Source of the DNA: Pseudomonas allokribbensis
GTDB taxonomy: Bacteria > Pseudomonadota > Gammaproteobacteria > Pseudomonadales > Pseudomonadaceae
Length of the DNA stretch: 64,000 nt
Assembly: GCF_014863605.1 (NCBI RefSeq)
Contig: NZ_CP062252.1
Span: 2,117,001-2,181,000 of the forward strand
Reading direction: 5' to 3'
The notes beneath the pieces are model-generated. The model was not told where the DNA came from and did not search any database. It saw only the letters and a list, made by a program, of their open reading frames with translations. Within the stretch, counting starts at the first letter, position 1, and every line of letters starts with the position of its first letter. Position numbers and translations under genes: made by a program. Below, one piece after another: positions 1 through 64,000 of the stretch.

Positions 1-1
1 G

Positions 2-709
2 CCTGAAGGCGCGATTGTCCTGCACGGGCGGCGCGATCATCAGATCAAGGTGCGCGGTTTCCGCATCGAGCTGACGGAAGTCGAGGCGCAATTGCTGCGC
101 CTGCCATCCGTGCAGGAAGCGGTGGTGATTGCCGGGGACAGCCCTGAGCAAGGCTTGCAGGCGTTTGTCGTGGCGCGTGAATCGCTGGCGGCGGACAGCC
201 TGCGTGAGCAACTGGCGCAGCAACTACCGGCGGTGATGGTGCCGCAGCAGATTCGCTTCATCGAGCGCTTGCCACGGCTGGCCAACGGCAAGATCGATCG
301 CAAGGCCTTGCAGCAACTGGTCGATCAAGGTGTCGACGACGATTACGTCGCGCCGCGAGACGCCCTCGAAACCTTGCTGGCCGGGCGCATGGCGCAGTTG
401 CTCGGGCAGGATCGCCTGAGCATCGAACGCGATTTTTTTGCCGCCGGTGGTCATTCGTTGCTGGTGATCAAACTGGTCGCGGGTATTCGCAAGCTGTTGC
501 AGTGCGAAATCCACCCGGGCGTGGTCTTCGACCATCCGACCGTGGCCGGGCTTGCGCAAGCGTTGCGTGGCCAGGAAGCGAGTCCCGGGCAACTGGACAA
601 ACTGGCTCAGGCGCGGGTGCGTCTTGAGTCCATGAGCCCCGAGGAAAAAGCCCTGCTGACCGAAAAGGCCCGGCAGTTGCAAGCCGCCAAGGTGGCCCAG
701 GACGTTTAA
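2..709 (+). CDS. Pyoverdine-type NRPS, C-terminal fragment (end of A domain + PCP, no TE)
   Basis: The gene runs off the left edge; the reading frame is open from base 2. The visible 235 residues start in the C-terminal subdomain of an adenylation domain (HQIKVRGFRIEL, then NGKIDRKAL with the A10 lysine). A peptidyl carrier domain follows, with the phosphopantetheine serine in GGHSLLVIKL. After it comes only a charged helical tail (SPEEKALLTEKARQL), with no thioesterase or epimerase, so the chain must pass to another protein. The position just before fpvA suggests a pyoverdine peptide synthetase of the PvdI/PvdJ/PvdD group. Which one, and which amino acid it loads, cannot be read here because the specificity pocket lies outside the window. 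Confidence 0.9.
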   Translation, partial: PEGAIVLHGRRDHQIKVRGFRIELTEVEAQLLRLPSVQEAVVIAGDSPEQGLQAFVVARESLAADSLREQLAQQLPAVMVPQQIRFIERLPRLANGKIDRKALQQLVDQGVDDDYVAPRDALETLLAGRMAQLLGQDRLSIERDFFAAGGHSLLVIKLVAGIRKLLQCEIHPGVVFDHPTVAGLAQALRGQEASPGQLDKLAQARVRLESMSPEEKALLTEKARQLQAAKVAQDV

Positions 710-724
710 CTGTCCGCCCAGGAA

Positions 725-755
725 AAACCGTCGCCTCAGTGCGACGGTTTTTTTT
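725..755 (+). terminator. Rho-independent terminator after the NRPS gene
   Basis: A perfect 10-bp stem (AAACCGTCGC / GCGACGGTTT) with a 6-nt loop is followed by a T run. It sits 16 bases past the NRPS stop codon. Confidence 0.9.
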
Positions 756-1055
756 AATTTATTTCACAAATGATAAACAAACGCATTCCGGTTTTTCCGG
801 TCTGCTCCGTCTTACTAACGTAAGCGCGTGAAATGACTCGAAAAAGGGCCTTTTCAGTCAGGTTTTCACGCGGCAACAAACGGATTTCTTACGCAACCCA
901 TGACCGGCTCGCGCCACTGCGCGGGCGACTGCTGCCCGGGGAGGGGCCAGTCGATCGATTCACATGATTGAACGATCCCGGCACGCGGGTGTGCATTTCG
1001 AGGGGCGCTCGGCGGCCCGCAGGCTTTTCCACTTCGACCAATAATAGAGAGCACA
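756..1055 (+). promoter_or_regulatory. fpvA upstream region
   Basis: About 300 bases without a gene. I searched it for the PvdS box (TAAAT-N16-CGT) and found none, unlike pvdM, pvdP, pvdR and pvdA. This fits fpvA being read by its own ECF sigma factor, FpvI, as known in P. aeruginosa, but I cannot pick out an FpvI promoter with certainty. A small inverted repeat (CTTAC-TAAC-GTAAG) lies at 811-824. The gene's Shine-Dalgarno (AGAGAG) is just before 1056. Confidence 0.5.
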
Positions 1056-3536
1056 ATGTCCGCAATTCACGAATTGAAACCCCTGTTCAAGGCCCTGGTG
1101 ATTTCCCGAACGTTGCGCTCGCGCTCTGTACTGGCGGGGATGGGCATGGCGTGCCTGCTGCCGCTCAGTGCTCAGGTCCAGGCCGAAGACAAAACCTTCA
1201 ATATCGCGGCACAGTCCCTGCCACAGGCGCTGCAAGCGTTTGGCGAGCAGAGCAACATGCAGGTCATCTACAGCGCCGATGATCTGGCGGGCCTCAAGAG
1301 CTTTGCAGTCAAAGGCAACATGACCCCGGAGTCGGCCATCGGCCAGCTCCTGCGCGGCACCGATGTGCGTTTCACCGTGGAAGGCAACACCCTGATGCTG
1401 GTGCGCAGTGGCAGCGCCAAAGGTCTGGAACTGGGTGCCACCACGATCAACGCCACCGCGCTGGGCACCACCACCGAAGGCACCAATTCTTATACCACCG
1501 GTGCCGTGACCATCGGCAAGGGCCAGCAGAAACTCAAGGACATCCCGCAGTCGGTCAGCGTCCTGACTCGCAAGCGCATGGATGACCAGAACATCAGCAA
1601 CCTGACCCAGGCCGTCGAAGCCACCACCGGCCTGACCGCGCTGAAGTCGCCAGGCCCGGGTATCTTCATTTACTCCCGTGGTTTCGACATCGAAGCGATC
1701 CAGTACGACGGCGTGCCGATCCCGCGCAACGTGTATGCGCTGGGCAGCTACATCACCGAAAACATGGCGATCTACGACCGCATGGAAGTGATCCGTGGCG
1801 CGGCCGGTCTGCTGCAAGGCGCGAACAGCCCGGGCGGCGCGATCAACATGGTGCGCAAACGCGGCCAGGCCGAACCGACCGTGACCCTCACCGCCAAGGC
1901 GGGCAGCTGGGATCGTTATGGCTCCCAGGCTGACGTCGGTGGCCCGTTGAACGATGCCGGCACCATCCGTGGTCGTGCAGTGGTCAACTATGAAAAAGAC
2001 CACTCGTTCACCGACTACGCCTGGAACTGGGAACAGACCGTGTACGGCGCCCTGGATTTTGATCTGGACGAAGACACCGTGCTCGGCATCGGTTTCAGCA
2101 ACAAGAAGAGCCACGGCCGTCCGTATCTGCTGGGCCTGCCGCGCTACGCCGACGCGAGCAACATCAACTTGCCGCGCTCGACCTACACCGGTGCAACCTG
2201 GAACCGTTCGATGAACGACCAGACCGCGGTGTACGCCGACCTTGAACACCACTTCAACGACAGCTGGAAAATCAAGGCCTCGGCCATCGCCATGAACGAG
2301 TCGAACGAGGCGACCTATCAGTTCGTTGCGGGCGTGGTTCCGGTGGGCGGCAGCACCGGCCCACGTTTCTCCGATTACTCGACTGACTTCGCCAACAAGA
2401 ACCGTGCGTTCGACATCTACCTCGACGGTCAGTTTGAAGGCTTCGGCTTCAAGCAAGGCCTGACCGTGGGTGCCAACTACTCCAAGTTCACCAGCGATGA
2501 CAAATACGCTCGCCAGTTCACGCCGGGCGTAGACATTTTCGACATCGATCACAACCGTCCGCAGCAGTCGTTCGACATGATCGCCGACAACGCCAACCTG
2601 GCCGTGAGCACTTACGATGTTCGCCAGAAAGGCCTCTACGGCAGTTACAGAATCAACCTGACCGATCCGCTGACCCTGATCCTCGGCGCGCGTACCAGCT
2701 GGTATGACTTCTCCTTCGACCAGGACAACTACTTCGCTCGCGAACTGCAGGAAGGCGGCGAGAAAAACTCGATCAAGAGCACCGGCCGTGTAACGCCTTA
2801 CGTCGGCATGGTGTATGCGCTCAACGAACAGTGGTCGGCCTACGGCAGCGTTGCCGAAGTGTTCATTCCGCAAACCCAGCTGACCAAAGAGAAGACCGCG
2901 CTCAAGCCGATCGAAGGCACCAACTACGAGCTGGGTATCAAGGGCGAGCTGATGGATGGCCGCTTCAACACGTCCCTGGCGTTGTTCCGCTACATCCAGA
3001 AAAACCGCGCCGTGTCTGACCTGACCACTGACATCGAAGGGCCGGAGGCCTGCAACGGCTGGTACTGCTCGACGGCGTCGGGCAAGGTTCGCAGCCAGGG
3101 TCTGGAAGCGGAAATCGCCGGTGAACTGTTCGATGGCATGCAGATTTCCAGCGGCTATACCTACAACACCACCAAGTTCCTCGAAGACTCCGACCTCAAG
3201 GGCAAGCGCTTCGCCACCGGTACGCCGATGCACATGTTCCGCCTGTGGGGCGACTACACCCTGCCGGGTGATTTCCACAAGGTCAGCGTCGGTGCCGGTG
3301 TGAATGCCCAGAGCAGCACGGTCAGCTTCGACCGCAGCTTCGATCTGCCGGGCTTTGCCATCTGGGGTTCGCGCGTTGCCTACCAGGCTACCGACGAGGT
3401 CAACCTGGCCGTCAACCTGAACAACATGTTCGACAAGCGCTACATCATTCCGGCCTTCGCCCAGATCAACAGCAACAGCTACTACGGCGATCCGCGTAAC
3501 GTGATGTTCAGCGTGACGTACAAACCGCAGTTCTGA
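1056..3536 (+). CDS. fpvA: FpvA-type ferripyoverdine TonB-dependent receptor with signalling domain
   Basis: Outer-membrane receptor of 826 residues that imports ferripyoverdine with TonB energy. A long signal peptide (cleavage near AQVQA-ED, residue about 44) is followed by an STN signalling domain (about 46-120; FNIAAQSLPQALQAFGEQ, then LRGTDVRFTVEGNTLMLVR). This domain normally transmits ligand binding to an inner-membrane anti-sigma factor. The plug follows (IPQSVSVLTRKRMDDQN; MEVIRGAAGLLQGANSPGGAINMVRKR). A 22-strand barrel ends in the typical aromatic C-terminus YKPQF. Length matches FpvA (about 815 aa). The start is the ATG at 1056, with AGAGAG seven bases upstream. Presence of the STN domain plus fpvI in the same locus supports the name. 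Confidence 0.95.
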   Translation: MSAIHELKPLFKALVISRTLRSRSVLAGMGMACLLPLSAQVQAEDKTFNIAAQSLPQALQAFGEQSNMQVIYSADDLAGLKSFAVKGNMTPESAIGQLLRGTDVRFTVEGNTLMLVRSGSAKGLELGATTINATALGTTTEGTNSYTTGAVTIGKGQQKLKDIPQSVSVLTRKRMDDQNISNLTQAVEATTGLTALKSPGPGIFIYSRGFDIEAIQYDGVPIPRNVYALGSYITENMAIYDRMEVIRGAAGLLQGANSPGGAINMVRKRGQAEPTVTLTAKAGSWDRYGSQADVGGPLNDAGTIRGRAVVNYEKDHSFTDYAWNWEQTVYGALDFDLDEDTVLGIGFSNKKSHGRPYLLGLPRYADASNINLPRSTYTGATWNRSMNDQTAVYADLEHHFNDSWKIKASAIAMNESNEATYQFVAGVVPVGGSTGPRFSDYSTDFANKNRAFDIYLDGQFEGFGFKQGLTVGANYSKFTSDDKYARQFTPGVDIFDIDHNRPQQSFDMIADNANLAVSTYDVRQKGLYGSYRINLTDPLTLILGARTSWYDFSFDQDNYFARELQEGGEKNSIKSTGRVTPYVGMVYALNEQWSAYGSVAEVFIPQTQLTKEKTALKPIEGTNYELGIKGELMDGRFNTSLALFRYIQKNRAVSDLTTDIEGPEACNGWYCSTASGKVRSQGLEAEIAGELFDGMQISSGYTYNTTKFLEDSDLKGKRFATGTPMHMFRLWGDYTLPGDFHKVSVGAGVNAQSSTVSFDRSFDLPGFAIWGSRVAYQATDEVNLAVNLNNMFDKRYIIPAFAQINSNSYYGDPRNVMFSVTYKPQF

Positions 3537-3553
3537 TCCATCGGTAATACCCG

Positions 3554-3586
3554 AACCCGGTCTGCCATTGCAGGCCGGGTTTTTTA
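3554..3586 (+). terminator. Terminator of fpvA
   Basis: The stem AACCCGG-T-CTGC / GCAG-G-CCGGGTT is followed by a T run, 18 bases after the fpvA stop. Confidence 0.85.
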
Positions 3587-3648
3587 TTGCCCTGAATAAA
3601 TCGGCGGCGCCTGGTTTCGGCGGCGGATGAACGAAAGGCTCCCCAAAG

Positions 3649-3683
3649 AAAAGCCCCGTCAATCAAGGGTTGACGGGGCTTTT
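3649..3683 (-). terminator. Terminator of the pvdMNO-E-NRPS operon (works in both directions)
   Basis: A perfect 14-bp stem (AAAAGCCCCGTCAA / TTGACGGGGCTTTT) with a 7-nt loop lies just past the NRPS stop at 3702. The stem has A/T-rich ends on both sides, so it can also act on plus-strand transcripts. Confidence 0.9.
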
Positions 3684-3701
3684 GGGTCTTGCGCAGAGGG
3701 C

Positions 3702-6700
3702 TCAGCGCACTCGACTGTTACTCAGGAACGTATCGATCAGGGGTTCGAGCACTTCATCCTGGAAGATCATGCTGCGGTGTTCCAGCGGTGACAGCAGCGA
3801 GCAGTTCAGTTCGCCCGACTGGCTGTAGCGCTGGATCAACGCCTGGCTGAAAGCCAGTTCCTCTGCGGTTTTTTCCGGGACTGCCCACCAGCAACTCGGT
3901 TTGACCCGCAGTGGCTTGAAGGTGAAGGCGTCGAAGGCTTCCACCAGACGCTCATGCACCGAGAACGCCTGGGCGTTCATGACTTCACTCTTGATGTTCT
4001 GCACGGTGGCCAGCAAGTCGCCTTGCCCCGGCTCGACCTGACCGGCCGCCCAGTCATAGAAGTCTTTGACGCTGCCATGCGGCGACGTTTGCAGGTAGGC
4101 GGTGGTGCGCAGTGCCAGGGTCGGGAACAGCAGGTTGAAGTAGTGCACGGCGTCGAGCACTTCTTCCGAGGTGACGCCGAGCGCTTCGTCGTCCGGTCGC
4201 TGGAAGCGTGGCAGGTCGGCAGGGAAGGCCGAAGCCGGCACGGTACCGTCGACCAGCCCCAGAAACGCCACTTCATGACCCTGAGACTCCAGTGTCGCGG
4301 CCACGTCCATGGCCAGCGGGCCACCCAGCGACCAGCCCATCAGGTGATAAGGCCCCTGCGGCTGGGTGTCGACGATTTCACGGCTGTAGTCGGCGATCAT
4401 CTCCGACCAGGTTTGCGCGTCGTTGTGTTGCTGCGAGAAGCCGCGATGCATCACGCCGTAGACTTTCGCCCGGTTGTTCAAGCGTTTGGCCAGCGGCTGA
4501 TAGCAGAACACGATACCGCCGCTGGGGTGCAGGCAGAACAGTGCCGGTGCGTCGGCCGGTGCGTTGTTGAGTTCGACCACGCATTGCGCGGTTGCGAAAT
4601 GCTGGCGGGCGACGAAAGCGGAAAGCTCAGCGATGGTCGGGTGGGCCAGCAACTCTTGCAGGCGCACTTCGATATCGAGTTGTGCCTTGAGCTGGGCGAT
4701 CAACTGGATCGCGAGAATCGAATGGCCGCCCAACTCGAAAAAGTTGTCGGTGATCCCCACGCGCTCGATGTTCAACGATTGCTGCCAAAGACTGGCCAGC
4801 GCTTCTTCCAGCGGATTGCCCGGCGCCACGTAGGTTCGTTGCCAGAGGCTGGCATCCGGTTCCGGCAGGGCCTTGCGGTCGAGTTTGCCGTTGGCGTTCA
4901 GCGGGAAGCGCTCAAGGAACAACAGGTGCGCAGGCACCATGTAATCAGGCAATTGCGCACGCAGAGCGGCGATCAGGGTGTCGCGCAGCTCCGTCGAATC
5001 CGGTGCGATGACGTAGGCCACCAATTGCAGACCGCTCGGGCCGTCGTGGGTGAGCACCGCGCAATCCTGCACCTGCGGCTGATCGAGCAGACGCGCTTCG
5101 ATCTCGCCCAGTTCGATGCGGAAACCACGGATTTTTACTTGATGGTCAATTCGCCCGACGTATTCGATGCTGCCGTCGTTGCAGTATTTCGCCAGGTCGC
5201 CGGTACGGTACAGACGCCCACCCGGAACGCTGTCGAACGGGTCGGGGATGAAGCGCGTGGCGGTCAGGTCGGTGCGGTTCAGGTAACCCCGGGCCAGCCC
5301 GGCACGACCGATGTACAGCTCGCCGGTGCAGCCTTTGGCGACCGGGTTGAGGCCTTCATCCAGCAGGTACCAGGACAGGTCGGCAATCGGCACGCCGATG
5401 GGGCTGGCGGACTCGATATTCAGGTCGCCCAGCGACAGCGGCCGGTAGGTGACGTGAACCGTGGTTTCGGTGATGCCGTACATGTTGATCAGTTGCGGGG
5501 CCTGATCGCCGAAGCGTTCGAACCAGGGGCGCAGGCTTTTCACCTCGATCGCCTCACCGCCGAAAATCACGTAGCGCAGTTGCTGGGTCAACGGCTGGTC
5601 GGCTTCGCAGGCGACTTTCATCAGCTGTTTGAACGCCGACGGCGTCTGGTTCAGCACGCTGACTTTTTCCTCGCAGAGCAGCGTGTAGACGTCTTGCGGC
5701 GAACGGCTGACGGCGTGGGGCACGATTACCAGGCGACCGCCGTACAGCAGCGCGCCAAAGATCTCCCAGACCGAGAAGTCGAAGGCATAGGAGTGGAACA
5801 GGCTCCAGACATCGTTCTGATCGAAGCCGAACCAACCGCTGGTGGCTTCGAACAGGCGCACTACGTTGTGATGCGCGAGCAGGGCGCCCTTGGGTTTGCC
5901 GGTCGAGCCGGAGGTGTAGATCACGTACGCCAGATTGTCCGGCTGCACGACCACGTCGGGGTTGTGCTCGGCGGCGTCGCTCAGGTTCGTGGCGTCGTCG
6001 AGCAGCACGCAGCGCACGTGGGCCGGCAATGGCAATTGTTCACGCAGATGGGACTGGGTCAGGACCCAGTCGATGCGGCTGTCCTCGATCATGTAAGCCA
6101 GACGATCAGCCGGGTAGGCCGGGTCCAGTGGCACATAGGCGCCGCCGGCCTTGAGAATCGCCAGCAGGCCGATCAGCATCTGCGGCGAGCGCTCGGCGGC
6201 GATGCCCACCAGCACGTCCGGGCCGACACCGTTGGCGATCAAACGGTGGGCCAGACGGTTGGCCAGGCGGTTGAGCTCGGCGTAACTGACCTGTTGTTCG
6301 CCGAAGGTCAGGGCGATGGCGGCGCCATTGCGGGCGACCTGCGCTTCGATCAACTGGTGCAGGCACAGCGACGGGGCGATTCGGGTCTGCTGCGGGTTCC
6401 ATTCGGCGAGGGTCTGCCGATGCTCTTCGGCATCAAGCAATTGCAACTCGTCCAGGCGCAGGTCGGGGCGGGCGATCAGTTGCAGCAGCAATTGCTGCCA
6501 GTGCCGGGCCAAGCGCTCGATGGTGGCGGGGGTGTAGAGGTCGCGGCTGTATTCGAACGTGGCTTGCAGGTTCTGCGGGCTGAAGTCGACGTCCAGCGAC
6601 AGGTCGAACTTGGCCTGGCTTTCGCCGGCATCGAGAAATTGCAGGTTCAGCCCGCCCCATTCCACGGCCGCCGGCTCGCCGCTGCCCGTGCGCCAGTTGA

Positions 6701-7853
6701 ACAACACCTGGAAAAGCGGATTGAGCGAAGTCGCACTGCCGCGTTGCAGTTGATCGAACAACAACTCCAGCGGGTAATCGGCGTGCTCCAACGTTGCCAG
6801 CGAATGCGCGCGCAAGGCGTTCAGGAAGTCCCGCGCCGGTTGCTGGCCGTCGAGCGTCGCCTTGTACACCTGACTGCTGACAAAAAAGCCCACCAGTTCC
6901 TGGCTGTCACTGCGGTTGCGGCTGGCGTTGGGCACGCCGACGGTGAATTCGCGCTGCTGGCTGTAGCGGCCGAGCAGCAGTTGCCACGCGCCCATCGCCA
7001 GCACGAACGGGGTCAGACCCTCGTGCTGGCAGAAACGGTTGAGGGCTTGCAGCGCTGTGGGCGCAAGGCTCAGGGAATGACGCCCGGCCAGGTGTTGCTG
7101 GCCTTCGGCGCGGGCATGATCGACCGGCAGCTCAAGCACCGGCAGTTCTCGACCCAGGTACTGGCGCCAGTAATGGTCGGCGCGCTTGCAGGCCACGCCG
7201 TCGAGGTACTCGCTGCGTTGCCACTGCGCGTAGTCGCTGTACTGGATCGGCAACTCGCTCAGGGCCGGGCTGAGGCCGGCGCTGGCCTGCGCATAGGCGC
7301 GCGCCAGATCCTGCATGAGGATCGCGTTGGACCAGGCGTCGGACACGATGTGGTGCATGTTCAGCAGCAACAGGTGTTCACGCTCGGCGGTCTTGACCAG
7401 GGTGGTGCGGATCAGCGGTGCGCGGCTCAGGTCGAACGGTTGCAGGGCCTGGGTTTGCAGGCGTTGTTCCAGGTGCAGGCGACGGGTGTCCTCATCCAGC
7501 GAGGAAAGGTCCTGGCGTTTGAGGTTCAGGCGTGTCTGGCGCTCGACCACCTGGGTCGGCACGCCGTCGATTTCGCGAAAAGCAGTGCGCAGGATGTCGT
7601 GGCGATCGATCACCGCGTTGAGCGCGGTTTCCAGCGCCTGCGGATCGAGGTCACCGTCCAGGCGCAGGGCGCGCGGCAAGTTGTAGGCGGCATTCGCCGG
7701 TGCCTGTTGCTGCACCAGCCACAGGCGCTGCTGGGCGTACGACAGCGGCGCCCGATCGAGGCGTGCGCGGCGGGTGGCGACCGGGTCTGGCTCGACGGCG
7801 TCAGCATCGGCCAACAGCAGCGCCAGCAGGTCATCATCAAGAAGTTCGTTCAT
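3702..7853 (-). CDS. pvdD: Single-module terminal NRPS, C-A(Thr)-T-TE, pyoverdine release module
   Basis: 1383 residues. A short acidic N-terminus (1-35) is followed by a condensation domain (HHIVSDAW at 167-174). The adenylation domain spans about 490-1000 (YTSGSTGKPKG at 646). The carrier domain has its serine at 1045 (LGGHSILAIQL). The type I thioesterase has GWSLGG with nucleophile Ser1175. Aligning the A domain by eye with GrsA gives the ten-residue code DFWNIGMVHK, the classic threonine code, so this protein should add the last residue, Thr, and release the peptide by hydrolysis or cyclisation. It lies 35 bases after pvdE and is probably co-transcribed. The name pvdD rests on the terminal TE and the Thr code; in PAO1, PvdD is larger (two modules) and lies on the other side of fpvA. 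Naming differs between strains. Confidence 0.9.
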   Translation of the reverse strand: MNELLDDDLLALLLADADAVEPDPVATRRARLDRAPLSYAQQRLWLVQQQAPANAAYNLPRALRLDGDLDPQALETALNAVIDRHDILRTAFREIDGVPTQVVERQTRLNLKRQDLSSLDEDTRRLHLEQRLQTQALQPFDLSRAPLIRTTLVKTAEREHLLLLNMHHIVSDAWSNAILMQDLARAYAQASAGLSPALSELPIQYSDYAQWQRSEYLDGVACKRADHYWRQYLGRELPVLELPVDHARAEGQQHLAGRHSLSLAPTALQALNRFCQHEGLTPFVLAMGAWQLLLGRYSQQREFTVGVPNASRNRSDSQELVGFFVSSQVYKATLDGQQPARDFLNALRAHSLATLEHADYPLELLFDQLQRGSATSLNPLFQVLFNWRTGSGEPAAVEWGGLNLQFLDAGESQAKFDLSLDVDFSPQNLQATFEYSRDLYTPATIERLARHWQQLLLQLIARPDLRLDELQLLDAEEHRQTLAEWNPQQTRIAPSLCLHQLIEAQVARNGAAIALTFGEQQVSYAELNRLANRLAHRLIANGVGPDVLVGIAAERSPQMLIGLLAILKAGGAYVPLDPAYPADRLAYMIEDSRIDWVLTQSHLREQLPLPAHVRCVLLDDATNLSDAAEHNPDVVVQPDNLAYVIYTSGSTGKPKGALLAHHNVVRLFEATSGWFGFDQNDVWSLFHSYAFDFSVWEIFGALLYGGRLVIVPHAVSRSPQDVYTLLCEEKVSVLNQTPSAFKQLMKVACEADQPLTQQLRYVIFGGEAIEVKSLRPWFERFGDQAPQLINMYGITETTVHVTYRPLSLGDLNIESASPIGVPIADLSWYLLDEGLNPVAKGCTGELYIGRAGLARGYLNRTDLTATRFIPDPFDSVPGGRLYRTGDLAKYCNDGSIEYVGRIDHQVKIRGFRIELGEIEARLLDQPQVQDCAVLTHDGPSGLQLVAYVIAPDSTELRDTLIAALRAQLPDYMVPAHLLFLERFPLNANGKLDRKALPEPDASLWQRTYVAPGNPLEEALASLWQQSLNIERVGITDNFFELGGHSILAIQLIAQLKAQLDIEVRLQELLAHPTIAELSAFVARQHFATAQCVVELNNAPADAPALFCLHPSGGIVFCYQPLAKRLNNRAKVYGVMHRGFSQQHNDAQTWSEMIADYSREIVDTQPQGPYHLMGWSLGGPLAMDVAATLESQGHEVAFLGLVDGTVPASAFPADLPRFQRPDDEALGVTSEEVLDAVHYFNLLFPTLALRTTAYLQTSPHGSVKDFYDWAAGQVEPGQGDLLATVQNIKSEVMNAQAFSVHERLVEAFDAFTFKPLRVKPSCWWAVPEKTAEELAFSQALIQRYSQSGELNCSLLSPLEHRSMIFQDEVLEPLIDTFLSNSRVR

Positions 7854-7888
7854 GGCTTTCTCTTAACACTCGACAGGGGCGGGCCGGT

Positions 7889-9547
7889 TCAGCAGACGGC
7901 TGCCGGGGCTTTTTCGCTGATGACCTGGCCGCCTTGCATGCGCACCAGTTGGTCGGCGACGTCGAAATAACGGTCGTCGTGGGAGATCACGATGATGGTC
8001 TTGCCCAGGTATTTGAGTTCCGGCAGCAGCTCGGTGTAGAAAATCCGCCGGAACACCGGGTCCTGATCCGCTGCCCATTCGTCGAACACCAGCACCGGAC
8101 GTTCCTCCAGCCAGGCGTTGAGCAGGGCCAGACGCTTGCGCTGGCCGGTGGACAGGTCGGTAGTGCTGAACGCGCCATCGCGAATGCTGACCTTGTGCGA
8201 AATTTCCAGGCGTTCGAGGTAGCGGTTGGCGTCCTCGGGCACTTGTTGATCGCCTTGCACCAGTTCGTCGAACAGGTAGTAGTCGGCAAAAATCGTGGTG
8301 AACAACTGACGGTAATCGTCACGGTTCTCGGCCACCACGGGCGCACCGTTGAGCAGGATTTCCCCGCCCTTTGGCGCGTACAGCCCCAACAGCAATTTGA
8401 TCAGGGTGGTTTTGCCGCCGCCGTTCTCGCCGACGATGAACACGATCTCACCCTGACGGATCGACAGGTTGACCGGGCCGAGGGTGAACGGTTTGTTCTC
8501 GTCCACGGCGGCGAATGCGTAGTGAACGTCACGCAGTTCCAGATGCTCGACCACCGGTTTGGCGCTGGCGGTGTCGCTCAGCAGCAGGTGGGGTTCCGGG
8601 GAGGAAAACTGCTCCGCCAGATCGGCAATGCGTTTGAAGGCGATGTTGGCGCGACTGACCACTGGCAGGGTGGTCACCAGGTATTCCAGCGGGCCTTTCA
8701 TGTACAGCAGCACCAGCACGAAACCACTGAGCACCGCTTTGTCGGTGCCCAGCCAGAAGGATTGCAGGGCGAGTGCCAGGCCGATCACCACGAAGAACAG
8801 CATCGAGCCAAACGTCTTGGCGACCACGAAGGTGTTGATCGACCGGATGTGGGTGTTGCAGATGTAATCGGCGGTGCCTTCGATGCGCTGGCTGAACATG
8901 CGCTGACGGCGTGGGCGATGGATGCGCAGTTCCTTGGCGCCGGCCGCGATGGCGCTGTAGTGCTTTTGCAGTTCGTCTTCGGCTTCACGGGCGGCTTCGA
9001 AACCTTTGATGCCTTTGGCCCGGGCGACGTACTGCACGACGGTGCCGATGATGATCGCCACCAGCAGCAGCGCGAACATCGGCACCGAGAGGTAGGCCAG
9101 GTAACCCAGGCAACCGAGGGTGACGGTGAAGGCGATGGCCAGCGGCGCGAAGGAAAACGCGAAGTCGCTGACGGTGTCGACGTCGTGGGTCAGCACCGGG
9201 ATCAGGCGATGGCTACGGAAGCGTTCGATCTGTTCGATCGGCGCCAGCAGGACTTTTTCGCCAAGGGATTTTCGCAGTCCGGCAATGATGTGCTGGCCGA
9301 CATGGTTGGTGCCGATGTCGGACAGGATCGAGCTCAACAGTGCCAGTGCACAGAGCCCGGCGAAACTGGCGAGCACGCCCAGCGACGGGCTGCCGTTGGC
9401 GTTCAGGGCGTCATTGATGGTCGCCAGCAACGCCGTGACGCTGAGGCCGCCGACCATGCCGAGCATGATCGAGATCATGACCACCAGCCAATAGGGCTTG
9501 AGCAGACTGAGAACTTCGCTGATGGCGCCACGGGATTTAGTGGTCAT
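7889..9547 (-). CDS. pvdE: PvdE, ABC exporter of the pyoverdine precursor
   Basis: A 552-residue half-transporter: membrane domain (about 20-310) fused to an ATPase domain. Walker A is GENGGGKTTLIKLLL, the signature is LSTGQRKRLALL, and Walker B is PVLVFDEWAADQDP. It belongs to the cyclic-peptide exporter family with SyrD. In P. aeruginosa PvdE moves acylated ferribactin across the inner membrane so that periplasmic enzymes can finish it. It follows pvdO by 88 bases. That gap holds no PvdS box but does hold a hairpin. The terminal NRPS gene follows by 35 bases. Length agrees with PvdE (about 549 aa). Confidence 0.95.
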   Translation of the reverse strand: MTTKSRGAISEVLSLLKPYWLVVMISIMLGMVGGLSVTALLATINDALNANGSPSLGVLASFAGLCALALLSSILSDIGTNHVGQHIIAGLRKSLGEKVLLAPIEQIERFRSHRLIPVLTHDVDTVSDFAFSFAPLAIAFTVTLGCLGYLAYLSVPMFALLLVAIIIGTVVQYVARAKGIKGFEAAREAEDELQKHYSAIAAGAKELRIHRPRRQRMFSQRIEGTADYICNTHIRSINTFVVAKTFGSMLFFVVIGLALALQSFWLGTDKAVLSGFVLVLLYMKGPLEYLVTTLPVVSRANIAFKRIADLAEQFSSPEPHLLLSDTASAKPVVEHLELRDVHYAFAAVDENKPFTLGPVNLSIRQGEIVFIVGENGGGKTTLIKLLLGLYAPKGGEILLNGAPVVAENRDDYRQLFTTIFADYYLFDELVQGDQQVPEDANRYLERLEISHKVSIRDGAFSTTDLSTGQRKRLALLNAWLEERPVLVFDEWAADQDPVFRRIFYTELLPELKYLGKTIIVISHDDRYFDVADQLVRMQGGQVISEKAPAAVC

Positions 9548-9603
9548 GGGGGGATTCCGCTTTAGGAGGCCGCTGGGGGCGATGATTCGAGAAAAACCGG
9601 GAG

Positions 9604-9627
9604 GGCGTCGACCCGATGGTCGACGCC
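9604..9627 (-). other. Hairpin between pvdO and pvdE
   Basis: A perfect 9-bp stem (GGCGTCGAC / GTCGACGCC) with a 6-nt loop. Read on the minus strand, a TTTTT run follows only after seven bases, so it could be a leaky terminator or an mRNA-end stabiliser that lowers pvdE expression relative to pvdMNO. Confidence 0.55.
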
Positions 9628-9635
9628 GGGGTGGA

Positions 9636-10544
9636 TCAGAGGTCGCGGGCTACACGAAAGCCCAGCCAGTCGCCCCGCACTTTGGGGTAGACCGCGTTGC
9701 GGTTGCCGGAGCGCGAGAACACCGGCGCTTCGCCCCAGTCATTGCCGCGGATGCGCTGGATGGTGCAGTCGCCGCTCCGCCACGCGCTGCCGTCACTTGG
9801 GGCACCGACGTAGTTTTCGTTGTAGCAGTCGGCCGTCCATTCGTAGACGTTGCCGTGCATGTCATAGACGCCGAAGGCGTTGGCCGGAAAGCTGCCGGCC
9901 GGTGCGGTGAAGTTGTAGCCATCGGCCGCGCCGTAGGTGTTGGCGTGTTTGGCGATGCTGTATTCCTTGCCCTCATCGAACGGGAACGGGAAGGGTCCGG
10001 TGCTGCCGGCACGCGCGGCGTATTCGCGCAGAGACTCACTGACCAGACGGTATTGTTTGCCGGTCTTTTTCGAGAGCCACGCCACGTACGCGTTGACCTC
10101 GGCGAAGTCCATGCACACGGCCGGATGCCTGTCGGTGTACTGCTTGCGCGGGTCGCTGCCCGCATAATCCGGAATCCCGGCCTTGCACGCGCGGCCCTCG
10201 CGATCATCACCGTCGGGCATCTGATAACCGGTGTCCTTGAGGTAGGCGTCCCACTGGCCCCGAAGGACCTGGAAGCGGCTGATGGCCAGCGGTTTGGCGA
10301 ACGTCACCGGGTGCATCGGGCCTTCGTCCGGTTCGCGGCCGACTTCGTCTTCCGGGGTGCCCATGGTGAACGTACCGGTGGGCAGCACGACCATTTCCGG
10401 GCAGTCCTTGCAGTCTTTGAACATCTTGCCCGGCTGCAGCGGTTCAGCCGCCTGCGCCAGCCCCGGCAACAGGCTGGCGAGCAGGGCGGCCAGGGTCAGC
10501 GCGGGGAGCGACTTGATGGAAAAACTACGTAGCTCACTGTTCAT
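9636..10544 (-). CDS. pvdO: PvdO, FGE/sulfatase-modifying-factor-type protein of pyoverdine maturation
   Basis: 302 residues from the second of two adjacent ATGs, which sits at proper distance from GAGAG; the first ATG would be too close. A Sec signal peptide ends near LAQAAEP. The rest is a formylglycine-generating-enzyme-like (SUMF1) fold: EMVVLPTGTFTMGTPEDE near the start, YDMHGNVYEWTADCY, and the closing LGFRVARDL. In P. fluorescens PvdO has been linked to the last oxidation step, dihydropyoverdine to pyoverdine, in the periplasm. It lies between pvdN (about 40 bases upstream) and pvdE. Confidence 0.94.
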   Translation of the reverse strand: MNSELRSFSIKSLPALTLAALLASLLPGLAQAAEPLQPGKMFKDCKDCPEMVVLPTGTFTMGTPEDEVGREPDEGPMHPVTFAKPLAISRFQVLRGQWDAYLKDTGYQMPDGDDREGRACKAGIPDYAGSDPRKQYTDRHPAVCMDFAEVNAYVAWLSKKTGKQYRLVSESLREYAARAGSTGPFPFPFDEGKEYSIAKHANTYGAADGYNFTAPAGSFPANAFGVYDMHGNVYEWTADCYNENYVGAPSDGSAWRSGDCTIQRIRGNDWGEAPVFSRSGNRNAVYPKVRGDWLGFRVARDL

Positions 10545-10583
10545 CATTTCTCTCGATAACAGGTTTAAAGGAGTTCGCGGTGC

Positions 10584-11879
10584 TCAGATCTGGCTGACGA
10601 GCACGGTCATGAAGCGGTCGATTTCTTGTTCGTTGTTCAGCAGGCCCGGCGCGCTGCGAATGACCGGGCCGACGTCGCGGTCGACGGCATCGGCGATCAC
10701 CTTGTTCTGCATCAGGTAGGCGGCGATCTTGTCGCAGTCCTTGCCCTTGACCCGGAAGAAGGTGAAGCCGGCGGACAGTTCGGGGCTCAGTGGCGTGACC
10801 AGTTCGATCTGCGGGTGTTCCTGCAGGCGTTTTTTCAGGTAGCTGTTCAAGGCGTGAATGCGCGCCTGGACCTCGGCCTTGCCCAATTGCAGGTGCAATT
10901 TGAACGCTTCGTTCAAGGCCCAGCGGTGCTCGAAGGCGTGGTAGCCGCCGGGGGTCATGGTGGTGGAAAACGCGGTGGCTTCGGAGAAGGTCGGAATGAT
11001 CGGCGTGACGTACCTGACCTGATCGAAACGGCTGCAGACGATGCCGGTCCCGCGCGGGCCGAACATCCATTTGTGCGTACCGGCGATAAAGAAGTCGCAG
11101 TTCATCGCCGGGAAACTCAGATCGTCGACGCCGAAGCCGTGCACGCCGTCCACCAGATAAATGATCCGGTTATCGTCCGAACGGCCCTTGTTGTGCTTGT
11201 CGACCAGTGCGCCGATTTCAGCGATCGGCAGTTTCACGCCGCTGCCCGAATGCACCCAGCACATGCCCAGCACGCGGGTTTCGGGGCGGATGTTGCTGTC
11301 GATGGCCGCGAGGATTTCGGCCTTGGTCGCCGTGTGCGGATCCTTGAACAGACGGATCTTGCGCACCTTGGTGCCTTCACGCTGCGTGCGCAGCGCGAGG
11401 ATGGTGTGGGTGGCGTAGTGTTCGTGCTGAGTGGTGAGGATTTCCTGATCGGTACGCACATGGGCGCCGCCGTAAATCATCGCCAGGCCCTCGGTGGTGC
11501 TGCCGGTCAGGGCGATCTGTCTGGCGTCGGCTTGCAGATAGCGTCCGGCCCAGACCCGCACCTCTTCTTCGCGCTGCTCGATCACGCCCAGGTCCCAGTC
11601 CATCGCCAGTCCCGGATTCTTGTCGAGGGCGGCGCGGTGCTGGGCGATGGCGTCACGCACCGGTTTGGGGTGCGAGGTGATCAGGAAGTTGGAGAAGTGC
11701 AGGCAGTCCGGGTCCTGCTCGAACAGCGTGCGCAACTGCGCCCATTTGTCCTGTGCCGGCGCTGCTGGCGCAACGTTTGCGGTGCTGGCGGGGCCGGCGC
11801 CCTGGACGATGCCCGAGGCCAGCGGCAGGCCGGCGGCGAGAATCCCCGCCTGCTTGAGAAACGTACGACGATCACTCAT
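10584..11879 (-). CDS. pvdN: PvdN, Tat-exported PLP enzyme modifying the pyoverdine side chain
   Basis: 431 residues. The N-terminus MSDRRTFLKQAGILAAGLPL is a twin-arginine signal, so the folded, cofactor-loaded enzyme goes to the periplasm. The body is an aminotransferase class V / cysteine-desulfurase fold with the PLP lysine in FFIAGTHKWMFGPRGTG. In P. fluorescens A506 PvdN converts the chromophore-bound glutamate into a succinamide side chain. Its ATG overlaps the pvdM stop (ATGA), showing translational coupling. No ptaA-like transaminase is seen nearby, so an alpha-ketoglutarate side chain is not predicted from this window. Confidence 0.95.
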   Translation of the reverse strand: MSDRRTFLKQAGILAAGLPLASGIVQGAGPASTANVAPAAPAQDKWAQLRTLFEQDPDCLHFSNFLITSHPKPVRDAIAQHRAALDKNPGLAMDWDLGVIEQREEEVRVWAGRYLQADARQIALTGSTTEGLAMIYGGAHVRTDQEILTTQHEHYATHTILALRTQREGTKVRKIRLFKDPHTATKAEILAAIDSNIRPETRVLGMCWVHSGSGVKLPIAEIGALVDKHNKGRSDDNRIIYLVDGVHGFGVDDLSFPAMNCDFFIAGTHKWMFGPRGTGIVCSRFDQVRYVTPIIPTFSEATAFSTTMTPGGYHAFEHRWALNEAFKLHLQLGKAEVQARIHALNSYLKKRLQEHPQIELVTPLSPELSAGFTFFRVKGKDCDKIAAYLMQNKVIADAVDRDVGPVIRSAPGLLNNEQEIDRFMTVLVSQI

Positions 11880-13246
11880 GGCTTGATCTTGTCCTGCTGT
11901 GAAATCAGCGCAGGTCGGGCGGCTTTCTGCACCTGATCCCAGACCCGCAGGAAGTTGCCCCCCCAGAGCTTGGCGATGTCGGCTTCGGAGTAGCCGCGCG
12001 AAATCAGTTCGGCGGTGACGTTGGGGATGTCGCCGACGTTCTCCCAGCCTTTGACGCCGCCGCCTTCGTTGAAGTCGGAGCTGATGCCGACATGGTCGAT
12101 GCCGATCTTGCGCACGGTGTAATCGATGGCGTCGCCGTAGTCCTTGAGCGTGGCTTTGGGTTCTTCATCGAGGATCGCGTAGAGGCGGCTGGCGTACTGG
12201 CCGAACTTGGCCTCGGGCCACGCGGCGATGATCGGGTCGCCCGGCATCAGCGCCATCGCGAGGTTGGGCAGTGGCGGCAGGTCAAAGCTCTTGCGCAGTT
12301 CGTTGAGTTTGTCCTGGGTGGTCTGGGTCAGCGGGCGCAGATACTGCGAGAAACCCACCACCTGCACCACGCCGCCGCTGTTCTTGATCAGTTGCAGTTC
12401 TTTGTCGCTGAGGTTGCGGGGGATGTCGACCATCGCCCGAGGCGCCGAGTGCGAGGCCACCATTGGTGTACGGCTCAGTTGTGCGACTTGCTCCAGGGCT
12501 TTGGTCGACATCTGCGACACGTCGATGATCACGCCCAGGTCATTGAGGCGCTTGACCGCTTGCTTGCCGATGTCGGAGAGGCCGTCGAGTGCATCCGGCG
12601 AATCATTGAAGAACGGCAGTGGTCGGGACGAGTCGGCCCAGTCGTTGTTGCCGATGTAGCTGAAGCCGAACATGCGCATGCCGCGCGCGGTCCACAGGTC
12701 CAGCAGGTTCAGGTCGTGGCCCAGCGGGTAGGCGTTGAGCATGCTGATGAAAATCGCGAACTTGCCTTCGCCGTGCAGGCGCCGGAAATCATCGGGCGTG
12801 TAGGCGATCCCGACCTGATTGGGGAAGTCGCGGACCATGCCGGAGATGATCTTGTAGCGGATCTCCTGCTGGTTGCGCGCCTCTTCAACGAAACCCGCCG
12901 TCGGCTTGTGCGGCGCATTGGCGCCGTTCCACAGCTCTGGCCAGCCGAAAATCGTCAGCGCCGCACCGGACAGTTGCCCGCGATTGGCCTTGATCAGGTC
13001 GAACTGCCCCGGGCCGTCCTTGTCGGCTTCATTGCCGTGGGTGCCGAAGTCCTGGAGGACGGTGATGTGGCTGTCGAACGACAGCAGGTGCTGGTGCATC
13101 TCGCGGGCCTGGTCCATCACCTTGGCCGGATAGCCGGGGTTGTCGTTGAGCCAGTAATCCCAGGCTGCGAAGCCTGCTGCGGCACTGATCGCCAGGGCCA
13201 GTGGCAGGCCAATGAAAAGAGCCTTTTTCGAACGTGGTTTTGTCAT
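11876..13246 (-). CDS. pvdM: PvdM, membrane-anchored renal-dipeptidase-like protein
   Basis: 456 residues from the ATG at 13246; an ATG two codons upstream is equally possible, and more distant starts would put 30 odd residues before the signal. The N-terminus (KPRSKKALFIGLPLALAISAAAGF) is a signal or anchor sequence. The body is peptidase family M19. Some metal ligands seem changed: the HxD motif reads HIT (FDSHITVL) and the DLSH histidine is Gln (DVSQMS), while SHS and SSDF are kept. It is the first gene of pvdMNO and has its own PvdS box. Reported work in P. fluorescens makes PvdM necessary for PvdP to oxidise ferribactin. A true dipeptidase activity is doubtful. Confidence 0.93.
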   Translation of the reverse strand: MTKPRSKKALFIGLPLALAISAAAGFAAWDYWLNDNPGYPAKVMDQAREMHQHLLSFDSHITVLQDFGTHGNEADKDGPGQFDLIKANRGQLSGAALTIFGWPELWNGANAPHKPTAGFVEEARNQQEIRYKIISGMVRDFPNQVGIAYTPDDFRRLHGEGKFAIFISMLNAYPLGHDLNLLDLWTARGMRMFGFSYIGNNDWADSSRPLPFFNDSPDALDGLSDIGKQAVKRLNDLGVIIDVSQMSTKALEQVAQLSRTPMVASHSAPRAMVDIPRNLSDKELQLIKNSGGVVQVVGFSQYLRPLTQTTQDKLNELRKSFDLPPLPNLAMALMPGDPIIAAWPEAKFGQYASRLYAILDEEPKATLKDYGDAIDYTVRKIGIDHVGISSDFNEGGGVKGWENVGDIPNVTAELISRGYSEADIAKLWGGNFLRVWDQVQKAARPALISQQDKIKP

Positions 13247-13308
13247 TGCCATCTCAGTCAGGTTCGCCGTCGAGGTGCTGGCGCAGGGGCCATTGCTATC
13301 TGGAAAGA

Positions 13309-13332
13309 ACGAGTGATTGGCAACGAAATTTA
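13309..13332 (-). promoter_or_regulatory. PvdS iron-starvation box for pvdMNO
   Basis: Read on the minus strand the sequence is TAAAT, 16 bases, CGT: an exact match to the consensus used by sigma factor PvdS. It lies about 60 bases before the pvdM start. Confidence 0.9.
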
Positions 13333-13361
13333 GTCGCATCGCCCCGTGGCGAGGACGCCCT

Positions 13362-13385
13362 TAAATTTGTCGGGGCAGCGTACGT
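13362..13385 (+). promoter_or_regulatory. PvdS iron-starvation box for pvdP
   Basis: TAAAT at 13362, exactly 16 bases, then CGT at 13383, about 45 bases before the chosen pvdP start. It is back to back with the pvdM box. Confidence 0.9.
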
Positions 13386-13430
13386 TCTAGCTTGGATAAG
13401 GCCTGCTTCATGGCTGACACAGGTAGGGCA

Positions 13431-15041
13431 ATGAAGATTTCTCGACGATGGTTCATGGCAGGCCTGGCGCTGACCGGCGCTGCGGTGCCTGCGGCTTATT
13501 TTGGTCATCGTGAATGGACCAGACCGGACCCCACGATCACCCCCGGCGAGGCGTCGTTCGACGTGGCCGACATGGCCGGTCAGCGTCTGGCGAACAAATT
13601 GCGCGGGGTCTGGGACATCCGTTTCGAGGGCCGCGACGCCGGCGTCGAAGGGCTGCCGGCAAGCGGTCTGCAAGTGTTCCTCGACATCGGCCAGAAGGGG
13701 CGCGGTGTCTGCGGTTTTCTGGATACGCCCGAGCGTCTGCGCTCTGGCGAAACACCGCGTTACCGAATAATCGGAGATCTGGCCGAGGGCGACGCGGCGA
13801 AGCTGAGCTGGCGGCTGATCAGTGCCAACGGTCATATCGACTACGAACTGCAAATGATCCTCGACGAAGTCTGGGCCGATTTCGGCAACGCCGGCAGCGG
13901 CAGCCTCAGCGGTCGGGTGTCGCGTCTGGATCGGCCGTTGGCGCTGCCGATGCAGGACAACCGCTTCATTGCTGTCAAACATCTGTTCCCCGAAGCCCGG
14001 CAGCGCACGCCGCTGAATCCGACGCTGCTGGCGTGGCTGATCTCTCCCGAGCATCGGTTGTTTCACCAGGTCTGGCATGCGACGCGGGACAAGTGGCACA
14101 CCCTGGCCGAAGACAAGCGCAACGCGTTGCGCGGTCTCGGCTGGCAGCCCGGCCCGCGCGACAACGAGCGCGATGCCCGTGGCGACCGCAAGGATCGCAA
14201 CGGTTCGGGCGTCGACTTTTTCTTCATGCACCGGCACATGCTGGGCACAGCGCGTTCGATGCAGGATCTGCCGTCGTGGGAGTATTTCCCGCTGCCGCAG
14301 CCCGAACTGATCCGCGACCGCATCGGTTTCGCCCGCTACTTCGACAACCACGACGGCACGGCACTGCCGCCGACGTGGCTGGCCGATGGCGACAATGAGT
14401 ACAGCCAATGGGTCAGCGACCTGAAAACCGCCGAGACCTATGAAAGCAACTTTCAGGTCTGGGAGTCGCAGTACCGCGATCCGGCCTATCTGGCCAAGCT
14501 CACGTTGGGCCAGTTCGGTTCAGAAGTGGAGCTGGGGCTGCACGACTGGCTGCACATGCGCTGGGCCTCGGTGCCGCGCGATCCGTCCAACGGTCAGCCG
14601 GTGCCGTTTGCCCGGGATCCGGCGGATTTCGCCGCACGCTGGTTTGCGGCGGAAAACGACTTCCTCGGCGATCCGTTTTCATCCCATGTCAACCCGGTGT
14701 TCTGGCATTTCCACGGCTGGATCGATGACCGCATCGAGGACTGGTTCCGCGCTCACGAGCGTTTCCATCCGGGCGAAGTCACCCGGCAAGTGGTCAACGG
14801 TGTGCAGTGGTTTGCGCCGGGGCGCTGGAACGAGGTCGCGGATCCGTGGCTGGGGCCGACCACCCACGGTTGCAGCACCACGCCGGGTTTGCAGGTGGGC
14901 AAGTCAGTGGAGATGGACCCCGAGACCATGAAGCTGGCGCTGCGCATCACCTTCATCGGCGACGAGAAGAAACTCGCCGCGCTGTTCCGCCGCGTGCCGC
15001 AACGGCCGTGGTATGCGCGTCATTTGAAAGCCAAGGTTTGA
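13431..15041 (+). CDS. pvdP: PvdP, periplasmic tyrosinase forming the pyoverdine chromophore
   Basis: 536 residues from the ATG at 13431, chosen because it gives a clean twin-arginine signal (MKISRRWFMAGLALTG) and follows GGTAGGG. Likely copper-binding histidines are in HRLFHQVWHATRDKWH, DFFFMHRHMLG and VFWHFHGWIDDRIEDW, as in the binuclear tyrosinases. PvdP oxidises the D-Tyr/Dab unit of ferribactin in two steps to dihydropyoverdine. It diverges from pvdMNO; both have exact PvdS boxes in the 180-base spacer, so both should be induced together by iron starvation. Length matches PvdP (about 544 aa). Confidence 0.95.
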   Translation: MKISRRWFMAGLALTGAAVPAAYFGHREWTRPDPTITPGEASFDVADMAGQRLANKLRGVWDIRFEGRDAGVEGLPASGLQVFLDIGQKGRGVCGFLDTPERLRSGETPRYRIIGDLAEGDAAKLSWRLISANGHIDYELQMILDEVWADFGNAGSGSLSGRVSRLDRPLALPMQDNRFIAVKHLFPEARQRTPLNPTLLAWLISPEHRLFHQVWHATRDKWHTLAEDKRNALRGLGWQPGPRDNERDARGDRKDRNGSGVDFFFMHRHMLGTARSMQDLPSWEYFPLPQPELIRDRIGFARYFDNHDGTALPPTWLADGDNEYSQWVSDLKTAETYESNFQVWESQYRDPAYLAKLTLGQFGSEVELGLHDWLHMRWASVPRDPSNGQPVPFARDPADFAARWFAAENDFLGDPFSSHVNPVFWHFHGWIDDRIEDWFRAHERFHPGEVTRQVVNGVQWFAPGRWNEVADPWLGPTTHGCSTTPGLQVGKSVEMDPETMKLALRITFIGDEKKLAALFRRVPQRPWYARHLKAKV

Positions 15042-15043
15042 AG

Positions 15044-15075
15044 CAAAAGATCGCAGCTTGCGATCTTTTGTTTTT
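15044..15075. terminator. Shared terminator of pvdP and opmQ
   Basis: A perfect 12-bp stem (CAAAAGATCGCA / TGCGATCTTTTG) with a 3-nt loop and a following T run lies between the convergent stops. On the minus strand it begins right after the opmQ stop codon. Confidence 0.85.
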
Positions 15076-16469
15076 CAGCGCGTCTCCCAACCCCCACCCA
15101 ACGCTTTGTACAACGCAATGCTCGCCTGCATCCGCGCCAGTCGCAGTTGCACGTTGAGATCCTGCGCGGCGTACAGCGTGCGCTGGGTTTCCAGCACGGT
15201 CAGCAGGTCTTCGGCGCCGGCCTGGTAGCGGCTTTGGGAAAGGTTGAACGCAGTCTGTGCCTGGTTCAGTTCTTCGGTCTGCCATTGCCGCTGCTGATCC
15301 AGACCCTGAATGCTGTTCAGGGCTTTTTCCACGTCGGCAAAGCCATTGATGATCGCGCCGCGATAGGTTTCCAGCAGTTCTTCCTGGCGGGCGGTTGCCT
15401 TGTCGCGTTCTGCGGACAGACGACCGTTATTGAAGATCGGCGCGATCAACCCGGCGGTGAAGTTGTAGAACGGGCTGCGCATTACATCGTCGAAGCGGTT
15501 GGCGCCGGAACCCAGCTGCGCGCTCAGGGTGATCTTGGGCAGCATGGCGGCGCGGGCGACTTTGACGTCCGCCTGGGCGGCTGCCAGTTGCGCTTCGGCG
15601 CGGGCGATGTCCGGGCGGCGGGTCAGCAGGTCGCTGGGCAATCCGGCAGCGATTTGTGGCCATTGCAGTTGATCGAACGATTCGAGGCTCGGTGGCAATT
15701 CCTGCACCGGTCGCCCGAGCAGTGCCGCGAGACCGATTCGCGCGTCCTCGGCCTGTTGCTGCACCGTGGGCAGTTGTCGCTGTTGCGCGGCCACCAGACT
15801 TTTCTGCTGGGCCAGTTCCAGCGCGGTGGCAGAGCCGGCATTGAAACGGGTCTGCACCAGTTGCAGAACACTCTGCGCGTTGGCCAGGTTCAGTGCGGCA
15901 ATGCGACTTTGTTCCTGCAATGACAGCGCCTGGGTGTAACGGTTGGCGACGTCGCTGAGCAGGGTCAGTTCCACGGTGGCCTGATCGAACTCACTGGCGC
16001 GCAAGCCCTGGCGGGCGCTTTCGCGGGTGGCGGCCTGACCGCCCCAGAAGTCGATTTCATAACTGGCGCTGAGGTTGGCGTCGAAGTAGTCCACAGCCTT
16101 GTTGCTGCTGTCGGCATCCAGTTGGCTGTAGCCGTTGCCGCGCAGCAGTTTCTGGCGGTTGGCATTCAGGCCTGCGGTTATTTCCGGCAATTGCGAACCG
16201 CCGGCGATCACCGTGCTGGCGCGGGCCTGACGCACGCGGGCAATGGCGGCGGCCAGGTCGTGGCTGCCGCTTTGCGCCTGTCCGATCAACTGGTTCAGGT
16301 GCGGGCTGGCGAAATGCGTCCACCATTGCTGGTTGGTCTGCGCCACCGATTGCCCGGTCGGCGACTGCCACGCGGCGGGCGCGGTCACGCCGCTCTCCGG
16401 GCGGGGTGCGGGGCTGCCGCAGGCGCTCAGCATCAGGCAAAGGGTCAACAGGCTCAGTTGCGGTTTCAT
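15075..16469 (-). CDS. opmQ: OpmQ, outer-membrane channel of the PvdRT-OpmQ pump
   Basis: 464 residues. The short signal with lipobox LSAC (MKPQLSLLTLCLMLSAC) predicts an outer-membrane lipoprotein of the TolC/OprM (NodT) family. Two outer-membrane-efflux repeats fill the rest, with long helices. The ATG at 16469 gives a normal lipoprotein signal; a GTG 15 bases upstream would overlap pvdT and is the alternative. Together with PvdR and PvdT it forms the tripartite pump that exports new and recycled pyoverdine in P. aeruginosa and P. putida. Last gene of pvdR-pvdT-opmQ. Confidence 0.94.
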   Translation of the reverse strand: MKPQLSLLTLCLMLSACGSPAPRPESGVTAPAAWQSPTGQSVAQTNQQWWTHFASPHLNQLIGQAQSGSHDLAAAIARVRQARASTVIAGGSQLPEITAGLNANRQKLLRGNGYSQLDADSSNKAVDYFDANLSASYEIDFWGGQAATRESARQGLRASEFDQATVELTLLSDVANRYTQALSLQEQSRIAALNLANAQSVLQLVQTRFNAGSATALELAQQKSLVAAQQRQLPTVQQQAEDARIGLAALLGRPVQELPPSLESFDQLQWPQIAAGLPSDLLTRRPDIARAEAQLAAAQADVKVARAAMLPKITLSAQLGSGANRFDDVMRSPFYNFTAGLIAPIFNNGRLSAERDKATARQEELLETYRGAIINGFADVEKALNSIQGLDQQRQWQTEELNQAQTAFNLSQSRYQAGAEDLLTVLETQRTLYAAQDLNVQLRLARMQASIALYKALGGGWETR

Positions 16470-16476
16470 AGATCGA

Positions 16477-18450
16477 TCATTCACTGGTGAGGGCCGTGAC
16501 CGGGTCGAGCCGGGCAGCTTTGCGGGCGGGCATGAAGCCGAAAACGACCCCGGTGATCAGTGCGCAGGCGAAGGCGCCGGCGATGGCCACCAGGGAAAAT
16601 GCGACGGCGACTTCGCTGAGTATCAACACGCCGCCCACGAGCAGCGCCAGGCCAATACCGGCAATGCCGCCGACCACCGAGAGCATCACCGCTTCGGTCA
16701 GGAACTGACGCAGGATGTCGCGCTGACGGGCACCGGTGGCCATACGGATACCGATTTCGCGAGTACGTTCGCGCACGGTCATGAGCATGATGTTCATCAC
16801 CCCGATGCCGCCGACCAGCAGCGAAATCGCGGCAATCGAACCGAGCATCAGTGACAGGGTGTTTTGCGTGCGCGCTTCGGCCTGAATCATCGCGGCATTG
16901 TTGGTCAGCTCGAAATCCTTCTTGCCGTTGTGCAACTGCAACATCAATTGCTCGATGGCCATTTCGGTTTCATGGACCTTGCGCGCATCGGCGGCAGCGA
17001 TCACCACGTACTCCGGGTTGTGCGTGCCGAACAGTCGAACGCTGGCCGCGGAGTAGGGGATGGCGATGCGATTGTCGCTGTCCTGGTCACCGGAGCTGGC
17101 GCCCTTGCCGGCCAGTACGCCGACCACCTGGAACGGCACGTTCTCGATCAGGATGTATTGGCCGATGGGATTGCTCACGTTCTTGAGCAACTTGTCGCGG
17201 ACTTTCTTGCCGATCACCGCGACGGCCGCACCGTTGCGCTCATCGGCCTCGGTGAAGTAGCTGCCTTCGACCACTGGCCAGTTGAAGATGTCCGGGAAAT
17301 TGGTGTCGTTGCCGCCGATGTAACTCATGTGATCGAGATTGCCGAAGCGCACCCCGGCTTCGGCACCGTTGACCGGCATGATGCGAGTGATCTGCGGCAG
17401 GCTGGCCAGTGCGGCGACTTCATCCAGGGTGACGATGCCCGGCGGCGTGCGCGGGTTCGGCGCGGCGCCGCTGAGGTAAATGATGTTGGAACCGAAGGCA
17501 CCCATCTGCGCCATGACCTGGCGTTTGCTGCCTTCACCGACGGCGAGCATGACCACCACCGACGCCACGCCGATGATGATGCCCAGCAGCGTCAGCGCGG
17601 TCCGGAAGCGGTTGATCCACATGACGCGCCACGCCGCTTGCACTGCATCGACCAGTTCGCCTTTCCAGGCGCCGCTCGCTTCGCTGCCCTCGCTCAGGCG
17701 CTTGCGCAGATCCACGGCCTGCAAGGCGCCGGGGTTGGCGCTGGCCTGCACGGTGGGGTCTTCCGTGGCGCTGTCGCGAATGATCAGGCCGTCGCTGATT
17801 TCAATGATGCGCTTGGCCCGGGCTGCCACTTCACGGTCGTGGGTGATGAGGATGACCACATGACCCTGGCTCGCCAGCTCGTCGAGCAGCGCCATGACTT
17901 CCTTGCCGCTGTGGCTGTCGAGGGCGCCGGTCGGTTCGTCCGCAAGGATGATGTGACCGCCGTTCATCAAGGCGCGGGCGATCGACACCCGTTGTTGCTG
18001 ACCACCGGACAGTTGATGGGGACGGTTGCCGGTGCGCGAGGCCAGACCGAGGCGCTCGAGCAGGGCGGCGGCCCGTGCATGGCGCTCGGCGGCGGGAATG
18101 CCGGCATAGATGGCCGGCATCTCGACGTTTTCCTGGGCGGAGCCGGACGGAATCAGGTGGTATCCCTGAAACACAAAACCGAAGGCTTCGCGACGCAGCC
18201 AGGCCAGTTCATCGGTGTCCAGGCCGGCGACGTTTTCCCCGGCAAAGCGGTATTCGCCGGACGTGGGCCGGTCGAGGCAGCCGAGGATGTTCATCAGCGT
18301 CGATTTGCCGGAGCCGGACGCGCCGACGATCGCCACGAACTCGCCGGCATGGATCGACAGGTCGATGCCGCGCAGCACGTGAACTTCGGGTGCGTCACCG
18401 CCGCCGTAGGATTTGCGGATGTCCTGCAGGTCGATCAGGGGCGTTTGCAT
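16477..18450 (-). CDS. pvdT: PvdT, MacB-type ABC transporter of the pyoverdine pump
   Basis: 657 residues. An N-terminal ATPase domain (Walker [13 protein letters not shown], signature [15 protein letters not shown], Walker [13 protein letters not shown]) is followed by one membrane helix near 275-300. A large periplasmic domain comes next, then three C-terminal helices of the FtsX type; this is the MacB plan. It starts directly after the PvdR stop, with its Shine-Dalgarno (GGAGG) inside the last codons of pvdR, so translation is coupled. It powers secretion of recycled and new pyoverdine with PvdR and OpmQ. Confidence 0.95.
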
Positions 18451-19623
18451 TCAGCCTCCGTTGCCGTCGGCCGGGCCGATCAACAGATGATCGCCTTCGC
18501 TGAGGCCGTCGAGGATCTGCACTTTCAAGCGATCGCTGATGCCGGTGCGCACGGTGCGTTGCTCGATGTCGCCGTTCTGTGCCACGACCCGGGCAATCTG
18601 GCTGTCGGGTTTGGTGCTGCCATGCAGGGCAGCAATCGGTGCGGTGAGGACGTCTTTCGCCTGATTCGAGACAAAGAACACTTGCGTGGTCATCTCTGCC
18701 ATCAGCGCGTTGTCGGCGTTGTCGACATCCAGCAACACGGTGTACAGCACCACGCGACCGGCCCCGCTTTTACTGGTGCTGGTCGGGCTGCCGCCGCCCT
18801 GGCTGGTCTGGTCCAGCGGTTTGGGTGGCACCGGCAGGATCTGCCGCACGGTGCTGCTCCAGCGCCGGTTGCCACCGCTGAGGGTGGTGAAATAAGCGCT
18901 CATGCCCGGTTTGACGTGGCCGATGTCGGCCTCGGAGACTTCCGCCCAGACCGTCATTGGCGACAGTTTGGCGATCCGCAGGATCAGCGGTGTCTGTTGT
19001 TGCGCGTTGAGTGTCTGGCCTTCGCGAGCGTCCAGCGCAACCACGGTGCCGGCCATCGGCGCGAAGATCCGGGTGTAGCCGAGTTCGGCCTGATCGCTGC
19101 GCAGGCTTGCCTGTGCCTGGCGGATCTGCGCCTGGAACATGTCGATGCGCGCCTGTGTGGCTTTGAGTTCGGCGCGGGCGGTTTGCACGTCTTCTTCGCG
19201 GGTGGCGCCGCCGGCGGCCAGGTTCTGCTGGCGTTGGTACTTCTGGCGCGCCAGTTCGTGTTGAGCCTGTTGTTCCTGCAACTGCGCCTTGAGGTTTTCG
19301 ATGGAAAACTGGCTGGCGTCGAGTTTGGCCTTTTGCGTGGCCGGGTCGATTTCCACCAGCAGTTGGCCTTCCTTGACCACGTCGCCGACTTCCACGTGGA
19401 TCTTGCGAATCTGCCCCGAGGCCTGGGCGCCGACATCTACGTAACGGCGAGGCTGGAGGGTGCCGAGTGCGGTCACGCTGCTTTCTATATCGCCACGGGA
19501 GACTTGTACGGTGGCGAATTTGTCCCGACCGGGCGGCAAGACTTGCCAGGCGGCAACAGCAATAACGGGAATCAGACAAAGGGCGATGAGCAGGGCGCGT
19601 CGGGCGGGGCGGGGACGTTTCAT
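18451..19623 (-). CDS. pvdR: PvdR, periplasmic adaptor of the pyoverdine pump
   Basis: 390 residues from the ATG at 19623; upstream in-frame codons lack a membrane-anchor context and the basic MKRPRPARRALLIAL is a proper anchor. MacA/HlyD family: a biotinyl-lipoyl half (VGAQASGQIRKIHVEVGDVVKEGQLLVEID), a coiled-coil hairpin (about 100-180) and a beta-barrel domain. First gene of the pvdR-pvdT-opmQ operon, with an exact PvdS box upstream. In PAO1 fpvR lies between pvdR and fpvI; here only about 320 bases of non-coding DNA separate them. Confidence 0.95.
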   Translation of the reverse strand: MKRPRPARRALLIALCLIPVIAVAAWQVLPPGRDKFATVQVSRGDIESSVTALGTLQPRRYVDVGAQASGQIRKIHVEVGDVVKEGQLLVEIDPATQKAKLDASQFSIENLKAQLQEQQAQHELARQKYQRQQNLAAGGATREEDVQTARAELKATQARIDMFQAQIRQAQASLRSDQAELGYTRIFAPMAGTVVALDAREGQTLNAQQQTPLILRIAKLSPMTVWAEVSEADIGHVKPGMSAYFTTLSGGNRRWSSTVRQILPVPPKPLDQTSQGGGSPTSTSKSGAGRVVLYTVLLDVDNADNALMAEMTTQVFFVSNQAKDVLTAPIAALHGSTKPDSQIARVVAQNGDIEQRTVRTGISDRLKVQILDGLSEGDHLLIGPADGNGG

Positions 19624-19731
19624 GCAGGGTTCCGGCCAGTGGAAATCGGCCCGTCGTTCAGCAGGCACCGCGAACGGGCCACGGTCGAACGCTGTCGCAG
19701 GGCGCGACAGACACGGGGGGCTGTCCTTTAA

Positions 19732-19755
19732 ACGAGAGACGGGGTGGGGAATTTA
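19732..19755 (-). promoter_or_regulatory. PvdS iron-starvation box for pvdRT-opmQ
   Basis: On the minus strand the sequence is TAAAT, exactly 16 bases, CGT, 109 bases before the pvdR start. Confidence 0.88.
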
Positions 19756-19825
19756 AGCGCTGAAAAACGCGGTAACAGGTATAGCTGGCAACAATTTGTC
19801 GGGCAAATGGAAACAGCGCTTTAAA

Positions 19826-19850
19826 TCTATATGAGAATTACTATAAATTA
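19826..19850 (+). promoter_or_regulatory. Probable Fur box before fpvI
   Basis: An AT-rich block containing ATGAGAATTACTAT resembles the Fur consensus (GATAAT repeats around ATGAGAAT). It lies about 95 bases before the fpvI start, with no PvdS box in this direction. Iron-loaded Fur would repress fpvI directly. The match is by eye and imperfect. Confidence 0.65.
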
Positions 19851-19943
19851 CGCGTCTGAATTTGCCACCATCGTGCCATTGCCTGTTTTGGCAGATCGCC
19901 GGTCTGGCTCAAGGATCGAAACCGCACCCTGCGGCCGGGAGTC

Positions 19944-20426
19944 ATGTTGGAAAACTACTATCGCGAGCTGGTGTGTTTCCTGAACGCCAAGCTAGGCAAC
20001 CGCCAGGTGGCCGAAGATGTGGTGCATGACGCTTATCTGCGGGTACTGGAACGTTCCAGCGACACGCCAATCGAGCAGCCCCGCGCATTTCTCTACCGCA
20101 CGGCGCTCAACCTGGTGATCGATGACCACCGGCGCAATGCTTCGCGCCAGGTCGAATCCCTTGATGTGCTCGACAGCGAAGAGCGCTATTTCAGTCCTTC
20201 TCCTCATCACAGTCTCGATCATGGCCAGCGCCTGGCGCTGTTGCAGCGTGCACTGGCCGAGCTGCCGGCGTTGTGCCGCGAGAGCTTTTTGCTGCGCAAG
20301 ATCGAAGGGCTGTCGCACCCGGAGATCGCCGAGTGCCTGGGTATTTCCAAGGCCTTGGTCGAAAAACACATCGTCAACGCCATGAAACATTGCCGGGTGC
20401 GCATCAAGCAATGGGATGGACATTGA
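19944..20426 (+). CDS. fpvI: FpvI-type ECF sigma factor
   Basis: 160 residues, the usual size of FpvI (159). Region 2 (YYRELVCFLNAKLGNRQVAEDVVHDAYLRVLE; PRAFLYRTALNLVIDDHRR) and region 4 (LPALCRESFLLRKIEGLSHPEIAECLGISKALVEKHIVNAM) are both complete. The ATG at 19944 follows GGGAG. It sits beside pvdA as in PAO1. FpvI turns on fpvA when FpvA binds ferripyoverdine; it is normally held by anti-sigma factor FpvR, which also holds PvdS. No fpvR gene is present next to it here, so the anti-sigma must be elsewhere in the genome or be supplied by another protein. Confidence 0.9.
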   Translation: MLENYYRELVCFLNAKLGNRQVAEDVVHDAYLRVLERSSDTPIEQPRAFLYRTALNLVIDDHRRNASRQVESLDVLDSEERYFSPSPHHSLDHGQRLALLQRALAELPALCRESFLLRKIEGLSHPEIAECLGISKALVEKHIVNAMKHCRVRIKQWDGH

Positions 20427-20437
20427 TCGTTCCCGGT

Positions 20438-20461
20438 TAAATTTTTTTTCACCGTCCTCGT
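20438..20461 (+). promoter_or_regulatory. PvdS iron-starvation box for pvdA
   Basis: TAAAT at 20438, exactly 16 bases, then CGT at 20459, 97 bases before pvdA. Confidence 0.9.
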
Positions 20462-20558
20462 TCCTACTCAACAGACGATCTGCTGTCCTGCACAAGGCCG
20501 GTCAGGTCACCCAGGCTTCATCCCCGCTGTTGAGGGGTACATCCAGAGGACACTGGAA

Positions 20559-21896
20559 ATGACACAGGCAATTGCATCGCCCATCGTTCACGACCTGATC
20601 GGCGTCGGTTTCGGCCCTTCGAACTTGGCGCTGGCCATCGCTCTGCAAGAGCGCGGCCCGACCCAGGGTGAACTGGATGTGCTGTTTCTCGACAAGCAAC
20701 CGACCTACAGCTGGCACGGCAACACGCTCTCGACCCAGAGCGAGTTGCAGATTTCCTTCCTCAAGGATCTGGTGACCCTGCGCAATCCGACGAGCCCGTA
20801 CTCGTTCGTCAATTACCTCAAGCAGCACGGTCGTCTGGTGGACTTCATCAACCTCGGCACCTTCTATCCGTGCCGCATGGAGTACAACGACTACCTGCGC
20901 TGGGTGGCCGCGCAGTTCACCGAACAGAGCCGCTACGGCGAAGAAGTGCTGACCATCGAACCGGTGCTGCACAACCATCAGGTTGAAGCGCTGCGGGTGA
21001 TTTCCCGTGGTGTGGACGGCCAGCAATTCGTTCGCACCGCACGTTCGGTAGTGGTCAGCGCCGGCGGCACACCGCGCATTCCCGAAGCCTTCAAGGCACT
21101 GAAGGGCGATGCGCGAGTATTCCACCACTCGCAGTACCTGGCGGAGATGGCCAAGCAGCCGTGCGTCAATAATCAGCCAATGAGCATCGCGATCATCGGT
21201 GGCGGCCAGAGCGCGGCGGAAGCGTTCATCGATCTGAACGATTCGTTCCCGTCGGTGCAGGTCGACATGATCCTGCGCGGCTCGGCGCTGAAACCGGCGG
21301 ACGACAGCCCGTTCGTCAACGAAGTGTTCTCGCCGGAGTTCACCGACCTGATCTTCCAGCAGAAGAGCAGCGAGCGTGAGCGTCTGGTCAACGAGTACCA
21401 CAACACCAACTACTCGGTGGTCGACATTGACCTGATCGAGCGCATCTACGGCATTTTCTATCGGCAGAAAGTCTCGGGCGTGGCGCGCCATGCGTTCCGC
21501 ACCCTGACCACTGTCGAGAAAGCCACCGCCACCGAACACGGTATCGAACTGACCGTGCGCAACAACGCTACCGGCGAAGTCACCGTGCGTGCCTACGACG
21601 CAGTGGTGCTGGCCACCGGTTACGAGCGTCAGATGCATCGCAAACTGCTGGCGCCGCTGGAAGAGTACCTGGGCGACTTCGAGGTCGATCGCAACTACAA
21701 GCTGATCACCGACGAGCGCTGCAAGGCCGGTCTGTACATGCAGGGCTTCTGCCAGGCCAGCCACGGCCTGAGCGATACGCTGCTGTCGATCCTGCCGATT
21801 CGTGCGGACGAGATTGCCGGCTCGCTGTATGAGCATGGCAAGCACCGCGGGCACAGCCGTTCGGTGATGGACTTGTTGTTGGCCACGGCCAGCTGA
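20559..21896 (+). CDS. pvdA: PvdA, L-ornithine N5-monooxygenase
   Basis: 445 residues; a flavin- and NADPH-dependent enzyme that makes N5-hydroxyornithine, the precursor of the hydroxamate iron ligands of pyoverdine. FAD motif GVGFGPSNLALAIAL near the N-terminus, NADPH motif IIGGGQSAAEAF near residue 210, and the late ATGYE motif are all intact. It has its own PvdS box and ends in a strong hairpin. No pvdF-type formyltransferase is in the window, so whether the hydroxyornithine is formylated, acetylated or cyclised cannot be told from here. Confidence 0.97.
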   Translation: MTQAIASPIVHDLIGVGFGPSNLALAIALQERGPTQGELDVLFLDKQPTYSWHGNTLSTQSELQISFLKDLVTLRNPTSPYSFVNYLKQHGRLVDFINLGTFYPCRMEYNDYLRWVAAQFTEQSRYGEEVLTIEPVLHNHQVEALRVISRGVDGQQFVRTARSVVVSAGGTPRIPEAFKALKGDARVFHHSQYLAEMAKQPCVNNQPMSIAIIGGGQSAAEAFIDLNDSFPSVQVDMILRGSALKPADDSPFVNEVFSPEFTDLIFQQKSSERERLVNEYHNTNYSVVDIDLIERIYGIFYRQKVSGVARHAFRTLTTVEKATATEHGIELTVRNNATGEVTVRAYDAVVLATGYERQMHRKLLAPLEEYLGDFEVDRNYKLITDERCKAGLYMQGFCQASHGLSDTLLSILPIRADEIAGSLYEHGKHRGHSRSVMDLLLATAS

Positions 21897-21906
21897 TGAC
21901 GTCCTG

Positions 21907-21937
21907 ACGACTCCTGCGCCGAGCGCGGGAGTCGTTT
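21907..21937 (+). terminator. Terminator of pvdA
   Basis: ACGACTCC-T-GCGC / GCGC-G-GGAGTCGT stem with a 3-nt loop and a short T stretch, directly after the pvdA stop. Confidence 0.75.
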
Positions 21938-22019
21938 CGAGGTCAATCCTGAACCCTTCCTGAATGACCTCCACATCTCCCGACCTCATTCCCTTTACGG
22001 GTTTACTCTCCAGGCATCG

Positions 22020-22389
22020 GGGCGTAAGCTTCGCGCGTTTTCATCAATAGCGGAGACCCACAGTGGGTACTTGTTCGAGTGACAGTTGTCGGCCGGTCCT
22101 TGTAACCGGCAGATTCTCGGCAAGATAACGCGCATTCCTTTGTGCCGTTGTCTCGCCGAACAGCGAGCAGCGGCATCCCGATCATGGTCAGTTGAGACCA
22201 TGTCCCGACGTCCTTCTCATCGACGCTGAAAAGAGCGTGGTTTCGACTTTTTCGTCGCAATCGCAGCCCTATCGACACGCCTGTCTTTTTTGACCGGCGC
22301 GCCAACCCTTGCCGTGCCGAATTTTTCGGTGCAAGAGGGCTGGACGTATCTGCTTGACGGTTTCCCGGCTGACCATAGGGGCAACAGCC
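22020..22389 (+). promoter_or_regulatory. Long structured leader of mgtA (candidate)
   Basis: About 370 bases before mgtA without a convincing gene but rich in hairpins. CCCAC/GTGGG lies near 22058. GCCGGT/ACCGGC lies near 22091-22110. A perfect CATGGTC/GACCATG stem is at 22183-22202. An imperfect GTGCCGAA/TTCGGTGC stem is near 22313-22332. Mg2+ transporter genes in enterobacteria (mgtA, mgtCBR) and the M-box of other bacteria have regulatory leaders of this size, so control by Mg2+ or Rho inside the leader is plausible. I do not recognise a known riboswitch consensus. Confidence 0.4.
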
Positions 22390-25089
22390 ATGAAACTTAC
22401 GCTCAAGGAATTTTTCGCAGGCTTCCTGCGGACCCGTCACATCGCCCGGCACTTCCGTCGTCTGGCCGTGCTGGAAAGTCTTCGCGACACCACGGTCAGC
22501 CGTGAAGTGCCGCCCACCCTGGCCAATACGTTGGTGGACGCCGCCCATTGCGACAGCGGCGTGTTGCTGTCGAACCTCGGTACCCACACCGACGGCCTCA
22601 CCGATTTCGAAGTCGATGTGCTGCGTGCGCAGCATGGCCTCAACGAAGTCGAGCATGAGCAACCGCTGCCGTGGTGGACCCACCTGTGGCACTGCTACAA
22701 AAACCCGTTCAACCTGCTGCTGACCCTGTTGGCGGTGATCTCGTGGCTGACGGACGACCTCAAGGCCGCCACCGTGATTTTCTCGATGGTGGTGCTCTCG
22801 ACCCTGCTGCGCTTCTGGCAGGAAAGCAAATCCAACCGGGCGGCCGACGCGCTCAAGGCGATGGTCAGCAACACCGCCACCGTGCTGCGCCGGGATGCGC
22901 CTCGCACTGAACTGCCGATCAAGCAACTGGTGCCCGGCGATCTGATCGTGCTCTCGGCCGGTGACATGATTCCTGCCGATTGCCGGGTGCTCAGCGCCAA
23001 GGATCTGTTCGTCAGCCAGGCCGCGATGACCGGCGAATCGATGCCGGTGGAGAAATTCCCCCGTCAGGCGGATCGCGATACGCGTAACCCGCTGGAGCTC
23101 GACAACATCCTGTTCATGGGCACCAACGTGGTGTCCGGGACAGCGGTGGCGGTGATTCTCACTACCGGCAACAGCACCTATTTCGGTGCGCTGGCGCTGC
23201 GGGTCGGGGCAACCGATCGCGGGGTGACGTCGTTCCAGCAAGGCGTGAACAAAGTCAGTTGGCTGTTGATCCGCTTCATGTTCGTCATGGCGCCGCTGGT
23301 GCTGTTCATCAACGGTTTCACCAAGGGTGACTGGACCGAAGCCCTGCTGTTCGCGCTGTCGATCGCCGTGGGCCTGACCCCGGAAATGCTGCCGATGATC
23401 GTCACCTCGACCCTGGCCAAGGGCGCGGTGTTCCTGTCGCGCAAGAAGGTCATCGTCAAACGCCTGGATGCGATCCAGAACTTCGGCGCCATGGACGTGC
23501 TGTGCACCGACAAGACCGGCACCCTGACTCAGGACAAGATCTTCCTGGCGCGCAATGTCGATGTCTGGGGTGAAGACTCCGACGATGTGCTGGAAATGGC
23601 TTATCTGAACAGCTACTACCAGACCGGCCTGAAAAACCTGCTCGACGTGGCGGTGCTGGAACACGTGGAAGTCCACCGTGAACTGAAGGTCGGCACGGCG
23701 TTTCGCAAGGTCGACGAGATCCCGTTCGACTTCAATCGCCGGCGCATGTCGGTGGTGGTCGAAGGGCACGGCCAACCGCATCAGTTGATCTGCAAAGGCG
23801 CGGTTGAAGAAGTGTTGTCGGTGTGCACCCGGGTTCGTCACGGTGAAGTCGACGAAGCCTTGAGCGATGAATTGCTGGCGAGAATTCGTCAGGTAACAGC
23901 AGCATTCAACGCTGAAGGCTTGCGCGTGGTAGCGGTGGCGGCACGGTCGATGCCTGAAGGTCGCGACACTTACAGCCTGGGCGACGAGCAGGAACTGACG
24001 CTGATCGGTTACGTGGCATTCCTCGATCCGCCGAAGGAAAGCACCGCACCGGCACTCAAGGCTCTGGCCGAACACGGCGTGGCCGTGAAAGTGCTCACCG
24101 GCGACAACGAGCTGGTGACCGCCAAGATCTGCCGCGAAGTGGGCCTCGCGCAACAAGGCCTGTTGATGGGTAACGACATCGAACGCATGAGCGACGCGGA
24201 ACTGGCGGTGGCGGTAGAGACCACCAACGTGTTCGCCAAGCTGACGCCATCGCACAAGGAGCGCATCGTGCGCATCCTCAAGGGCAACGGCCACGTGGTC
24301 GGATTCATGGGCGACGGTATCAACGACGCACCGGCGCTGCGCACCGCAGACATCGGTATTTCCGTGGACAGCGCGGTGGATATCGCCAAGGAAGCGGCCG
24401 ACATCATCCTGCTGGAAAAGAGCCTGATGGTGCTGGAGGAGGGCGTGCTGGAAGGGCGCCGGACCTTCGCCAACATGCTCAAGTACATCAAGATGACCGC
24501 CAGCTCGAACTTCGGCAACGTGTTCTCGGTGTTGGTGGCCAGTGCGTTCATTCCGTTCCTGCCGATGCTGCCTATGCACCTGTTGGTGCAGAACCTGCTG
24601 TATGACATTTCGCAGATCGCGATCCCGTTCGACAACGTCGACGACGAAATGCTGAAACAGCCGCAACGCTGGCAGCCTGGGGATGTCGGGCGCTTCATGC
24701 TGTTCTTCGGCCCGATCAGTTCGATCTTCGACATCACAACGTTCGCCTTGATGTGGTACGTGTTTGATGCCAACACCCCGGATCACCAGACGTTGTTCCA
24801 GTCTGGCTGGTTTGTGGTGGGATTGCTGACCCAGACGCTGATCGTGCACATGATCCGCACGCCGAAGATTCCGTTCCTGCAAAGCCGCGCGGCCATGCCG
24901 CTGCTGGTGATGACCGGAATCATCATGGCCGTGGGCATCTTCCTGCCGATGGGACCGCTGGCGCACTACTTCAAATTGCAGGCGCTGCCGTCGATGTACT
25001 TCGTGTTCCTGCCGGTGATCCTGCTGGCGTACATGGCACTGACCCAGGCCGTAAAAGGCTTCTACATCCGCCGGTTCGGCTGGCAGTAA
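22390..25089 (+). CDS. mgtA: Magnesium-transporting P-type ATPase (MgtA/MgtB type)
   Basis: 899 residues from the ATG at 22390, chosen for AGGGG upstream and because it matches the family N-terminus (KLTLKEFFAGFLRTRHIARHFRRL). P3-type ATPase importing Mg2+ across the inner membrane. The phosphorylated Asp is in CTDKTGTLTQD; TGES, the ATP-binding KGAVEEVLSVC and MGDGINDAPALR are intact. The membrane motif AVGLTPEMLPMIVTSTLAKGA is typical of Mg2+ P3B pumps. The MgtC-family gene follows 54 bases later, a pairing known from Salmonella mgtCB. Confidence 0.95.
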   Translation: MKLTLKEFFAGFLRTRHIARHFRRLAVLESLRDTTVSREVPPTLANTLVDAAHCDSGVLLSNLGTHTDGLTDFEVDVLRAQHGLNEVEHEQPLPWWTHLWHCYKNPFNLLLTLLAVISWLTDDLKAATVIFSMVVLSTLLRFWQESKSNRAADALKAMVSNTATVLRRDAPRTELPIKQLVPGDLIVLSAGDMIPADCRVLSAKDLFVSQAAMTGESMPVEKFPRQADRDTRNPLELDNILFMGTNVVSGTAVAVILTTGNSTYFGALALRVGATDRGVTSFQQGVNKVSWLLIRFMFVMAPLVLFINGFTKGDWTEALLFALSIAVGLTPEMLPMIVTSTLAKGAVFLSRKKVIVKRLDAIQNFGAMDVLCTDKTGTLTQDKIFLARNVDVWGEDSDDVLEMAYLNSYYQTGLKNLLDVAVLEHVEVHRELKVGTAFRKVDEIPFDFNRRRMSVVVEGHGQPHQLICKGAVEEVLSVCTRVRHGEVDEALSDELLARIRQVTAAFNAEGLRVVAVAARSMPEGRDTYSLGDEQELTLIGYVAFLDPPKESTAPALKALAEHGVAVKVLTGDNELVTAKICREVGLAQQGLLMGNDIERMSDAELAVAVETTNVFAKLTPSHKERIVRILKGNGHVVGFMGDGINDAPALRTADIGISVDSAVDIAKEAADIILLEKSLMVLEEGVLEGRRTFANMLKYIKMTASSNFGNVFSVLVASAFIPFLPMLPMHLLVQNLLYDISQIAIPFDNVDDEMLKQPQRWQPGDVGRFMLFFGPISSIFDITTFALMWYVFDANTPDHQTLFQSGWFVVGLLTQTLIVHMIRTPKIPFLQSRAAMPLLVMTGIIMAVGIFLPMGPLAHYFKLQALPSMYFVFLPVILLAYMALTQAVKGFYIRRFGWQ

Positions 25090-25100
25090 CAGGAAAGATT

Positions 25101-25124
25101 CCCCCCTTGTGGGAGCAAGGGGGG
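25101..25124 (+). repeat. Strong hairpin between mgtA and mgtC
   Basis: CCCCCCTTG / CAAGGGGGG, a perfect 9-bp stem with loop TGGGAG. The core TTGTGGGAGCAAG resembles short interspersed repeats common in P. fluorescens genomes. No T run follows, so it is more likely an mRNA stabiliser or processing point than a terminator. Confidence 0.6.
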
Positions 25125-25143
25125 CGGTTTCAAGGAGTTCAAC

Positions 25144-25860
25144 ATGCAAGCCATCAACAACATCAACCTCGATTCGCTGCTCGACACCCTGGTCAGCCTC
25201 AGCGCGGCCTTCATCCTCGGTGGCCTGATCGGCTTCGAACGTCAGTACCGGCAACGTACGGCGGGCTTGCGCACCAACGTGCTGGTGGCGGTCGGCGCGG
25301 CGATTTTCGTTGACATGGCCAATCGGCTCGGCGGGGCCGAAGGCGCGGTCCGGGTGGTCGCCTACGTGGTATCCGGGATCGGCTTTCTCGGTGCCGGTGT
25401 GATCATGCGCGAAGAGGGTAATGTGCGCGGTCTCAATACCGCCGCCACACTCTGGACTTCGGCGGCGGTGGGCGCCTGTGCCGGTGCCGACCTGCTGGCC
25501 GAGGCGGTGCTCGGCACCTTGTTCGTGCTCGCCGCGAATACGTTGCTGCGACCGATCGTCAACAACATCAACCGCCAGCCACTGGATGTGGTCTCGGCGG
25601 AAGTCACCAACATCGTCTACGTCATCGCCCGGCGCTCGCAGCAGACGGCTGTGTTCGCCTTGCTTGAAGCCGAGCTCGAACGCAGCAACTACCCGGCCAG
25701 TGACGTCGATGTGCACGCCTTCGGTGCCGATGAAATCGAGATCGAAGCCACGCTCGCAACCACGTCGGTGGACGGCGATGAGCTGGACGCCCTGGTGAAG
25801 CGGATTTCAACGTCGAACCTGGTGGTGCAGGCGTTCTGGAGCCCGAGCACTACGGAGTAA
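25144..25860 (+). CDS. mgtC: MgtC/SapB family membrane protein
   Basis: 238 residues. The first 150 hold about five membrane helices with the MgtC signature: GGLIGFERQYRQRTAGLRTNVLVAVGAAIF and VVSGIGFLGAGVIMREEGNVRGLNTAATLW. The C-terminal 80 residues form an ACT-like soluble domain. MgtC proteins help cells survive Mg2+ limitation and, in pathogens, inside macrophages, in part by acting on the F1Fo ATP synthase; they are not Mg2+ importers. Start ATG with AAGGAG upstream. Co-transcription with mgtA is likely. Confidence 0.9.
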   Translation: MQAINNINLDSLLDTLVSLSAAFILGGLIGFERQYRQRTAGLRTNVLVAVGAAIFVDMANRLGGAEGAVRVVAYVVSGIGFLGAGVIMREEGNVRGLNTAATLWTSAAVGACAGADLLAEAVLGTLFVLAANTLLRPIVNNINRQPLDVVSAEVTNIVYVIARRSQQTAVFALLEAELERSNYPASDVDVHAFGADEIEIEATLATTSVDGDELDALVKRISTSNLVVQAFWSPSTTE

Positions 25861-25970
25861 AGCGTTCAATCCGGATGAGTGACGGTGTTTTTCGGAAAAG
25901 TCCTACAGAGCTCGTCCCGATGCTTGGGTAGTCTTTGCCGCCACTTGAAGCGACTACCGGGACTCCCACA

Positions 25971-26402
25971 TTGACCGACAAAACCCTGCGCATCCTGATC
26001 GCCGACTTACAGCATTTTCACCGGATGAAAATCGAGCGGATGTTCAATAGCCTCGATTACTACCGCATCGCACCGGTGCAGAACCTTGCCGAACTGCTGA
26101 CGCTGGTCGATTACGGCTGCCAGCCGTTCGATGTGCTGGTGATCAATGCCGAACTGGCGGCCGGGATGTCGGATCTGCGCGGTTTTCTGTTCGATCATCC
26201 GCAAGTCCGGCATGCGCTGGTCTATGGCGAGCCGGCGAACTCATCGGCTGTTTCCGGGCTTTTTCAGGCGAAAATCACTTCCAGCCACGCCGCGTTGCCA
26301 TCAATGAATGCAATCACGCAGTTGATGGCGTCGGTCGAGGTTTCCCTAGAGCGCTCGTCGCGCAGTGGCCAGACAAAATCACCGGCGCCAATGCGCGCCT
26401 GA
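25971..26402 (+). CDS. Degenerate response-regulator receiver-like protein
   Basis: 143 residues from a TTG start. There is no ATG before the conserved core; a TTG 36 bases upstream is the alternative. The sequence KTLRILIADLQHFHRMKIERMF has the look of a receiver domain strand and helix, but the acidic pair is reduced to one Asp (IADLQ) and the phosphorylated Asp position appears to be Asn (DVLVINAEL). No output domain follows; the tail is Ser/Arg-rich. It probably cannot be phosphorylated in the usual way. It lies 145 bases before a LuxR-type response regulator and may act in the same pathway. Confidence 0.7.
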   Translation: MTDKTLRILIADLQHFHRMKIERMFNSLDYYRIAPVQNLAELLTLVDYGCQPFDVLVINAELAAGMSDLRGFLFDHPQVRHALVYGEPANSSAVSGLFQAKITSSHAALPSMNAITQLMASVEVSLERSSRSGQTKSPAPMRA

Positions 26403-26546
26403 TCACAGATCGGTCGATGGCGCAACTGTCAGGTCTGACAGGTGCTTCGCCACGCGTCCCGTGTAACAGTCGTAGCGAAGCTACCAATAGTCCCGTTCAT
26501 GCAAGATCGGTGGCGCCATCGTGATGTATTCGCCCCGGGAGTGGTC

Positions 26547-27173
26547 ATGGATTCAGCATTGATCGTCGACGATCACCCGGTGGTCGTCGGTGCCGTCAGA
26601 ATGGTTCTGGAATCACTGGGCTATAAACCGGTTCATGTCGCTTCGAGCGGCGTCGACGTGGTGCCGATGATCCGTGCACACGCGCCGAAACTGATCGTGC
26701 TCGACTTGAAGCTCACGGGCTTCGGCGGTCTGGAGGTGTTGGAGCGCATCAGGACCATCGGGCTGGACTGCAAGGTGGTGATTTTCACTTCGGCCGACCC
26801 AGAGCACTATCTGATGCGTTGCCGGCGTGCGGGTGCGATGGCGTTTGTCACCAAATCCGCCGCAATGCAGCAGTTGCAGAGTGCAATCAAGGCTGTCCGT
26901 TCGGGTTATAGCTTCTTCCCCGAATTGCCTGTGAACAATGCAGGTCAATCCGACGCGAGCCGTGATGAGCGAGAGTCGATAGCAAGCCTGTCCACTCGCG
27001 AAATGGAGATCATGATAAAGCTCGCCCAAGGCGACTCCAACAAGCGAATTGCGCAAGCGATGAGCCTCAGTCACAAAACCATCAGCACCTACAAGACCCG
27101 CTTGATGCTGAAACTCGGGGTAAGCTCACTGGTAGTGTTGCGAGAGTTTGCCAAACGCAACGGCCTGTTCTGA
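26547..27173 (+). CDS. LuxR/NarL-type response regulator (EvgA-like)
   Basis: 208 residues from the ATG at 26547 (GGGAGTGG upstream). Receiver domain 1-120: acidic pair in LIVDDHPVV, phospho-Asp in LIVLDLKLTG, conserved Thr/Ser in IFTSADP and Lys in FVTKSA. DNA-binding LuxR helix-turn-helix at about 145-205 (LSTREMEIMIKLAQGDSNKRIAQAMSLSHKTISTYKTRLMLKLGV). The unorthodox sensor kinase begins 10 bases later, so the two form a two-component operon of the EvgA/EvgS or BvgA/BvgS type. Targets are not evident. Confidence 0.9.
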   Translation: MDSALIVDDHPVVVGAVRMVLESLGYKPVHVASSGVDVVPMIRAHAPKLIVLDLKLTGFGGLEVLERIRTIGLDCKVVIFTSADPEHYLMRCRRAGAMAFVTKSAAMQQLQSAIKAVRSGYSFFPELPVNNAGQSDASRDERESIASLSTREMEIMIKLAQGDSNKRIAQAMSLSHKTISTYKTRLMLKLGVSSLVVLREFAKRNGLF

Positions 27174-27183
27174 GCGGCTGCGC

Positions 27184-30100
27184 ATGATGAGGCCGCTACG
27201 TTTCGTCTTCCTCTTTCTGGTGATGCTCGCCAGCGGAGTGCAGGCAGGCGAGGCCGCACAAAGACTGGAAATTGTCTCTCGCACCCGGTTGGAGGGCGTG
27301 CAGCTTCGCCTCGATGAACAGGATCGGCAGTGGCTCAGTGCACATCCGGTGCTGCGTATCGGTGCCTCCTGGCCGGATTACCCACCCTTTGAATTGACTC
27401 GCAAACGATACGAACTGGAAGGCCTCACAGCCGATTACGCCGACGCGATCGCCCAGTTGCTGAGCATCGGTGTCGAGGTCTGGTGCTACCCCGATCGCGA
27501 AGCCGCCATGGCGGCACTCAAGGCCGGGGAGGTGGACCTGCTGGGCACGTCGAACAACTTCGAAATCGCTGATCCCGACCTGATGTTGTCTCGCGCCTAC
27601 GCCGAGGATCAGCCGATGTGGGTGACTCGGCTTGACGAGCCATTGCCGGAAGATCTGGCAGGAAAGAGCATCGCCATGGTGGACGACTACCTGCCAGCCG
27701 CGGTGATCGAGAAGACTTACCCGCAAGCCTCCCTGCAGCGTTACCGCTCGATTCTCGATGCCCTCGGCGCCGTGGCGTTCGGTCGGGATGCTCTGTACCT
27801 CGGTGACTTCATCAGCGCCAGTTATCTGATCAACACCAATTTTCACAACGACCTGCAACTGGCCGGGCCTTCCGGCCTTGACGCCAACCCGTTCGGCTTC
27901 GCCCTGACTCGCAGCAACACGCGTTTGAAACGTCTGGTCGACAAGGCGTTGCTGGCCATTCCCATGGAGCAGCGTCTGGCCATTGAACTGCGCTGGAGCG
28001 CCGGTCGCGCCGACATGGCGGCCCAATCGCGAGTGAGCCTGAGCGCCAGCGAGCAGCAATGGCTGGATCAACATCCGGTGGTGCGGGTCGGCGCTGTCGA
28101 GGACTTTGCGCCGTTGACGTTCTTTAACGCTGACGGCCGTTTCAGTGGGCTGGTTGCTCAACTGCTCAACCTGATCAGTCAGCGCAGCGGCCTGAGGTTC
28201 GAAGTGGTACGCGGGCAGTCCCTGGATCGCCAGGTCGAGCAATTGAAGACCGGGGAGCTGGACCTGTTGCCGGTGCTGACCCCGAGCCGCGAGCGCGAAC
28301 TTGAAATGCTGTTCACCCGGGCGTACGCCAACAGCCCCTTTGTGCTGATCGCCGATTCAAAGGCGCCCGGGCCTCGCAGCCTGGACGAGATGGCGGGCAA
28401 GCGTCTGGCGCTGTATCGCGGCAATCCATTGCGCACTTATCTGTTGGAACATGTGCCGCAGATCCGCCTGGTCGAATTGCCAAGCCCCGCAGCGGGCACG
28501 CAGGCACTGCTCGACGGTCAGGCCGACGCGACATTGAGTTCGTTGCTGGTGGCGCGTTATCAGATCGATCACCAGTACCGCGATCGCCTGCGTATTGTAT
28601 CGACACTGGGCGATCAGCCGGCCCGGATTGCGATGGCCACGGCGCTTGAGGCTCCGCAGCTGCAATCAATTCTGAACAAGGCACTGCTGAGCATCGCTCC
28701 GCAGGAAATGGACGACCTGGTCGCGCGCTGGAGTCGCAACGTGGTGCTGCAGGACAGTTACTGGCAGCGTCATCGGGAGCAAATCCTGCGCGGGTTTGCC
28801 GTTGCGGCGGGGTTGTTGTTGCTGGCATTGGGCTGGATCGGTTTTCAACGCCGGCAGATTCGCCAGCGTCAGCAATGGCTGCGTCAATTGCAGGAAGCCA
28901 AGGAGGCGGCCGATGACGCCAACCGTGCCAAAAGCACGTTTCTCGCGGTCATGAGCCATGAAATCCGCACGCCCATGAGCGCGTTGCTGGGCATGCTCGA
29001 GCTGGCACTCAAGCGTGCCGACGAAGGCGTAACCGATCGCTCGGCGATTGAAGTGGCGTCCCATGCGGGGCAGCAGTTATTGGCATTGATTGGCGATATT
29101 CTCGACATCGCGCGGATCGAGTCCGGGCATCTGTCACTGGCTCCCGAGCGTGCCAATCTGCGCGAGGTGGTGGCGTCGGTGTGTCGGGTGTTCGAAGGCC
29201 TGGCACGACAGAAGTCATTGTCCTGGCGGGTGGAGCTGGATGAGCGTAGCGACGTCGACGTGATGCTCGACCCCGTTCGCTTCAAACAGGTGCTGTCGAA
29301 CCTGTTGAGCAACGCGATCAAGTTCACCGACGAAGGTGAGGTCAGCCTGCGCTTGCAAGTGTTCACCGAACAGGACGGGCAGCTGGAAACCGGTGTGATC
29401 ATCGAAGACAGTGGCCGGGGGATCAGCGCCCAGGATCAGCAACGATTGTTCAGCCCGTTTGTGCAGGTTGGCAGCCATCAGCCGTCGGCGCGCAGCGGTT
29501 CCGGTCTGGGGCTGGTGATCAGCCGCAATCTGTGTCGACTGATGGGCGGCGACTTGTGGATCAGCAGCGAGCCGGGACGTGGCACGCAAGTCATGCTGCG
29601 ACTGGAGTTGCCTGTGCTGGAGCCGCTCGTGCAGGAGGCCGCAACGACGTCAGCGGTGACGGCGGTAAAGTCGCTGAAGGTGCTGGTGGTGGATGATCAT
29701 CCGGTCAATCGCTTGTTGCTGTGCCGGCAGTTGAGCGAACTCGGGCATCACACCGTCGACGTCGAGGACGGTGAGCGCGGACTGGTGGTGTGGCGCGAGC
29801 AACCTTTCGATGCGCTGATCACCGATATCAACATGCCCGGGATCGACGGTTATGAACTGGCGCGGGCGATTCGTGCAGAAGAGACGGCAACGGGCAGGGC
29901 GCGTTGCCTGATTCTGGGGTTTACCGCCAATGCGCAGGTCGAAGAAATACAGCGATGCCTGGCGGCCGGCATGGACTATTGCCTGTTCAAGCCGATTCTG
30001 CTGCGCGAACTGAGCCAGGCCTTGCTGGCCGCAGAGGCCGACGAAACGCAGGTAGAGAGTGTGGATGATCAGGGGGCGACTGAATTCGACCTGAGTGCGC

Positions 30101-30405
30101 TGTTGCAGGTGGCGGGTGCGGACAACCCGCTCATCGGCCAATTGCGTGAAGAGGTACTGAGCAGTCTGCACGCCGACCTTGAACGGCTTGACGTGTCAGG
30201 CCGCAAAGGGGACCGCGCAGGCTTGCGTGACCTGGCGCATCACGTCACGGGTGGGGCACACATGATCGGTGCCGAGCGCGTGGTCTCGGCCTGCCGGGTA
30301 CTTGAACAGGCGTGCCGCGACGACGAGCCCGAGGCGGCACTGACGGCCGCCATCAATTCGCTGCGCGAGGCCATGCACGACCTCGCGCAGCATCTTCAGG
30401 CCTGA
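27184..30405 (+). CDS. Unorthodox hybrid sensor kinase with two periplasmic ligand-binding domains (EvgS/BvgS-like)
   Basis: 1073 residues from the ATG at 27184. A signal peptide (to about VQAGEA) is followed by two solute-binding-protein family 3 (Venus flytrap) domains, about 35-275 and 285-520 (each starting WLxxHPVxRxG). A membrane helix lies near 540-556. The HisKA domain has His592 in FLAVMSHEIRTPMS, then the ATPase domain (NAIKFTDEGEVSL; GSGLGLVISRN). The receiver has its acidic pair at 837-838 and phospho-Asp near 881 (ALITDINMPGIDGYE). The C-terminal Hpt domain has its phosphate-accepting His near 1019 (LRDLAHHVTGGAHMIGAE). The complete His-Asp-His relay ends on the LuxR-type regulator upstream. 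The ligand is unknown. Confidence 0.93.
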   Translation: MMRPLRFVFLFLVMLASGVQAGEAAQRLEIVSRTRLEGVQLRLDEQDRQWLSAHPVLRIGASWPDYPPFELTRKRYELEGLTADYADAIAQLLSIGVEVWCYPDREAAMAALKAGEVDLLGTSNNFEIADPDLMLSRAYAEDQPMWVTRLDEPLPEDLAGKSIAMVDDYLPAAVIEKTYPQASLQRYRSILDALGAVAFGRDALYLGDFISASYLINTNFHNDLQLAGPSGLDANPFGFALTRSNTRLKRLVDKALLAIPMEQRLAIELRWSAGRADMAAQSRVSLSASEQQWLDQHPVVRVGAVEDFAPLTFFNADGRFSGLVAQLLNLISQRSGLRFEVVRGQSLDRQVEQLKTGELDLLPVLTPSRERELEMLFTRAYANSPFVLIADSKAPGPRSLDEMAGKRLALYRGNPLRTYLLEHVPQIRLVELPSPAAGTQALLDGQADATLSSLLVARYQIDHQYRDRLRIVSTLGDQPARIAMATALEAPQLQSILNKALLSIAPQEMDDLVARWSRNVVLQDSYWQRHREQILRGFAVAAGLLLLALGWIGFQRRQIRQRQQWLRQLQEAKEAADDANRAKSTFLAVMSHEIRTPMSALLGMLELALKRADEGVTDRSAIEVASHAGQQLLALIGDILDIARIESGHLSLAPERANLREVVASVCRVFEGLARQKSLSWRVELDERSDVDVMLDPVRFKQVLSNLLSNAIKFTDEGEVSLRLQVFTEQDGQLETGVIIEDSGRGISAQDQQRLFSPFVQVGSHQPSARSGSGLGLVISRNLCRLMGGDLWISSEPGRGTQVMLRLELPVLEPLVQEAATTSAVTAVKSLKVLVVDDHPVNRLLLCRQLSELGHHTVDVEDGERGLVVWREQPFDALITDINMPGIDGYELARAIRAEETATGRARCLILGFTANAQVEEIQRCLAAGMDYCLFKPILLRELSQALLAAEADETQVESVDDQGATEFDLSALLQVAGADNPLIGQLREEVLSSLHADLERLDVSGRKGDRAGLRDLAHHVTGGAHMIGAERVVSACRVLEQACRDDEPEAALTAAINSLREAMHDLAQHLQA

Positions 30406-30409
30406 TCGA

Positions 30410-31213
30410 TCAGTCCCACTGCGGCGCGACGCCTTTGGGGCTGGTCAGGCGATGGCCGCGCTCCAGTGTGGCGATCAGTGCCATGTCGGCGTCGCTCAGG
30501 GTCAGCGCGGCGGCGCCGAGATTGCCTTGCAGGTTGGCGCGCTTGGTTGAGGACGGAATCACTGCGTAACCCGACTGCATCGCCCACGCCAGCGTGACTT
30601 GCGCCGGGGTGGCTTGCAGACGTTCGGCGATCTGCACGATCAGCGGATCCTTCAGCACTTCGCCATAGGCCAGGGTCATATACGACGTGATCTGGATGCC
30701 CTGGCTCTGTGCGAACTCGACGACCTGGCGGTTTTGCAGGTACGGGTGCAGCTCGATCTGGTTGGTGGCGATGTTTTCTGCGCCAACGGCGGCAATCGCC
30801 TGTTTCATCAGGTCGATGGTGAAGTTGGACACACCGATCTGCCGGGTCAGGCCCAGGCGCTTGGCCTCCAGCAGGGCGCCCATGAATTCCTCCATCGGCA
30901 CCTGATCTTCCGGCGATGGCCAGTGGATCAGTGTCAGGTCGAGGTAGTCGGTCTGCAGCTTTTGCAGGCTCTCCTTGAGGCTCTCGATCAGCCGGTCGCC
31001 GGCGAAGTTGGCGATCCAGATCTTGCTGGTGATGAACAGTTCGTCACGAGGGATGCCGCTGGCGGCGATGGCCTGGCCGACCTCGGCTTCGTTTTCATAG
31101 ATTTGTGCGGTGTCGATGACCCGGTAACCGAGTTCAAGGGCGGTGCTCACCGAATCGATGACCACCTGACCTTGCAGGCGAAACGTACCAAGACCGAAAG
31201 CGGGAACAGACAT
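30410..31213 (-). CDS. dkgB: Aldo/keto reductase, 2,5-diketo-D-gluconate reductase B type
   Basis: 267 residues from the ATG at 31213, the same length as E. coli DkgB. The TIM-barrel AKR signatures are present: [22 protein letters not shown] (Asp and Tyr of the catalytic tetrad), FITSKIW (Lys) and LIHWPSPE (His). The cofactor region [15 protein letters not shown] suggests NADPH use. The family reduces small aldehydes such as methylglyoxal, and 2,5-diketogluconate. It is convergent with the sensor kinase, only four bases from its stop, and is probably an independent unit. Confidence 0.9.
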
Positions 31214-31329
31214 GCAGGACTCCAGGGTTGCAGTGGGAATGGGCGGGAGTATCCGCGTCTGATTCCTCTGGAAAAACCGCTGTCGGGGCAAAGTACTGTT
31301 GACCAGAAGTCACGAATCAATCGCAGGTC

Positions 31330-32238
31330 TCAAGCGATGTCGCTGTGGGCAAATTCCTCACCCAGAAAATCGATCAACGTGCGCACCGACGGCAACAAAC
31401 CCCGGCGCGACGGAAAGATCGCATGCACGATCCCGCATTTCGGCGCCCAGCCCGGAATCAACTCCACCACGCGTCCTGCGGCGATGTCTTCGCGCACGAC
31501 CACGCTCGGCAGATGCGCGACGCCGACTCCGGCAATCACCGCCTGACGCAGGGCGATCAGGTCATCGGTGACCAGCCTTGGCGTGTGCCGGATCTGCGCC
31601 GAAGCGCCGTTCGGCCCGAGCAGCTCCCATTGATACTCACGTTGCGCCGCGCCCCAATGCAGGCTCGGCAAACCATTGAGATCGGCCGGCGAGGGCGGTG
31701 ATGACAGGCGCTCGGCAAACATCGGGCTGCCGACCACCGATTGGGTGCTGTTGCCCAGCACCTTCATCACCATGTCGGTGTTTTCCAATGGCGGAAAGCG
31801 CACGCGCAGCGCAATGTCGAAACCTTCGTGCAGCAGGTCGACCCGGCGGTTGGTGCTCTCGATGAACACTTCCACCAGCGGGTACTTGAGCATGTAGCGG
31901 GTGAGCATCGGCCCGACCCAGGAATTGAGCAGCGCCGTCGGGCAGCTCAGGCGTACCAGCCCCTGAGGCTCGGAGCGATTGCGCTCGATCAGCTCGGCGG
32001 CACTCTCGGCCTCGACCCGCATCGCCAGGCAACGCTGGTAGTAGGCCTGGCCGATCTCGGTCAGTGAACAATGCCGGCTGGTGCGGTGCAGCAGGCGTAC
32101 GCCAAGGCGTTCTTCGAGCTGCGAGATGCGTCGGCTGAGTTTCGACTTGGGGATGTCCAGCGCACGACCAGCGGCGGCAAAGCCGTGATGCTCCACCACT
32201 TGAGTGAAGTAATAGAGGGTGTTGAGGTCTTCCACCAT
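31330..32238 (-). CDS. LysR-type regulator
   Basis: 302 residues. N-terminal winged helix-turn-helix (DLNTLYYFTQVVEHHGFAAAGRALDIPKSKLSRRISQLEERLGVRLLHRTSR) and a LysR substrate-binding domain. It diverges from the pirin gene and the two hydrolase genes with a 104-base spacer holding two inverted repeats, the usual layout for a LysR regulator and its target. The P(K)SKLSRRI helix variant places it in a subgroup often found next to pirin genes. The effector is unknown. Confidence 0.9.
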   Translation of the reverse strand: MVEDLNTLYYFTQVVEHHGFAAAGRALDIPKSKLSRRISQLEERLGVRLLHRTSRHCSLTEIGQAYYQRCLAMRVEAESAAELIERNRSEPQGLVRLSCPTALLNSWVGPMLTRYMLKYPLVEVFIESTNRRVDLLHEGFDIALRVRFPPLENTDMVMKVLGNSTQSVVGSPMFAERLSSPPSPADLNGLPSLHWGAAQREYQWELLGPNGASAQIRHTPRLVTDDLIALRQAVIAGVGVAHLPSVVVREDIAAGRVVELIPGWAPKCGIVHAIFPSRRGLLPSVRTLIDFLGEEFAHSDIA

Positions 32239-32293
32239 CGTTCTCCATATAGAACGCTAAAGCTGATTTTTGCAGTCTAGTCCATCAATGGTC

Positions 32294-32314
32294 ATGGATT
32301 TAAGCTTAATCCAT
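32294..32314. promoter_or_regulatory. Candidate LysR operator upstream of the pirin gene
   Basis: An interrupted palindrome with 7-base arms ATGGATT / AATCCAT and a TAAGCTT centre, 29 bases before the pirin start. A second repeat, CGTTCT / AGAACG, spans 32239-32256 over the ribosome site of the regulator itself. Confidence 0.55.
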
Positions 32315-32342
32315 CGCGTCATTCACCCGATTGGAGGCAACC

Positions 32343-33209
32343 ATGAAAAACATCATCGGTATCTACACCAGCCCTCGCGGCCATTGGGTCGGCGATGGTT
32401 TCCCGGTTCGCACGCTGTTTTCCTACGACAACCTGGGCAAGCACATCAGCCCGTTCCTGTTGCTGGATCACGCCGGGCCTGCGCAATTCACCCCGACTAC
32501 CGAACGACGTGGCGTTGGTCAGCATCCACACCGTGGGTTCGAAACCGTGACTATCGTTTACGAGGGCGAAGTGCAGCACCGCGATTCCACCGGCGCGGGC
32601 GGCACCATCGGCCCGGGCGATGTGCAATGGATGACCGCTGCGTCCGGGATCCTGCATGAGGAGTTTCACTCGGACAACTTCGCCAGAACCGGCGGCAATC
32701 TGGAAATGGTGCAACTGTGGGTCAACCTGCCAGCCAAGGACAAAATGGCGGCGCCCGGTTACCAGACCATTCTGGACGGCGACATCCCGAGCATCCCGCT
32801 CAAGGACGGCGCGGGCAGCCTGCGCCTGATCGCCGGTGAGTTCGACGGCCACAAAGGCCCGTCCCGCACCTTCACGCCGATCGACGTGTGGGATCTGCGC
32901 CTGAACGCCGGCAAGTTGCTGACGCTGGATCTGCACGAGGGCCGCAACACCGCGTTGGTGCTGTTGCGCGGTTCGGTGCAGGTCAACGGTCTGGAATCGG
33001 TGCGCCAGGGCCAGTTGGCGCTGTTCGAGCGTGACGGCCGGCAACTGACGCTTGAGGCCAGCGAGGATGCGGTGGTGTTGCTGCTCAGCGGCGAGCCGAT
33101 CGACGAACCCATCGTCGGCCACGGTCCGTTCGTGATGAACACCGAGCAGGAAATCCACCAGGCATTCGCCGACTTCCAGTCCGGCCGCTTCGGCCGCATG
33201 CACGGCTGA
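32343..33209 (+). CDS. Pirin family protein
   Basis: 288 residues from the ATG with GGAGG upstream. Bicupin fold with the pirin metal site: HPHRGFETVTIVYEGEVQHRDSTG, later GDVQWMTAASGILHEE. Bacterial pirins bind iron; some act as quercetin 2,3-dioxygenases and others alter metabolic enzymes by protein contact. The C-terminal pirin domain (FTPIDVWDLRLNAGK) is present. It leads a probable three-gene unit with two isochorismatase-like hydrolases, opposite a LysR gene. The true substrate is unknown. Confidence 0.9.
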   Translation: MKNIIGIYTSPRGHWVGDGFPVRTLFSYDNLGKHISPFLLLDHAGPAQFTPTTERRGVGQHPHRGFETVTIVYEGEVQHRDSTGAGGTIGPGDVQWMTAASGILHEEFHSDNFARTGGNLEMVQLWVNLPAKDKMAAPGYQTILDGDIPSIPLKDGAGSLRLIAGEFDGHKGPSRTFTPIDVWDLRLNAGKLLTLDLHEGRNTALVLLRGSVQVNGLESVRQGQLALFERDGRQLTLEASEDAVVLLLSGEPIDEPIVGHGPFVMNTEQEIHQAFADFQSGRFGRMHG

Positions 33210-33302
33210 CACGCCGCGCTTCCACACCCCGCTCTACACAGGACGCGTAGGCCGGTTCGAAGGCCAGGGATGGCTGCTGCCCAAAAGAAAGAGGAAACGC
33301 AC

Positions 33303-33986
33303 ATGAACACTGTCAATGCGGCCAACTTCAATGGCCAAAAACCGACTATCGACCCAAACGACAGCGCCATGCTGTTGATCGATCATCAAAGCGGTCTGTT
33401 CCAGATCGTCAAGGACATGGATGTACCGCAACTGCGCGCCAACGCCATCGCGCTGGCCAAGGCTGCGACGCTGTTGAAGATGCCGGTCATTACCACGGCC
33501 TCTGTGCCGCAGGGGCCGAACGGGCCGTTGATTCCCGAGATTCACGAAGCCGCGCCCCATGCGCAGTACGTGGCGCGCAAAGGTGAAATCAATGCCTGGG
33601 ACAACCCGCAGTTTCACGCGGCTGTCAAAGCCACCGGCAAGAAAACCCTGGTGATCGCCGGGACCCTGACCAGCGTGTGCCTGGCATTCCCGTCCATCGC
33701 CGCAGTGCAAGAAGGCTACAAGGTCTTCGCGGTGGTCGATGCCTCCGGCAATCACTCGAAACTGGCCACTGATCTGACCATCGCCCGCCTGGCCCAGGCC
33801 GGGGTGGTGCCGATCGACATCATGGCCACGCTTTCCGAGCTGCAGGGTTCGTGGAACCGTCCCGATGCCGAGCAATGGGCAGCCGTCTACGCCCAGGCCA
33901 TGCCGCATTACCAACTGCTGATCGAGAGTTACCTCAAGGCCCAGCAAGTCGCGAACGAACACGAAACGCTGGATTCCCAGCGCTGA
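33303..33986 (+). CDS. Isochorismatase-like cysteine hydrolase 1
   Basis: 227 residues from the ATG at 33303 (AGAGGAAAC upstream). Cysteine hydrolase fold: catalytic Asp in [12 protein letters not shown] and nucleophile Cys in [16 protein letters not shown]. The loop PNGPLIPEI and the block GEINAWDN are shared with the next gene, so the two are old tandem copies. The YcaC-like subgroup is suggested by the [15 protein letters not shown] block. Substrate unknown; family members act on isochorismate, nicotinamide, N-carbamoyl compounds and similar small molecules. Confidence 0.88.
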
Positions 33987-34037
33987 CCCGAGACCTCGAC
34001 ATTCCGTCGAGGTCCACTACACGCGAGGATTACTGCA

Positions 34038-34664
34038 ATGAGCACTCAATACAAACGTCTGGACAAGAACAACGCCGCCGTTCTGCTGGTCGACCATCAG
34101 GCCGGGCTGCTGTCGCTGGTGCGCGACATCGAGCCTGACCGGTTCAAGAATAACGTGCTGGCGCTGGCCGACCTGGCCAAGTACTTCAAGCTGCCGACGA
34201 TCCTGACCACCAGTTTCGAAACCGGCCCCAACGGCCCGCTGGTGCCCGAGCTCAAGGCGTTGTTCCCCGAGGCTCCGTACATTGCCCGGCCCGGCCAGAT
34301 CAACGCCTGGGACAACGAGGACTTCGTCAAGGCGATCAAGGCTACCGGCAAGAAACAGCTGATCATTGCCGGCGTGGTGACGGAGGTGTGTGTGGCATTT
34401 CCGGCGCTGTCGGCCCTGGAAGAAGGGTTTGATGTATTCGTGGTGACCGACGCCTCCGGCACGTTCAATGAACTGACCCGTGAATCGGCATGGAACCGCA
34501 TGTCCAGCGCCGGCGCGCAATTGATGACCTGGTTCGGTCTGGCCTGCGAGTTGCACCGTGACTGGCGCAACGATATCGAAGGGTTGGGCACGTTGTTCTC
34601 CAACCACATCCCGGACTACCGCAACCTGATGACCAGTTACAGCACGCTGACCAGCGGCAAGTAA
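34038..34664 (+). CDS. Isochorismatase-like cysteine hydrolase 2 (YcaC-like)
   Basis: 208 residues, the length of E. coli YcaC. Catalytic Asp in AVLLVDHQAGLLSLV and Cys in AGVVTEVCVAFPALSA. It shares PNGPLVPEL and GQINAWDNEDF with its upstream neighbour, from which it is 51 bases away. A strong terminator follows, closing the pirin unit. YcaC has a solved octameric structure but no settled substrate. Confidence 0.9.
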   Translation: MSTQYKRLDKNNAAVLLVDHQAGLLSLVRDIEPDRFKNNVLALADLAKYFKLPTILTTSFETGPNGPLVPELKALFPEAPYIARPGQINAWDNEDFVKAIKATGKKQLIIAGVVTEVCVAFPALSALEEGFDVFVVTDASGTFNELTRESAWNRMSSAGAQLMTWFGLACELHRDWRNDIEGLGTLFSNHIPDYRNLMTSYSTLTSGK

Positions 34665-34675
34665 CCAGCTCCATG

Positions 34676-34716
34676 AAAACCTGTGGGAACAAGGTGTCTC
34701 CCACAGGTTTTTTCGG
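34676..34716 (+). terminator. Terminator of the pirin-hydrolase unit
   Basis: A perfect 13-bp stem (AAAACCTGTGGGA / TCCCACAGGTTTT) with a 10-nt loop and T run. The CCTGTGGGA core resembles the short repeats common in P. fluorescens genomes. Confidence 0.9.
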
Positions 34717-34814
34717 CGCCTGCCAAATAGCACGCATCCCGCCAAATCAATTGCTCCTACACTAAGCCCAATCTGTGCGATCTTCTCGCGATTGACCTCT
34801 GTCGGAGTTGTTTG

Positions 34815-36257
34815 ATGCTGTCTCTGCTGACTGAACATCCGTTGTTCTGCGCGTTGATCCTGATCCTGCTCGACCTGGGCCTGTGGCGCCTGATCAGCTC
34901 CCGGGGCAGCGAATGGAAGCTGCTGGTGCGGGTGCTGATTTTCAGCCTGTTCAGCGTGCTGCTGTTCAACGAAGGCCTCAATCCGATGGAGCCGGCGCCG
35001 TGGGCCGACAACGTGCCGCTGCACCTGGCGGCGACCGGGTTGCAGATCGGCTGGTGGCTGTTCGGGGCGCGCACGCTGACGGTGTTGATCGGCGCGGTGA
35101 TGATGCAACGGGTCGGTCATACCGGACGGCTGTTGCAGGATCTGCTCGGCGCAGTGATTTTCCTGATCGCCATTATTGCGGCACTGGCCTATGTGCTGGA
35201 TCTGCCGGTCAAAGGTGTGCTGGCCACGTCTGGAGCCTTGGCGATCATCGTCGGTCTGGCGCTGCAAAGCACCCTGAGCGATGTGTTCTCCGGCATCGTC
35301 TTGAACACCACCAAACCCTATCAACTCGATGACTGGATCTCCATCGACGGCACGGAAGGGCGGGTCACCGACATCGACTGGCGCGCCACGCGCCTGCAAA
35401 CGTCCCAAGGCAGCATGGCGGTGATTCCCAACTCGCTGGCGGCCAAGGCCAAGATCATCAACTTCAGCCGGCCGAGCAATATGTTCGGGGTTGCCGTCAG
35501 CGTGCAGGTCAGCCCCCATGCGCGGCCGAATTCGGTGATCGACGCCCTGGAGCGGGCGATGCAAGGTTGTCGCCCGCTGCTGGACACCCCGGCGCCGAGC
35601 GTGGCGCTGAAGAGTTCCAGCAGTGCCGGTGCGGAATACGAAATCAGCGGGTTCGTGGCCTCGATGAACGAGAAGCGCGCAGTGCGCAATCAACTGTTCG
35701 ATCTGGCTTACCGGCATCTGCAAGCGTCCGGGTTCAATCTGCTGTCGAGCGATGAGCCCGCGGCCCCGGCCCATCTCTCACGGCCACGGGCGCTGCTCGA
35801 CAGCTCGCCGATTTTCTCCACCCTGCGTCAGGAAGAGAAAGAAACCTTCAGCCAGAACATGACCCTGCAAACCTTCCGTGCCGGCGAGATCATTCTGGCG
35901 GGCGGGGAGGTCAGCGATCATCTGTTCATCATTGAATCCGGTGTGGTCTCGGTGACCTTGAAACGCCACGGCACACCGTTCGAGTCTGGGCGCATGGGAC
36001 CGGGTGAAGTGATCGGCGAGGCAGGGATTCTTTCCGATACCTCGCTGCCGGCGGACTTTTCCGCCAAGACCTTCTGTGCGCTGTATCGCATCGAAAAGTC
36101 GTATCTCAAGCCTTGCCTGGACGCCCGCCACGACATCAACGACGCGATGAAGGCATTGCTCGATTTCCGTCTGCTCAAGGCCCAATCCCTGACCCAGGAA
36201 GCACCGGTGGTTGCACCGAAAAAAGGCTTCCTGCAGTGGCTGCGCAATCGCGCCTGA
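34815..36257 (+). CDS. MscS-family channel fused to a cyclic-nucleotide-binding-like domain
   Basis: 480 residues. About four membrane helices are followed by the MscS pore and beta domain: GALAIIVGLALQSTLSDVFSGIVLN (pore helix) and LDDWISIDGTEGRVTDIDWRATRLQTSQGSMAVIPNS. The C-terminus (about 335-455) has a cNMP-binding fold (FRAGEIILAGGEVSDHLFIIESGVVSV; GPGEVIGEAGILSD). The phosphate-binding cassette, usually ending in an Arg-Ala/Thr, here reads SLPADFSA without the arginine, so nucleotide binding is uncertain. Related fused proteins respond weakly to membrane tension and may be gated by the soluble domain. It stands alone between a terminator and a convergent gene. Confidence 0.9.
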   Translation: MLSLLTEHPLFCALILILLDLGLWRLISSRGSEWKLLVRVLIFSLFSVLLFNEGLNPMEPAPWADNVPLHLAATGLQIGWWLFGARTLTVLIGAVMMQRVGHTGRLLQDLLGAVIFLIAIIAALAYVLDLPVKGVLATSGALAIIVGLALQSTLSDVFSGIVLNTTKPYQLDDWISIDGTEGRVTDIDWRATRLQTSQGSMAVIPNSLAAKAKIINFSRPSNMFGVAVSVQVSPHARPNSVIDALERAMQGCRPLLDTPAPSVALKSSSSAGAEYEISGFVASMNEKRAVRNQLFDLAYRHLQASGFNLLSSDEPAAPAHLSRPRALLDSSPIFSTLRQEEKETFSQNMTLQTFRAGEIILAGGEVSDHLFIIESGVVSVTLKRHGTPFESGRMGPGEVIGEAGILSDTSLPADFSAKTFCALYRIEKSYLKPCLDARHDINDAMKALLDFRLLKAQSLTQEAPVVAPKKGFLQWLRNRA

Positions 36258-36263
36258 TGACCG

Positions 36264-36851
36264 TCAGCGTTGCTCGTACCCGGCGAGTTTGCGCTCAAGG
36301 TTCAGGCGCACCTGCGGCCATTCGTCATCGATGATGCTGAAGCGCACCGAGTTGCGCTTGCGGCCGTCCGGCATGATCCGCTCGTGACGCACGATGCCTT
36401 CCTGCTGTGCGCCCAGGCGCAGGATCGCGTTGCGTGATTTCTGGTTGTTTTCGTCGGTGGTGAACTGCACGCGCACGCAATCGAGCACTTCGAAGGCGTG
36501 CCGCAGCATCAGGTACTTGGCCTCGGTGTTGACGAAGGTTTTCTGAAAGCGTGCCGAAATCCAGCTGCTGCCGATTTCCAGCTTGCGATTGAGCGGGTCG
36601 ATCTTCCAGAACCGGGTCGAGCCGATCACCTCGCCGGTCTCCTTCAACACGATCGCAAAGGGCATGACCGTGCCGGCCTCGCGGCCGTCGAGGGCCTTTT
36701 TCAGATAGCTGTCAACGGTAGTTGCCGAGGGCACCACGGTGACGGTGAGGTTCCACAACTCGCCGTCGGCAGCGGCATGGAGCAACGCATCGGCGTCGGT
36801 GTATTGGAGAGGGCGCAGGAGGATGCCCTGGCCTTGCAGCGTGGTTTGCAT
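36264..36851 (-). CDS. GNAT acetyltransferase, RimJ/RimL type
   Basis: 195 residues from the ATG at 36851; an ATG 36 bases upstream is possible but would add an unusual leader. RimJ/RimL-like GNAT fold: LRPLQYTDADALLHAA, GEVIGSTRFWKIDPLNRKLEIG, and the acceptor half VRVQFTTDENNQKSRNAILRLGAQQEGIVR. This subgroup often acetylates small amines or protein N-termini. Substrate unknown. It converges on the MscS-like gene, six bases from its stop. Confidence 0.82.
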   Translation of the reverse strand: MQTTLQGQGILLRPLQYTDADALLHAAADGELWNLTVTVVPSATTVDSYLKKALDGREAGTVMPFAIVLKETGEVIGSTRFWKIDPLNRKLEIGSSWISARFQKTFVNTEAKYLMLRHAFEVLDCVRVQFTTDENNQKSRNAILRLGAQQEGIVRHERIMPDGRKRNSVRFSIIDDEWPQVRLNLERKLAGYEQR

Positions 36852-37049
36852 GAGGGGCGGCTCTTGTCGGTTCGGGCGAGCGTCCATTACGCCGCAACGG
36901 GCGGCGTCGTTGCAACTGCTCAGGGAGCCTGATTCAAATCAGTCGACAGAGCCGATTGGTGAAATCTATTGTCGATCCAATAGCCGGATCCCGTATACAT
37001 GGCGACCATCGGCGGAGTGATCCGCGTCTCCCTGCAAAAGGACTGAGCA

Positions 37050-37877
37050 ATGAGCGAGCCACGCCTGGCGAATCTGAAACAGTATCTGCAACGGCTGGGG
37101 TTCGACACGTCCCCGGCACCGACCCTTGAAACCCTGCGACTGTTGCAGTTGCGTCATACCGGTGCCTTTCCTTTCGAGAATCTGTCGACCCTCTCTGGCG
37201 AGCCCGTGCTGATCGATCTGCCATCGATCCAGCGCAAGGTCCTGGACGATGCCCGTGGCGGTTACTGCTACGAACTCAACAATCTGTTTCTGGCCTTGTT
37301 GCTGGAGTTGGGGTTCGATGCGCGGGGCATCAGCGGGCGAGTGGTCATGAATCAGCCCGAAGGCAGCTGGACGGCACGGACTCATCGCTTGAGTCTGGTG
37401 ACCCTCGACGGCGTGCGCTACATCACCGATGTCGGCTTCGGCGGCATGGTACCGACCGCGCCGCTGATTCTGGATACCGAAGCCGAGCAGTCCACACCCC
37501 ACGAACCCTATCGCATCGAAGTACAGATCGATGGCTACATGCTGCGGGCCAGGGTCGCTGGCGAATGGCGGCCGATGTACCTGTTCGACCTGCAACGCCA
37601 GGAAGACATCGATTACACCCTTGGCAACTGGTACGTCTCGACCCATCCGGATTCACCGTTCGCCCAGCGCCTGATGGTCGCGCGTACGGGCGACGGCTGG
37701 CGGCGTACATTGAACAACGGCAGTTTCGCGATCCATCGCATCGGTGCCGAGAGCGAGCGACGCGAGGTGACGGATGTCGATGAGCTCATCGAGTTGCTGG
37801 AGCGGGAATTCGGCCTGCGCTTGCCGCACCAGCCTGGTGCGCGTCTGGCGCTGGCGCGCTTGATCCAGCCGGCCTGA
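37050..37877 (+). CDS. Arylamine N-acetyltransferase
   Basis: 275 residues, the usual length of the family. The catalytic triad is visible: Cys in DDARGGYCYELNNLF, His in RTHRLSLVTL and Asp in YITDVGFGG. It transfers acetyl groups from acetyl-CoA to arylamines, hydrazines or aromatic acids in the cytoplasm. The end lies three bases before the convergent BrnA stop. Confidence 0.93.
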   Translation: MSEPRLANLKQYLQRLGFDTSPAPTLETLRLLQLRHTGAFPFENLSTLSGEPVLIDLPSIQRKVLDDARGGYCYELNNLFLALLLELGFDARGISGRVVMNQPEGSWTARTHRLSLVTLDGVRYITDVGFGGMVPTAPLILDTEAEQSTPHEPYRIEVQIDGYMLRARVAGEWRPMYLFDLQRQEDIDYTLGNWYVSTHPDSPFAQRLMVARTGDGWRRTLNNGSFAIHRIGAESERREVTDVDELIELLEREFGLRLPHQPGARLALARLIQPA

Positions 37878-37880
37878 AAC

Positions 37881-38210
37881 CTACGGTTTTACATCCGGCT
37901 CCAGTACCCGCCGGATTTCGTTCACGGCCGCTGACAGTTTTTTCTCAAGGCTCTTGAGGTCGGTGGCGGTGATGCCTTTCTTGAATTGCCCGCTGGCATG
38001 CTCGGGTTCATCGGCTGCACCCCGGCTGTCGAGCAGTGCATGGCGCAGGGTGTTATTGATTACCGTCTGATAGCCATACCCCTCGCTTTCAGCGACCCCC
38101 CGCGCGGCGTCGATGACCGCGTCGTCGAGCATGATGGTGATGCGAGTCTTGCCTTTGTTGGAGGCGACGGCGCCCCGCTTGCCCTGGGTGAAATCGTATT
38201 CATCCTTCAT
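37881..38210 (-). CDS. brnA: BrnA-type antitoxin
   Basis: 109 residues. The middle holds a ribbon-helix-helix DNA-binding segment (TRITIMLDDAVIDAARGVAESEGYGYQTVINNTLRHAL), typical of BrnA. It is preceded by a basic N-terminus and followed by a helical tail (LKSLEKKLSAAVNEIRRVL). The gene starts three bases after the brnT stop, matching the toxin-first order of BrnTA type II modules. The complex normally represses its own promoter. Confidence 0.85.
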   Translation of the reverse strand: MKDEYDFTQGKRGAVASNKGKTRITIMLDDAVIDAARGVAESEGYGYQTVINNTLRHALLDSRGAADEPEHASGQFKKGITATDLKSLEKKLSAAVNEIRRVLEPDVKP

Positions 38211-38213
38211 TGA

Positions 38214-38498
38214 TCATGTCTCCAGAAAATATTCGCGACGTTCGCTCGGTGTAGCGACACGTGCGGAAATGATTCGAACCACATTCGGCTCCCGATAGCT
38301 GTACACGACAACCAGCAAACGTCCCTTGCCGTCGTTGCCGAGAGTGATCCAGCGTTGTTCGTCATGGTCGTTATCCTCAATCGTCAATGCTCGCTCATCG
38401 TGGAAGACCGGTTCGGCCTCGGCGAGGCTGATCCCTCTGTGCTTGAGTTTGTTGGCAGCATTCTTGCTTTTGTCGAACTGAATCTGGAATGACTTCAT
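38214..38498 (-). CDS. brnT: BrnT-type toxin (RelE-fold ribonuclease)
   Basis: 94 residues with the BrnT pattern: FDKSKNAANKLKHRGISLAEAEPVFHDERALTIED, then RWITLGNDGKGRLLVVVYSYREPNVVRIISARVATPSERREYF. BrnT proteins cut mRNA and are neutralised by BrnA. Key Arg and Glu residues near the C-terminus (RIISAR, ERREY) are kept, so it is probably active. An inverted repeat lies directly upstream. Confidence 0.88.
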   Translation of the reverse strand: MKSFQIQFDKSKNAANKLKHRGISLAEAEPVFHDERALTIEDNDHDEQRWITLGNDGKGRLLVVVYSYREPNVVRIISARVATPSERREYFLET

Positions 38499-38499
38499 T

Positions 38500-38518
38500 A
38501 TGCATACTTTATATGTAT
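38500..38518 (-). promoter_or_regulatory. Candidate BrnA operator
   Basis: 7-base arms ATGCATA / TATGTAT (one mismatch) around CTTTA, beginning two bases before the brnT ATG on the minus strand and overlapping an AT-rich promoter-like stretch. Confidence 0.5.
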
Positions 38519-38672
38519 AAAAAAGAGCGCGACCGCGCCGTCGGTCGCCATGAACACTTCAGCCTAGGTGGATAGAGCGCAGGGGCAGTTAACGATGTGT
38601 TGCCGGATTTGTGAGGGATGGAAGCGGCGGGATAGAAGGTTGGGTGGCTACCTATCCATAATGTGACCGATA

Positions 38673-38686
38673 AGTTGTATACAACT
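38673..38686. promoter_or_regulatory. Perfect palindrome before the permease gene
   Basis: AGTTGTATACAACT is a perfect 14-base palindrome 66 bases before the permease start. TTGTATACAA is a typical GntR-family operator core, so a GntR regulator encoded elsewhere may control the permease. Confidence 0.55.
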
Positions 38687-38752
38687 CTATGGACATTTGT
38701 CACGAGTATTGAATACAGTGTGCGCATAACAAAAACCAGGGAACCCCCCACC

Positions 38753-40273
38753 ATGAAAACGCCCCATGTTTCACACCAACGGCCCGAGGACGAAAACCTC
38801 GGGGTCGGCGCGAATATGGCTTACGGCCTGCAACATGTTCTGACCATGTATGGCGGTATCGTCGCGGTGCCGCTGATCATCGGTCAGGCCGCCGGGTTAT
38901 CGCCGGCGGACATTGGTCTGTTGATTGCTGCTTCATTGTTTGCGGGGGGGCTGGCCACGTTGCTGCAAACCCTGGGTCTACCGTTTTTCGGATGTCAGTT
39001 GCCGCTGGTGCAGGGCGTGTCGTTCTCCGGTGTTGCGACCATGGTGGCGATTGTCAGCAGTGGCGGGGAGGGCGGCTTTCAGTCGGTACTCGGGGCGGTG
39101 ATTGCCGCGTCGTTGATCGGTTTGCTGATCACGCCGGTGTTCTCGCGAATCACCAAGTTCTTTCCACCGCTGGTTACCGGCATCGTGATCACCACCATCG
39201 GCCTGACGCTGATGCCGGTGGCCGCGCGCTGGGCCATGGGCGGCAACAGCCACGCTCCGGACTTCGGCAGCATGCAGAACATCGGTCTGGCGGCGGTCAC
39301 GCTGGTGCTGGTGCTGCTGCTGAGCAAGGTCGGCAGCTCGACCATCTCGCGTCTGTCGATCCTGTTGGCGATGGTGATCGGCACGGTGCTGGCGGTGTTC
39401 CTGGGCATGGCGGATTTCTCAAGCGTTACTCAAGGGCCGATGTTCGGCTTCCCGACACCGTTCCATTTCGGCATGCCGACCTTCCACTTCGCTGCGATCC
39501 TGTCGATGTGCATCGTGGTCATGGTGACCCTGGTGGAAACCTCGGCGGACATCCTGGCGGTCGGTGAAATCATCGGCACCAAGGTCGATTCCAAGCGTCT
39601 GGGCAACGGCCTGCGCGCGGACATGCTGTCGAGCATGTTTGCGCCGATCTTCGGTTCGTTCACCCAGAGCGCCTTCGCCCAGAACGTTGGCCTGGTGGCG
39701 GTGACCGGGATCAAGAGCCGCTATGTGGTGGCGACCGGCGGCATCTTCCTGGTGATCCTCGGCCTGCTGCCGTTCATGGGCCGGGTGATCGCAGCAGTGC
39801 CGACGTCGGTACTCGGTGGTGCCGGCATCGTGTTGTTCGGCACCGTGGCGGCGAGCGGCATCCGCACACTGTCCAAGGTCGATTACCGCAACAACGTCAA
39901 CTTGATCATCGTCGCGACCTCGATCGGCTTCGGCATGATCCCGATTGCCGCGCCGAACTTCTACGATCACTTCCCGAGCTGGTTCGCGACCATTTTCCAC
40001 TCGGGCATCAGTTCGTCGGCGATCATGGCGATCCTGCTGAACCTGGCGTTCAACCACTTCACGGCAGGTAACTCGGATCAGCAGTCGGTGTTTGCGGCGG
40101 CAGAAGAGCGAACCCTGCGTTATCGGGATCTGGCGGCGTTACGCGAAGGTGACTACTTCAGTGACGGCAAGCTGCATGACTGCGACGGCAATGAAGTGCC
40201 GGTGATCGAGGCGGATTCGGATCACGGACACGGCGCACCGAAGGCGCATGCCAAGAGTGGTGAGCACGTCTGA
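38753..40273 (+). CDS. Purine/pyrimidine (xanthine/uracil family) permease, NCS2
   Basis: 506 residues from the ATG at 38753, chosen because the conserved NLGVGANMAYGLQHVLTMYGGIVAVPLI core starts soon after; residues before it are not family-like. About 14 membrane helices. NCS2 motifs are present: QLPLVQGVSFSG, the ETSADILAVGEIIG segment and SFTQSAFAQNVGLVAVTGIKSRYV, which line the substrate site. The His-rich tail (DSDHGHGAPKAHAKSGEH) is odd. It is likely a xanthine/urate or related purine symporter; the exact base is not decidable by eye. Confidence 0.88.
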   Translation: MKTPHVSHQRPEDENLGVGANMAYGLQHVLTMYGGIVAVPLIIGQAAGLSPADIGLLIAASLFAGGLATLLQTLGLPFFGCQLPLVQGVSFSGVATMVAIVSSGGEGGFQSVLGAVIAASLIGLLITPVFSRITKFFPPLVTGIVITTIGLTLMPVAARWAMGGNSHAPDFGSMQNIGLAAVTLVLVLLLSKVGSSTISRLSILLAMVIGTVLAVFLGMADFSSVTQGPMFGFPTPFHFGMPTFHFAAILSMCIVVMVTLVETSADILAVGEIIGTKVDSKRLGNGLRADMLSSMFAPIFGSFTQSAFAQNVGLVAVTGIKSRYVVATGGIFLVILGLLPFMGRVIAAVPTSVLGGAGIVLFGTVAASGIRTLSKVDYRNNVNLIIVATSIGFGMIPIAAPNFYDHFPSWFATIFHSGISSSAIMAILLNLAFNHFTAGNSDQQSVFAAAEERTLRYRDLAALREGDYFSDGKLHDCDGNEVPVIEADSDHGHGAPKAHAKSGEHV

Positions 40274-40293
40274 CTGCTGTTTCTGAATGAGAA

Positions 40294-40328
40294 GGGCCGA
40301 TCAGTTGCGAAACTGATCGGCCCTTTTT
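40294..40328 (+). terminator. Terminator of the permease gene
   Basis: A perfect 13-bp stem (GGGCCGATCAGTT / AACTGATCGGCCC) with a 4-nt loop and TTTTT. Confidence 0.92.
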
Positions 40329-40353
40329 ATTGCACTGCATTTTCCAGCGCCCA

Positions 40354-40387
40354 CAAAAAAGCCCCTGAATCTTTCGATTCAGGGGCT
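40354..40387 (-). terminator. Terminator of tRNA-Asn
   Basis: A perfect 12-bp stem (AGCCCCTGAATC / GATTCAGGGGCT) with a 4-nt loop. On the minus strand a T run follows. It lies eight bases past the tRNA 3' end. Confidence 0.9.
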
Positions 40388-40394
40388 CTGTATT

Positions 40395-40470
<76 letters not shown>

Positions 40471-40480
40471 ATTGGTGCGT

Positions 40481-40508
40481 ATGTTACTGATTTAAAAAGA
40501 CTAGTCAA
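40481..40508 (-). promoter_or_regulatory. Sigma-70 promoter of tRNA-Asn
   Basis: On the minus strand TTGACT, a 16-base spacer and TAACAT lie just upstream of the tRNA. Confidence 0.7.
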
Positions 40509-40698
40509 GCGCCAGTTGTAATTTTTTTGGAAGGGTCAGGACGGACGGCGGCAAATCGGCGATTGGCGGTTACCAGAACCGCAGCAGAGGTCTACCATGG
40601 CCGCCCGGAAGTGGTCACACGCGCTGCCGGCCATTCGCCGAAAAGGTACGCGCCATGAATAGATCCATCCTGATCCCTCGTCCTGCCGAGGTGTTCGC

Positions 40699-40929
40699 AT
40701 GAGCACCGTGCAAATCAGCCTGCCCAAAGGCGTCGGCCCGCACGCCGAAAAGCTTTTCGACGCGATCACCCAGGCCGCCACGGCTGAAGAACTGAACCGC
40801 GCAGGCGGCAAGGCCGAAGGTTTTGTCCTCGGTCTGGAAAGCACCAAGGCCATCAAGAGCCAGGTCGCCGAATCGCTCTACGTCGTTTATGACGATGCGG
40901 CGACTCAGCGTGCAACGGAACTGGCTTAA
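40699..40929 (+). CDS. Small conserved protein of unknown function (76 aa)
   Basis: 76 residues with no motif I recognise. Alternating hydrophobic and charged residues (EKLFDAITQAATAEELNRAGGKAEGFVLGLESTKAIK) suggest a compact soluble helical protein with no signal or membrane segment. Codon use is like its neighbours. Its stop overlaps the stop of the convergent small membrane protein by four bases. It looks like a real, lineage-conserved gene, but no function can be assigned. Confidence 0.65.
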   Translation: MSTVQISLPKGVGPHAEKLFDAITQAATAEELNRAGGKAEGFVLGLESTKAIKSQVAESLYVVYDDAATQRATELA

Positions 40930-41126
40930 CCGCCGAACGTGAAGGTGCCGAGCATCAGTTTGGCGTACAGCATCGTCGCGCCCAGTTGCACCAGCCACAG
41001 CGCCAGCCCGCCGAGAAACACCCCGGCCGCGACTTGCAGCACCAGGTTGTTGCCACGTTTGGCCGGAGCGCGGGGGATGAAGTCATCCAGATCGTCGCGG
41101 TCGGCGCGCAGGTCATCGTTTTTCAT
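40926..41126 (-). CDS. Small single-pass membrane protein (66 aa)
   Basis: 66 residues from the ATG at 41126 (AGAGAGA upstream). An acidic N-terminus (MKNDDLRADRDDLDDFIPR) is followed by one membrane helix (NNLVLQVAAGVFLGGLALWLVQLGATMLYA) and a short Gly-rich end. It is probably an inner-membrane protein with its N-terminus in the cytoplasm. Function unknown; it resembles small proteins annotated in Pseudomonas only as hypothetical. Confidence 0.7.
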   Translation of the reverse strand: MKNDDLRADRDDLDDFIPRAPAKRGNNLVLQVAAGVFLGGLALWLVQLGATMLYAKLMLGTFTFGG

Positions 41127-41191
41127 GTTGTCTCTCTGAAATATCGTCTGTGTGCAGTCTAGAGGGTGTAGCGGCTTTTCTTCAGACAAAT

Positions 41192-41222
41192 AAAAAACGG
41201 GAAGCCCGAAAGCTTCCCGTTT
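41192..41222 (-). terminator. Terminator of the aminotransferase gene
   Basis: AAACGGGAAGC / GCTTCCCGTTT stem followed on the minus strand by a T run, 18 bases past the stop. Confidence 0.88.
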
Positions 41223-41239
41223 ATCAGTGCTACGTCAGA

Positions 41240-42436
41240 TCAGATGACCTGAACGATGGCGTCCGTCACGACTTCGATGTTGCTCTGGTTCAGCGCGGCG
41301 ACGCAGATGCGGCCGGTGTCCAGGGCGTAGATGCCGAACTCGTTGCGCAGGCGGTGAACCTGCTCGGTGGTCAGGCCGGAGTAGGAGAACATGCCGCGCT
41401 GGCGACCGACGAAGCTGAAGTCACGCTGCGGGGCTTTCTTCGCCAGCAGAGCGACCATCTGCTCGCGCATGCCGCGAATGCGCAGGCGCATTTCAGCCAG
41501 TTCCGCTTCCCACTGGGCGCGCAGTTCCGGGCTGTTCAACACCGCAGCAACGATGCTTGCACCGTGAGTCGGCGGGTTGGAGTAGTTGGTGCGGATCACG
41601 CGTTTGACTTGCGACAGCACGCGCGCGCTTTCTTCTTTCGATTCGCTGATGATCGACAGGGCACCGACGCGCTCGCCGTACAGCGAGAACGACTTGGAGA
41701 ACGAGCTCGACACGAAGAAGGTCAGGCCGGAGTCGGCGAACAGACGCACGGCAGCGGCGTCTTCGGCGATGCCGTCACCAAAGCCCTGGTAGGCCATGTC
41801 GAGGAACGGCACGTGACCTTTGGCCTTGACCGCTTCCAGCACGTTGTTCCAGTCAGCCGGGCTCAGGTCGACACCGGTCGGGTTGTGGCAGCAGGCGTGC
41901 AGCACGATGATCGAGCCGTTCGGCAGAGCGTTGAGGTCTTCGAGCAGGCCGGCACGGTTCACGTCGTGGGTGGCGGCGTCGTAGTAGCGGTAGTTCTGCA
42001 CCGGGAAACCGGCGGTTTCGAACAGCGCGCGGTGGTTTTCCCAGCTCGGATCGCTGATCGCCACAACGGCATTCGGCAGCAGTTGCTTGAGGAAGTCGGC
42101 ACCGATTTTCAGCGCGCCGGTCCCGCCGACCGCCTGAGTGGTGACAACGCGGCCAGCCGCCAGCAGTGGCGAATCATTGCCGAACAGCAGCTTTTGCACG
42201 GCCTGGTCGTAGGCAGCGATGCCGTCGATTGGCAGATAGCCACGGGAGGCATGCTGAGCGGCGCGAATGGTTTCGGCTTCGATGACGGCGCGCAGGAGTG
42301 GAATTCGCCCCTCTTCGTTGCAGTACACACCCACCCCGAGGTTGACCTTATTGGTCCGGGTATCGGCGTTGAATGCTTCGTTGAGGCCCAGGATTGGATC
42401 GCGGGGTGCCATTTCGACAGCGGAGAACAGGCTCAT
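41240..42436 (-). CDS. Aromatic-amino-acid aminotransferase (TyrB/PhhC type)
   Basis: 398 residues from the ATG at 42436, the start of the family (MSLFSAVEMAPRDPILGLNEAFNAD). Class I PLP aminotransferase; PLP lysine in SSSFSKSFSLYGERVG, with HACCHNPTGVD and the substrate Arg late in the protein. It moves amino groups between aromatic amino acids or aspartate and 2-oxoglutarate. It diverges from uvrB, the arrangement known in other pseudomonads. TyrB/PhhC and AspC cannot be told apart with certainty here. Confidence 0.92.
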   Translation of the reverse strand: MSLFSAVEMAPRDPILGLNEAFNADTRTNKVNLGVGVYCNEEGRIPLLRAVIEAETIRAAQHASRGYLPIDGIAAYDQAVQKLLFGNDSPLLAAGRVVTTQAVGGTGALKIGADFLKQLLPNAVVAISDPSWENHRALFETAGFPVQNYRYYDAATHDVNRAGLLEDLNALPNGSIIVLHACCHNPTGVDLSPADWNNVLEAVKAKGHVPFLDMAYQGFGDGIAEDAAAVRLFADSGLTFFVSSSFSKSFSLYGERVGALSIISESKEESARVLSQVKRVIRTNYSNPPTHGASIVAAVLNSPELRAQWEAELAEMRLRIRGMREQMVALLAKKAPQRDFSFVGRQRGMFSYSGLTTEQVHRLRNEFGIYALDTGRICVAALNQSNIEVVTDAIVQVI

Positions 42437-42772
42437 TTTTACGGCAGCTCTATTGGAGAGTGGAGGGACGTGTGGCGCTCCAGCCGAATGCACTAGAGCG
42501 GTGCACAAACGGGGAGCTAGTATAGAGGCCATCATCGATCAATGGCGACAGGCGATTCGGCTTTTAAGGTAAGTTTTTCCGATTATTTCTCGACCGTTAG
42601 TCGAATGGACTTGTCGGAGACTTTACCGGATGTAGGACGTTTACCTTGAAAGGCGAGGCAATCGGCTCCACATTCAGCACAATCTTCGTTTTTCCTTGCG
42701 CGACATCGGTCGTTTGCGGTCTTTCTCGTGGGGCTCCGGTTTGTCCGCAGCGTCGCGAATCCAGAGGTGTTT

Positions 42773-44788
<2,016 letters not shown>

Positions 44789-44792
44789 CTGA

Positions 44793-44841
44793 TCATTCCC
44801 GCGCTCTGCGTGGGAATGCAGCCTTGGACGCTCTGCGTCCA
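44793..44841. repeat. REP-like doublet of two palindromes
   Basis: CATTCCC-GCGCTCTGCGT-GGGAATG is followed by GGACGCTCTGCGTCC. This paired layout (a GTTCCCACGCTCTGCGTGGGAA-like unit plus a GGACGC..GCGTCC unit) is a repeated extragenic element of P. fluorescens-group genomes. It sits between convergent uvrB and the pump genes. Confidence 0.75.
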
Positions 44842-44848
44842 CTCAAGG

Positions 44849-46399
44849 TTAGTGCGCCTCGCCGGCCTTCAGGCCGGCGGGCAGTTTCTTGGTCAGCAAG
44901 ATCGCCAGCATGCTGATCCCCAGCGCAATCCCGACAAAACGAAACGCATCGTTGTAGGCCATGATCAGCGCCTGCTGATGAACGATCTCGCTCAATTTCC
45001 CCAGCGCCGCCGTGTCACTGCCGAAGCGATCGGCCATCGACGCCAGCCGTTCGGCCACCTGCGGATTGGTGGGTACCACTGCTTCACGCAGATAATCGAA
45101 GTAGGTCTTGGTGCGCGCGTCCAGCAGGGTGGCAAGCAGGGCAATACCGATGGCGCCACCGAGGTTGCGCAGGATGTTGAACAGACTCGATGCCGAGCCC
45201 GCGTCCTGCGGCAGGATGTACGCCGTGGCGATCAGCGAAATGGTCACCATGATCAGCGGTTGGCCGAGGGCGCGGATGATCTGGATCTGATTGAACTGCG
45301 GTCCGGCAAAGTCCGGGTTGAGCACGCCGGATGAAAAACTCGCCAGTCCGAACAGGCCGAAGCCGATCGTGCACAGCCATTTCGGCGATACGAACTTCAT
45401 CAGTTTCGGCACCAGTGGAATCAGAAATAGCTGGGGAACGCCCATCCACATGATCACTTCGCCAATCTGCAAGGCGTTGTAATTCTGGATCTGCGCCAGG
45501 TACAGCGGCAGCAGATAGATCGAGCCGTACAGCCCGACCCCCATGCCAAGGCTGGAAATGCTTGACAGCCCGAAGTTGCGATTGCGCAGGATGCCGAGGT
45601 TGATCAGCGGATTGGGCTTGGAAATCTGCACGATGACGAAGGTGATCAGGCTCAACAGAGCGATGCTGCCCAGCGTCACGATCAGACTCGATTCCAGCCA
45701 GTCCTTGCGATGGCCTTCCTCAAGAAACACCTGCAGGCAACCGAGGCCAACGCCCAGCGTGAGAATGCCGGTGTAATCGGTGCTTTTCAGCAGTTCCCAG
45801 TGCGCTTCTTTTTTCTCCAGACCGTACATCAGCCCGGCGATCATGATCAGCCCCGGCGGAATGTTGATGTAGAAGATGTATTCCCAGCCCCAGTTCTCCG
45901 TGAGCCAGCCGCCGAGGGTCGGGCCGATGGACGGGGCGAAGGTGGCGGTCATGGCGAACATCGCCATGCCTTTGGCGCGGTGGTGTTCGGGAAGTTTGAT
46001 CAGGGTCAGGGTGAAGGCCAGCGGGATCAGCGCGCCGCCGGTGAAACCCTGCATGGCGCGGAACACGATCATGCTGTCGAGGCTCCAGGCCATCGAGCAC
46101 AGCAACGACGAAATCAGAAACCCCAGCGACACCCACACCGCCAGCCGCCGTGCCGAGAGCAACTGCACCAGCCATGCGGTCAGCGGGATCATGATGATTT
46201 CCGCCACCAGATAGGAGGTGGAAATCCACGAGCCTTCTTCCAGGGTCGCCGACAGGGCGCCCTGAATATCCTTGAGCGACGAGTTAGTGATCTGAATGTC
46301 GAGCACCGCCATGAACGCGCCGAGCATGACGCTCATCACCGCGATCCAGTCCCGCCGGGTCGGTTCGCCGACCGGGCGGATCAGTTGATCACCGGCCAT
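44849..46399 (-). CDS. EmrB/QacA-type drug exporter (DHA2, MFS)
   Basis: 516 residues with about 14 membrane helices. DHA2 signature: MLGAFMAVLDIQITNSSLKDIQGALSATLEEGSWISTSYLVAEIIMIPLTAWL, then GFTGGALIPLAFTL. It partners with the adaptor gene just upstream, whose end it overlaps by 11 bases, so the two are translated together as an EmrAB pump. No outer-membrane channel gene is attached, so a TolC-type partner must come from elsewhere. Substrates are unknown. Confidence 0.92.
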   Translation of the reverse strand: MAGDQLIRPVGEPTRRDWIAVMSVMLGAFMAVLDIQITNSSLKDIQGALSATLEEGSWISTSYLVAEIIMIPLTAWLVQLLSARRLAVWVSLGFLISSLLCSMAWSLDSMIVFRAMQGFTGGALIPLAFTLTLIKLPEHHRAKGMAMFAMTATFAPSIGPTLGGWLTENWGWEYIFYINIPPGLIMIAGLMYGLEKKEAHWELLKSTDYTGILTLGVGLGCLQVFLEEGHRKDWLESSLIVTLGSIALLSLITFVIVQISKPNPLINLGILRNRNFGLSSISSLGMGVGLYGSIYLLPLYLAQIQNYNALQIGEVIMWMGVPQLFLIPLVPKLMKFVSPKWLCTIGFGLFGLASFSSGVLNPDFAGPQFNQIQIIRALGQPLIMVTISLIATAYILPQDAGSASSLFNILRNLGGAIGIALLATLLDARTKTYFDYLREAVVPTNPQVAERLASMADRFGSDTAALGKLSEIVHQQALIMAYNDAFRFVGIALGISMLAILLTKKLPAGLKAGEAH

Positions 46400-47438
46400 T
46401 GTCTGGGGCGTCTTTGATATTCACGGTGGCGGTGACCGACATGCCCGGACGGATCTTGCCGTGCAGCGGGTTATCGGCCTTGAAGGTCAGCTTGACCGGA
46501 ATCCGCTGTACGACCTTGGTGAAGTTGCCGGTGGCGTTGTCCGGCGGCAACAGGCTGAACTGTGCGCCGGAGGCGGCGAACAGGCTGTCGACCCGCGCTT
46601 CGATCGGCGTATCGCCATAAGCGTCGAAGACCAGTTCGGCCTTCTGGCCCGGCAGCATGTGGCCGATCTGGGTTTCCTTGAAGTTGGCCTGCACCCAGAT
46701 GTCTTCGTCCGGAACGATCGACAACAAGTAAGCGCCGGCCTGCACGATTTGGCCATTGCGTGCGGCGCGCTGGCCGATCAGGCCGCTGATCGGCGCGTGG
46801 ATTTCGCTGCGGGTCAGGTTCAGCTCGGCCTGGGCGAGGTCGGCGCGGGCGTTGGCGATCTGTGCGTCGAGGCGTTTGATTTCGGCGCTCAGCGCGTTGA
46901 CTTGCTGGCGCTGGCTCTGTGCATCGGCCTGGGCCTTGGCCACTTGCGAGCGGGCGATATGGGCGTCGGCGGAGAGGGTGGTGACCCGCTCCTCGGAGAC
47001 GTAGCCGGGTTTGCGCAGGGTTTCTGCCCGTGACAAATCGACCTGCGAGCGGCCGAGGGTGGCTTGCGTGGTTGCTACCTGTGCGTCGCTGGCAGCGATC
47101 AGGCTGGCTTGCTGGGTCAGTTTGCTCTGGGCTTGCAGGCGCTCGGCTTCGCGGGTGGCAAGGGCGGCGTTGGCACGATCGACCGCGAGACGGAAATCAT
47201 CGCCTTCGAGGCGGACCAGCAACTGGCCTTTTTCCACATGCTGGTTGTCCTGCACCAGGACTTCGTCGATGCGTGCGCTCAGCTGGCTCGACACGCGGGT
47301 GATTTCACCCTGGACATAGGCGTTGTCGGTGCTTTCATAAAAGCGTCCCTTGAAAAACCAATGAGCAAAAAAGCCCCCGGCAATCAGCAGGACGAGCAGC
47401 AGGAAAATGAACAGGCGACGCTTGAGTTGGGCAGGCAT
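46389..47438 (-). CDS. EmrA-type periplasmic adaptor (HlyD family)
   Basis: 349 residues from the ATG at 47438. An N-terminal membrane anchor (LKRRLFIFLLLVLLIAGGFFAHWFF) is followed by STDNAYVQGEITRVSSQLSARIDEVLVQDNQHVEKGQLLVRL, the lipoyl-type half typical of EmrA. A long coiled coil (about 90-200) and the LTRSEIHAPISGLIGQRAARNGQIVQAG return segment come next. It links the inner-membrane exporter encoded next to it with an outer-membrane channel. Confidence 0.92.
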   Translation of the reverse strand: MPAQLKRRLFIFLLLVLLIAGGFFAHWFFKGRFYESTDNAYVQGEITRVSSQLSARIDEVLVQDNQHVEKGQLLVRLEGDDFRLAVDRANAALATREAERLQAQSKLTQQASLIAASDAQVATTQATLGRSQVDLSRAETLRKPGYVSEERVTTLSADAHIARSQVAKAQADAQSQRQQVNALSAEIKRLDAQIANARADLAQAELNLTRSEIHAPISGLIGQRAARNGQIVQAGAYLLSIVPDEDIWVQANFKETQIGHMLPGQKAELVFDAYGDTPIEARVDSLFAASGAQFSLLPPDNATGNFTKVVQRIPVKLTFKADNPLHGKIRPGMSVTATVNIKDAPDNGR

Positions 47439-47668
47439 GGGCAAACTGTAGTCGAGGAATTGTAAGGAAAGTTATCAGCAGGCGAATCTGGCATACAGCC
47501 GATGAACGGTAAATGCCGTCTGCTGATATTCAGCCATTCACCACGGCCAACGGGCGTTACAGACGCAAAGTTGGCTTAAATGCCCTGTCCGCTGGAGCGG
47601 GGCGGGTGTCGCCTGTTACCATTCGCCGCTTGATCGTTCTTTGCTTTTCATTCTTTTCGAGACATGCC

Positions 47669-49150
47669 ATGACCACCGTCCGCACTCGCATCGCGCCATC
47701 GCCTACCGGGGATCCCCACGTAGGTACCGCTTACATCGCATTGTTCAACTACTGCTTTGCCAAGCAGCACGGCGGTGAGTTCATCCTGCGCATCGAAGAC
47801 ACCGATCAGTTGCGCTCGACCCGCGAGTCCGAACAGCAGATCTTCGACGCTCTGCGCTGGCTCGGTATCGACTGGAGCGAAGGCCCGGACGTCGGCGGCC
47901 CGCACGGTCCTTATCGTCAGAGCGAACGCGGCGACATCTATCAGAAGTACTGCCAGCAACTGGTCGATATGGGCCATGCCTTCCCGTGCTTCTGCACCGC
48001 CGAAGAGCTGGACCAGATGCGCGCCGAACAAATGGCTCGCGGCGAAACCCCGCGCTACGACGGCCGTGCGCTGTTGCTGTCCAAGGAAGAAGTCGCCCGT
48101 CGCCTGGCTGCGGGCGAGCCGCACGTGATCCGCATGAAAGTGCCGAGCGAAGGCGTGTGCGTTGTTCCCGACATGCTGCGTGGTGATGTCGAGATCCCGT
48201 GGGATCGCATGGACATGCAGGTACTGATGAAGACCGACGGTCTGCCGACGTACTTCCTGGCCAACGTGGTCGACGATCACCTGATGGGTATCACCCATGT
48301 GCTGCGCGGTGAAGAATGGCTGCCGTCGGCGCCGAAACTGATCCTGCTTTACGAATACTTCGGCTGGGAACAACCGGAGCTGTGCTACATGCCGCTGCTG
48401 CGTAACCCGGACAAGAGCAAGCTGTCCAAGCGCAAGAACCCGACCTCGGTGACGTTCTACGAGCGCATGGGCTTCATGCCGGAAGCCATGCTCAACTACC
48501 TGGGCCGCATGGGCTGGTCGATGCCGGACGAGCGCGAGAAGTTCTCGCTGCAGGAAATGGTCGACAACTTCGACCTCAAGCGTGTCTCGCTGGGCGGGCC
48601 GATTTTCGACATCGAGAAGCTGTCGTGGCTCAACGGCCAGTGGCTGCGTGATCTGCCGGTGGAAGAGTTCGCCGCTCGCGTACAGAAGTGGGCGTTCAAC
48701 TCCGAATACATGATGAAGATCGCACCGCTGGTTCAGGGCCGCGTCGAGACGTTCAGCCAGGTTGCACCGCTGGGCGGTTTCTTCTTTGCCGGTGGCGTGA
48801 ACCCGGATGCCAAGCTGTTCGAATCGAAAAAGCTCTCGGGTGATCAGGTTCGTCAACTGATGCAGTTGATCCTGTGGAAGCTCGAAAGCCTGCGTCAGTG
48901 GGAGAAGGACAGCATCACGGCGACGATTCAGGCAGTAGTCGAATCCCTCGAACTGAAACTGCGTGATGCGATGCCGTTGATGTTTGCCGCGATCACCGGT
49001 CAGGCGAGCTCGGTATCGGTGCTTGATGCGATGGAAATTCTCGGGCCGGACCTGACCCGTTTCCGTCTGCGCCAGGCGATTGACCTGCTGGGCGGCGTGT
49101 CGAAGAAAGAAAACAAAGAGTGGGAAAAGCTGTTGGGCGCTATCGCCTGA
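47669..49150 (+). CDS. gltX: Glutamyl-tRNA synthetase
   Basis: 493 residues from the ATG at 47669. Class I synthetase: the HIGH-type motif [14 protein letters not shown] and the KMSKS-type motif [10 protein letters not shown] are present, with the discriminating GluRS C-terminal helical domain. It charges tRNA-Glu (and sometimes tRNA-Gln). Two tRNA-Glu genes lie directly downstream. Confidence 0.97.
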
Positions 49151-49172
49151 TTGCGTTTGACTCTGCAGGACG

Positions 49173-49216
49173 CGCCGGAGGTCAGGATCTTTTGATCCCG
49201 TCCTTCGGCGTTTTCC
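49173..49216 (+). terminator. Probable terminator of gltX
   Basis: An interrupted stem (CGCCG..AGG..GGATC / GATCC..CCT..CGGCG) with a TTTT loop and a short T stretch lies about 20 bases after the stop. Confidence 0.6.
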
Positions 49217-49290
49217 CCCGAATTTACGGGGGGAGGGTGGTAAGTGATTGTTATGCCGACAAAAAATTTTGAAATTTTTCAAAAATAAGT

Positions 49291-49319
49291 TTGACAGCCT
49301 TTCGATACGCCCTTAAGAT
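49291..49319 (+). promoter_or_regulatory. Sigma-70 promoter of the tRNA-Ala/Glu operon
   Basis: TTGACA at 49291, a 17-base spacer and TAAGAT at 49314, preceded by an A/T-rich UP-like tract and followed by a GC-rich stretch (CGCCCCGTCC) typical of stringently controlled stable-RNA promoters. Confidence 0.82.
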
Positions 49320-49352
49320 TCGCCCCGTCCTCAGCGATGACATCAACGATGA

Positions 49353-49428
<76 letters not shown>

Positions 49429-49507
49429 ATTTACACTTCGAAGCCTGGCCACACCGGCTTCGAAGCGATCAACACTCAGCGTTGATCAGATGTATAGAAG
49501 GGTTTGC

Positions 49508-49583
49508 GTCCCCTTCGTCTAGTGGCCTAGGACACCGCCCTTTCACGGCGGTAACAGGGGTTCGAGTCCCCTAGGGGACGCCA
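49508..49583 (+). tRNA. tRNA-Glu (TTC), copy 1
   Basis: 76 bases with encoded CCA: acceptor GTCCCCT/AGGGGAC, anticodon loop CTTTCAC with TTC, T arm GGGGTTCGAGTCCCC. Confidence 0.97.
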
Positions 49584-49636
49584 GTTTTACAGAAGCGATG
49601 TTGCAAGATGTCGCTCCGCCGCGAGGCGAAAAATCC

Positions 49637-49712
<76 letters not shown>

Positions 49713-49790
49713 ATTTACAGTTCAAGGTCTGGCCACACCGGCCTTGAATCGATCAGATCTCAGCACTGATCAGTTGTACAGAAGGTTTGT

Positions 49791-49866
49791 GTCCCCTTCG
49801 TCTAGTGGCCTAGGACACCGCCCTTTCACGGCGGTAACAGGGGTTCGAGTCCCCTAGGGGACGCCA
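49791..49866 (+). tRNA. tRNA-Glu (TTC), copy 2
   Basis: Identical in sequence to the copy at 49508-49583. It closes the four-tRNA operon and is followed by a terminator hairpin. Confidence 0.97.
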
Positions 49867-49891
49867 CGATTACCCGCTCTGCGGGATTTAT

Positions 49892-49924
49892 AAGGGTCAT
49901 TCAATTATTGAATGGCCCTTTTGT
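49892..49924 (+). terminator. Terminator of the tRNA operon
   Basis: AAGGGTCATTCAA / TTGAATGGCCCTT (one G-T pair) with a 3-nt loop and T run. Confidence 0.9.
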
Positions 49925-49997
49925 TTGTCTGGCGTTTGGCCAAATCTCCTTTTTCCTTAAACTGTGCTTCAGACCAGCGGTCATATTTTCGACTTGC

Positions 49998-50024
49998 AGA
50001 ATATTATTATGAGAATAATATTCT
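49998..50024. promoter_or_regulatory. Candidate TetR operator
   Basis: A perfect inverted repeat with 11-base arms AGAATATTATT / AATAATATTCT and loop ATGAG, 24 bases before the TetR-family gene. It is well placed for autoregulation. Confidence 0.75.
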
Positions 50025-50047
50025 AATCGTAATATTCGGAGGCAACG

Positions 50048-50587
50048 ATGAACGACAAAAAAGCTCAAACCCGCGAACGCATCCTCAAGGCTGCCAGCGC
50101 CGCACTGATCCAGCGTGGCCCGGCCGAGCCGAGCGTGGGTGAAGTGATGGGCGCCGCCGGCCTGACTGTCGGTGGCTTCTATGCGCACTTTGAAAGCAAG
50201 GACGCCATGATGCTTGAGGCGTTCAAGCAGTTGCTGGGGCGTCGCCGAGACCTGATCGCCGACATGGACTCTGAATTGACCGGCGAAGAGCGTCGCGCCC
50301 TGGTGGCAGCGTTCTACCTGTCGCGCAAACACCGTGATTCCAGCGATTCGGCCTGCCCGATCCCGGCATCCATCGGTGAGCTGGGACGGCTGCCGGAAGA
50401 GTTCCGCATCGCGCTGAACGAGCACCTGGAGTTGATGATCGCGCAGTTGGCTTCAAGCCCTGAAGACATCGATAAAACGTTGGCCGACGTGGCCTTGATG
50501 GTGGGTGGTCTGGCGCTCTCAAGGGCGTTGGGGCCTGGTGATTTATCCGATCGATTGCTGCGCGCTGCCAAGTCGGCGGTGCGTTGA
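50048..50587 (+). CDS. TetR-family regulator
   Basis: 179 residues with a Shine-Dalgarno GGAGG. N-terminal TetR helix-turn-helix: KKAQTRERILKAASAALIQRGPAEPSVGEVMGAAGLTVGGFYAHFESKDAMMLEAF. The C-terminal ligand-binding half contains a TetR_C-like AcrR pattern (ACPIPASIGELGRLPEEFRIALNEHLE). The hydrolase gene follows 30 bases later and is probably co-regulated. The ligand is unknown. Confidence 0.92.
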   Translation: MNDKKAQTRERILKAASAALIQRGPAEPSVGEVMGAAGLTVGGFYAHFESKDAMMLEAFKQLLGRRRDLIADMDSELTGEERRALVAAFYLSRKHRDSSDSACPIPASIGELGRLPEEFRIALNEHLELMIAQLASSPEDIDKTLADVALMVGGLALSRALGPGDLSDRLLRAAKSAVR

Positions 50588-50617
50588 CCTGAAGGCAACG
50601 AGCCTGAGGAGAGAGCG

Positions 50618-51451
50618 ATGAGCACGTTGAAGTGGGTTCGCGGCGTTAATGGCACCTTGGGCTGGTTTGCACCGAAACTGGTGGCAAGCAAAATGCGGCT
50701 GGCATTCATGACCCCTCGCGCCAATGCGCCACGGGATTGGGAATTGCCGCTGCTGGCGAAATCCGAGCGGATCACTTTGCGTTTCGGCCTCTCCGCGCTG
50801 CGCTGGGGGCAAGGTCCGACGGTTCTGCTGATGCACGGTTGGGAAGGGCGTCCGACCCAATTTGCCGCGCTGATCACGGCGCTGGTCGAATCCGGCTACA
50901 CCGTTGTCGCTCTCGACGGTCCGGCCCACGGTCGTTCGCCAGGGCGCGAAGCCAACGTCGTACTGTTTGCTCGGGCGATGCTCGAAGCCGCCGCTGAATT
51001 GCCTCCGCTGCAGGCCGTCATCGGCCATTCCATGGGCGGCGCCAGCGCCATGCTCGCGGTGCAATTGGGGTTGCGCACTGAAACCCTGGTCAGCATTGCC
51101 GCTCCGGCTCGCATTCTGGGCGTGTTGCGCGGGTTTGCCCGTTACGTCGGAATGCCGCCAAGAGCTCGTTCTGCCTTCATTCGGCAAGTCGAGCAGGATG
51201 TCGGCATGCGTGCCGCAACCCTCGATGTCGCCCACTATCAGCTGGATATGCCGGGCCTGATCGTGCACGCCGAAGACGACACCTTCGTCTCGGTCAAGGA
51301 ATCCCAACTGATCCACGAATCCTGGTTCGACAGCCGACTGCTGCGCCTGGAAGCCGGCGGTCACCAGCGCGTGCTGGCCGACCCTCGGGTGATTGATGGC
51401 GTGTTATCACTGCTGGCCGGTCGCAGCCTTCAGGCGCGGCAATCGGCGTAG
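50618..51451 (+). CDS. Alpha/beta hydrolase
   Basis: 277 residues. The alpha/beta-hydrolase core has the oxyanion region LLMHGWEGRPTQF, nucleophile Ser in GHSMGGAS, acid Asp in LIVHAEDDTFV and His in EAGGHQRVL. Likely an esterase or related enzyme; the substrate is not evident. It follows a TetR regulator, as in other pseudomonads. Confidence 0.88.
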   Translation: MSTLKWVRGVNGTLGWFAPKLVASKMRLAFMTPRANAPRDWELPLLAKSERITLRFGLSALRWGQGPTVLLMHGWEGRPTQFAALITALVESGYTVVALDGPAHGRSPGREANVVLFARAMLEAAAELPPLQAVIGHSMGGASAMLAVQLGLRTETLVSIAAPARILGVLRGFARYVGMPPRARSAFIRQVEQDVGMRAATLDVAHYQLDMPGLIVHAEDDTFVSVKESQLIHESWFDSRLLRLEAGGHQRVLADPRVIDGVLSLLAGRSLQARQSA

Positions 51452-51498
51452 TCATCCGTTACACTGCCTCGGTTGAATCATTTGACCGGGAGTAGGGC

Positions 51499-51960
51499 AT
51501 GGGCTGGGATCGGGCAACGCCGTTTACCATTGATCTGCAAGTGGGCGCCGAGGACATCGACGGGCTGGGGCACGCGAACAACGCGGTGTACGTCTCCTGG
51601 CTCGAACGTTGCGCCTGGCGCCACTCGCAGCGGCTGGGTCTGGATCTGGTCGAGTACCGTCGTCTGGATCGGGCGATGGCGGTGGTGCGGCACGAAATCG
51701 ACTACCTGGCGGCCGCCTACGAAGGTGATGAACTGCAATTGGCGACCTGGATCGTCGATTGGGATCAGCGCCTGAAAATGACCCGTCACTTCCAGCTGAT
51801 TCGCCCCAGCGACAACACCACGCTGCTGCGTGCCCAGACCACCTTTGTCTGCATCGAGCTGTCCACCGGCAGGCCCAAGCGCATGCCCGCCGAGTTCATC
51901 GAAGGCTACGGCCCGGCCATCCAGACAGCGGACATGGGTTTAACCCGCGAAACCCAGTAA
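51499..51960 (+). CDS. Acyl-CoA thioesterase, 4HBT/YbgC-like
   Basis: 153 residues. Hot-dog fold with the 4-hydroxybenzoyl-CoA thioesterase pattern: [28 protein letters not shown], with Asp in the [10 protein letters not shown] catalytic loop. The substrate is probably a short or aromatic acyl-CoA. It lies between the hydrolase and dusC on the same strand, with 36 bases to dusC. Confidence 0.88.
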
Positions 51961-51995
51961 ACTGCCGCACGTTTTTCCTTGAGTGTGTGTTTCCC

Positions 51996-52955
51996 ATGCA
52001 AATTGCTCTGGCGCCGATGGAAGGGTTGGTCGATGACATCCTGCGCGATGTCCTGACCCGTGTCGGCGGTATCGACTGGTGCGTGACCGAGTTCATCCGG
52101 GTCAACGACCAGTTGCTGACTCCGGCCTATTTCCACAAGTTCGGCCCTGAATTGCTCAACGGTGCCCGCACAGCTTCCGGCGTACCGTTGCGCGTGCAAT
52201 TACTGGGTTCCGATCCGGTGTGCCTGGCGGAAAACGCTGCGCTGGCCTGCGAACTGGGCTCTGAAGTGATTGATCTGAACTTCGGCTGCCCGGCCAAGAC
52301 CGTCAACAAGTCTCGTGGCGGTGCGGTGCTGCTCAAGGAGCCGGAGCTGCTCAACCAGATCGTCGAACACGTGCGGCGTGCCGTGCCGGCACATATTCCG
52401 GTTACCGCCAAGATGCGCCTCGGTTTCGATAGCCCGGACGGCTCGCTGGTCTGCGCCACGGCGCTGGCCGAAGGCGGCGCCGAGCATATTGTGGTTCACG
52501 CCCGGACCAAGATGGACGGCTACAAGCCACCGGCTCATTGGGAGTGGATTCCGCGCGTGCAGGACGTGGTCAAGGTGCCGGTGTTCGCCAACGGTGACAT
52601 CTGGAGCGTCGAAGACTGGCGCCGCTGCCGGGAAATCAGCGGCGTCGAGGACATCATGCTCGGTCGCGGCCTGGTTTCGCGTCCGGATCTGGCCCGTCAG
52701 ATCGCTGCCGCCCGTGCCGGCGAGGAAGTCGTCGAGATGACCTGGGCCGAGCTGCTGCCGCTGATCCAGGACTTCTGGCTGCAAGCCAAGGCGCAGATGA
52801 CAGCGCGCCAATCCCCGGGCCGCTTGAAGCAATGGCTGGCGATGCTGACCCGCAATTATCCTGAGGCTACCGAGCTGTTCACCGTGTTGCGCCGAGAAAC
52901 CGAGCCGGACCACGTCTCGCGTTTGCTGGGCTTGCCGGTCGCCGAAGCCGCCTGA
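51996..52955 (+). CDS. dusC: tRNA-dihydrouridine(16) synthase
   Basis: 319 residues from the ATG at 51996 ([21 protein letters not shown]). FMN-dependent TIM-barrel enzyme reducing uridine 16 in the tRNA D-loop. The catalytic Cys is in [20 protein letters not shown], and the FMN phosphate site lies near [11 protein letters not shown] and [12 protein letters not shown]. The C-terminal helical domain binds tRNA. The [10 protein letters not shown] and MEGLVDD variants favour DusC over DusA or DusB. Confidence 0.92.
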
Positions 52956-52974
52956 AAAAATCTCCGAACAATCT

Positions 52975-53001
52975 CTTGAAAACAAAACGCAGGTCCCTAT
53001 C
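52975..53001 (+). promoter_or_regulatory. Heat-shock (RpoH, sigma-32) promoter of the Hsp20 gene
   Basis: CTTGAAA at 52975, a 13-base spacer, then CCCTATCT, close to the sigma-32 consensus CTTGAAA-N(11-16)-CCCCATNT. Confidence 0.8.
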
Positions 53002-53010
53002 TAAGGGTTA

Positions 53011-53071
53011 CGCGATGCCGAATTCGGGTCGCGGAGACAAAAACCTTGCTGATTATTTTCAGGAGATTTGA
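53011..53071 (+). promoter_or_regulatory. ROSE-like RNA thermometer in the Hsp20 leader
   Basis: The leader first forms a CGCGA..TCGCG hairpin (53011-53033). Its last arm holds TTGCT (53046-53050), which can pair with the Shine-Dalgarno AGGAG at 53061-53065. The UUGCU/AGGAG pairing is the mark of ROSE elements, which melt at heat-shock temperature to open translation. Confidence 0.65.
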
Positions 53072-53074
53072 ACC

Positions 53075-53521
53075 ATGAGTACTGCATTTTCCCTCGCGCC
53101 ACTGTTCCGTTCCTCGGTAGGCTTCGACCGTTTCAACGACCTGTTCGAAACCGCCCTGCGCAACGAGCCAGGCAGCAGCTATCCGCCTTACAACGTCGAA
53201 AAACACGGTGACGATCAATACCGCATCGTCGTGGCGGCGGCCGGTTTCCAGGAAGAAGACCTGGAACTGCAAGTCGAGAAAGGCGTGCTGACCATCAGTG
53301 GCGGCAAGCGTGACGCGAACGAAGGCGTCACTTTCCTGCACCAGGGCATTGCCCAGCGTGCATTCAAGCTGTCCTTCCGCCTGGCCGATCACATCGAGAT
53401 CAAGGCCGCCGGCCTGAGCAACGGCCTGCTGAGCATCGATCTGCTGCGTGTGATCCCGGAAGAAGCGAAAGCCAAACGCATCCCGATCAACGGGACGCAA
53501 AAGCCGGCGCTGCAACACTGA
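53075..53521 (+). CDS. ibpA: Hsp20 small heat-shock protein (IbpA type)
   Basis: 148 residues, near the length of IbpA. Alpha-crystallin domain with PPYNVEKHGDDQYRIVVAAAGFQEEDLELQVEKGVLTISG, then FKLSFRLADHIEIKAAGLSNGLLSIDLLRVIPEE. ATP-independent holdase that keeps unfolding proteins refoldable. It has both a sigma-32 promoter and a ROSE-like leader, so it should respond to heat at transcription and translation. Confidence 0.95.
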   Translation: MSTAFSLAPLFRSSVGFDRFNDLFETALRNEPGSSYPPYNVEKHGDDQYRIVVAAAGFQEEDLELQVEKGVLTISGGKRDANEGVTFLHQGIAQRAFKLSFRLADHIEIKAAGLSNGLLSIDLLRVIPEEAKAKRIPINGTQKPALQH

Positions 53522-53569
53522 TTCACTTGCAGAAACAAGTCGTCTGAACGGGCGATAAGCCGCTGAATG

Positions 53570-53599
53570 AAGGCCCCGATACGTCGGGGCCTTTTTTGT
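53570..53599 (+). terminator. Terminator of the Hsp20 gene
   Basis: AAGGCCCCGA / TCGGGGCCTT stem with a 4-nt loop and T run. Confidence 0.92.
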
Positions 53600-53706
53600 G
53601 GGCGCAGGAAAACTGCAGTTCGGCTTTGCCGCCAGCGACGGTTTCTCTACAATCCGCCGCAGTTTTGCCGACCCCCATCCTTACCGGTCGGCCTGGAGCC
53701 TTTTTC

Positions 53707-54405
53707 ATGGACGATATTCAACAGCGCTGGCTGTGCGCCCTCTCTGCGCCGATGGTGGCGCTCAATCCTCGCGCCGAATACGACGAGCCAGCGTTTTACG
53801 CCGATCCGCAATTCATCGACTTGCAATGCAGCTGGGGAATCAATGACCGCCCGCAATTATTGAGCATGTTCAAACGCATGACCGACAACGGTCATGCCAG
53901 ACATCTCAATGGTGCCTATCAGGCCTGGCAGCGTTGTCTGCCCGGCGAATGGCACGCATTGATGGATACCCTCGAGCCGCGTGAGCGCGTTCTGCACGAT
54001 TTTGCCAGTCGCACCTTTGGTGACTGCGGGCCTGGCGGCATTCTGGCCTGGGACTATGGTCGCATGGGGTTTCTGCTGCGCTGCGCGGTGCGCAACCAGT
54101 GGATTGATCCGACTGAAAGCGCCTGGTTGCACGGGCGGTTGGCGGTCAGGGCCCAGTATCACTACAGCAGCTGGAAATCGTATTTCAACGGATTCCTTTT
54201 CGGTCGCGGGTTCTGGGGATGTGAAAGCAAAGGTGATGACACCTTTGCTTTCGAGCTGGATCGGCAGGGCGAGCAATCGAACAGCGTGCAAGTGGCCCGT
54301 GGGCTTGCGCAGAACATGCCGGTTTTTCTGAACAACCTGCCTTGGCATCTGGAGCTCGACTTGCCCCAGCGTCCGGAATCTCTTGAGGAGTTCGACTGGT
54401 CATGA
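53707..54405 (+). CDS. DUF1266 protein (YbeR/YbeU-like)
   Basis: 232 residues from the ATG at 53707. The C-terminal half carries the DUF1266 pattern: AWDYGRMGFLLRCAVRNQWIDPTESAWLHGRLAVRAQYHYSSWKSYFNGFLFGRGFW. No signal or membrane segment. In E. coli the DUF1266 genes ybeR and ybeU lie with djlB, djlC and hscC; here the same partners follow, which supports a shared chaperone pathway. Its stop overlaps the start of the J-protein gene (ATGA), so the two are translated together. The molecular role is unknown. Confidence 0.85.
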   Translation: MDDIQQRWLCALSAPMVALNPRAEYDEPAFYADPQFIDLQCSWGINDRPQLLSMFKRMTDNGHARHLNGAYQAWQRCLPGEWHALMDTLEPRERVLHDFASRTFGDCGPGGILAWDYGRMGFLLRCAVRNQWIDPTESAWLHGRLAVRAQYHYSSWKSYFNGFLFGRGFWGCESKGDDTFAFELDRQGEQSNSVQVARGLAQNMPVFLNNLPWHLELDLPQRPESLEEFDWS

Positions 54406-57080
54406 GTTGCTGGATACGTTTGGGTATCGAACCCACCGACGATGAATCGTTGATTCGAGATGCGTACCGCGCACGGCTGCCGGAACATCATCCGGAATCC
54501 GACCCTGAAGGATTCCAGGCACTGCGTCAGGCATACGAAAGTGCGATTCGCTTTGCTCGCGAAGAAGCACTTGAAGTGTCTGAAACCGTGGTTTCGGAAG
54601 TGCCTCAGGCCCTTGCCGACTTTGACAATCTGTTGAACGACCCGGCGCAGCGTTTTGATCCGCAGGCCTGGCAGAGCTTTGTCAAAACCCTGGATCAACT
54701 GCCGCTCGGCGTGCTCGACGACCTGCGCTGGGCGCTGTTTGGCCAGATGTTCAACGCCGATCTGTTGTCGCATCGTTGCGCCAGCGTACTCGTTGACCAC
54801 ATGGGCTGGCAGCATCAGTTGATGTCGCTGGGCTTCGAGCAGGCTCGGCAGGCGGAAGACTTTCTCGATCAGATCAATAAGCCCGACCCGTTCGATATGG
54901 CGTTGATGGGGGATTGGTCCGCCGCTGCGCAGACCGAAAGCCTTTGGTATTTGCACACCCTGGATATGATCTTCAATCAGCGCTCGCTGCAGGAGTTCGA
55001 CCGCTTTGTCAGTCGGCACACCTGCCTGCCATTGCCGGATCACACGGCGTCGATCAAGCGTCTGGTCGTGCAGTTCACTCAGGCTGGCATTGGGGGCGAG
55101 GGGCTGCGGCAGTTCTGCGTCGAGCTACAGCGTGAAACGCCGAATGACGTGGATTCGCTGTACCTGCTGGCCTGTCAGAACAGCCTGCTGGGGCTGGAGG
55201 ACGAGGCATTTGCGTGCTGGGTGCAACTCTGGCAGGAACACCGGCACCCGAAGGCCGAGAGCGAGTTGTTGGGCTTGTGCGCCAGGCGTCAGCCGGATTT
55301 TCTTCCTTTGTTGATTCAGGCCTTCGACCGTCTCGGTGATTTTCGCGATTGGGCCTTTGATCTGGGGGATGCCACTCAAGCCTACGGCAGTCCATCGCTC
55401 CGGCCCGAAACCCTGGCTCGCTGGATGGGCATTGGCCCGGACCAGGCTCAGGGCCTGGCCAAGGCGTTTTTGAACTGGCGGATGGCCGACGACGAATTGC
55501 CTTTGCTCGCGTTGCTGTTGGGCGCGCACGACGATGTTCGACTGCAGCAGCTTTATCGACACGCCTGGGCTCTGCATCGAGGCGATGTGCAACTGTTACA
55601 ACAGTTGGTCGATCAGCCTCCGGCCATCGATGCACTTGAAGAACTGGTTCTGAGCGGGTTCAGGTCTCAAGCCCGACAGCATTTGCGTTGGTTGAGTCAT
55701 GGGCCGATCCCGCTGACGATGGGCGCGTTTATCGATGAGGGTTCACAGCAAACGCACCTGCCCGAAGCGCTGGAGAAAGGCAGCGGCCACAAAGTCTGCC
55801 TTGCATGGCTGCGCAGGTTGCGAGCATACAGCCCGGTAGCGCTGGAGCGAATCGAGCAGGCGTTCTCCTTGGGCGACACGTACACGGCCGGCGAGCTGGC
55901 GGTGCTGAGTGTGCTGACCCAATTGAGTGATCGAGGCGTGGCATTGCCACCTGTCGGCTCGGGAGAAGCGGTGTGGCAATGGCACGCCAGCACCCTATAT
56001 CTGTTGGCATTGCTCAGCGAGCCGGAACGCTGGCTGAGCTTGACGGGTGATCTGACGCTGGAACACCTGCCGTTCGATTCGGCCCAGCCAGCCAGTCGGT
56101 TGCAACCGCTGTTGCGGCGTCTTTATCGCGAGCAGGGAGATCTCAACGGTTTGCTTGGCTGGTTGCAGGTCGAAGACCCGGTGCATGCCGTTCTTGCCCG
56201 GCAATTGATGGGCGTCCAGCAAGCACTCGACAGCGTGCGATTACTGAGCAATGACCGCTTGTATGATTGTGTGCACAGCGACCTGCGTGCGTTCAGTGAT
56301 GACGTGCTCGGACGCATGCTGCTGACCGGTGTGCTGTATCACGATCCATTGATGGATGCGCAGCAGCGCCGCTATTTGCTCGAAAGGACAACCGAGATCA
56401 TCAACTCACAGGACTGGTTCGACGGTTTCCGTCACAGTCTGATCAAGGGCGAGCCGACGCACCCGCCATCACAGGCGTTGACGGAGTATGAAGGTATCCA
56501 CAGCGAGACCTTTTACCTGGCCCTCGATGCGCTCAAAGGGTTGGTGCGCTACGGCAGCGCCGGGGTGCCGCGACAGAAAATTTTGCTGCGCATGCAGCGC
56601 GCCAAGGACAACCCGGACCATGGGGTCGGTCTGCGTCTGGCGTTCAGTGCATTGTTGTCGTGGTCGGAACGCTTGCTGCTGGCCCGGGCCGACAGTCGTC
56701 CGGCATCGCCTGTGGCCTTCTGGCGCCTGAATACTCGCCTGGCGCGTGGGCCGTTCTTCTGGCAGGTGCTCGGCTCGTTGTTGGTGACGCCGCTGGCGGC
56801 TTTGCTCAGCGGCACACCGTTGTCCGCAATTGCCGTATTGCTGCTGGGCGGTGTGTTCTTGCTTGGGGCCATACTGCGACGTTTGCATGACATGGGGCGG
56901 GGCATCCCGACGTTGTTGATCCTGCTCTGCCTGTCGCCGGTGTTGCCGTTTCTGCCGTTGATGCTGTTTGCGTTTCCCGGTGACAAGCTGCCCAACCGTT
57001 ATGGTGTGCCGCCGGACAGCGCCGGTGAAGACATGCTGCCCGGCGGCTTGCAGGCTACGCTGCGTCGGCTCAACGGTTAG
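54402..57080 (+). CDS. J-domain protein of DjlB/DjlC type with a DUF805-like membrane end
   Basis: 892 residues. The first 50 look like a divergent J domain (SCWIRLGIEPTDDESLIRDAYRARL..HHPESDPEGFQALRQAYESAI); the usual HPD motif is HPE at 30-32. A very long helical region (about 60-750) has Trp/Leu-rich repeats without a clear family match. The end (about 775-890) has two to three membrane helices with DUF805-like RRLHDMGRGIPTLLIL and FPGDKLPNRYGVPP. It therefore appears to place its J domain at the inner membrane. It is coupled to the DUF1266 gene and converges on hscC with a four-base overlap of stops. DjlB and DjlC are the known cochaperones of HscC in E. coli. Confidence 0.8.
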   Translation: MSCWIRLGIEPTDDESLIRDAYRARLPEHHPESDPEGFQALRQAYESAIRFAREEALEVSETVVSEVPQALADFDNLLNDPAQRFDPQAWQSFVKTLDQLPLGVLDDLRWALFGQMFNADLLSHRCASVLVDHMGWQHQLMSLGFEQARQAEDFLDQINKPDPFDMALMGDWSAAAQTESLWYLHTLDMIFNQRSLQEFDRFVSRHTCLPLPDHTASIKRLVVQFTQAGIGGEGLRQFCVELQRETPNDVDSLYLLACQNSLLGLEDEAFACWVQLWQEHRHPKAESELLGLCARRQPDFLPLLIQAFDRLGDFRDWAFDLGDATQAYGSPSLRPETLARWMGIGPDQAQGLAKAFLNWRMADDELPLLALLLGAHDDVRLQQLYRHAWALHRGDVQLLQQLVDQPPAIDALEELVLSGFRSQARQHLRWLSHGPIPLTMGAFIDEGSQQTHLPEALEKGSGHKVCLAWLRRLRAYSPVALERIEQAFSLGDTYTAGELAVLSVLTQLSDRGVALPPVGSGEAVWQWHASTLYLLALLSEPERWLSLTGDLTLEHLPFDSAQPASRLQPLLRRLYREQGDLNGLLGWLQVEDPVHAVLARQLMGVQQALDSVRLLSNDRLYDCVHSDLRAFSDDVLGRMLLTGVLYHDPLMDAQQRRYLLERTTEIINSQDWFDGFRHSLIKGEPTHPPSQALTEYEGIHSETFYLALDALKGLVRYGSAGVPRQKILLRMQRAKDNPDHGVGLRLAFSALLSWSERLLLARADSRPASPVAFWRLNTRLARGPFFWQVLGSLLVTPLAALLSGTPLSAIAVLLLGGVFLLGAILRRLHDMGRGIPTLLILLCLSPVLPFLPLMLFAFPGDKLPNRYGVPPDSAGEDMLPGGLQATLRRLNG

Positions 57081-58768
57081 AGATGCAGTTCATCGAGCGC
57101 CTTCTCGAGCTGTGATCGATGGCTGGCAATCTCTCTGGGTTGCTGGCCGCCGAGCACGGCGTTGAAGGTGTCCATCCAGTCGGCAATGCGTTCGCGTTCA
57201 TTGCCGAGGCTCTGCATCCAGGCGCGTTCAAGGCGTGCCAGCAATGTGCGGTTGGGCAGCGAATCGCGAGGGTGGACTTTCAGGGTAGAAAGTCGTTCAC
57301 GGCTGTCTTGCCGAGCCTGCTCGTCGAGCCCGGTCGGACTGCGGTCGATACTGTGGCTGTGACGTTCGCCACTGTCGAGCAGGGTGACGTCCACTTCCAG
57401 CAGGCCATTGATGTCATAGCTGAAGCGTACATCCAGGCTCTGAATGTGTTCGCTGGGCTTGAACTGCACATCAAAGGAATCGATGAAGATGTTGTCGCGC
57501 ACCCACGGGCGCTCACCCTGATAAACCGCAATGCGGATCTCGGTCTGTTGTGCAAACGTTGTGGAGTAGCGCTGTACCCGTGAGGTCGGAATAACGGTGT
57601 TGCGCTCGATAATCGGCGAAAAAGCACCACTGATACCTTCACCACGGTTGGTCGAAATCCCCAGGGTGTAAGGGCAGACATCGGTCAGAATCAACTCTTC
57701 AACTGCACCGTCCCGTGCCTTGCACGCCGCTTGCGTCGCCGCACCCAGTGCGACGATCGTGTCCGGATCGAGGTGTCGGTAAGGCAGGCGTCCGAAGAGC
57801 GTGGCCACCATTTGCTGCACCGCCGGCATCCGTGTGGCGCCGCCCACCAGCACCAGGCTGTCGAGGTCTCGGGGTTTGAGGCGGGCATCGCGCAGGGCTT
57901 GCTCGATCGGTGCGCGCAAGCGGGCCAGAAGAGGTTCCCAGATTTTTATCGCGCGGGTTTCGTCCAGCGACCATTCGAACGTCCTGTCGGTATATCGCCA
58001 GTTCAGGTGCCGGGTGCCTTCACCGAGTTTGCATTTGAGCTGTTCCAGCGCATCGCTCAAGCTGGCCATGCCCTGCGCGTCGATCATGGCGGGCGTCAGT
58101 TGCCATTCGCTGAGGCACGCCTGCAGCAAGGCCTCGGTAAAGTCTTCGCCACCCAGAAAGTTGTCACCAGTGGACGCATGCACCTCGATCAGCGGCAACG
58201 CATATTCCAGCACCGTGACATCGAAAGTCCCGCCGCCCAGATCGAAGATCAGCGTGCGTTCGAATTTCTGTTCATGCAGCCCGTAGGCCATGGCGGCGGC
58301 GGTCGGCTCGTTGATCAGTCGGGAGACTTTCAGCCCTGCCAGTTCGGCAGCGAACAGCGTGCGTTTGCGTTGCTCGTCACTGAAATACGCCGGCACGGAA
58401 ATCACCGCTTCAGACACCGGATGACCGAGAAAGGCCTCGGCATCCTGTTTGAGCGAACCGATCACCAGCGCCGAGAGTTCTTCCGGGCTGAATGAGCGCC
58501 CACCCAGTTCCAGACGTTTTTCACTGCCCATGAATCGCTTGAACGCCGCCGCTGTGCGTTCCGGGTGGGTGGTCAGGCGTGCGCGGGCGGCTTTGCCGAC
58601 CAGAATGCTGTCGTCTTCATCGAGGCTGACGACGGAAGGCGTGAGTACCTCGCCGAGGGCGTTGGGGATCAACCGGGCCTGACCGTCCTGCCAGACGGCG
58701 ATCAAACTGTTGGTGGTACCAAGGTCAATGCCCAGCAGGGCCGGGCGGGGGAGGGTTGCATCCTGCAT
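57077..58768 (-). CDS. hscC: HscC-type Hsp70 chaperone
   Basis: 563 residues from the ATG at 58768 (E. coli HscC is about 556). Hsp70 ATPase: LLGIDLGTTNSLIAVWQDG, the central LINEPTAAAMAYGL and FDLGGGTFDVTVLEYALPL, then LVLVGGATRMPAVQQMV. The substrate-binding part is present but shorter than in DnaK, lacking most of the helical lid. HscC is a specialised Hsp70 with fast nucleotide exchange, paired with J proteins DjlB and DjlC. Here the J-protein gene lies on the opposite strand, stop to stop, rather than in the same operon. Confidence 0.92.
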   Translation of the reverse strand: MQDATLPRPALLGIDLGTTNSLIAVWQDGQARLIPNALGEVLTPSVVSLDEDDSILVGKAARARLTTHPERTAAAFKRFMGSEKRLELGGRSFSPEELSALVIGSLKQDAEAFLGHPVSEAVISVPAYFSDEQRKRTLFAAELAGLKVSRLINEPTAAAMAYGLHEQKFERTLIFDLGGGTFDVTVLEYALPLIEVHASTGDNFLGGEDFTEALLQACLSEWQLTPAMIDAQGMASLSDALEQLKCKLGEGTRHLNWRYTDRTFEWSLDETRAIKIWEPLLARLRAPIEQALRDARLKPRDLDSLVLVGGATRMPAVQQMVATLFGRLPYRHLDPDTIVALGAATQAACKARDGAVEELILTDVCPYTLGISTNRGEGISGAFSPIIERNTVIPTSRVQRYSTTFAQQTEIRIAVYQGERPWVRDNIFIDSFDVQFKPSEHIQSLDVRFSYDINGLLEVDVTLLDSGERHSHSIDRSPTGLDEQARQDSRERLSTLKVHPRDSLPNRTLLARLERAWMQSLGNERERIADWMDTFNAVLGGQQPREIASHRSQLEKALDELHL

Positions 58769-58877
58769 GATCGATCTCGAAACGGCGCGAAAAAACGCGA
58801 CCCTACAGGTTGCCGCCAACCCTGGCAATTACCGGCCTGACGTCAATGCCTGCGGTCAGCAACCGCAGGCGTTCCGG

Positions 58878-61800
58878 TCAAGCCAGCAACCCTTTCAACA
58901 CCTCCAGCGCCACCGGCCGACTGTGCAGATACCCCTGATACAAATGGCAACCCAGCCCTTGCAGGAACTCCAGTTGCTCCGGGGTTTCCACGCCTTCGGC
59001 GATCACTTCCAGCTCCAGGCTGCGGGCCATGGCGACGATGGCGCGAATGATCTCGGCGTCGTTGGGGTCGCTGGTGGCGTCGCGGATGAAGGATTGATCG
59101 ATCTTCAGCGTGTCCACCGGTAGGCGTTTCAGATAGGTCAGTGATGAATAGCCAGTGCCGAAGTCGTCCATGGCGAAGCTCACGCCGAGTTTTTTCAGGC
59201 GGCGCATCTTGCTGATGGTGTCTTCCAGATTCTGGATGACGATGCCTTCGGTGATTTCCAGTTTCAGCAGCGAGCAGGGCAGGCCGTGGCTGGTCATGCT
59301 GTGTTCGATGCGTTCGACGAAGTCGTTCTGGCGGAACTGCCGGGGGCTGATGTTCACGCACAGGCTGAACGCCAGAGGATCGATCAGGCCTTCGGCGATC
59401 AGTTGTTTGAAGGCATCGCAGGCCTCATCGAGGATCCAGGTGCCGACCTCGAGGATCAGCCCGCTGTCCTCCAGGACCTTGATGAACTCGGTGGGTGATT
59501 GTGCGCCGAGTTCCGGGTGATTCCAGCGCACCAGCGCTTCGGCGCCGATGATGCGATTGTCCCGGGCGTCCACTTGCGGCTGGAAATGCACGTTGAATTC
59601 GCCACGGGACAGCGCCAGGCGCAGATCGGTCTCCATGCGCAGCCGTTCGCTGGCCGCTTTCTGCATGGTGTTGTGGTACATCTGCGTGGTGTTGCGCCCG
59701 GAATCCTTGGCCCGGTACAACGCAATGTCCGCGCGCTTGAGCAGGTCGGTCGGGGTCGAGCCGTGATCGGGAATCAGTGCGACGCCAATGCTCGGCGTCA
59801 CTTGCAGGCGCTGGCCGTCGAGGAACATCGGCTCCGAGAGCAATTCGCGAATGGTGTCGGCCAGTTCACGCACCTGGCCGCTGACTTCGTTGCGGGTGCC
59901 TTCCAGGCCGCTGAGCAACACCACGAATTCATCGCCACCGAGCCGAGCCACGGTGTCTTCCATGCGCACACTGGCTTCGAGGCGCGCGGTGATGATTTTC
60001 AGCACCGTATCGCCGACCGGATGGCCGAGCGAGTCGTTGATGTGCTTGAAGTGATCCAGATCGAGAAACAACAGCGCGCCGCGCAGGTTGTGGCGTTTGA
60101 GCAGGGCGATCTGCTGGCTCAGGCGATCCATCAGCAGCGCACGGTTGGGCAGGTTGGTCAGCGGGTCGTGGTAGGCCAGATGACGGATCTGCGCTTCGGC
60201 GTTCTTCAGCAGGCTGACGTCCCGGGCGGTCATCAGCAGGCAGGCGGTTTCGTTGAGCGTGATCGGCTCGACCGAAACCTCCACCGTCAGCAATTCCCCG
60301 CGCTTGTTGCGCCCGAGCATTTCCTGATGGTGCACGCGGCCCTTGATCTGTAGCTCTGCGAGCAGCCCCGAGCGCTGTTTTTCCTCGGCCCAGATGCCGA
60401 CCTGATACACGGTCTTACCGACCACTTCATCGGCACGGTAGCCGGTCAGGCGACAGAAGCCGTCGTTGACCTCCAGATAACGCCCGGTGTCTCGTTCGGT
60501 GATGGTGATGGCGTCGGGGCTGGAGTGAAACGCCTTGGCGAACTTCTCTTCACTGGCCTTGAGCGCCGCTTCCGAGCGCTGTTGCTGGGTGATGTCGCGC
60601 AGCGTGGTGACGATACACGGCTGGTTGCCGACGCTGATCTGGCGGCTGGAAATCACACAGGTCAGCGACTGACCGTCCTTGTGCTGGACGATGATCGCGA
60701 CATTGCTCAGGCCCTGTTCGCGGATCACCCGTTCGATGCGCTGCAGGCTTTTCGCCGAGGCATCCCACAGACCGATTTCTTCGGCGGTATGGCCGATGAC
60801 GTCAGTGGCGCTCCAGCCGAAAGTCTGGGTGAAACTGGAGTTGATCTCGATGAATTCCCCGGTTTCCTGGCGGGTCACGCAAATCGGGTCGGGGCTGACC
60901 TGGAACAGCGTGGCGAACTTCTCTTCTGAAGCCACCAGCCGTTGTTCGCGTTCGACCTGATCGGTGATGTCCAGCAGGGTGCCCGCCATGCGCAGCGGCG
61001 CGCCGTTTTCATCGCGATAGAGGCGGGCGCGGCTTTCCAGATAACGTGAGCTGCCGTCCGGCAGTTGCACGCGATACGTCAGCTGATAATTGCCCGCCGG
61101 ACCTTCGCGCAGGCTGCGGTAGGCGTCGCGCATGCTGTCGCGTTCCTCGCCGGGCACGCCTTCGAAGAACTCGTCAAAAGATTCGTGAAACGGAATCGGC
61201 TCCAGCCCGTGCAATTGCGCGGCCCGGGCCGAGCCATAGAGCATGCCGCTGGGAATGTGCCAGTCCCAGGTGCCGAGCTGGGCAGAGTCCAGCGCCAGAT
61301 CGAGGCGTTCCTGGCTGTCCTTGAGCGCGTGCTCGGCGGCTTTGCGTTCGGTGGTGTCGAGAAACGTGCTCAACAGATAAGGCTGGCCTTCGAGTTCGAC
61401 CTTTTGCGCACTGAGAATGCCGTCATGGACTTGGCCATTGCTGGCGCGGAACTGCACTTCCATGCTGATCAGTTCGCCCTTGGCCTTGGTCTTCTTGACC
61501 AGCTCCGCCCGTTGCTCGGGATGCACCCACAGGCCCAATTCCAGGGTGGTGCGCCCGATCGCACTTTGCACCGGCCAGCCGAACAGACTTTCGAAATACT
61601 GGTTGGCCTCGCTGATCAGGCCGTCTTCCTGGCGGGTCAGCAGCACCATGTTCGGGCACAGATGAAACAGTGTGGCGAAACGTTTCTCCGAACTGCTGAG
61701 GGCCTGTTCCCGTTGCCGCTGGTGGGTGATTTCACGGATCACCCCGATCATTCGGGGCCGGCCATGCTTGTCCGGCAGCAGGCTGCCATTGATCTCCAGC

Positions 61801-62156
61801 CAGTGCAGGCTGCCATCGGGCCAGCGGATGCGGTGGTGCATCGCCTGTTCCAGCGGCGCGCCGGCTATTACCGCGTGGAAGGCGCGAACGGTTTTCGCCC
61901 GGTCTTCCGGCGGCAGCAGGTCGAGGTATTCCAGGTCTTCGGGCAACGGCTGCCGTGGATCGAAGCCGAACAAGGCCTGAGTGCCCCGCGACCAACTGAT
62001 CTGCCCGCGTTCGATGTCCCAATACCAGGCGCCGAGCCGGGCGCCATTGAGCGCCGCGAGCAATTGCGGCGCGCTCTCCCAGCTCTGCTCGGAACGCCGT
62101 GGATCAATGGCCTGAATACGCGGCATCGGCGGAATACGGTCAACAGATTTCGGCAT
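58878..62156 (-). CDS. Five-PAS GGDEF/EAL cyclic-di-GMP protein
   Basis: About 1092 residues from the ATG at 62156; an ATG 30 bases upstream is also possible. Five PAS domains in a row occupy about 25-640, each followed by a short linker helix (REITHQRQREQAL, DTTERKAAEHAL, DITDQVEREQRL, DITQQQRSEAAL, DVSLLKNAEAQI). Next is a GGDEF domain (about 650-820) with intact GGDEF, then an EAL domain (about 830-1085) with EALVRW, LEITEGIV, MDDFGTGYSSL, KIDQSFI and AEGVETPEQ. All known catalytic residues look present, so it may make or break cyclic-di-GMP. No membrane segment is seen; sensing is probably cytoplasmic. Confidence 0.92.
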   Translation of the reverse strand: MPKSVDRIPPMPRIQAIDPRRSEQSWESAPQLLAALNGARLGAWYWDIERGQISWSRGTQALFGFDPRQPLPEDLEYLDLLPPEDRAKTVRAFHAVIAGAPLEQAMHHRIRWPDGSLHWLEINGSLLPDKHGRPRMIGVIREITHQRQREQALSSSEKRFATLFHLCPNMVLLTRQEDGLISEANQYFESLFGWPVQSAIGRTTLELGLWVHPEQRAELVKKTKAKGELISMEVQFRASNGQVHDGILSAQKVELEGQPYLLSTFLDTTERKAAEHALKDSQERLDLALDSAQLGTWDWHIPSGMLYGSARAAQLHGLEPIPFHESFDEFFEGVPGEERDSMRDAYRSLREGPAGNYQLTYRVQLPDGSSRYLESRARLYRDENGAPLRMAGTLLDITDQVEREQRLVASEEKFATLFQVSPDPICVTRQETGEFIEINSSFTQTFGWSATDVIGHTAEEIGLWDASAKSLQRIERVIREQGLSNVAIIVQHKDGQSLTCVISSRQISVGNQPCIVTTLRDITQQQRSEAALKASEEKFAKAFHSSPDAITITERDTGRYLEVNDGFCRLTGYRADEVVGKTVYQVGIWAEEKQRSGLLAELQIKGRVHHQEMLGRNKRGELLTVEVSVEPITLNETACLLMTARDVSLLKNAEAQIRHLAYHDPLTNLPNRALLMDRLSQQIALLKRHNLRGALLFLDLDHFKHINDSLGHPVGDTVLKIITARLEASVRMEDTVARLGGDEFVVLLSGLEGTRNEVSGQVRELADTIRELLSEPMFLDGQRLQVTPSIGVALIPDHGSTPTDLLKRADIALYRAKDSGRNTTQMYHNTMQKAASERLRMETDLRLALSRGEFNVHFQPQVDARDNRIIGAEALVRWNHPELGAQSPTEFIKVLEDSGLILEVGTWILDEACDAFKQLIAEGLIDPLAFSLCVNISPRQFRQNDFVERIEHSMTSHGLPCSLLKLEITEGIVIQNLEDTISKMRRLKKLGVSFAMDDFGTGYSSLTYLKRLPVDTLKIDQSFIRDATSDPNDAEIIRAIVAMARSLELEVIAEGVETPEQLEFLQGLGCHLYQGYLHSRPVALEVLKGLLA

Positions 62157-62224
62157 TGTTAAGGGGCCTTGAGCTGATTTGGGCATTAGGCACAGGGACG
62201 GCAGCTCTATAGGAGTAGCACAAG

Positions 62225-63115
62225 TCAGCCGTGATTCCCTGGCAGATCGATTTGAGCGTCCAGCAGGGCCATAAACGCCCGTGCAGCATTCGACAGCGTC
62301 CGTTCGGTGTGCAGGATATAGCCTAGCTGGCGACTGAGCTGTATGCCCGGCAAAGGTATGCGCGCCACCTGTTCATCGAGCATGGTGCGCGGCAAAACGC
62401 TCCACGCCAGGCCAATCGACACCATCATCTTGATGGTTTCCAGGTAGTTAGTGCTCATGGCGATGTTCGGCGTCAGCCCCTGTGCCTCGAACAGACGTTG
62501 GACAATATGGTGGGTAAAGGTGTTGCCGCCGGGGAAAACCGCCGGATGGCCGGCAATGTCCGCCAATGTGACAGCGCCGTTGCTGATCAGTGTGTGTTCC
62601 GGTGCAACTACGAAATCCAGCGGGTCATCCCAGACCGGCGTGGCCTTGACCAGTGTGTGCGGCTCCGGCGCCAGGGTGATGACCGCCAGTTCTGCACGGC
62701 CATGGAGAATTTCTTCGTAGGCCACTTCCGAATCGAGGAACTGAATATCCAGCGCCACCTGTGGGTAACGGCGGGTGTACTCCCTTAATAAGGGGGGCAA
62801 ACGGTGCAGGCCGATGTGGTGACTGGTGGCCAGGGTCAGACGACCGGTCACTTCGCCGGTCAGGTTGGTCAGGGCGCGGCGCGTGTCATCGAGCACGTTG
62901 AGAATCTGATAAGCCCGTGGCAGCAAGGCCCGGCCGGCCTCGGTCAGACCCACTTCGCGGCCCAGTCGGTCGAACAGCCGCACATTCAGTTGCTGCTCCA
63001 GCCCGGCGATGCGTTTGCTGATCGCCGGTTGCGTCAGGTGCAGGCGTTCACCGGCGCCGGAGAAGCTCCCGGACTCGGCGATGGCGATAAAAGCATTGAG
63101 GTTGGCCAGATCCAT
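62225..63115 (-). CDS. LysR-type regulator next to leuC
   Basis: 296 residues from the ATG at 63115. N-terminal helix-turn-helix (MDLANLNAFIAIAESGSFSGAGERLHLTQPAISKRIAGLEQQLNVRLFDR) and LysR substrate-binding domain. It diverges from leuC across a 140-base, AT-rich spacer with LysR-type T-N11-A possibilities, an arrangement kept in other pseudomonads. It may sense a branched-chain intermediate, but this is only inferred from position. Confidence 0.9.
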   Translation of the reverse strand: MDLANLNAFIAIAESGSFSGAGERLHLTQPAISKRIAGLEQQLNVRLFDRLGREVGLTEAGRALLPRAYQILNVLDDTRRALTNLTGEVTGRLTLATSHHIGLHRLPPLLREYTRRYPQVALDIQFLDSEVAYEEILHGRAELAVITLAPEPHTLVKATPVWDDPLDFVVAPEHTLISNGAVTLADIAGHPAVFPGGNTFTHHIVQRLFEAQGLTPNIAMSTNYLETIKMMVSIGLAWSVLPRTMLDEQVARIPLPGIQLSRQLGYILHTERTLSNAARAFMALLDAQIDLPGNHG

Positions 63116-63255
63116 GTTCGTATTCCAGTTGGTTATCCAAAGCATAAAAAATATGAATTTGAGTTATTCAATCTAACCCCATAGGATCGGCCTCACAAGC
63201 CAAAGGGTTATTGATAAGCCCAGGGCATAGAAACAAGCTGATGAGGAAACGTCTG

Positions 63256-64000
63256 ATGGCCGGCAAAACGCTCTACGACAAGCTCTGGGATTCGCATTTG
63301 GTCAAGCAGCGCGACGATGGTTCGGCGCTGATCTACATCGATCGTCACATCATCCACGAAGTGACCTCGCCGCAAGCCTTCGAAGGCCTGCGTCTGGCCG
63401 GGCGCAAGCCATGGCGCATCGATGCCAACATCGCGACCCCGGACCACAACGTACCGACCACCCCGGAGCGCAAGGGCGGCATTGCGGCCATTGCCGACCA
63501 GGTCTCGCGTTTGCAGGTTCAGACCCTCGACGACAACTGCGATGAATACGGCATCGTCGAATTCAAGATGAACGACGTCCGTCAGGGCATCGTCCACGTG
63601 ATCAGCCCGGAGCAGGGCGCGACCTTGCCGGGCATGACCGTGGTCTGCGGCGACTCGCACACCTCGACCCACGGCGCATTCGGCGCATTGGCCCACGGGA
63701 TCGGCACTTCCGAGGTCGAGCACGTGCTCGCCACTCAGTGCCTGGTCGCCAAGAAAATGAAGAACATGCTGGTGCGCGTCGAAGGCCAGTTGCCGTTCGG
63801 TGTGACCGCCAAGGACATCGTTCTCGCCGTGATCGGCAAGATCGGCACCGCCGGCGGTAACGGCCACGCCATCGAATTCGCCGGCAGCGCCATCCGTGAC
63901 TTGTCCGTCGAAGGTCGCATGACCATCTGCAACATGTCCATCGAAGCCGGCGCCCGTGTGGGTCTGGTGGCGGCTGACCAAAAGACTGTGGATTACGTCA
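63256..64000 (+). CDS. leuC: 3-isopropylmalate dehydratase large subunit, 5' part
   Basis: The gene runs off the right edge; 248 codons are visible. ATG at 63256 with AGGA upstream. The aconitase-family N-terminus is plain: [54 protein letters not shown], and [32 protein letters not shown] with one of the 4Fe-4S cysteine sites in this region. With LeuD it isomerises 2-isopropylmalate to 3-isopropylmalate in leucine synthesis. Confidence 0.97.

Follow-up and report, generated by a model that had tools for sequence, protein, structure and literature searches.

An HPE J protein beside HscC in Pseudomonas allokribbensis and a proposed non-HPD J code of HscC-type Hsp70s

The HPD tripeptide of the J domain is treated as a near-invariant trigger of Hsp70, and HPE, present in Escherichia coli DjlB and DjlC that interact with HscC, is the only replacement of it that seems to be tolerated, according to a 2026 review (PMC13254874). 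The window, i.e., the stretch of 64,000 nucleotides of Pseudomonas allokribbensis analysed here, which belongs to a 6.57 Mb genome in one contig, encodes a large J protein with the motif HPE next to HscC. The first-pass annotation had considered this motif as a change that normally disables the stimulation of DnaK. The locus raises the question of whether this J protein is damaged or is a proper partner of its Hsp70, and of which rules govern the pairing of HscC with J domains.

The locus comprises three genes. The first one (53707..54405, forward strand) encodes a 232-residue DUF1266 protein (Pfam PF06889, E 1.1e-32; 114 bits against a cut-off of 27) that shares 40-43% identity with YbeU and YbeR. 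Its AF2 model is all-helical (pLDDT 91.5, pTM 0.89) and showed no convincing match when compared with solved structures. The stop codon of this gene overlaps the start of the J gene (54402..57080, forward strand) in an ATGA sequence, and the J gene encodes an 892-residue protein, a long form of the DjlB/DjlC-type HscC co-chaperones. The gene of HscC (57077..58768, reverse strand, with an ATG start at 58768; 563 residues) converges with the J gene, overlapping it by 4 bases. The open reading frames confirm the grouping of a DUF1266 protein, an 892-residue J protein and HscC that had been noticed from the sequence, and homology and synteny support the equivalence drawn with the E. coli ybeR-djlB and ybeU-djlC-hscC genes, membrane domain included.

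To place the Hsp70 of the window we used 118 HscC loci (the window, E. coli, those of six HscC genome scans and those of named genomes; the class and phylum scans scored three candidates per genome) and, as a control set not curated as DnaK, 68 lower-ranked loci among the matches listed in the named-genome scan. The lowest counted HscC scored 642 bits and the best control 511 bits; five Hsp70 matches of 473-504 bits, within the reach of that control (L172 and L200-L203), were left out of the counts, as were the split HscC of genome G080 (L065) and the partial or weaker places of G518, G572, G689 and G786. The window protein is 58% identical to E. coli HscC and 35% identical to E. coli DnaK, and it is therefore an HscC rather than a DnaK. 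Its length falls inside the range of 550-580 residues given for HscC (PMC8215388). It also carries the HscC insertion of 4-8 residues in loop L1,2 of the substrate-binding domain, with 12 residues versus 7 at DnaK 400-406 (DnaK positions are counted along the E. coli sequence); this loop has 11-17 residues in HscC (114 of the 118 with a length reported) and 7 in 67 of the 68 controls. Only 2-3 of the 26 residues of DnaK 76-101 remain in all 118 HscC, the window included, a deletion that is not exclusive to HscC as it is also found in 35 of the 68 controls. As to the loss of the GrpE signature (DnaK 290-295), another mark of HscC, the alignment is unsure in this region: a gap lies at about 284-289 in the window and E. 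coli HscC, but 290-295 is filled in 114 of the 118 HscC. The deletion of the DnaK 208-211 loop was dropped as a hallmark of HscC, since in the alignment used position 211 is missing from all 68 controls too. In a FastTree phylogeny the window HscC falls within a clade of 31 rows (SH-like support 100) that includes E. coli and Gilliamella together with two loci from a different family, all with the same trio of genes, and the partners are HPE proteins at the 31 loci of this clade.

The J domain of the window protein spans residues 2-53 (54405..54560, forward strand) and has three modelled helices, with HPE read from the sequence at residues 30-32 (54489..54497, forward strand) and a loop of five residues between the motif and helix III. 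Its score against the Pfam DnaJ profile (PF00226) is 17.4 bits, under the cut-off of 27.8, and therefore it gets no call at the curated threshold; the protein lacks both marks of a canonical J protein, i.e., HPD and a score above the Pfam cut-off. Its homology to DjlB and DjlC (29-31% identity over about 315 columns, residues 2-313, E 6e-37 and 2e-38) and the three predicted helices nevertheless indicate that the domain is genuine. It is followed by a helical solenoid (residues 66-763; 54597..56690, forward strand) in which residues of about 223-297 superpose on TPR proteins, covering about two repeats, in an AF2 model of the whole protein with pLDDT 85.6 and pTM 0.68. Some 700 residues of the protein had been described as unassigned helical sequence: the model agrees that they are helical, and PF27158, a newer Pfam domain, is precomputed on a 96% identical homologue (P0001) as well as on most of the listed DjlB/DjlC homologues. 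The DUF805-like membrane domain proposed for the end of the protein is borne out by a Pfam score of 33.1 bits against a cut-off of 25.7 (residues 776-868; 56727..57005, forward strand), and it shows three hydrophobic stretches, with hydropathy peaks at 785-803, 807-825 and 838-856. The named homologues of the window J protein are from Pseudomonas. A Pseudomonas homologue (L022) naturally lacks residues of about 456-766 and retains the J domain, the first half of the solenoid, the DUF805 domain and the linkage.

The HPE motif is not an anomaly of the window protein. Both E. coli DjlB and DjlC have it, and it is found in all 117 homologues of the window J protein with an intact N-terminus (120 listed of 177) and in 114 of the 115 DjlB/DjlC homologues with a J domain (120 listed of 140), the remaining one having HLE. 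In view of these proteins we rejected the idea that HPE is a unique or disabling change, and the tolerance of HPE in DjlB and DjlC working with HscC is already in print (PMC13254874). HPE is the rule for the DjlB/DjlC-type J family.

The J protein and HscC travel together in Pseudomonas. The J profile matched 55 of 119 Pseudomonas genomes and HscC was found in 54, all of which have the J protein (Fisher 2e-33, a value that ignores phylogeny), and none of the 64 genomes lacking the J protein has HscC. The sole J-only genome is G080, where HscC is split in two segments beside the J gene. Two classes of Pseudomonas HscC can be distinguished. The class of the window, in 27 genomes, has a long J protein encoded convergently, and the second class, with 35 places, has a J protein of about 550 residues encoded downstream on the same strand. 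The loss of linkage in other genomes had been named as an outcome that would speak against the first reading, and we found the trio DUF1266-J-HscC intact in the 27 Pseudomonas loci of the window class, the window included. An IbpA and putative dihydrouridine-synthase flank is common to 14 of the 26 relatives, where we take the flank-gene labels 'dihydrouridine synthase' and 'acyl-thioesterase-like' as presumptive. In 9 of the 26 none of the four window flank genes appears in the fetched stretch, which indicates that the trio is retained in other neighbourhoods. An iterated purpose-built model found DUF1266 at 33 of the 118 HscC loci, i.e., the 31 loci of the window clade, Paenibacillus and L196, whose motif is GPE, and at none of 57 RPD loci or of the three HPE loci outside the window clade.

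We then asked which motifs accompany HscC in general, searching with a J model in which the three columns of the motif had been masked, and reading by eye the motif rows other than HPE and RPD. Of the 118 loci, 114 have a J domain no more than 3.5 kb away from the HscC gene. Among the four others, L078, L088 and L090 lie on contigs that do not exceed 7 kb, and L207 adjoins a J match with an in-frame stop. HPD was absent from the 121 short-loop J domains found near HscC, where we counted RPD 61 times, HPE 36, RPE and DPA 4 each, NPE 3, KPE, GPE and DQV 2 each, and RLD, DPE, DQQ, DQE, DQA, DVD and DVE once. A 122nd domain, at locus L198, has HPD with a longer DnaJ-type loop and lies beside an RPD partner. 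In addition to these 122 domains we tabulated 19 others, 141 in all; the 18 fetched from J places away from HscC are all RPD, at least two further such places (G062 and G111) having been left out. We found no account of J domains with RPD in the open-licence literature. Between the motif and the aromatic residue of helix III there is a loop of five residues in the 113 measurable HscC-linked domains, in eight further ones read by eye and in the 19 others, and of 8-12 residues in seven measurable controls. Near the 68 control loci the DnaJ pattern caught 32 proteins, 30 with HPD, one with a misregistered HPD and one with PPE (L103). Among the five Hsp70 matches left out of the counts, the adjoining J protein has PPE in L200 and L201 and HPD in L203, and none was found in L172 and L202. 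When the motifs are sorted into five classes, a FastTree phylogeny of 125 Hsp70s shows at least 16 changes between them, in Pseudomonadota, Bacillota and one Planctomycetota locus of unsure placement, and HPD never appears among the short-loop partners. A hydrophobic stretch was present in 12 of 18 checked HscC-linked J proteins, and TPRs occur in four of the six without one. The general rule is that the partners of HscC do not use HPD, and the window locus is among the more conservative examples.

It could be argued that HPE, RPD and the other variants mark disabled J domains, and that the J protein, as a type IV protein, tethers or scaffolds HscC at the membrane but does not trigger hydrolysis. 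In fact, stimulation was lost in all tested systems when His of HPD was changed to Gln or Asp to Asn (PMC8215388), and the D-type motifs, 12 of the 121, lose most of the motif chemistry; these D-type domains may have lost stimulation. However, E. coli DjlC has HPE and yet is reported to stimulate HscC (PMC8215388). Moreover, HPE is held in all but one of the listed homologues with a J domain (117/117 and 114/115) and RPD in 38 of the 39 J domains of class 2 in the window's family, a steadiness that does not fit a pattern of decay. The remaining features of the domain are also kept: among the 141 tabulated domains, Tyr25 and a basic residue at 22 are present in all, Phe or Tyr at 47 in 140 and Arg51 in 118. 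We consider a general loss of J function unlikely, and favour J domains that act on HscC with a motif of their own.

The docking face of HscC may offer a reason for this freedom. In DnaK, Asp477 pairs with Lys48 of DnaJ by a salt bridge. The corresponding residue of the window HscC is Ser450 (57419..57421, reverse strand, codon checked), and position 477 is Thr or Ser in the 118 HscC and Asp in 58 of the 68 controls; on the other side, the position of Lys48 is occupied by Gln39 in the window J protein and by Gln in 120 of the 141 tabulated domains, so that the salt bridge is missing on both sides. The motif histidine contacts the linker at Leu391/392 of DnaK, and the aspartate contacts Arg167 (PMC13012618), and also Gln378 (PMC8215388). 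Leu392 corresponds to Thr362 of the window HscC in the interdomain linker (57683..57685, reverse strand, codon checked), and Thr occupies this position in the 118 HscC, the controls having Leu in 67 and Val in one; of the five left-out Hsp70s, four have Val and L203 has Leu. Arg167, the partner of the third motif residue, corresponds by sequence alignment to Arg150 (58319..58321, reverse strand), and both Arg167 and Gln378 are conserved in the window HscC. Arg167 is retained in 82 of the 118 HscC, Lys replaces it in 35 and Thr in one. Since the differences at 392 and 477 split HscC from DnaK once, they have to be read as traits of one split and not as repeated co-evolution.

Within HscC we also looked for co-variation between these residues and the motif. 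Lys167 occurs at 35 of the 57 RPD loci and nowhere else, with about four changes on the tree, but it is not required for RPD, since 22 of those loci keep Arg; Met391 is found at 10 of 11 D-type loci. These counts are suggestive, and they are not significant on the few independent pairs available (Lys167 and RPD, two pairs, p 1; Met391 and D-type motifs, three supported pairs, p 0.25-1), so that both candidates were discarded.

Taking these results together, the window probably holds the version of the HscC-DjlB/DjlC system of E. coli that is found in Pseudomonas, with a dedicated, membrane-tethered J protein in a native HPE pair. We propose that HscC, a specialised Hsp70 that is scarce in E. 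coli, would work with a J protein of its own. The C-terminal DUF805 helices would anchor this protein in the inner membrane, with the TPR-like solenoid and the N-terminal J domain presumably reaching into the cytosol. The solenoid, probably together with the co-encoded DUF1266 protein, would present membrane-proximal clients, and by homology to DjlC-HscC the J domain would dock on the linker face of HscC and promote ATP hydrolysis, after which HscC would clamp the client. HscC appears to retain the pocket for the acidic residue (Arg167 and Gln378) and to offer Thr at the linker position that contacts the motif histidine; we infer that this combination would leave the first motif residue free and make the DnaK partners a misfit. 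The motif would accordingly have relaxed across HscC systems from HPD to HPE, RPD, RPE, NPE, KPE, GPE and beyond. HscC is thus likely insulated from the co-chaperones of DnaK, and most likely uses its own relaxed J code, working at the membrane. More tentatively, and from sequence comparison, we suggest that HscC-type Hsp70s as a whole might own a J code in which the change of Leu to Thr at the linker and the loss of the Lys48-Asp477 bridge freed the partner from HPD, so that HPE, RPD, RPE, NPE, KPE, GPE and even DPA- or DQV-type J domains could drive a cycle orthogonal to that of DnaK, with partners that are mostly membrane-anchored or TPR-bearing and sometimes several per HscC.

Another explanation is that the J protein and the DUF1266 protein make up a machine of their own, whose task has nothing to do with that of E. 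coli HscC and for which HscC was hired as a motor. The J protein is indeed nearly double the length of DjlB/DjlC, with DUF805 instead of a single anchor, and the DUF1266 model has no convincing match among solved structures. This is very unlikely given that the trio is shared by E. coli, Gilliamella and the two loci from a different family, all in one HscC clade (SH 100), and that the protein of L022, lacking about 456-766, still has its J domain, the initial half of the solenoid and DUF805, while its gene remains linked. Finally, the conservation of Arg167 and Gln378, the holders of the motif aspartate in DnaK, implies that the glutamate of HPE might also dock on DnaK, but a J protein that works with both DnaK and HscC, its linkage to the latter being historical, is scarcely credible in view of the J protein in 54 of 54 HscC genomes and HscC in none of the 64 without it, of the trio kept at 27 of 27 loci even where the four flank genes are missing from the fetched stretch (9 of 26 relatives), and of the partner specificity reported in E. 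coli (PMC8215388).

A pairing of HscC with its own kind of J protein matters beyond this locus. If the dedicated short-loop partners of one Hsp70 branch are all non-HPD, they would provide natural test pairs for J-triggered hydrolysis, which would probe the contacts His33-Leu391/392, Asp35-Arg167 and Lys48-Asp477. The HscC-J pairs would also be parts for orthogonal chaperone pairs. As the HscC-linked J proteins are mostly below the Pfam DnaJ cut-off, inventories relying on it would miss them, which is a reason to recount the bacterial J proteins below this threshold. The trio of the window is a conserved chaperone unit, probably on the membrane side, and a search for its clients can now begin.

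The closest known system is that of E. coli, i.e., HscC with DjlC/DjlB and YbeU/YbeR, which shares with the window the HscC clade, the HPE J domain, the first 310 or so residues of the J protein, the DUF1266 gene upstream with the ATGA overlap and the convergent hscC. The E. coli K-12 locus is partly duplicated (ybeR-djlB, then ybeU-djlC, with hscC convergent), whereas the window has one copy. DjlB and DjlC, of 475 and 483 residues versus 892, have a single C-terminal tail anchor in contrast to the additional solenoid and the DUF805 domain of the window protein, whose three hydrophobic stretches make it a long-form homologue and not a tail-anchored DjlC. To present the locus as a candidate for an undescribed function was too strong, because the stimulation of HscC by DjlC, the partner specificity, the membrane insertion of DjlC and a cadmium sensitivity have already been reported for the E. 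coli system (PMC8215388). Over-expressed E. coli HscC reportedly binds sigma70 (PMC3861889), and the passage of PMC4263515 examined contains nothing on a Pseudomonas HscC.

The class 2 systems of Pseudomonas resemble the window in having HscC, a non-HPD motif, the five-residue motif loop and hydrophobic stretches in the J protein (L034), and differ in the RPD motif, in the J gene, which follows that of HscC on the same strand (39 of 39 J domains), and in the Lys at the position of DnaK Arg167 (13 of the first 15); the RPD loci, which share their motif, also differ in having DUF1266 nearby in 0 of 57. The Bacillota systems of Paenibacillus (L087), Lachnospiraceae (L094) and C. neonatale (L089) likewise combine HscC with a large non-HPD J protein, and Paenibacillus has a DUF1266 protein as well (Pfam E 4.5e-41); unlike that of the window, these J proteins have recognisable TPR repeats and no membrane segment by hydropathy. 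DnaJ, CbpA and DjlA with DnaK, and HscB with HscA, share with the window the J-domain family and the docking residues Arg167 and Gln378 kept in its HscC, but they have HPD and a loop of 8-12 residues (in the seven measured DnaJ controls), and the Hsp70 controls carry Leu392 in 67 of 68 and Asp477 in 58 of 68, where HscC has Thr and Thr or Ser.

The trio formed by the DUF1266 gene, the J protein gene and hscC is bordered on both sides by genes that recur in many, not all, of the 26 related loci. Just upstream of it lies a gene encoding an IbpA-like small heat-shock protein (53075-53521), which is common to 14 of these loci and thus belongs to the neighbourhood and not to the trio. The gene adjoining hscC encodes a PAS-GGDEF-EAL protein of 1102 amino acids (58878-62186) that is present in 16 of the 26, with identities of 84-98%, and one further related locus shows a mere 37% match.

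Within the trio, the structure of the DUF1266 protein (53707-54405) was predicted with high confidence, and the comparison of this model with solved structures yielded no convincing match. Judging from the model, DUF1266 might represent an undescribed fold.

Some HscC and J genes found elsewhere are irregular. The HscC of one genome (L065) is divided into two reading segments, and the J match of another (L207) contains an in-frame stop; both may reflect decay or assembly error. Beside a further HscC, a stop-to-stop frame of 1635 residues (L179:4633-9540), whose length is not set by a start codon, carries its J domain at residues 1152-1195, that is, not at the frame start.

Pseudomonas genomes that hold HscC also encode 18 J proteins, all with the RPD motif (L046 and L048-L064), and HscC is absent from the fetched stretch around each of their genes. 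At L053, the one locus of the 18 that was scanned, two genes follow the J gene, one for a DUF3829-like product and the other for a DUF3313 protein; neighbours of similar size recur at others of these loci. These HscC-distant J proteins could be further partners of one HscC.

The Hsp70s of L103, L200 and L201, which score 490-504 bits against the HscC model and have valine at position 392, are not HscC. Each adjoins a short J protein with the motif PPE, with which it may constitute a separate non-HPD pair.

Of the 14 HscC-type J domains with a printed score, 13 fall under the Pfam DnaJ cut-off, those of the window J protein (54402-57080) and of DjlB and DjlC from E. coli (L005) among them; inventories using that cut-off would therefore overlook such domains.
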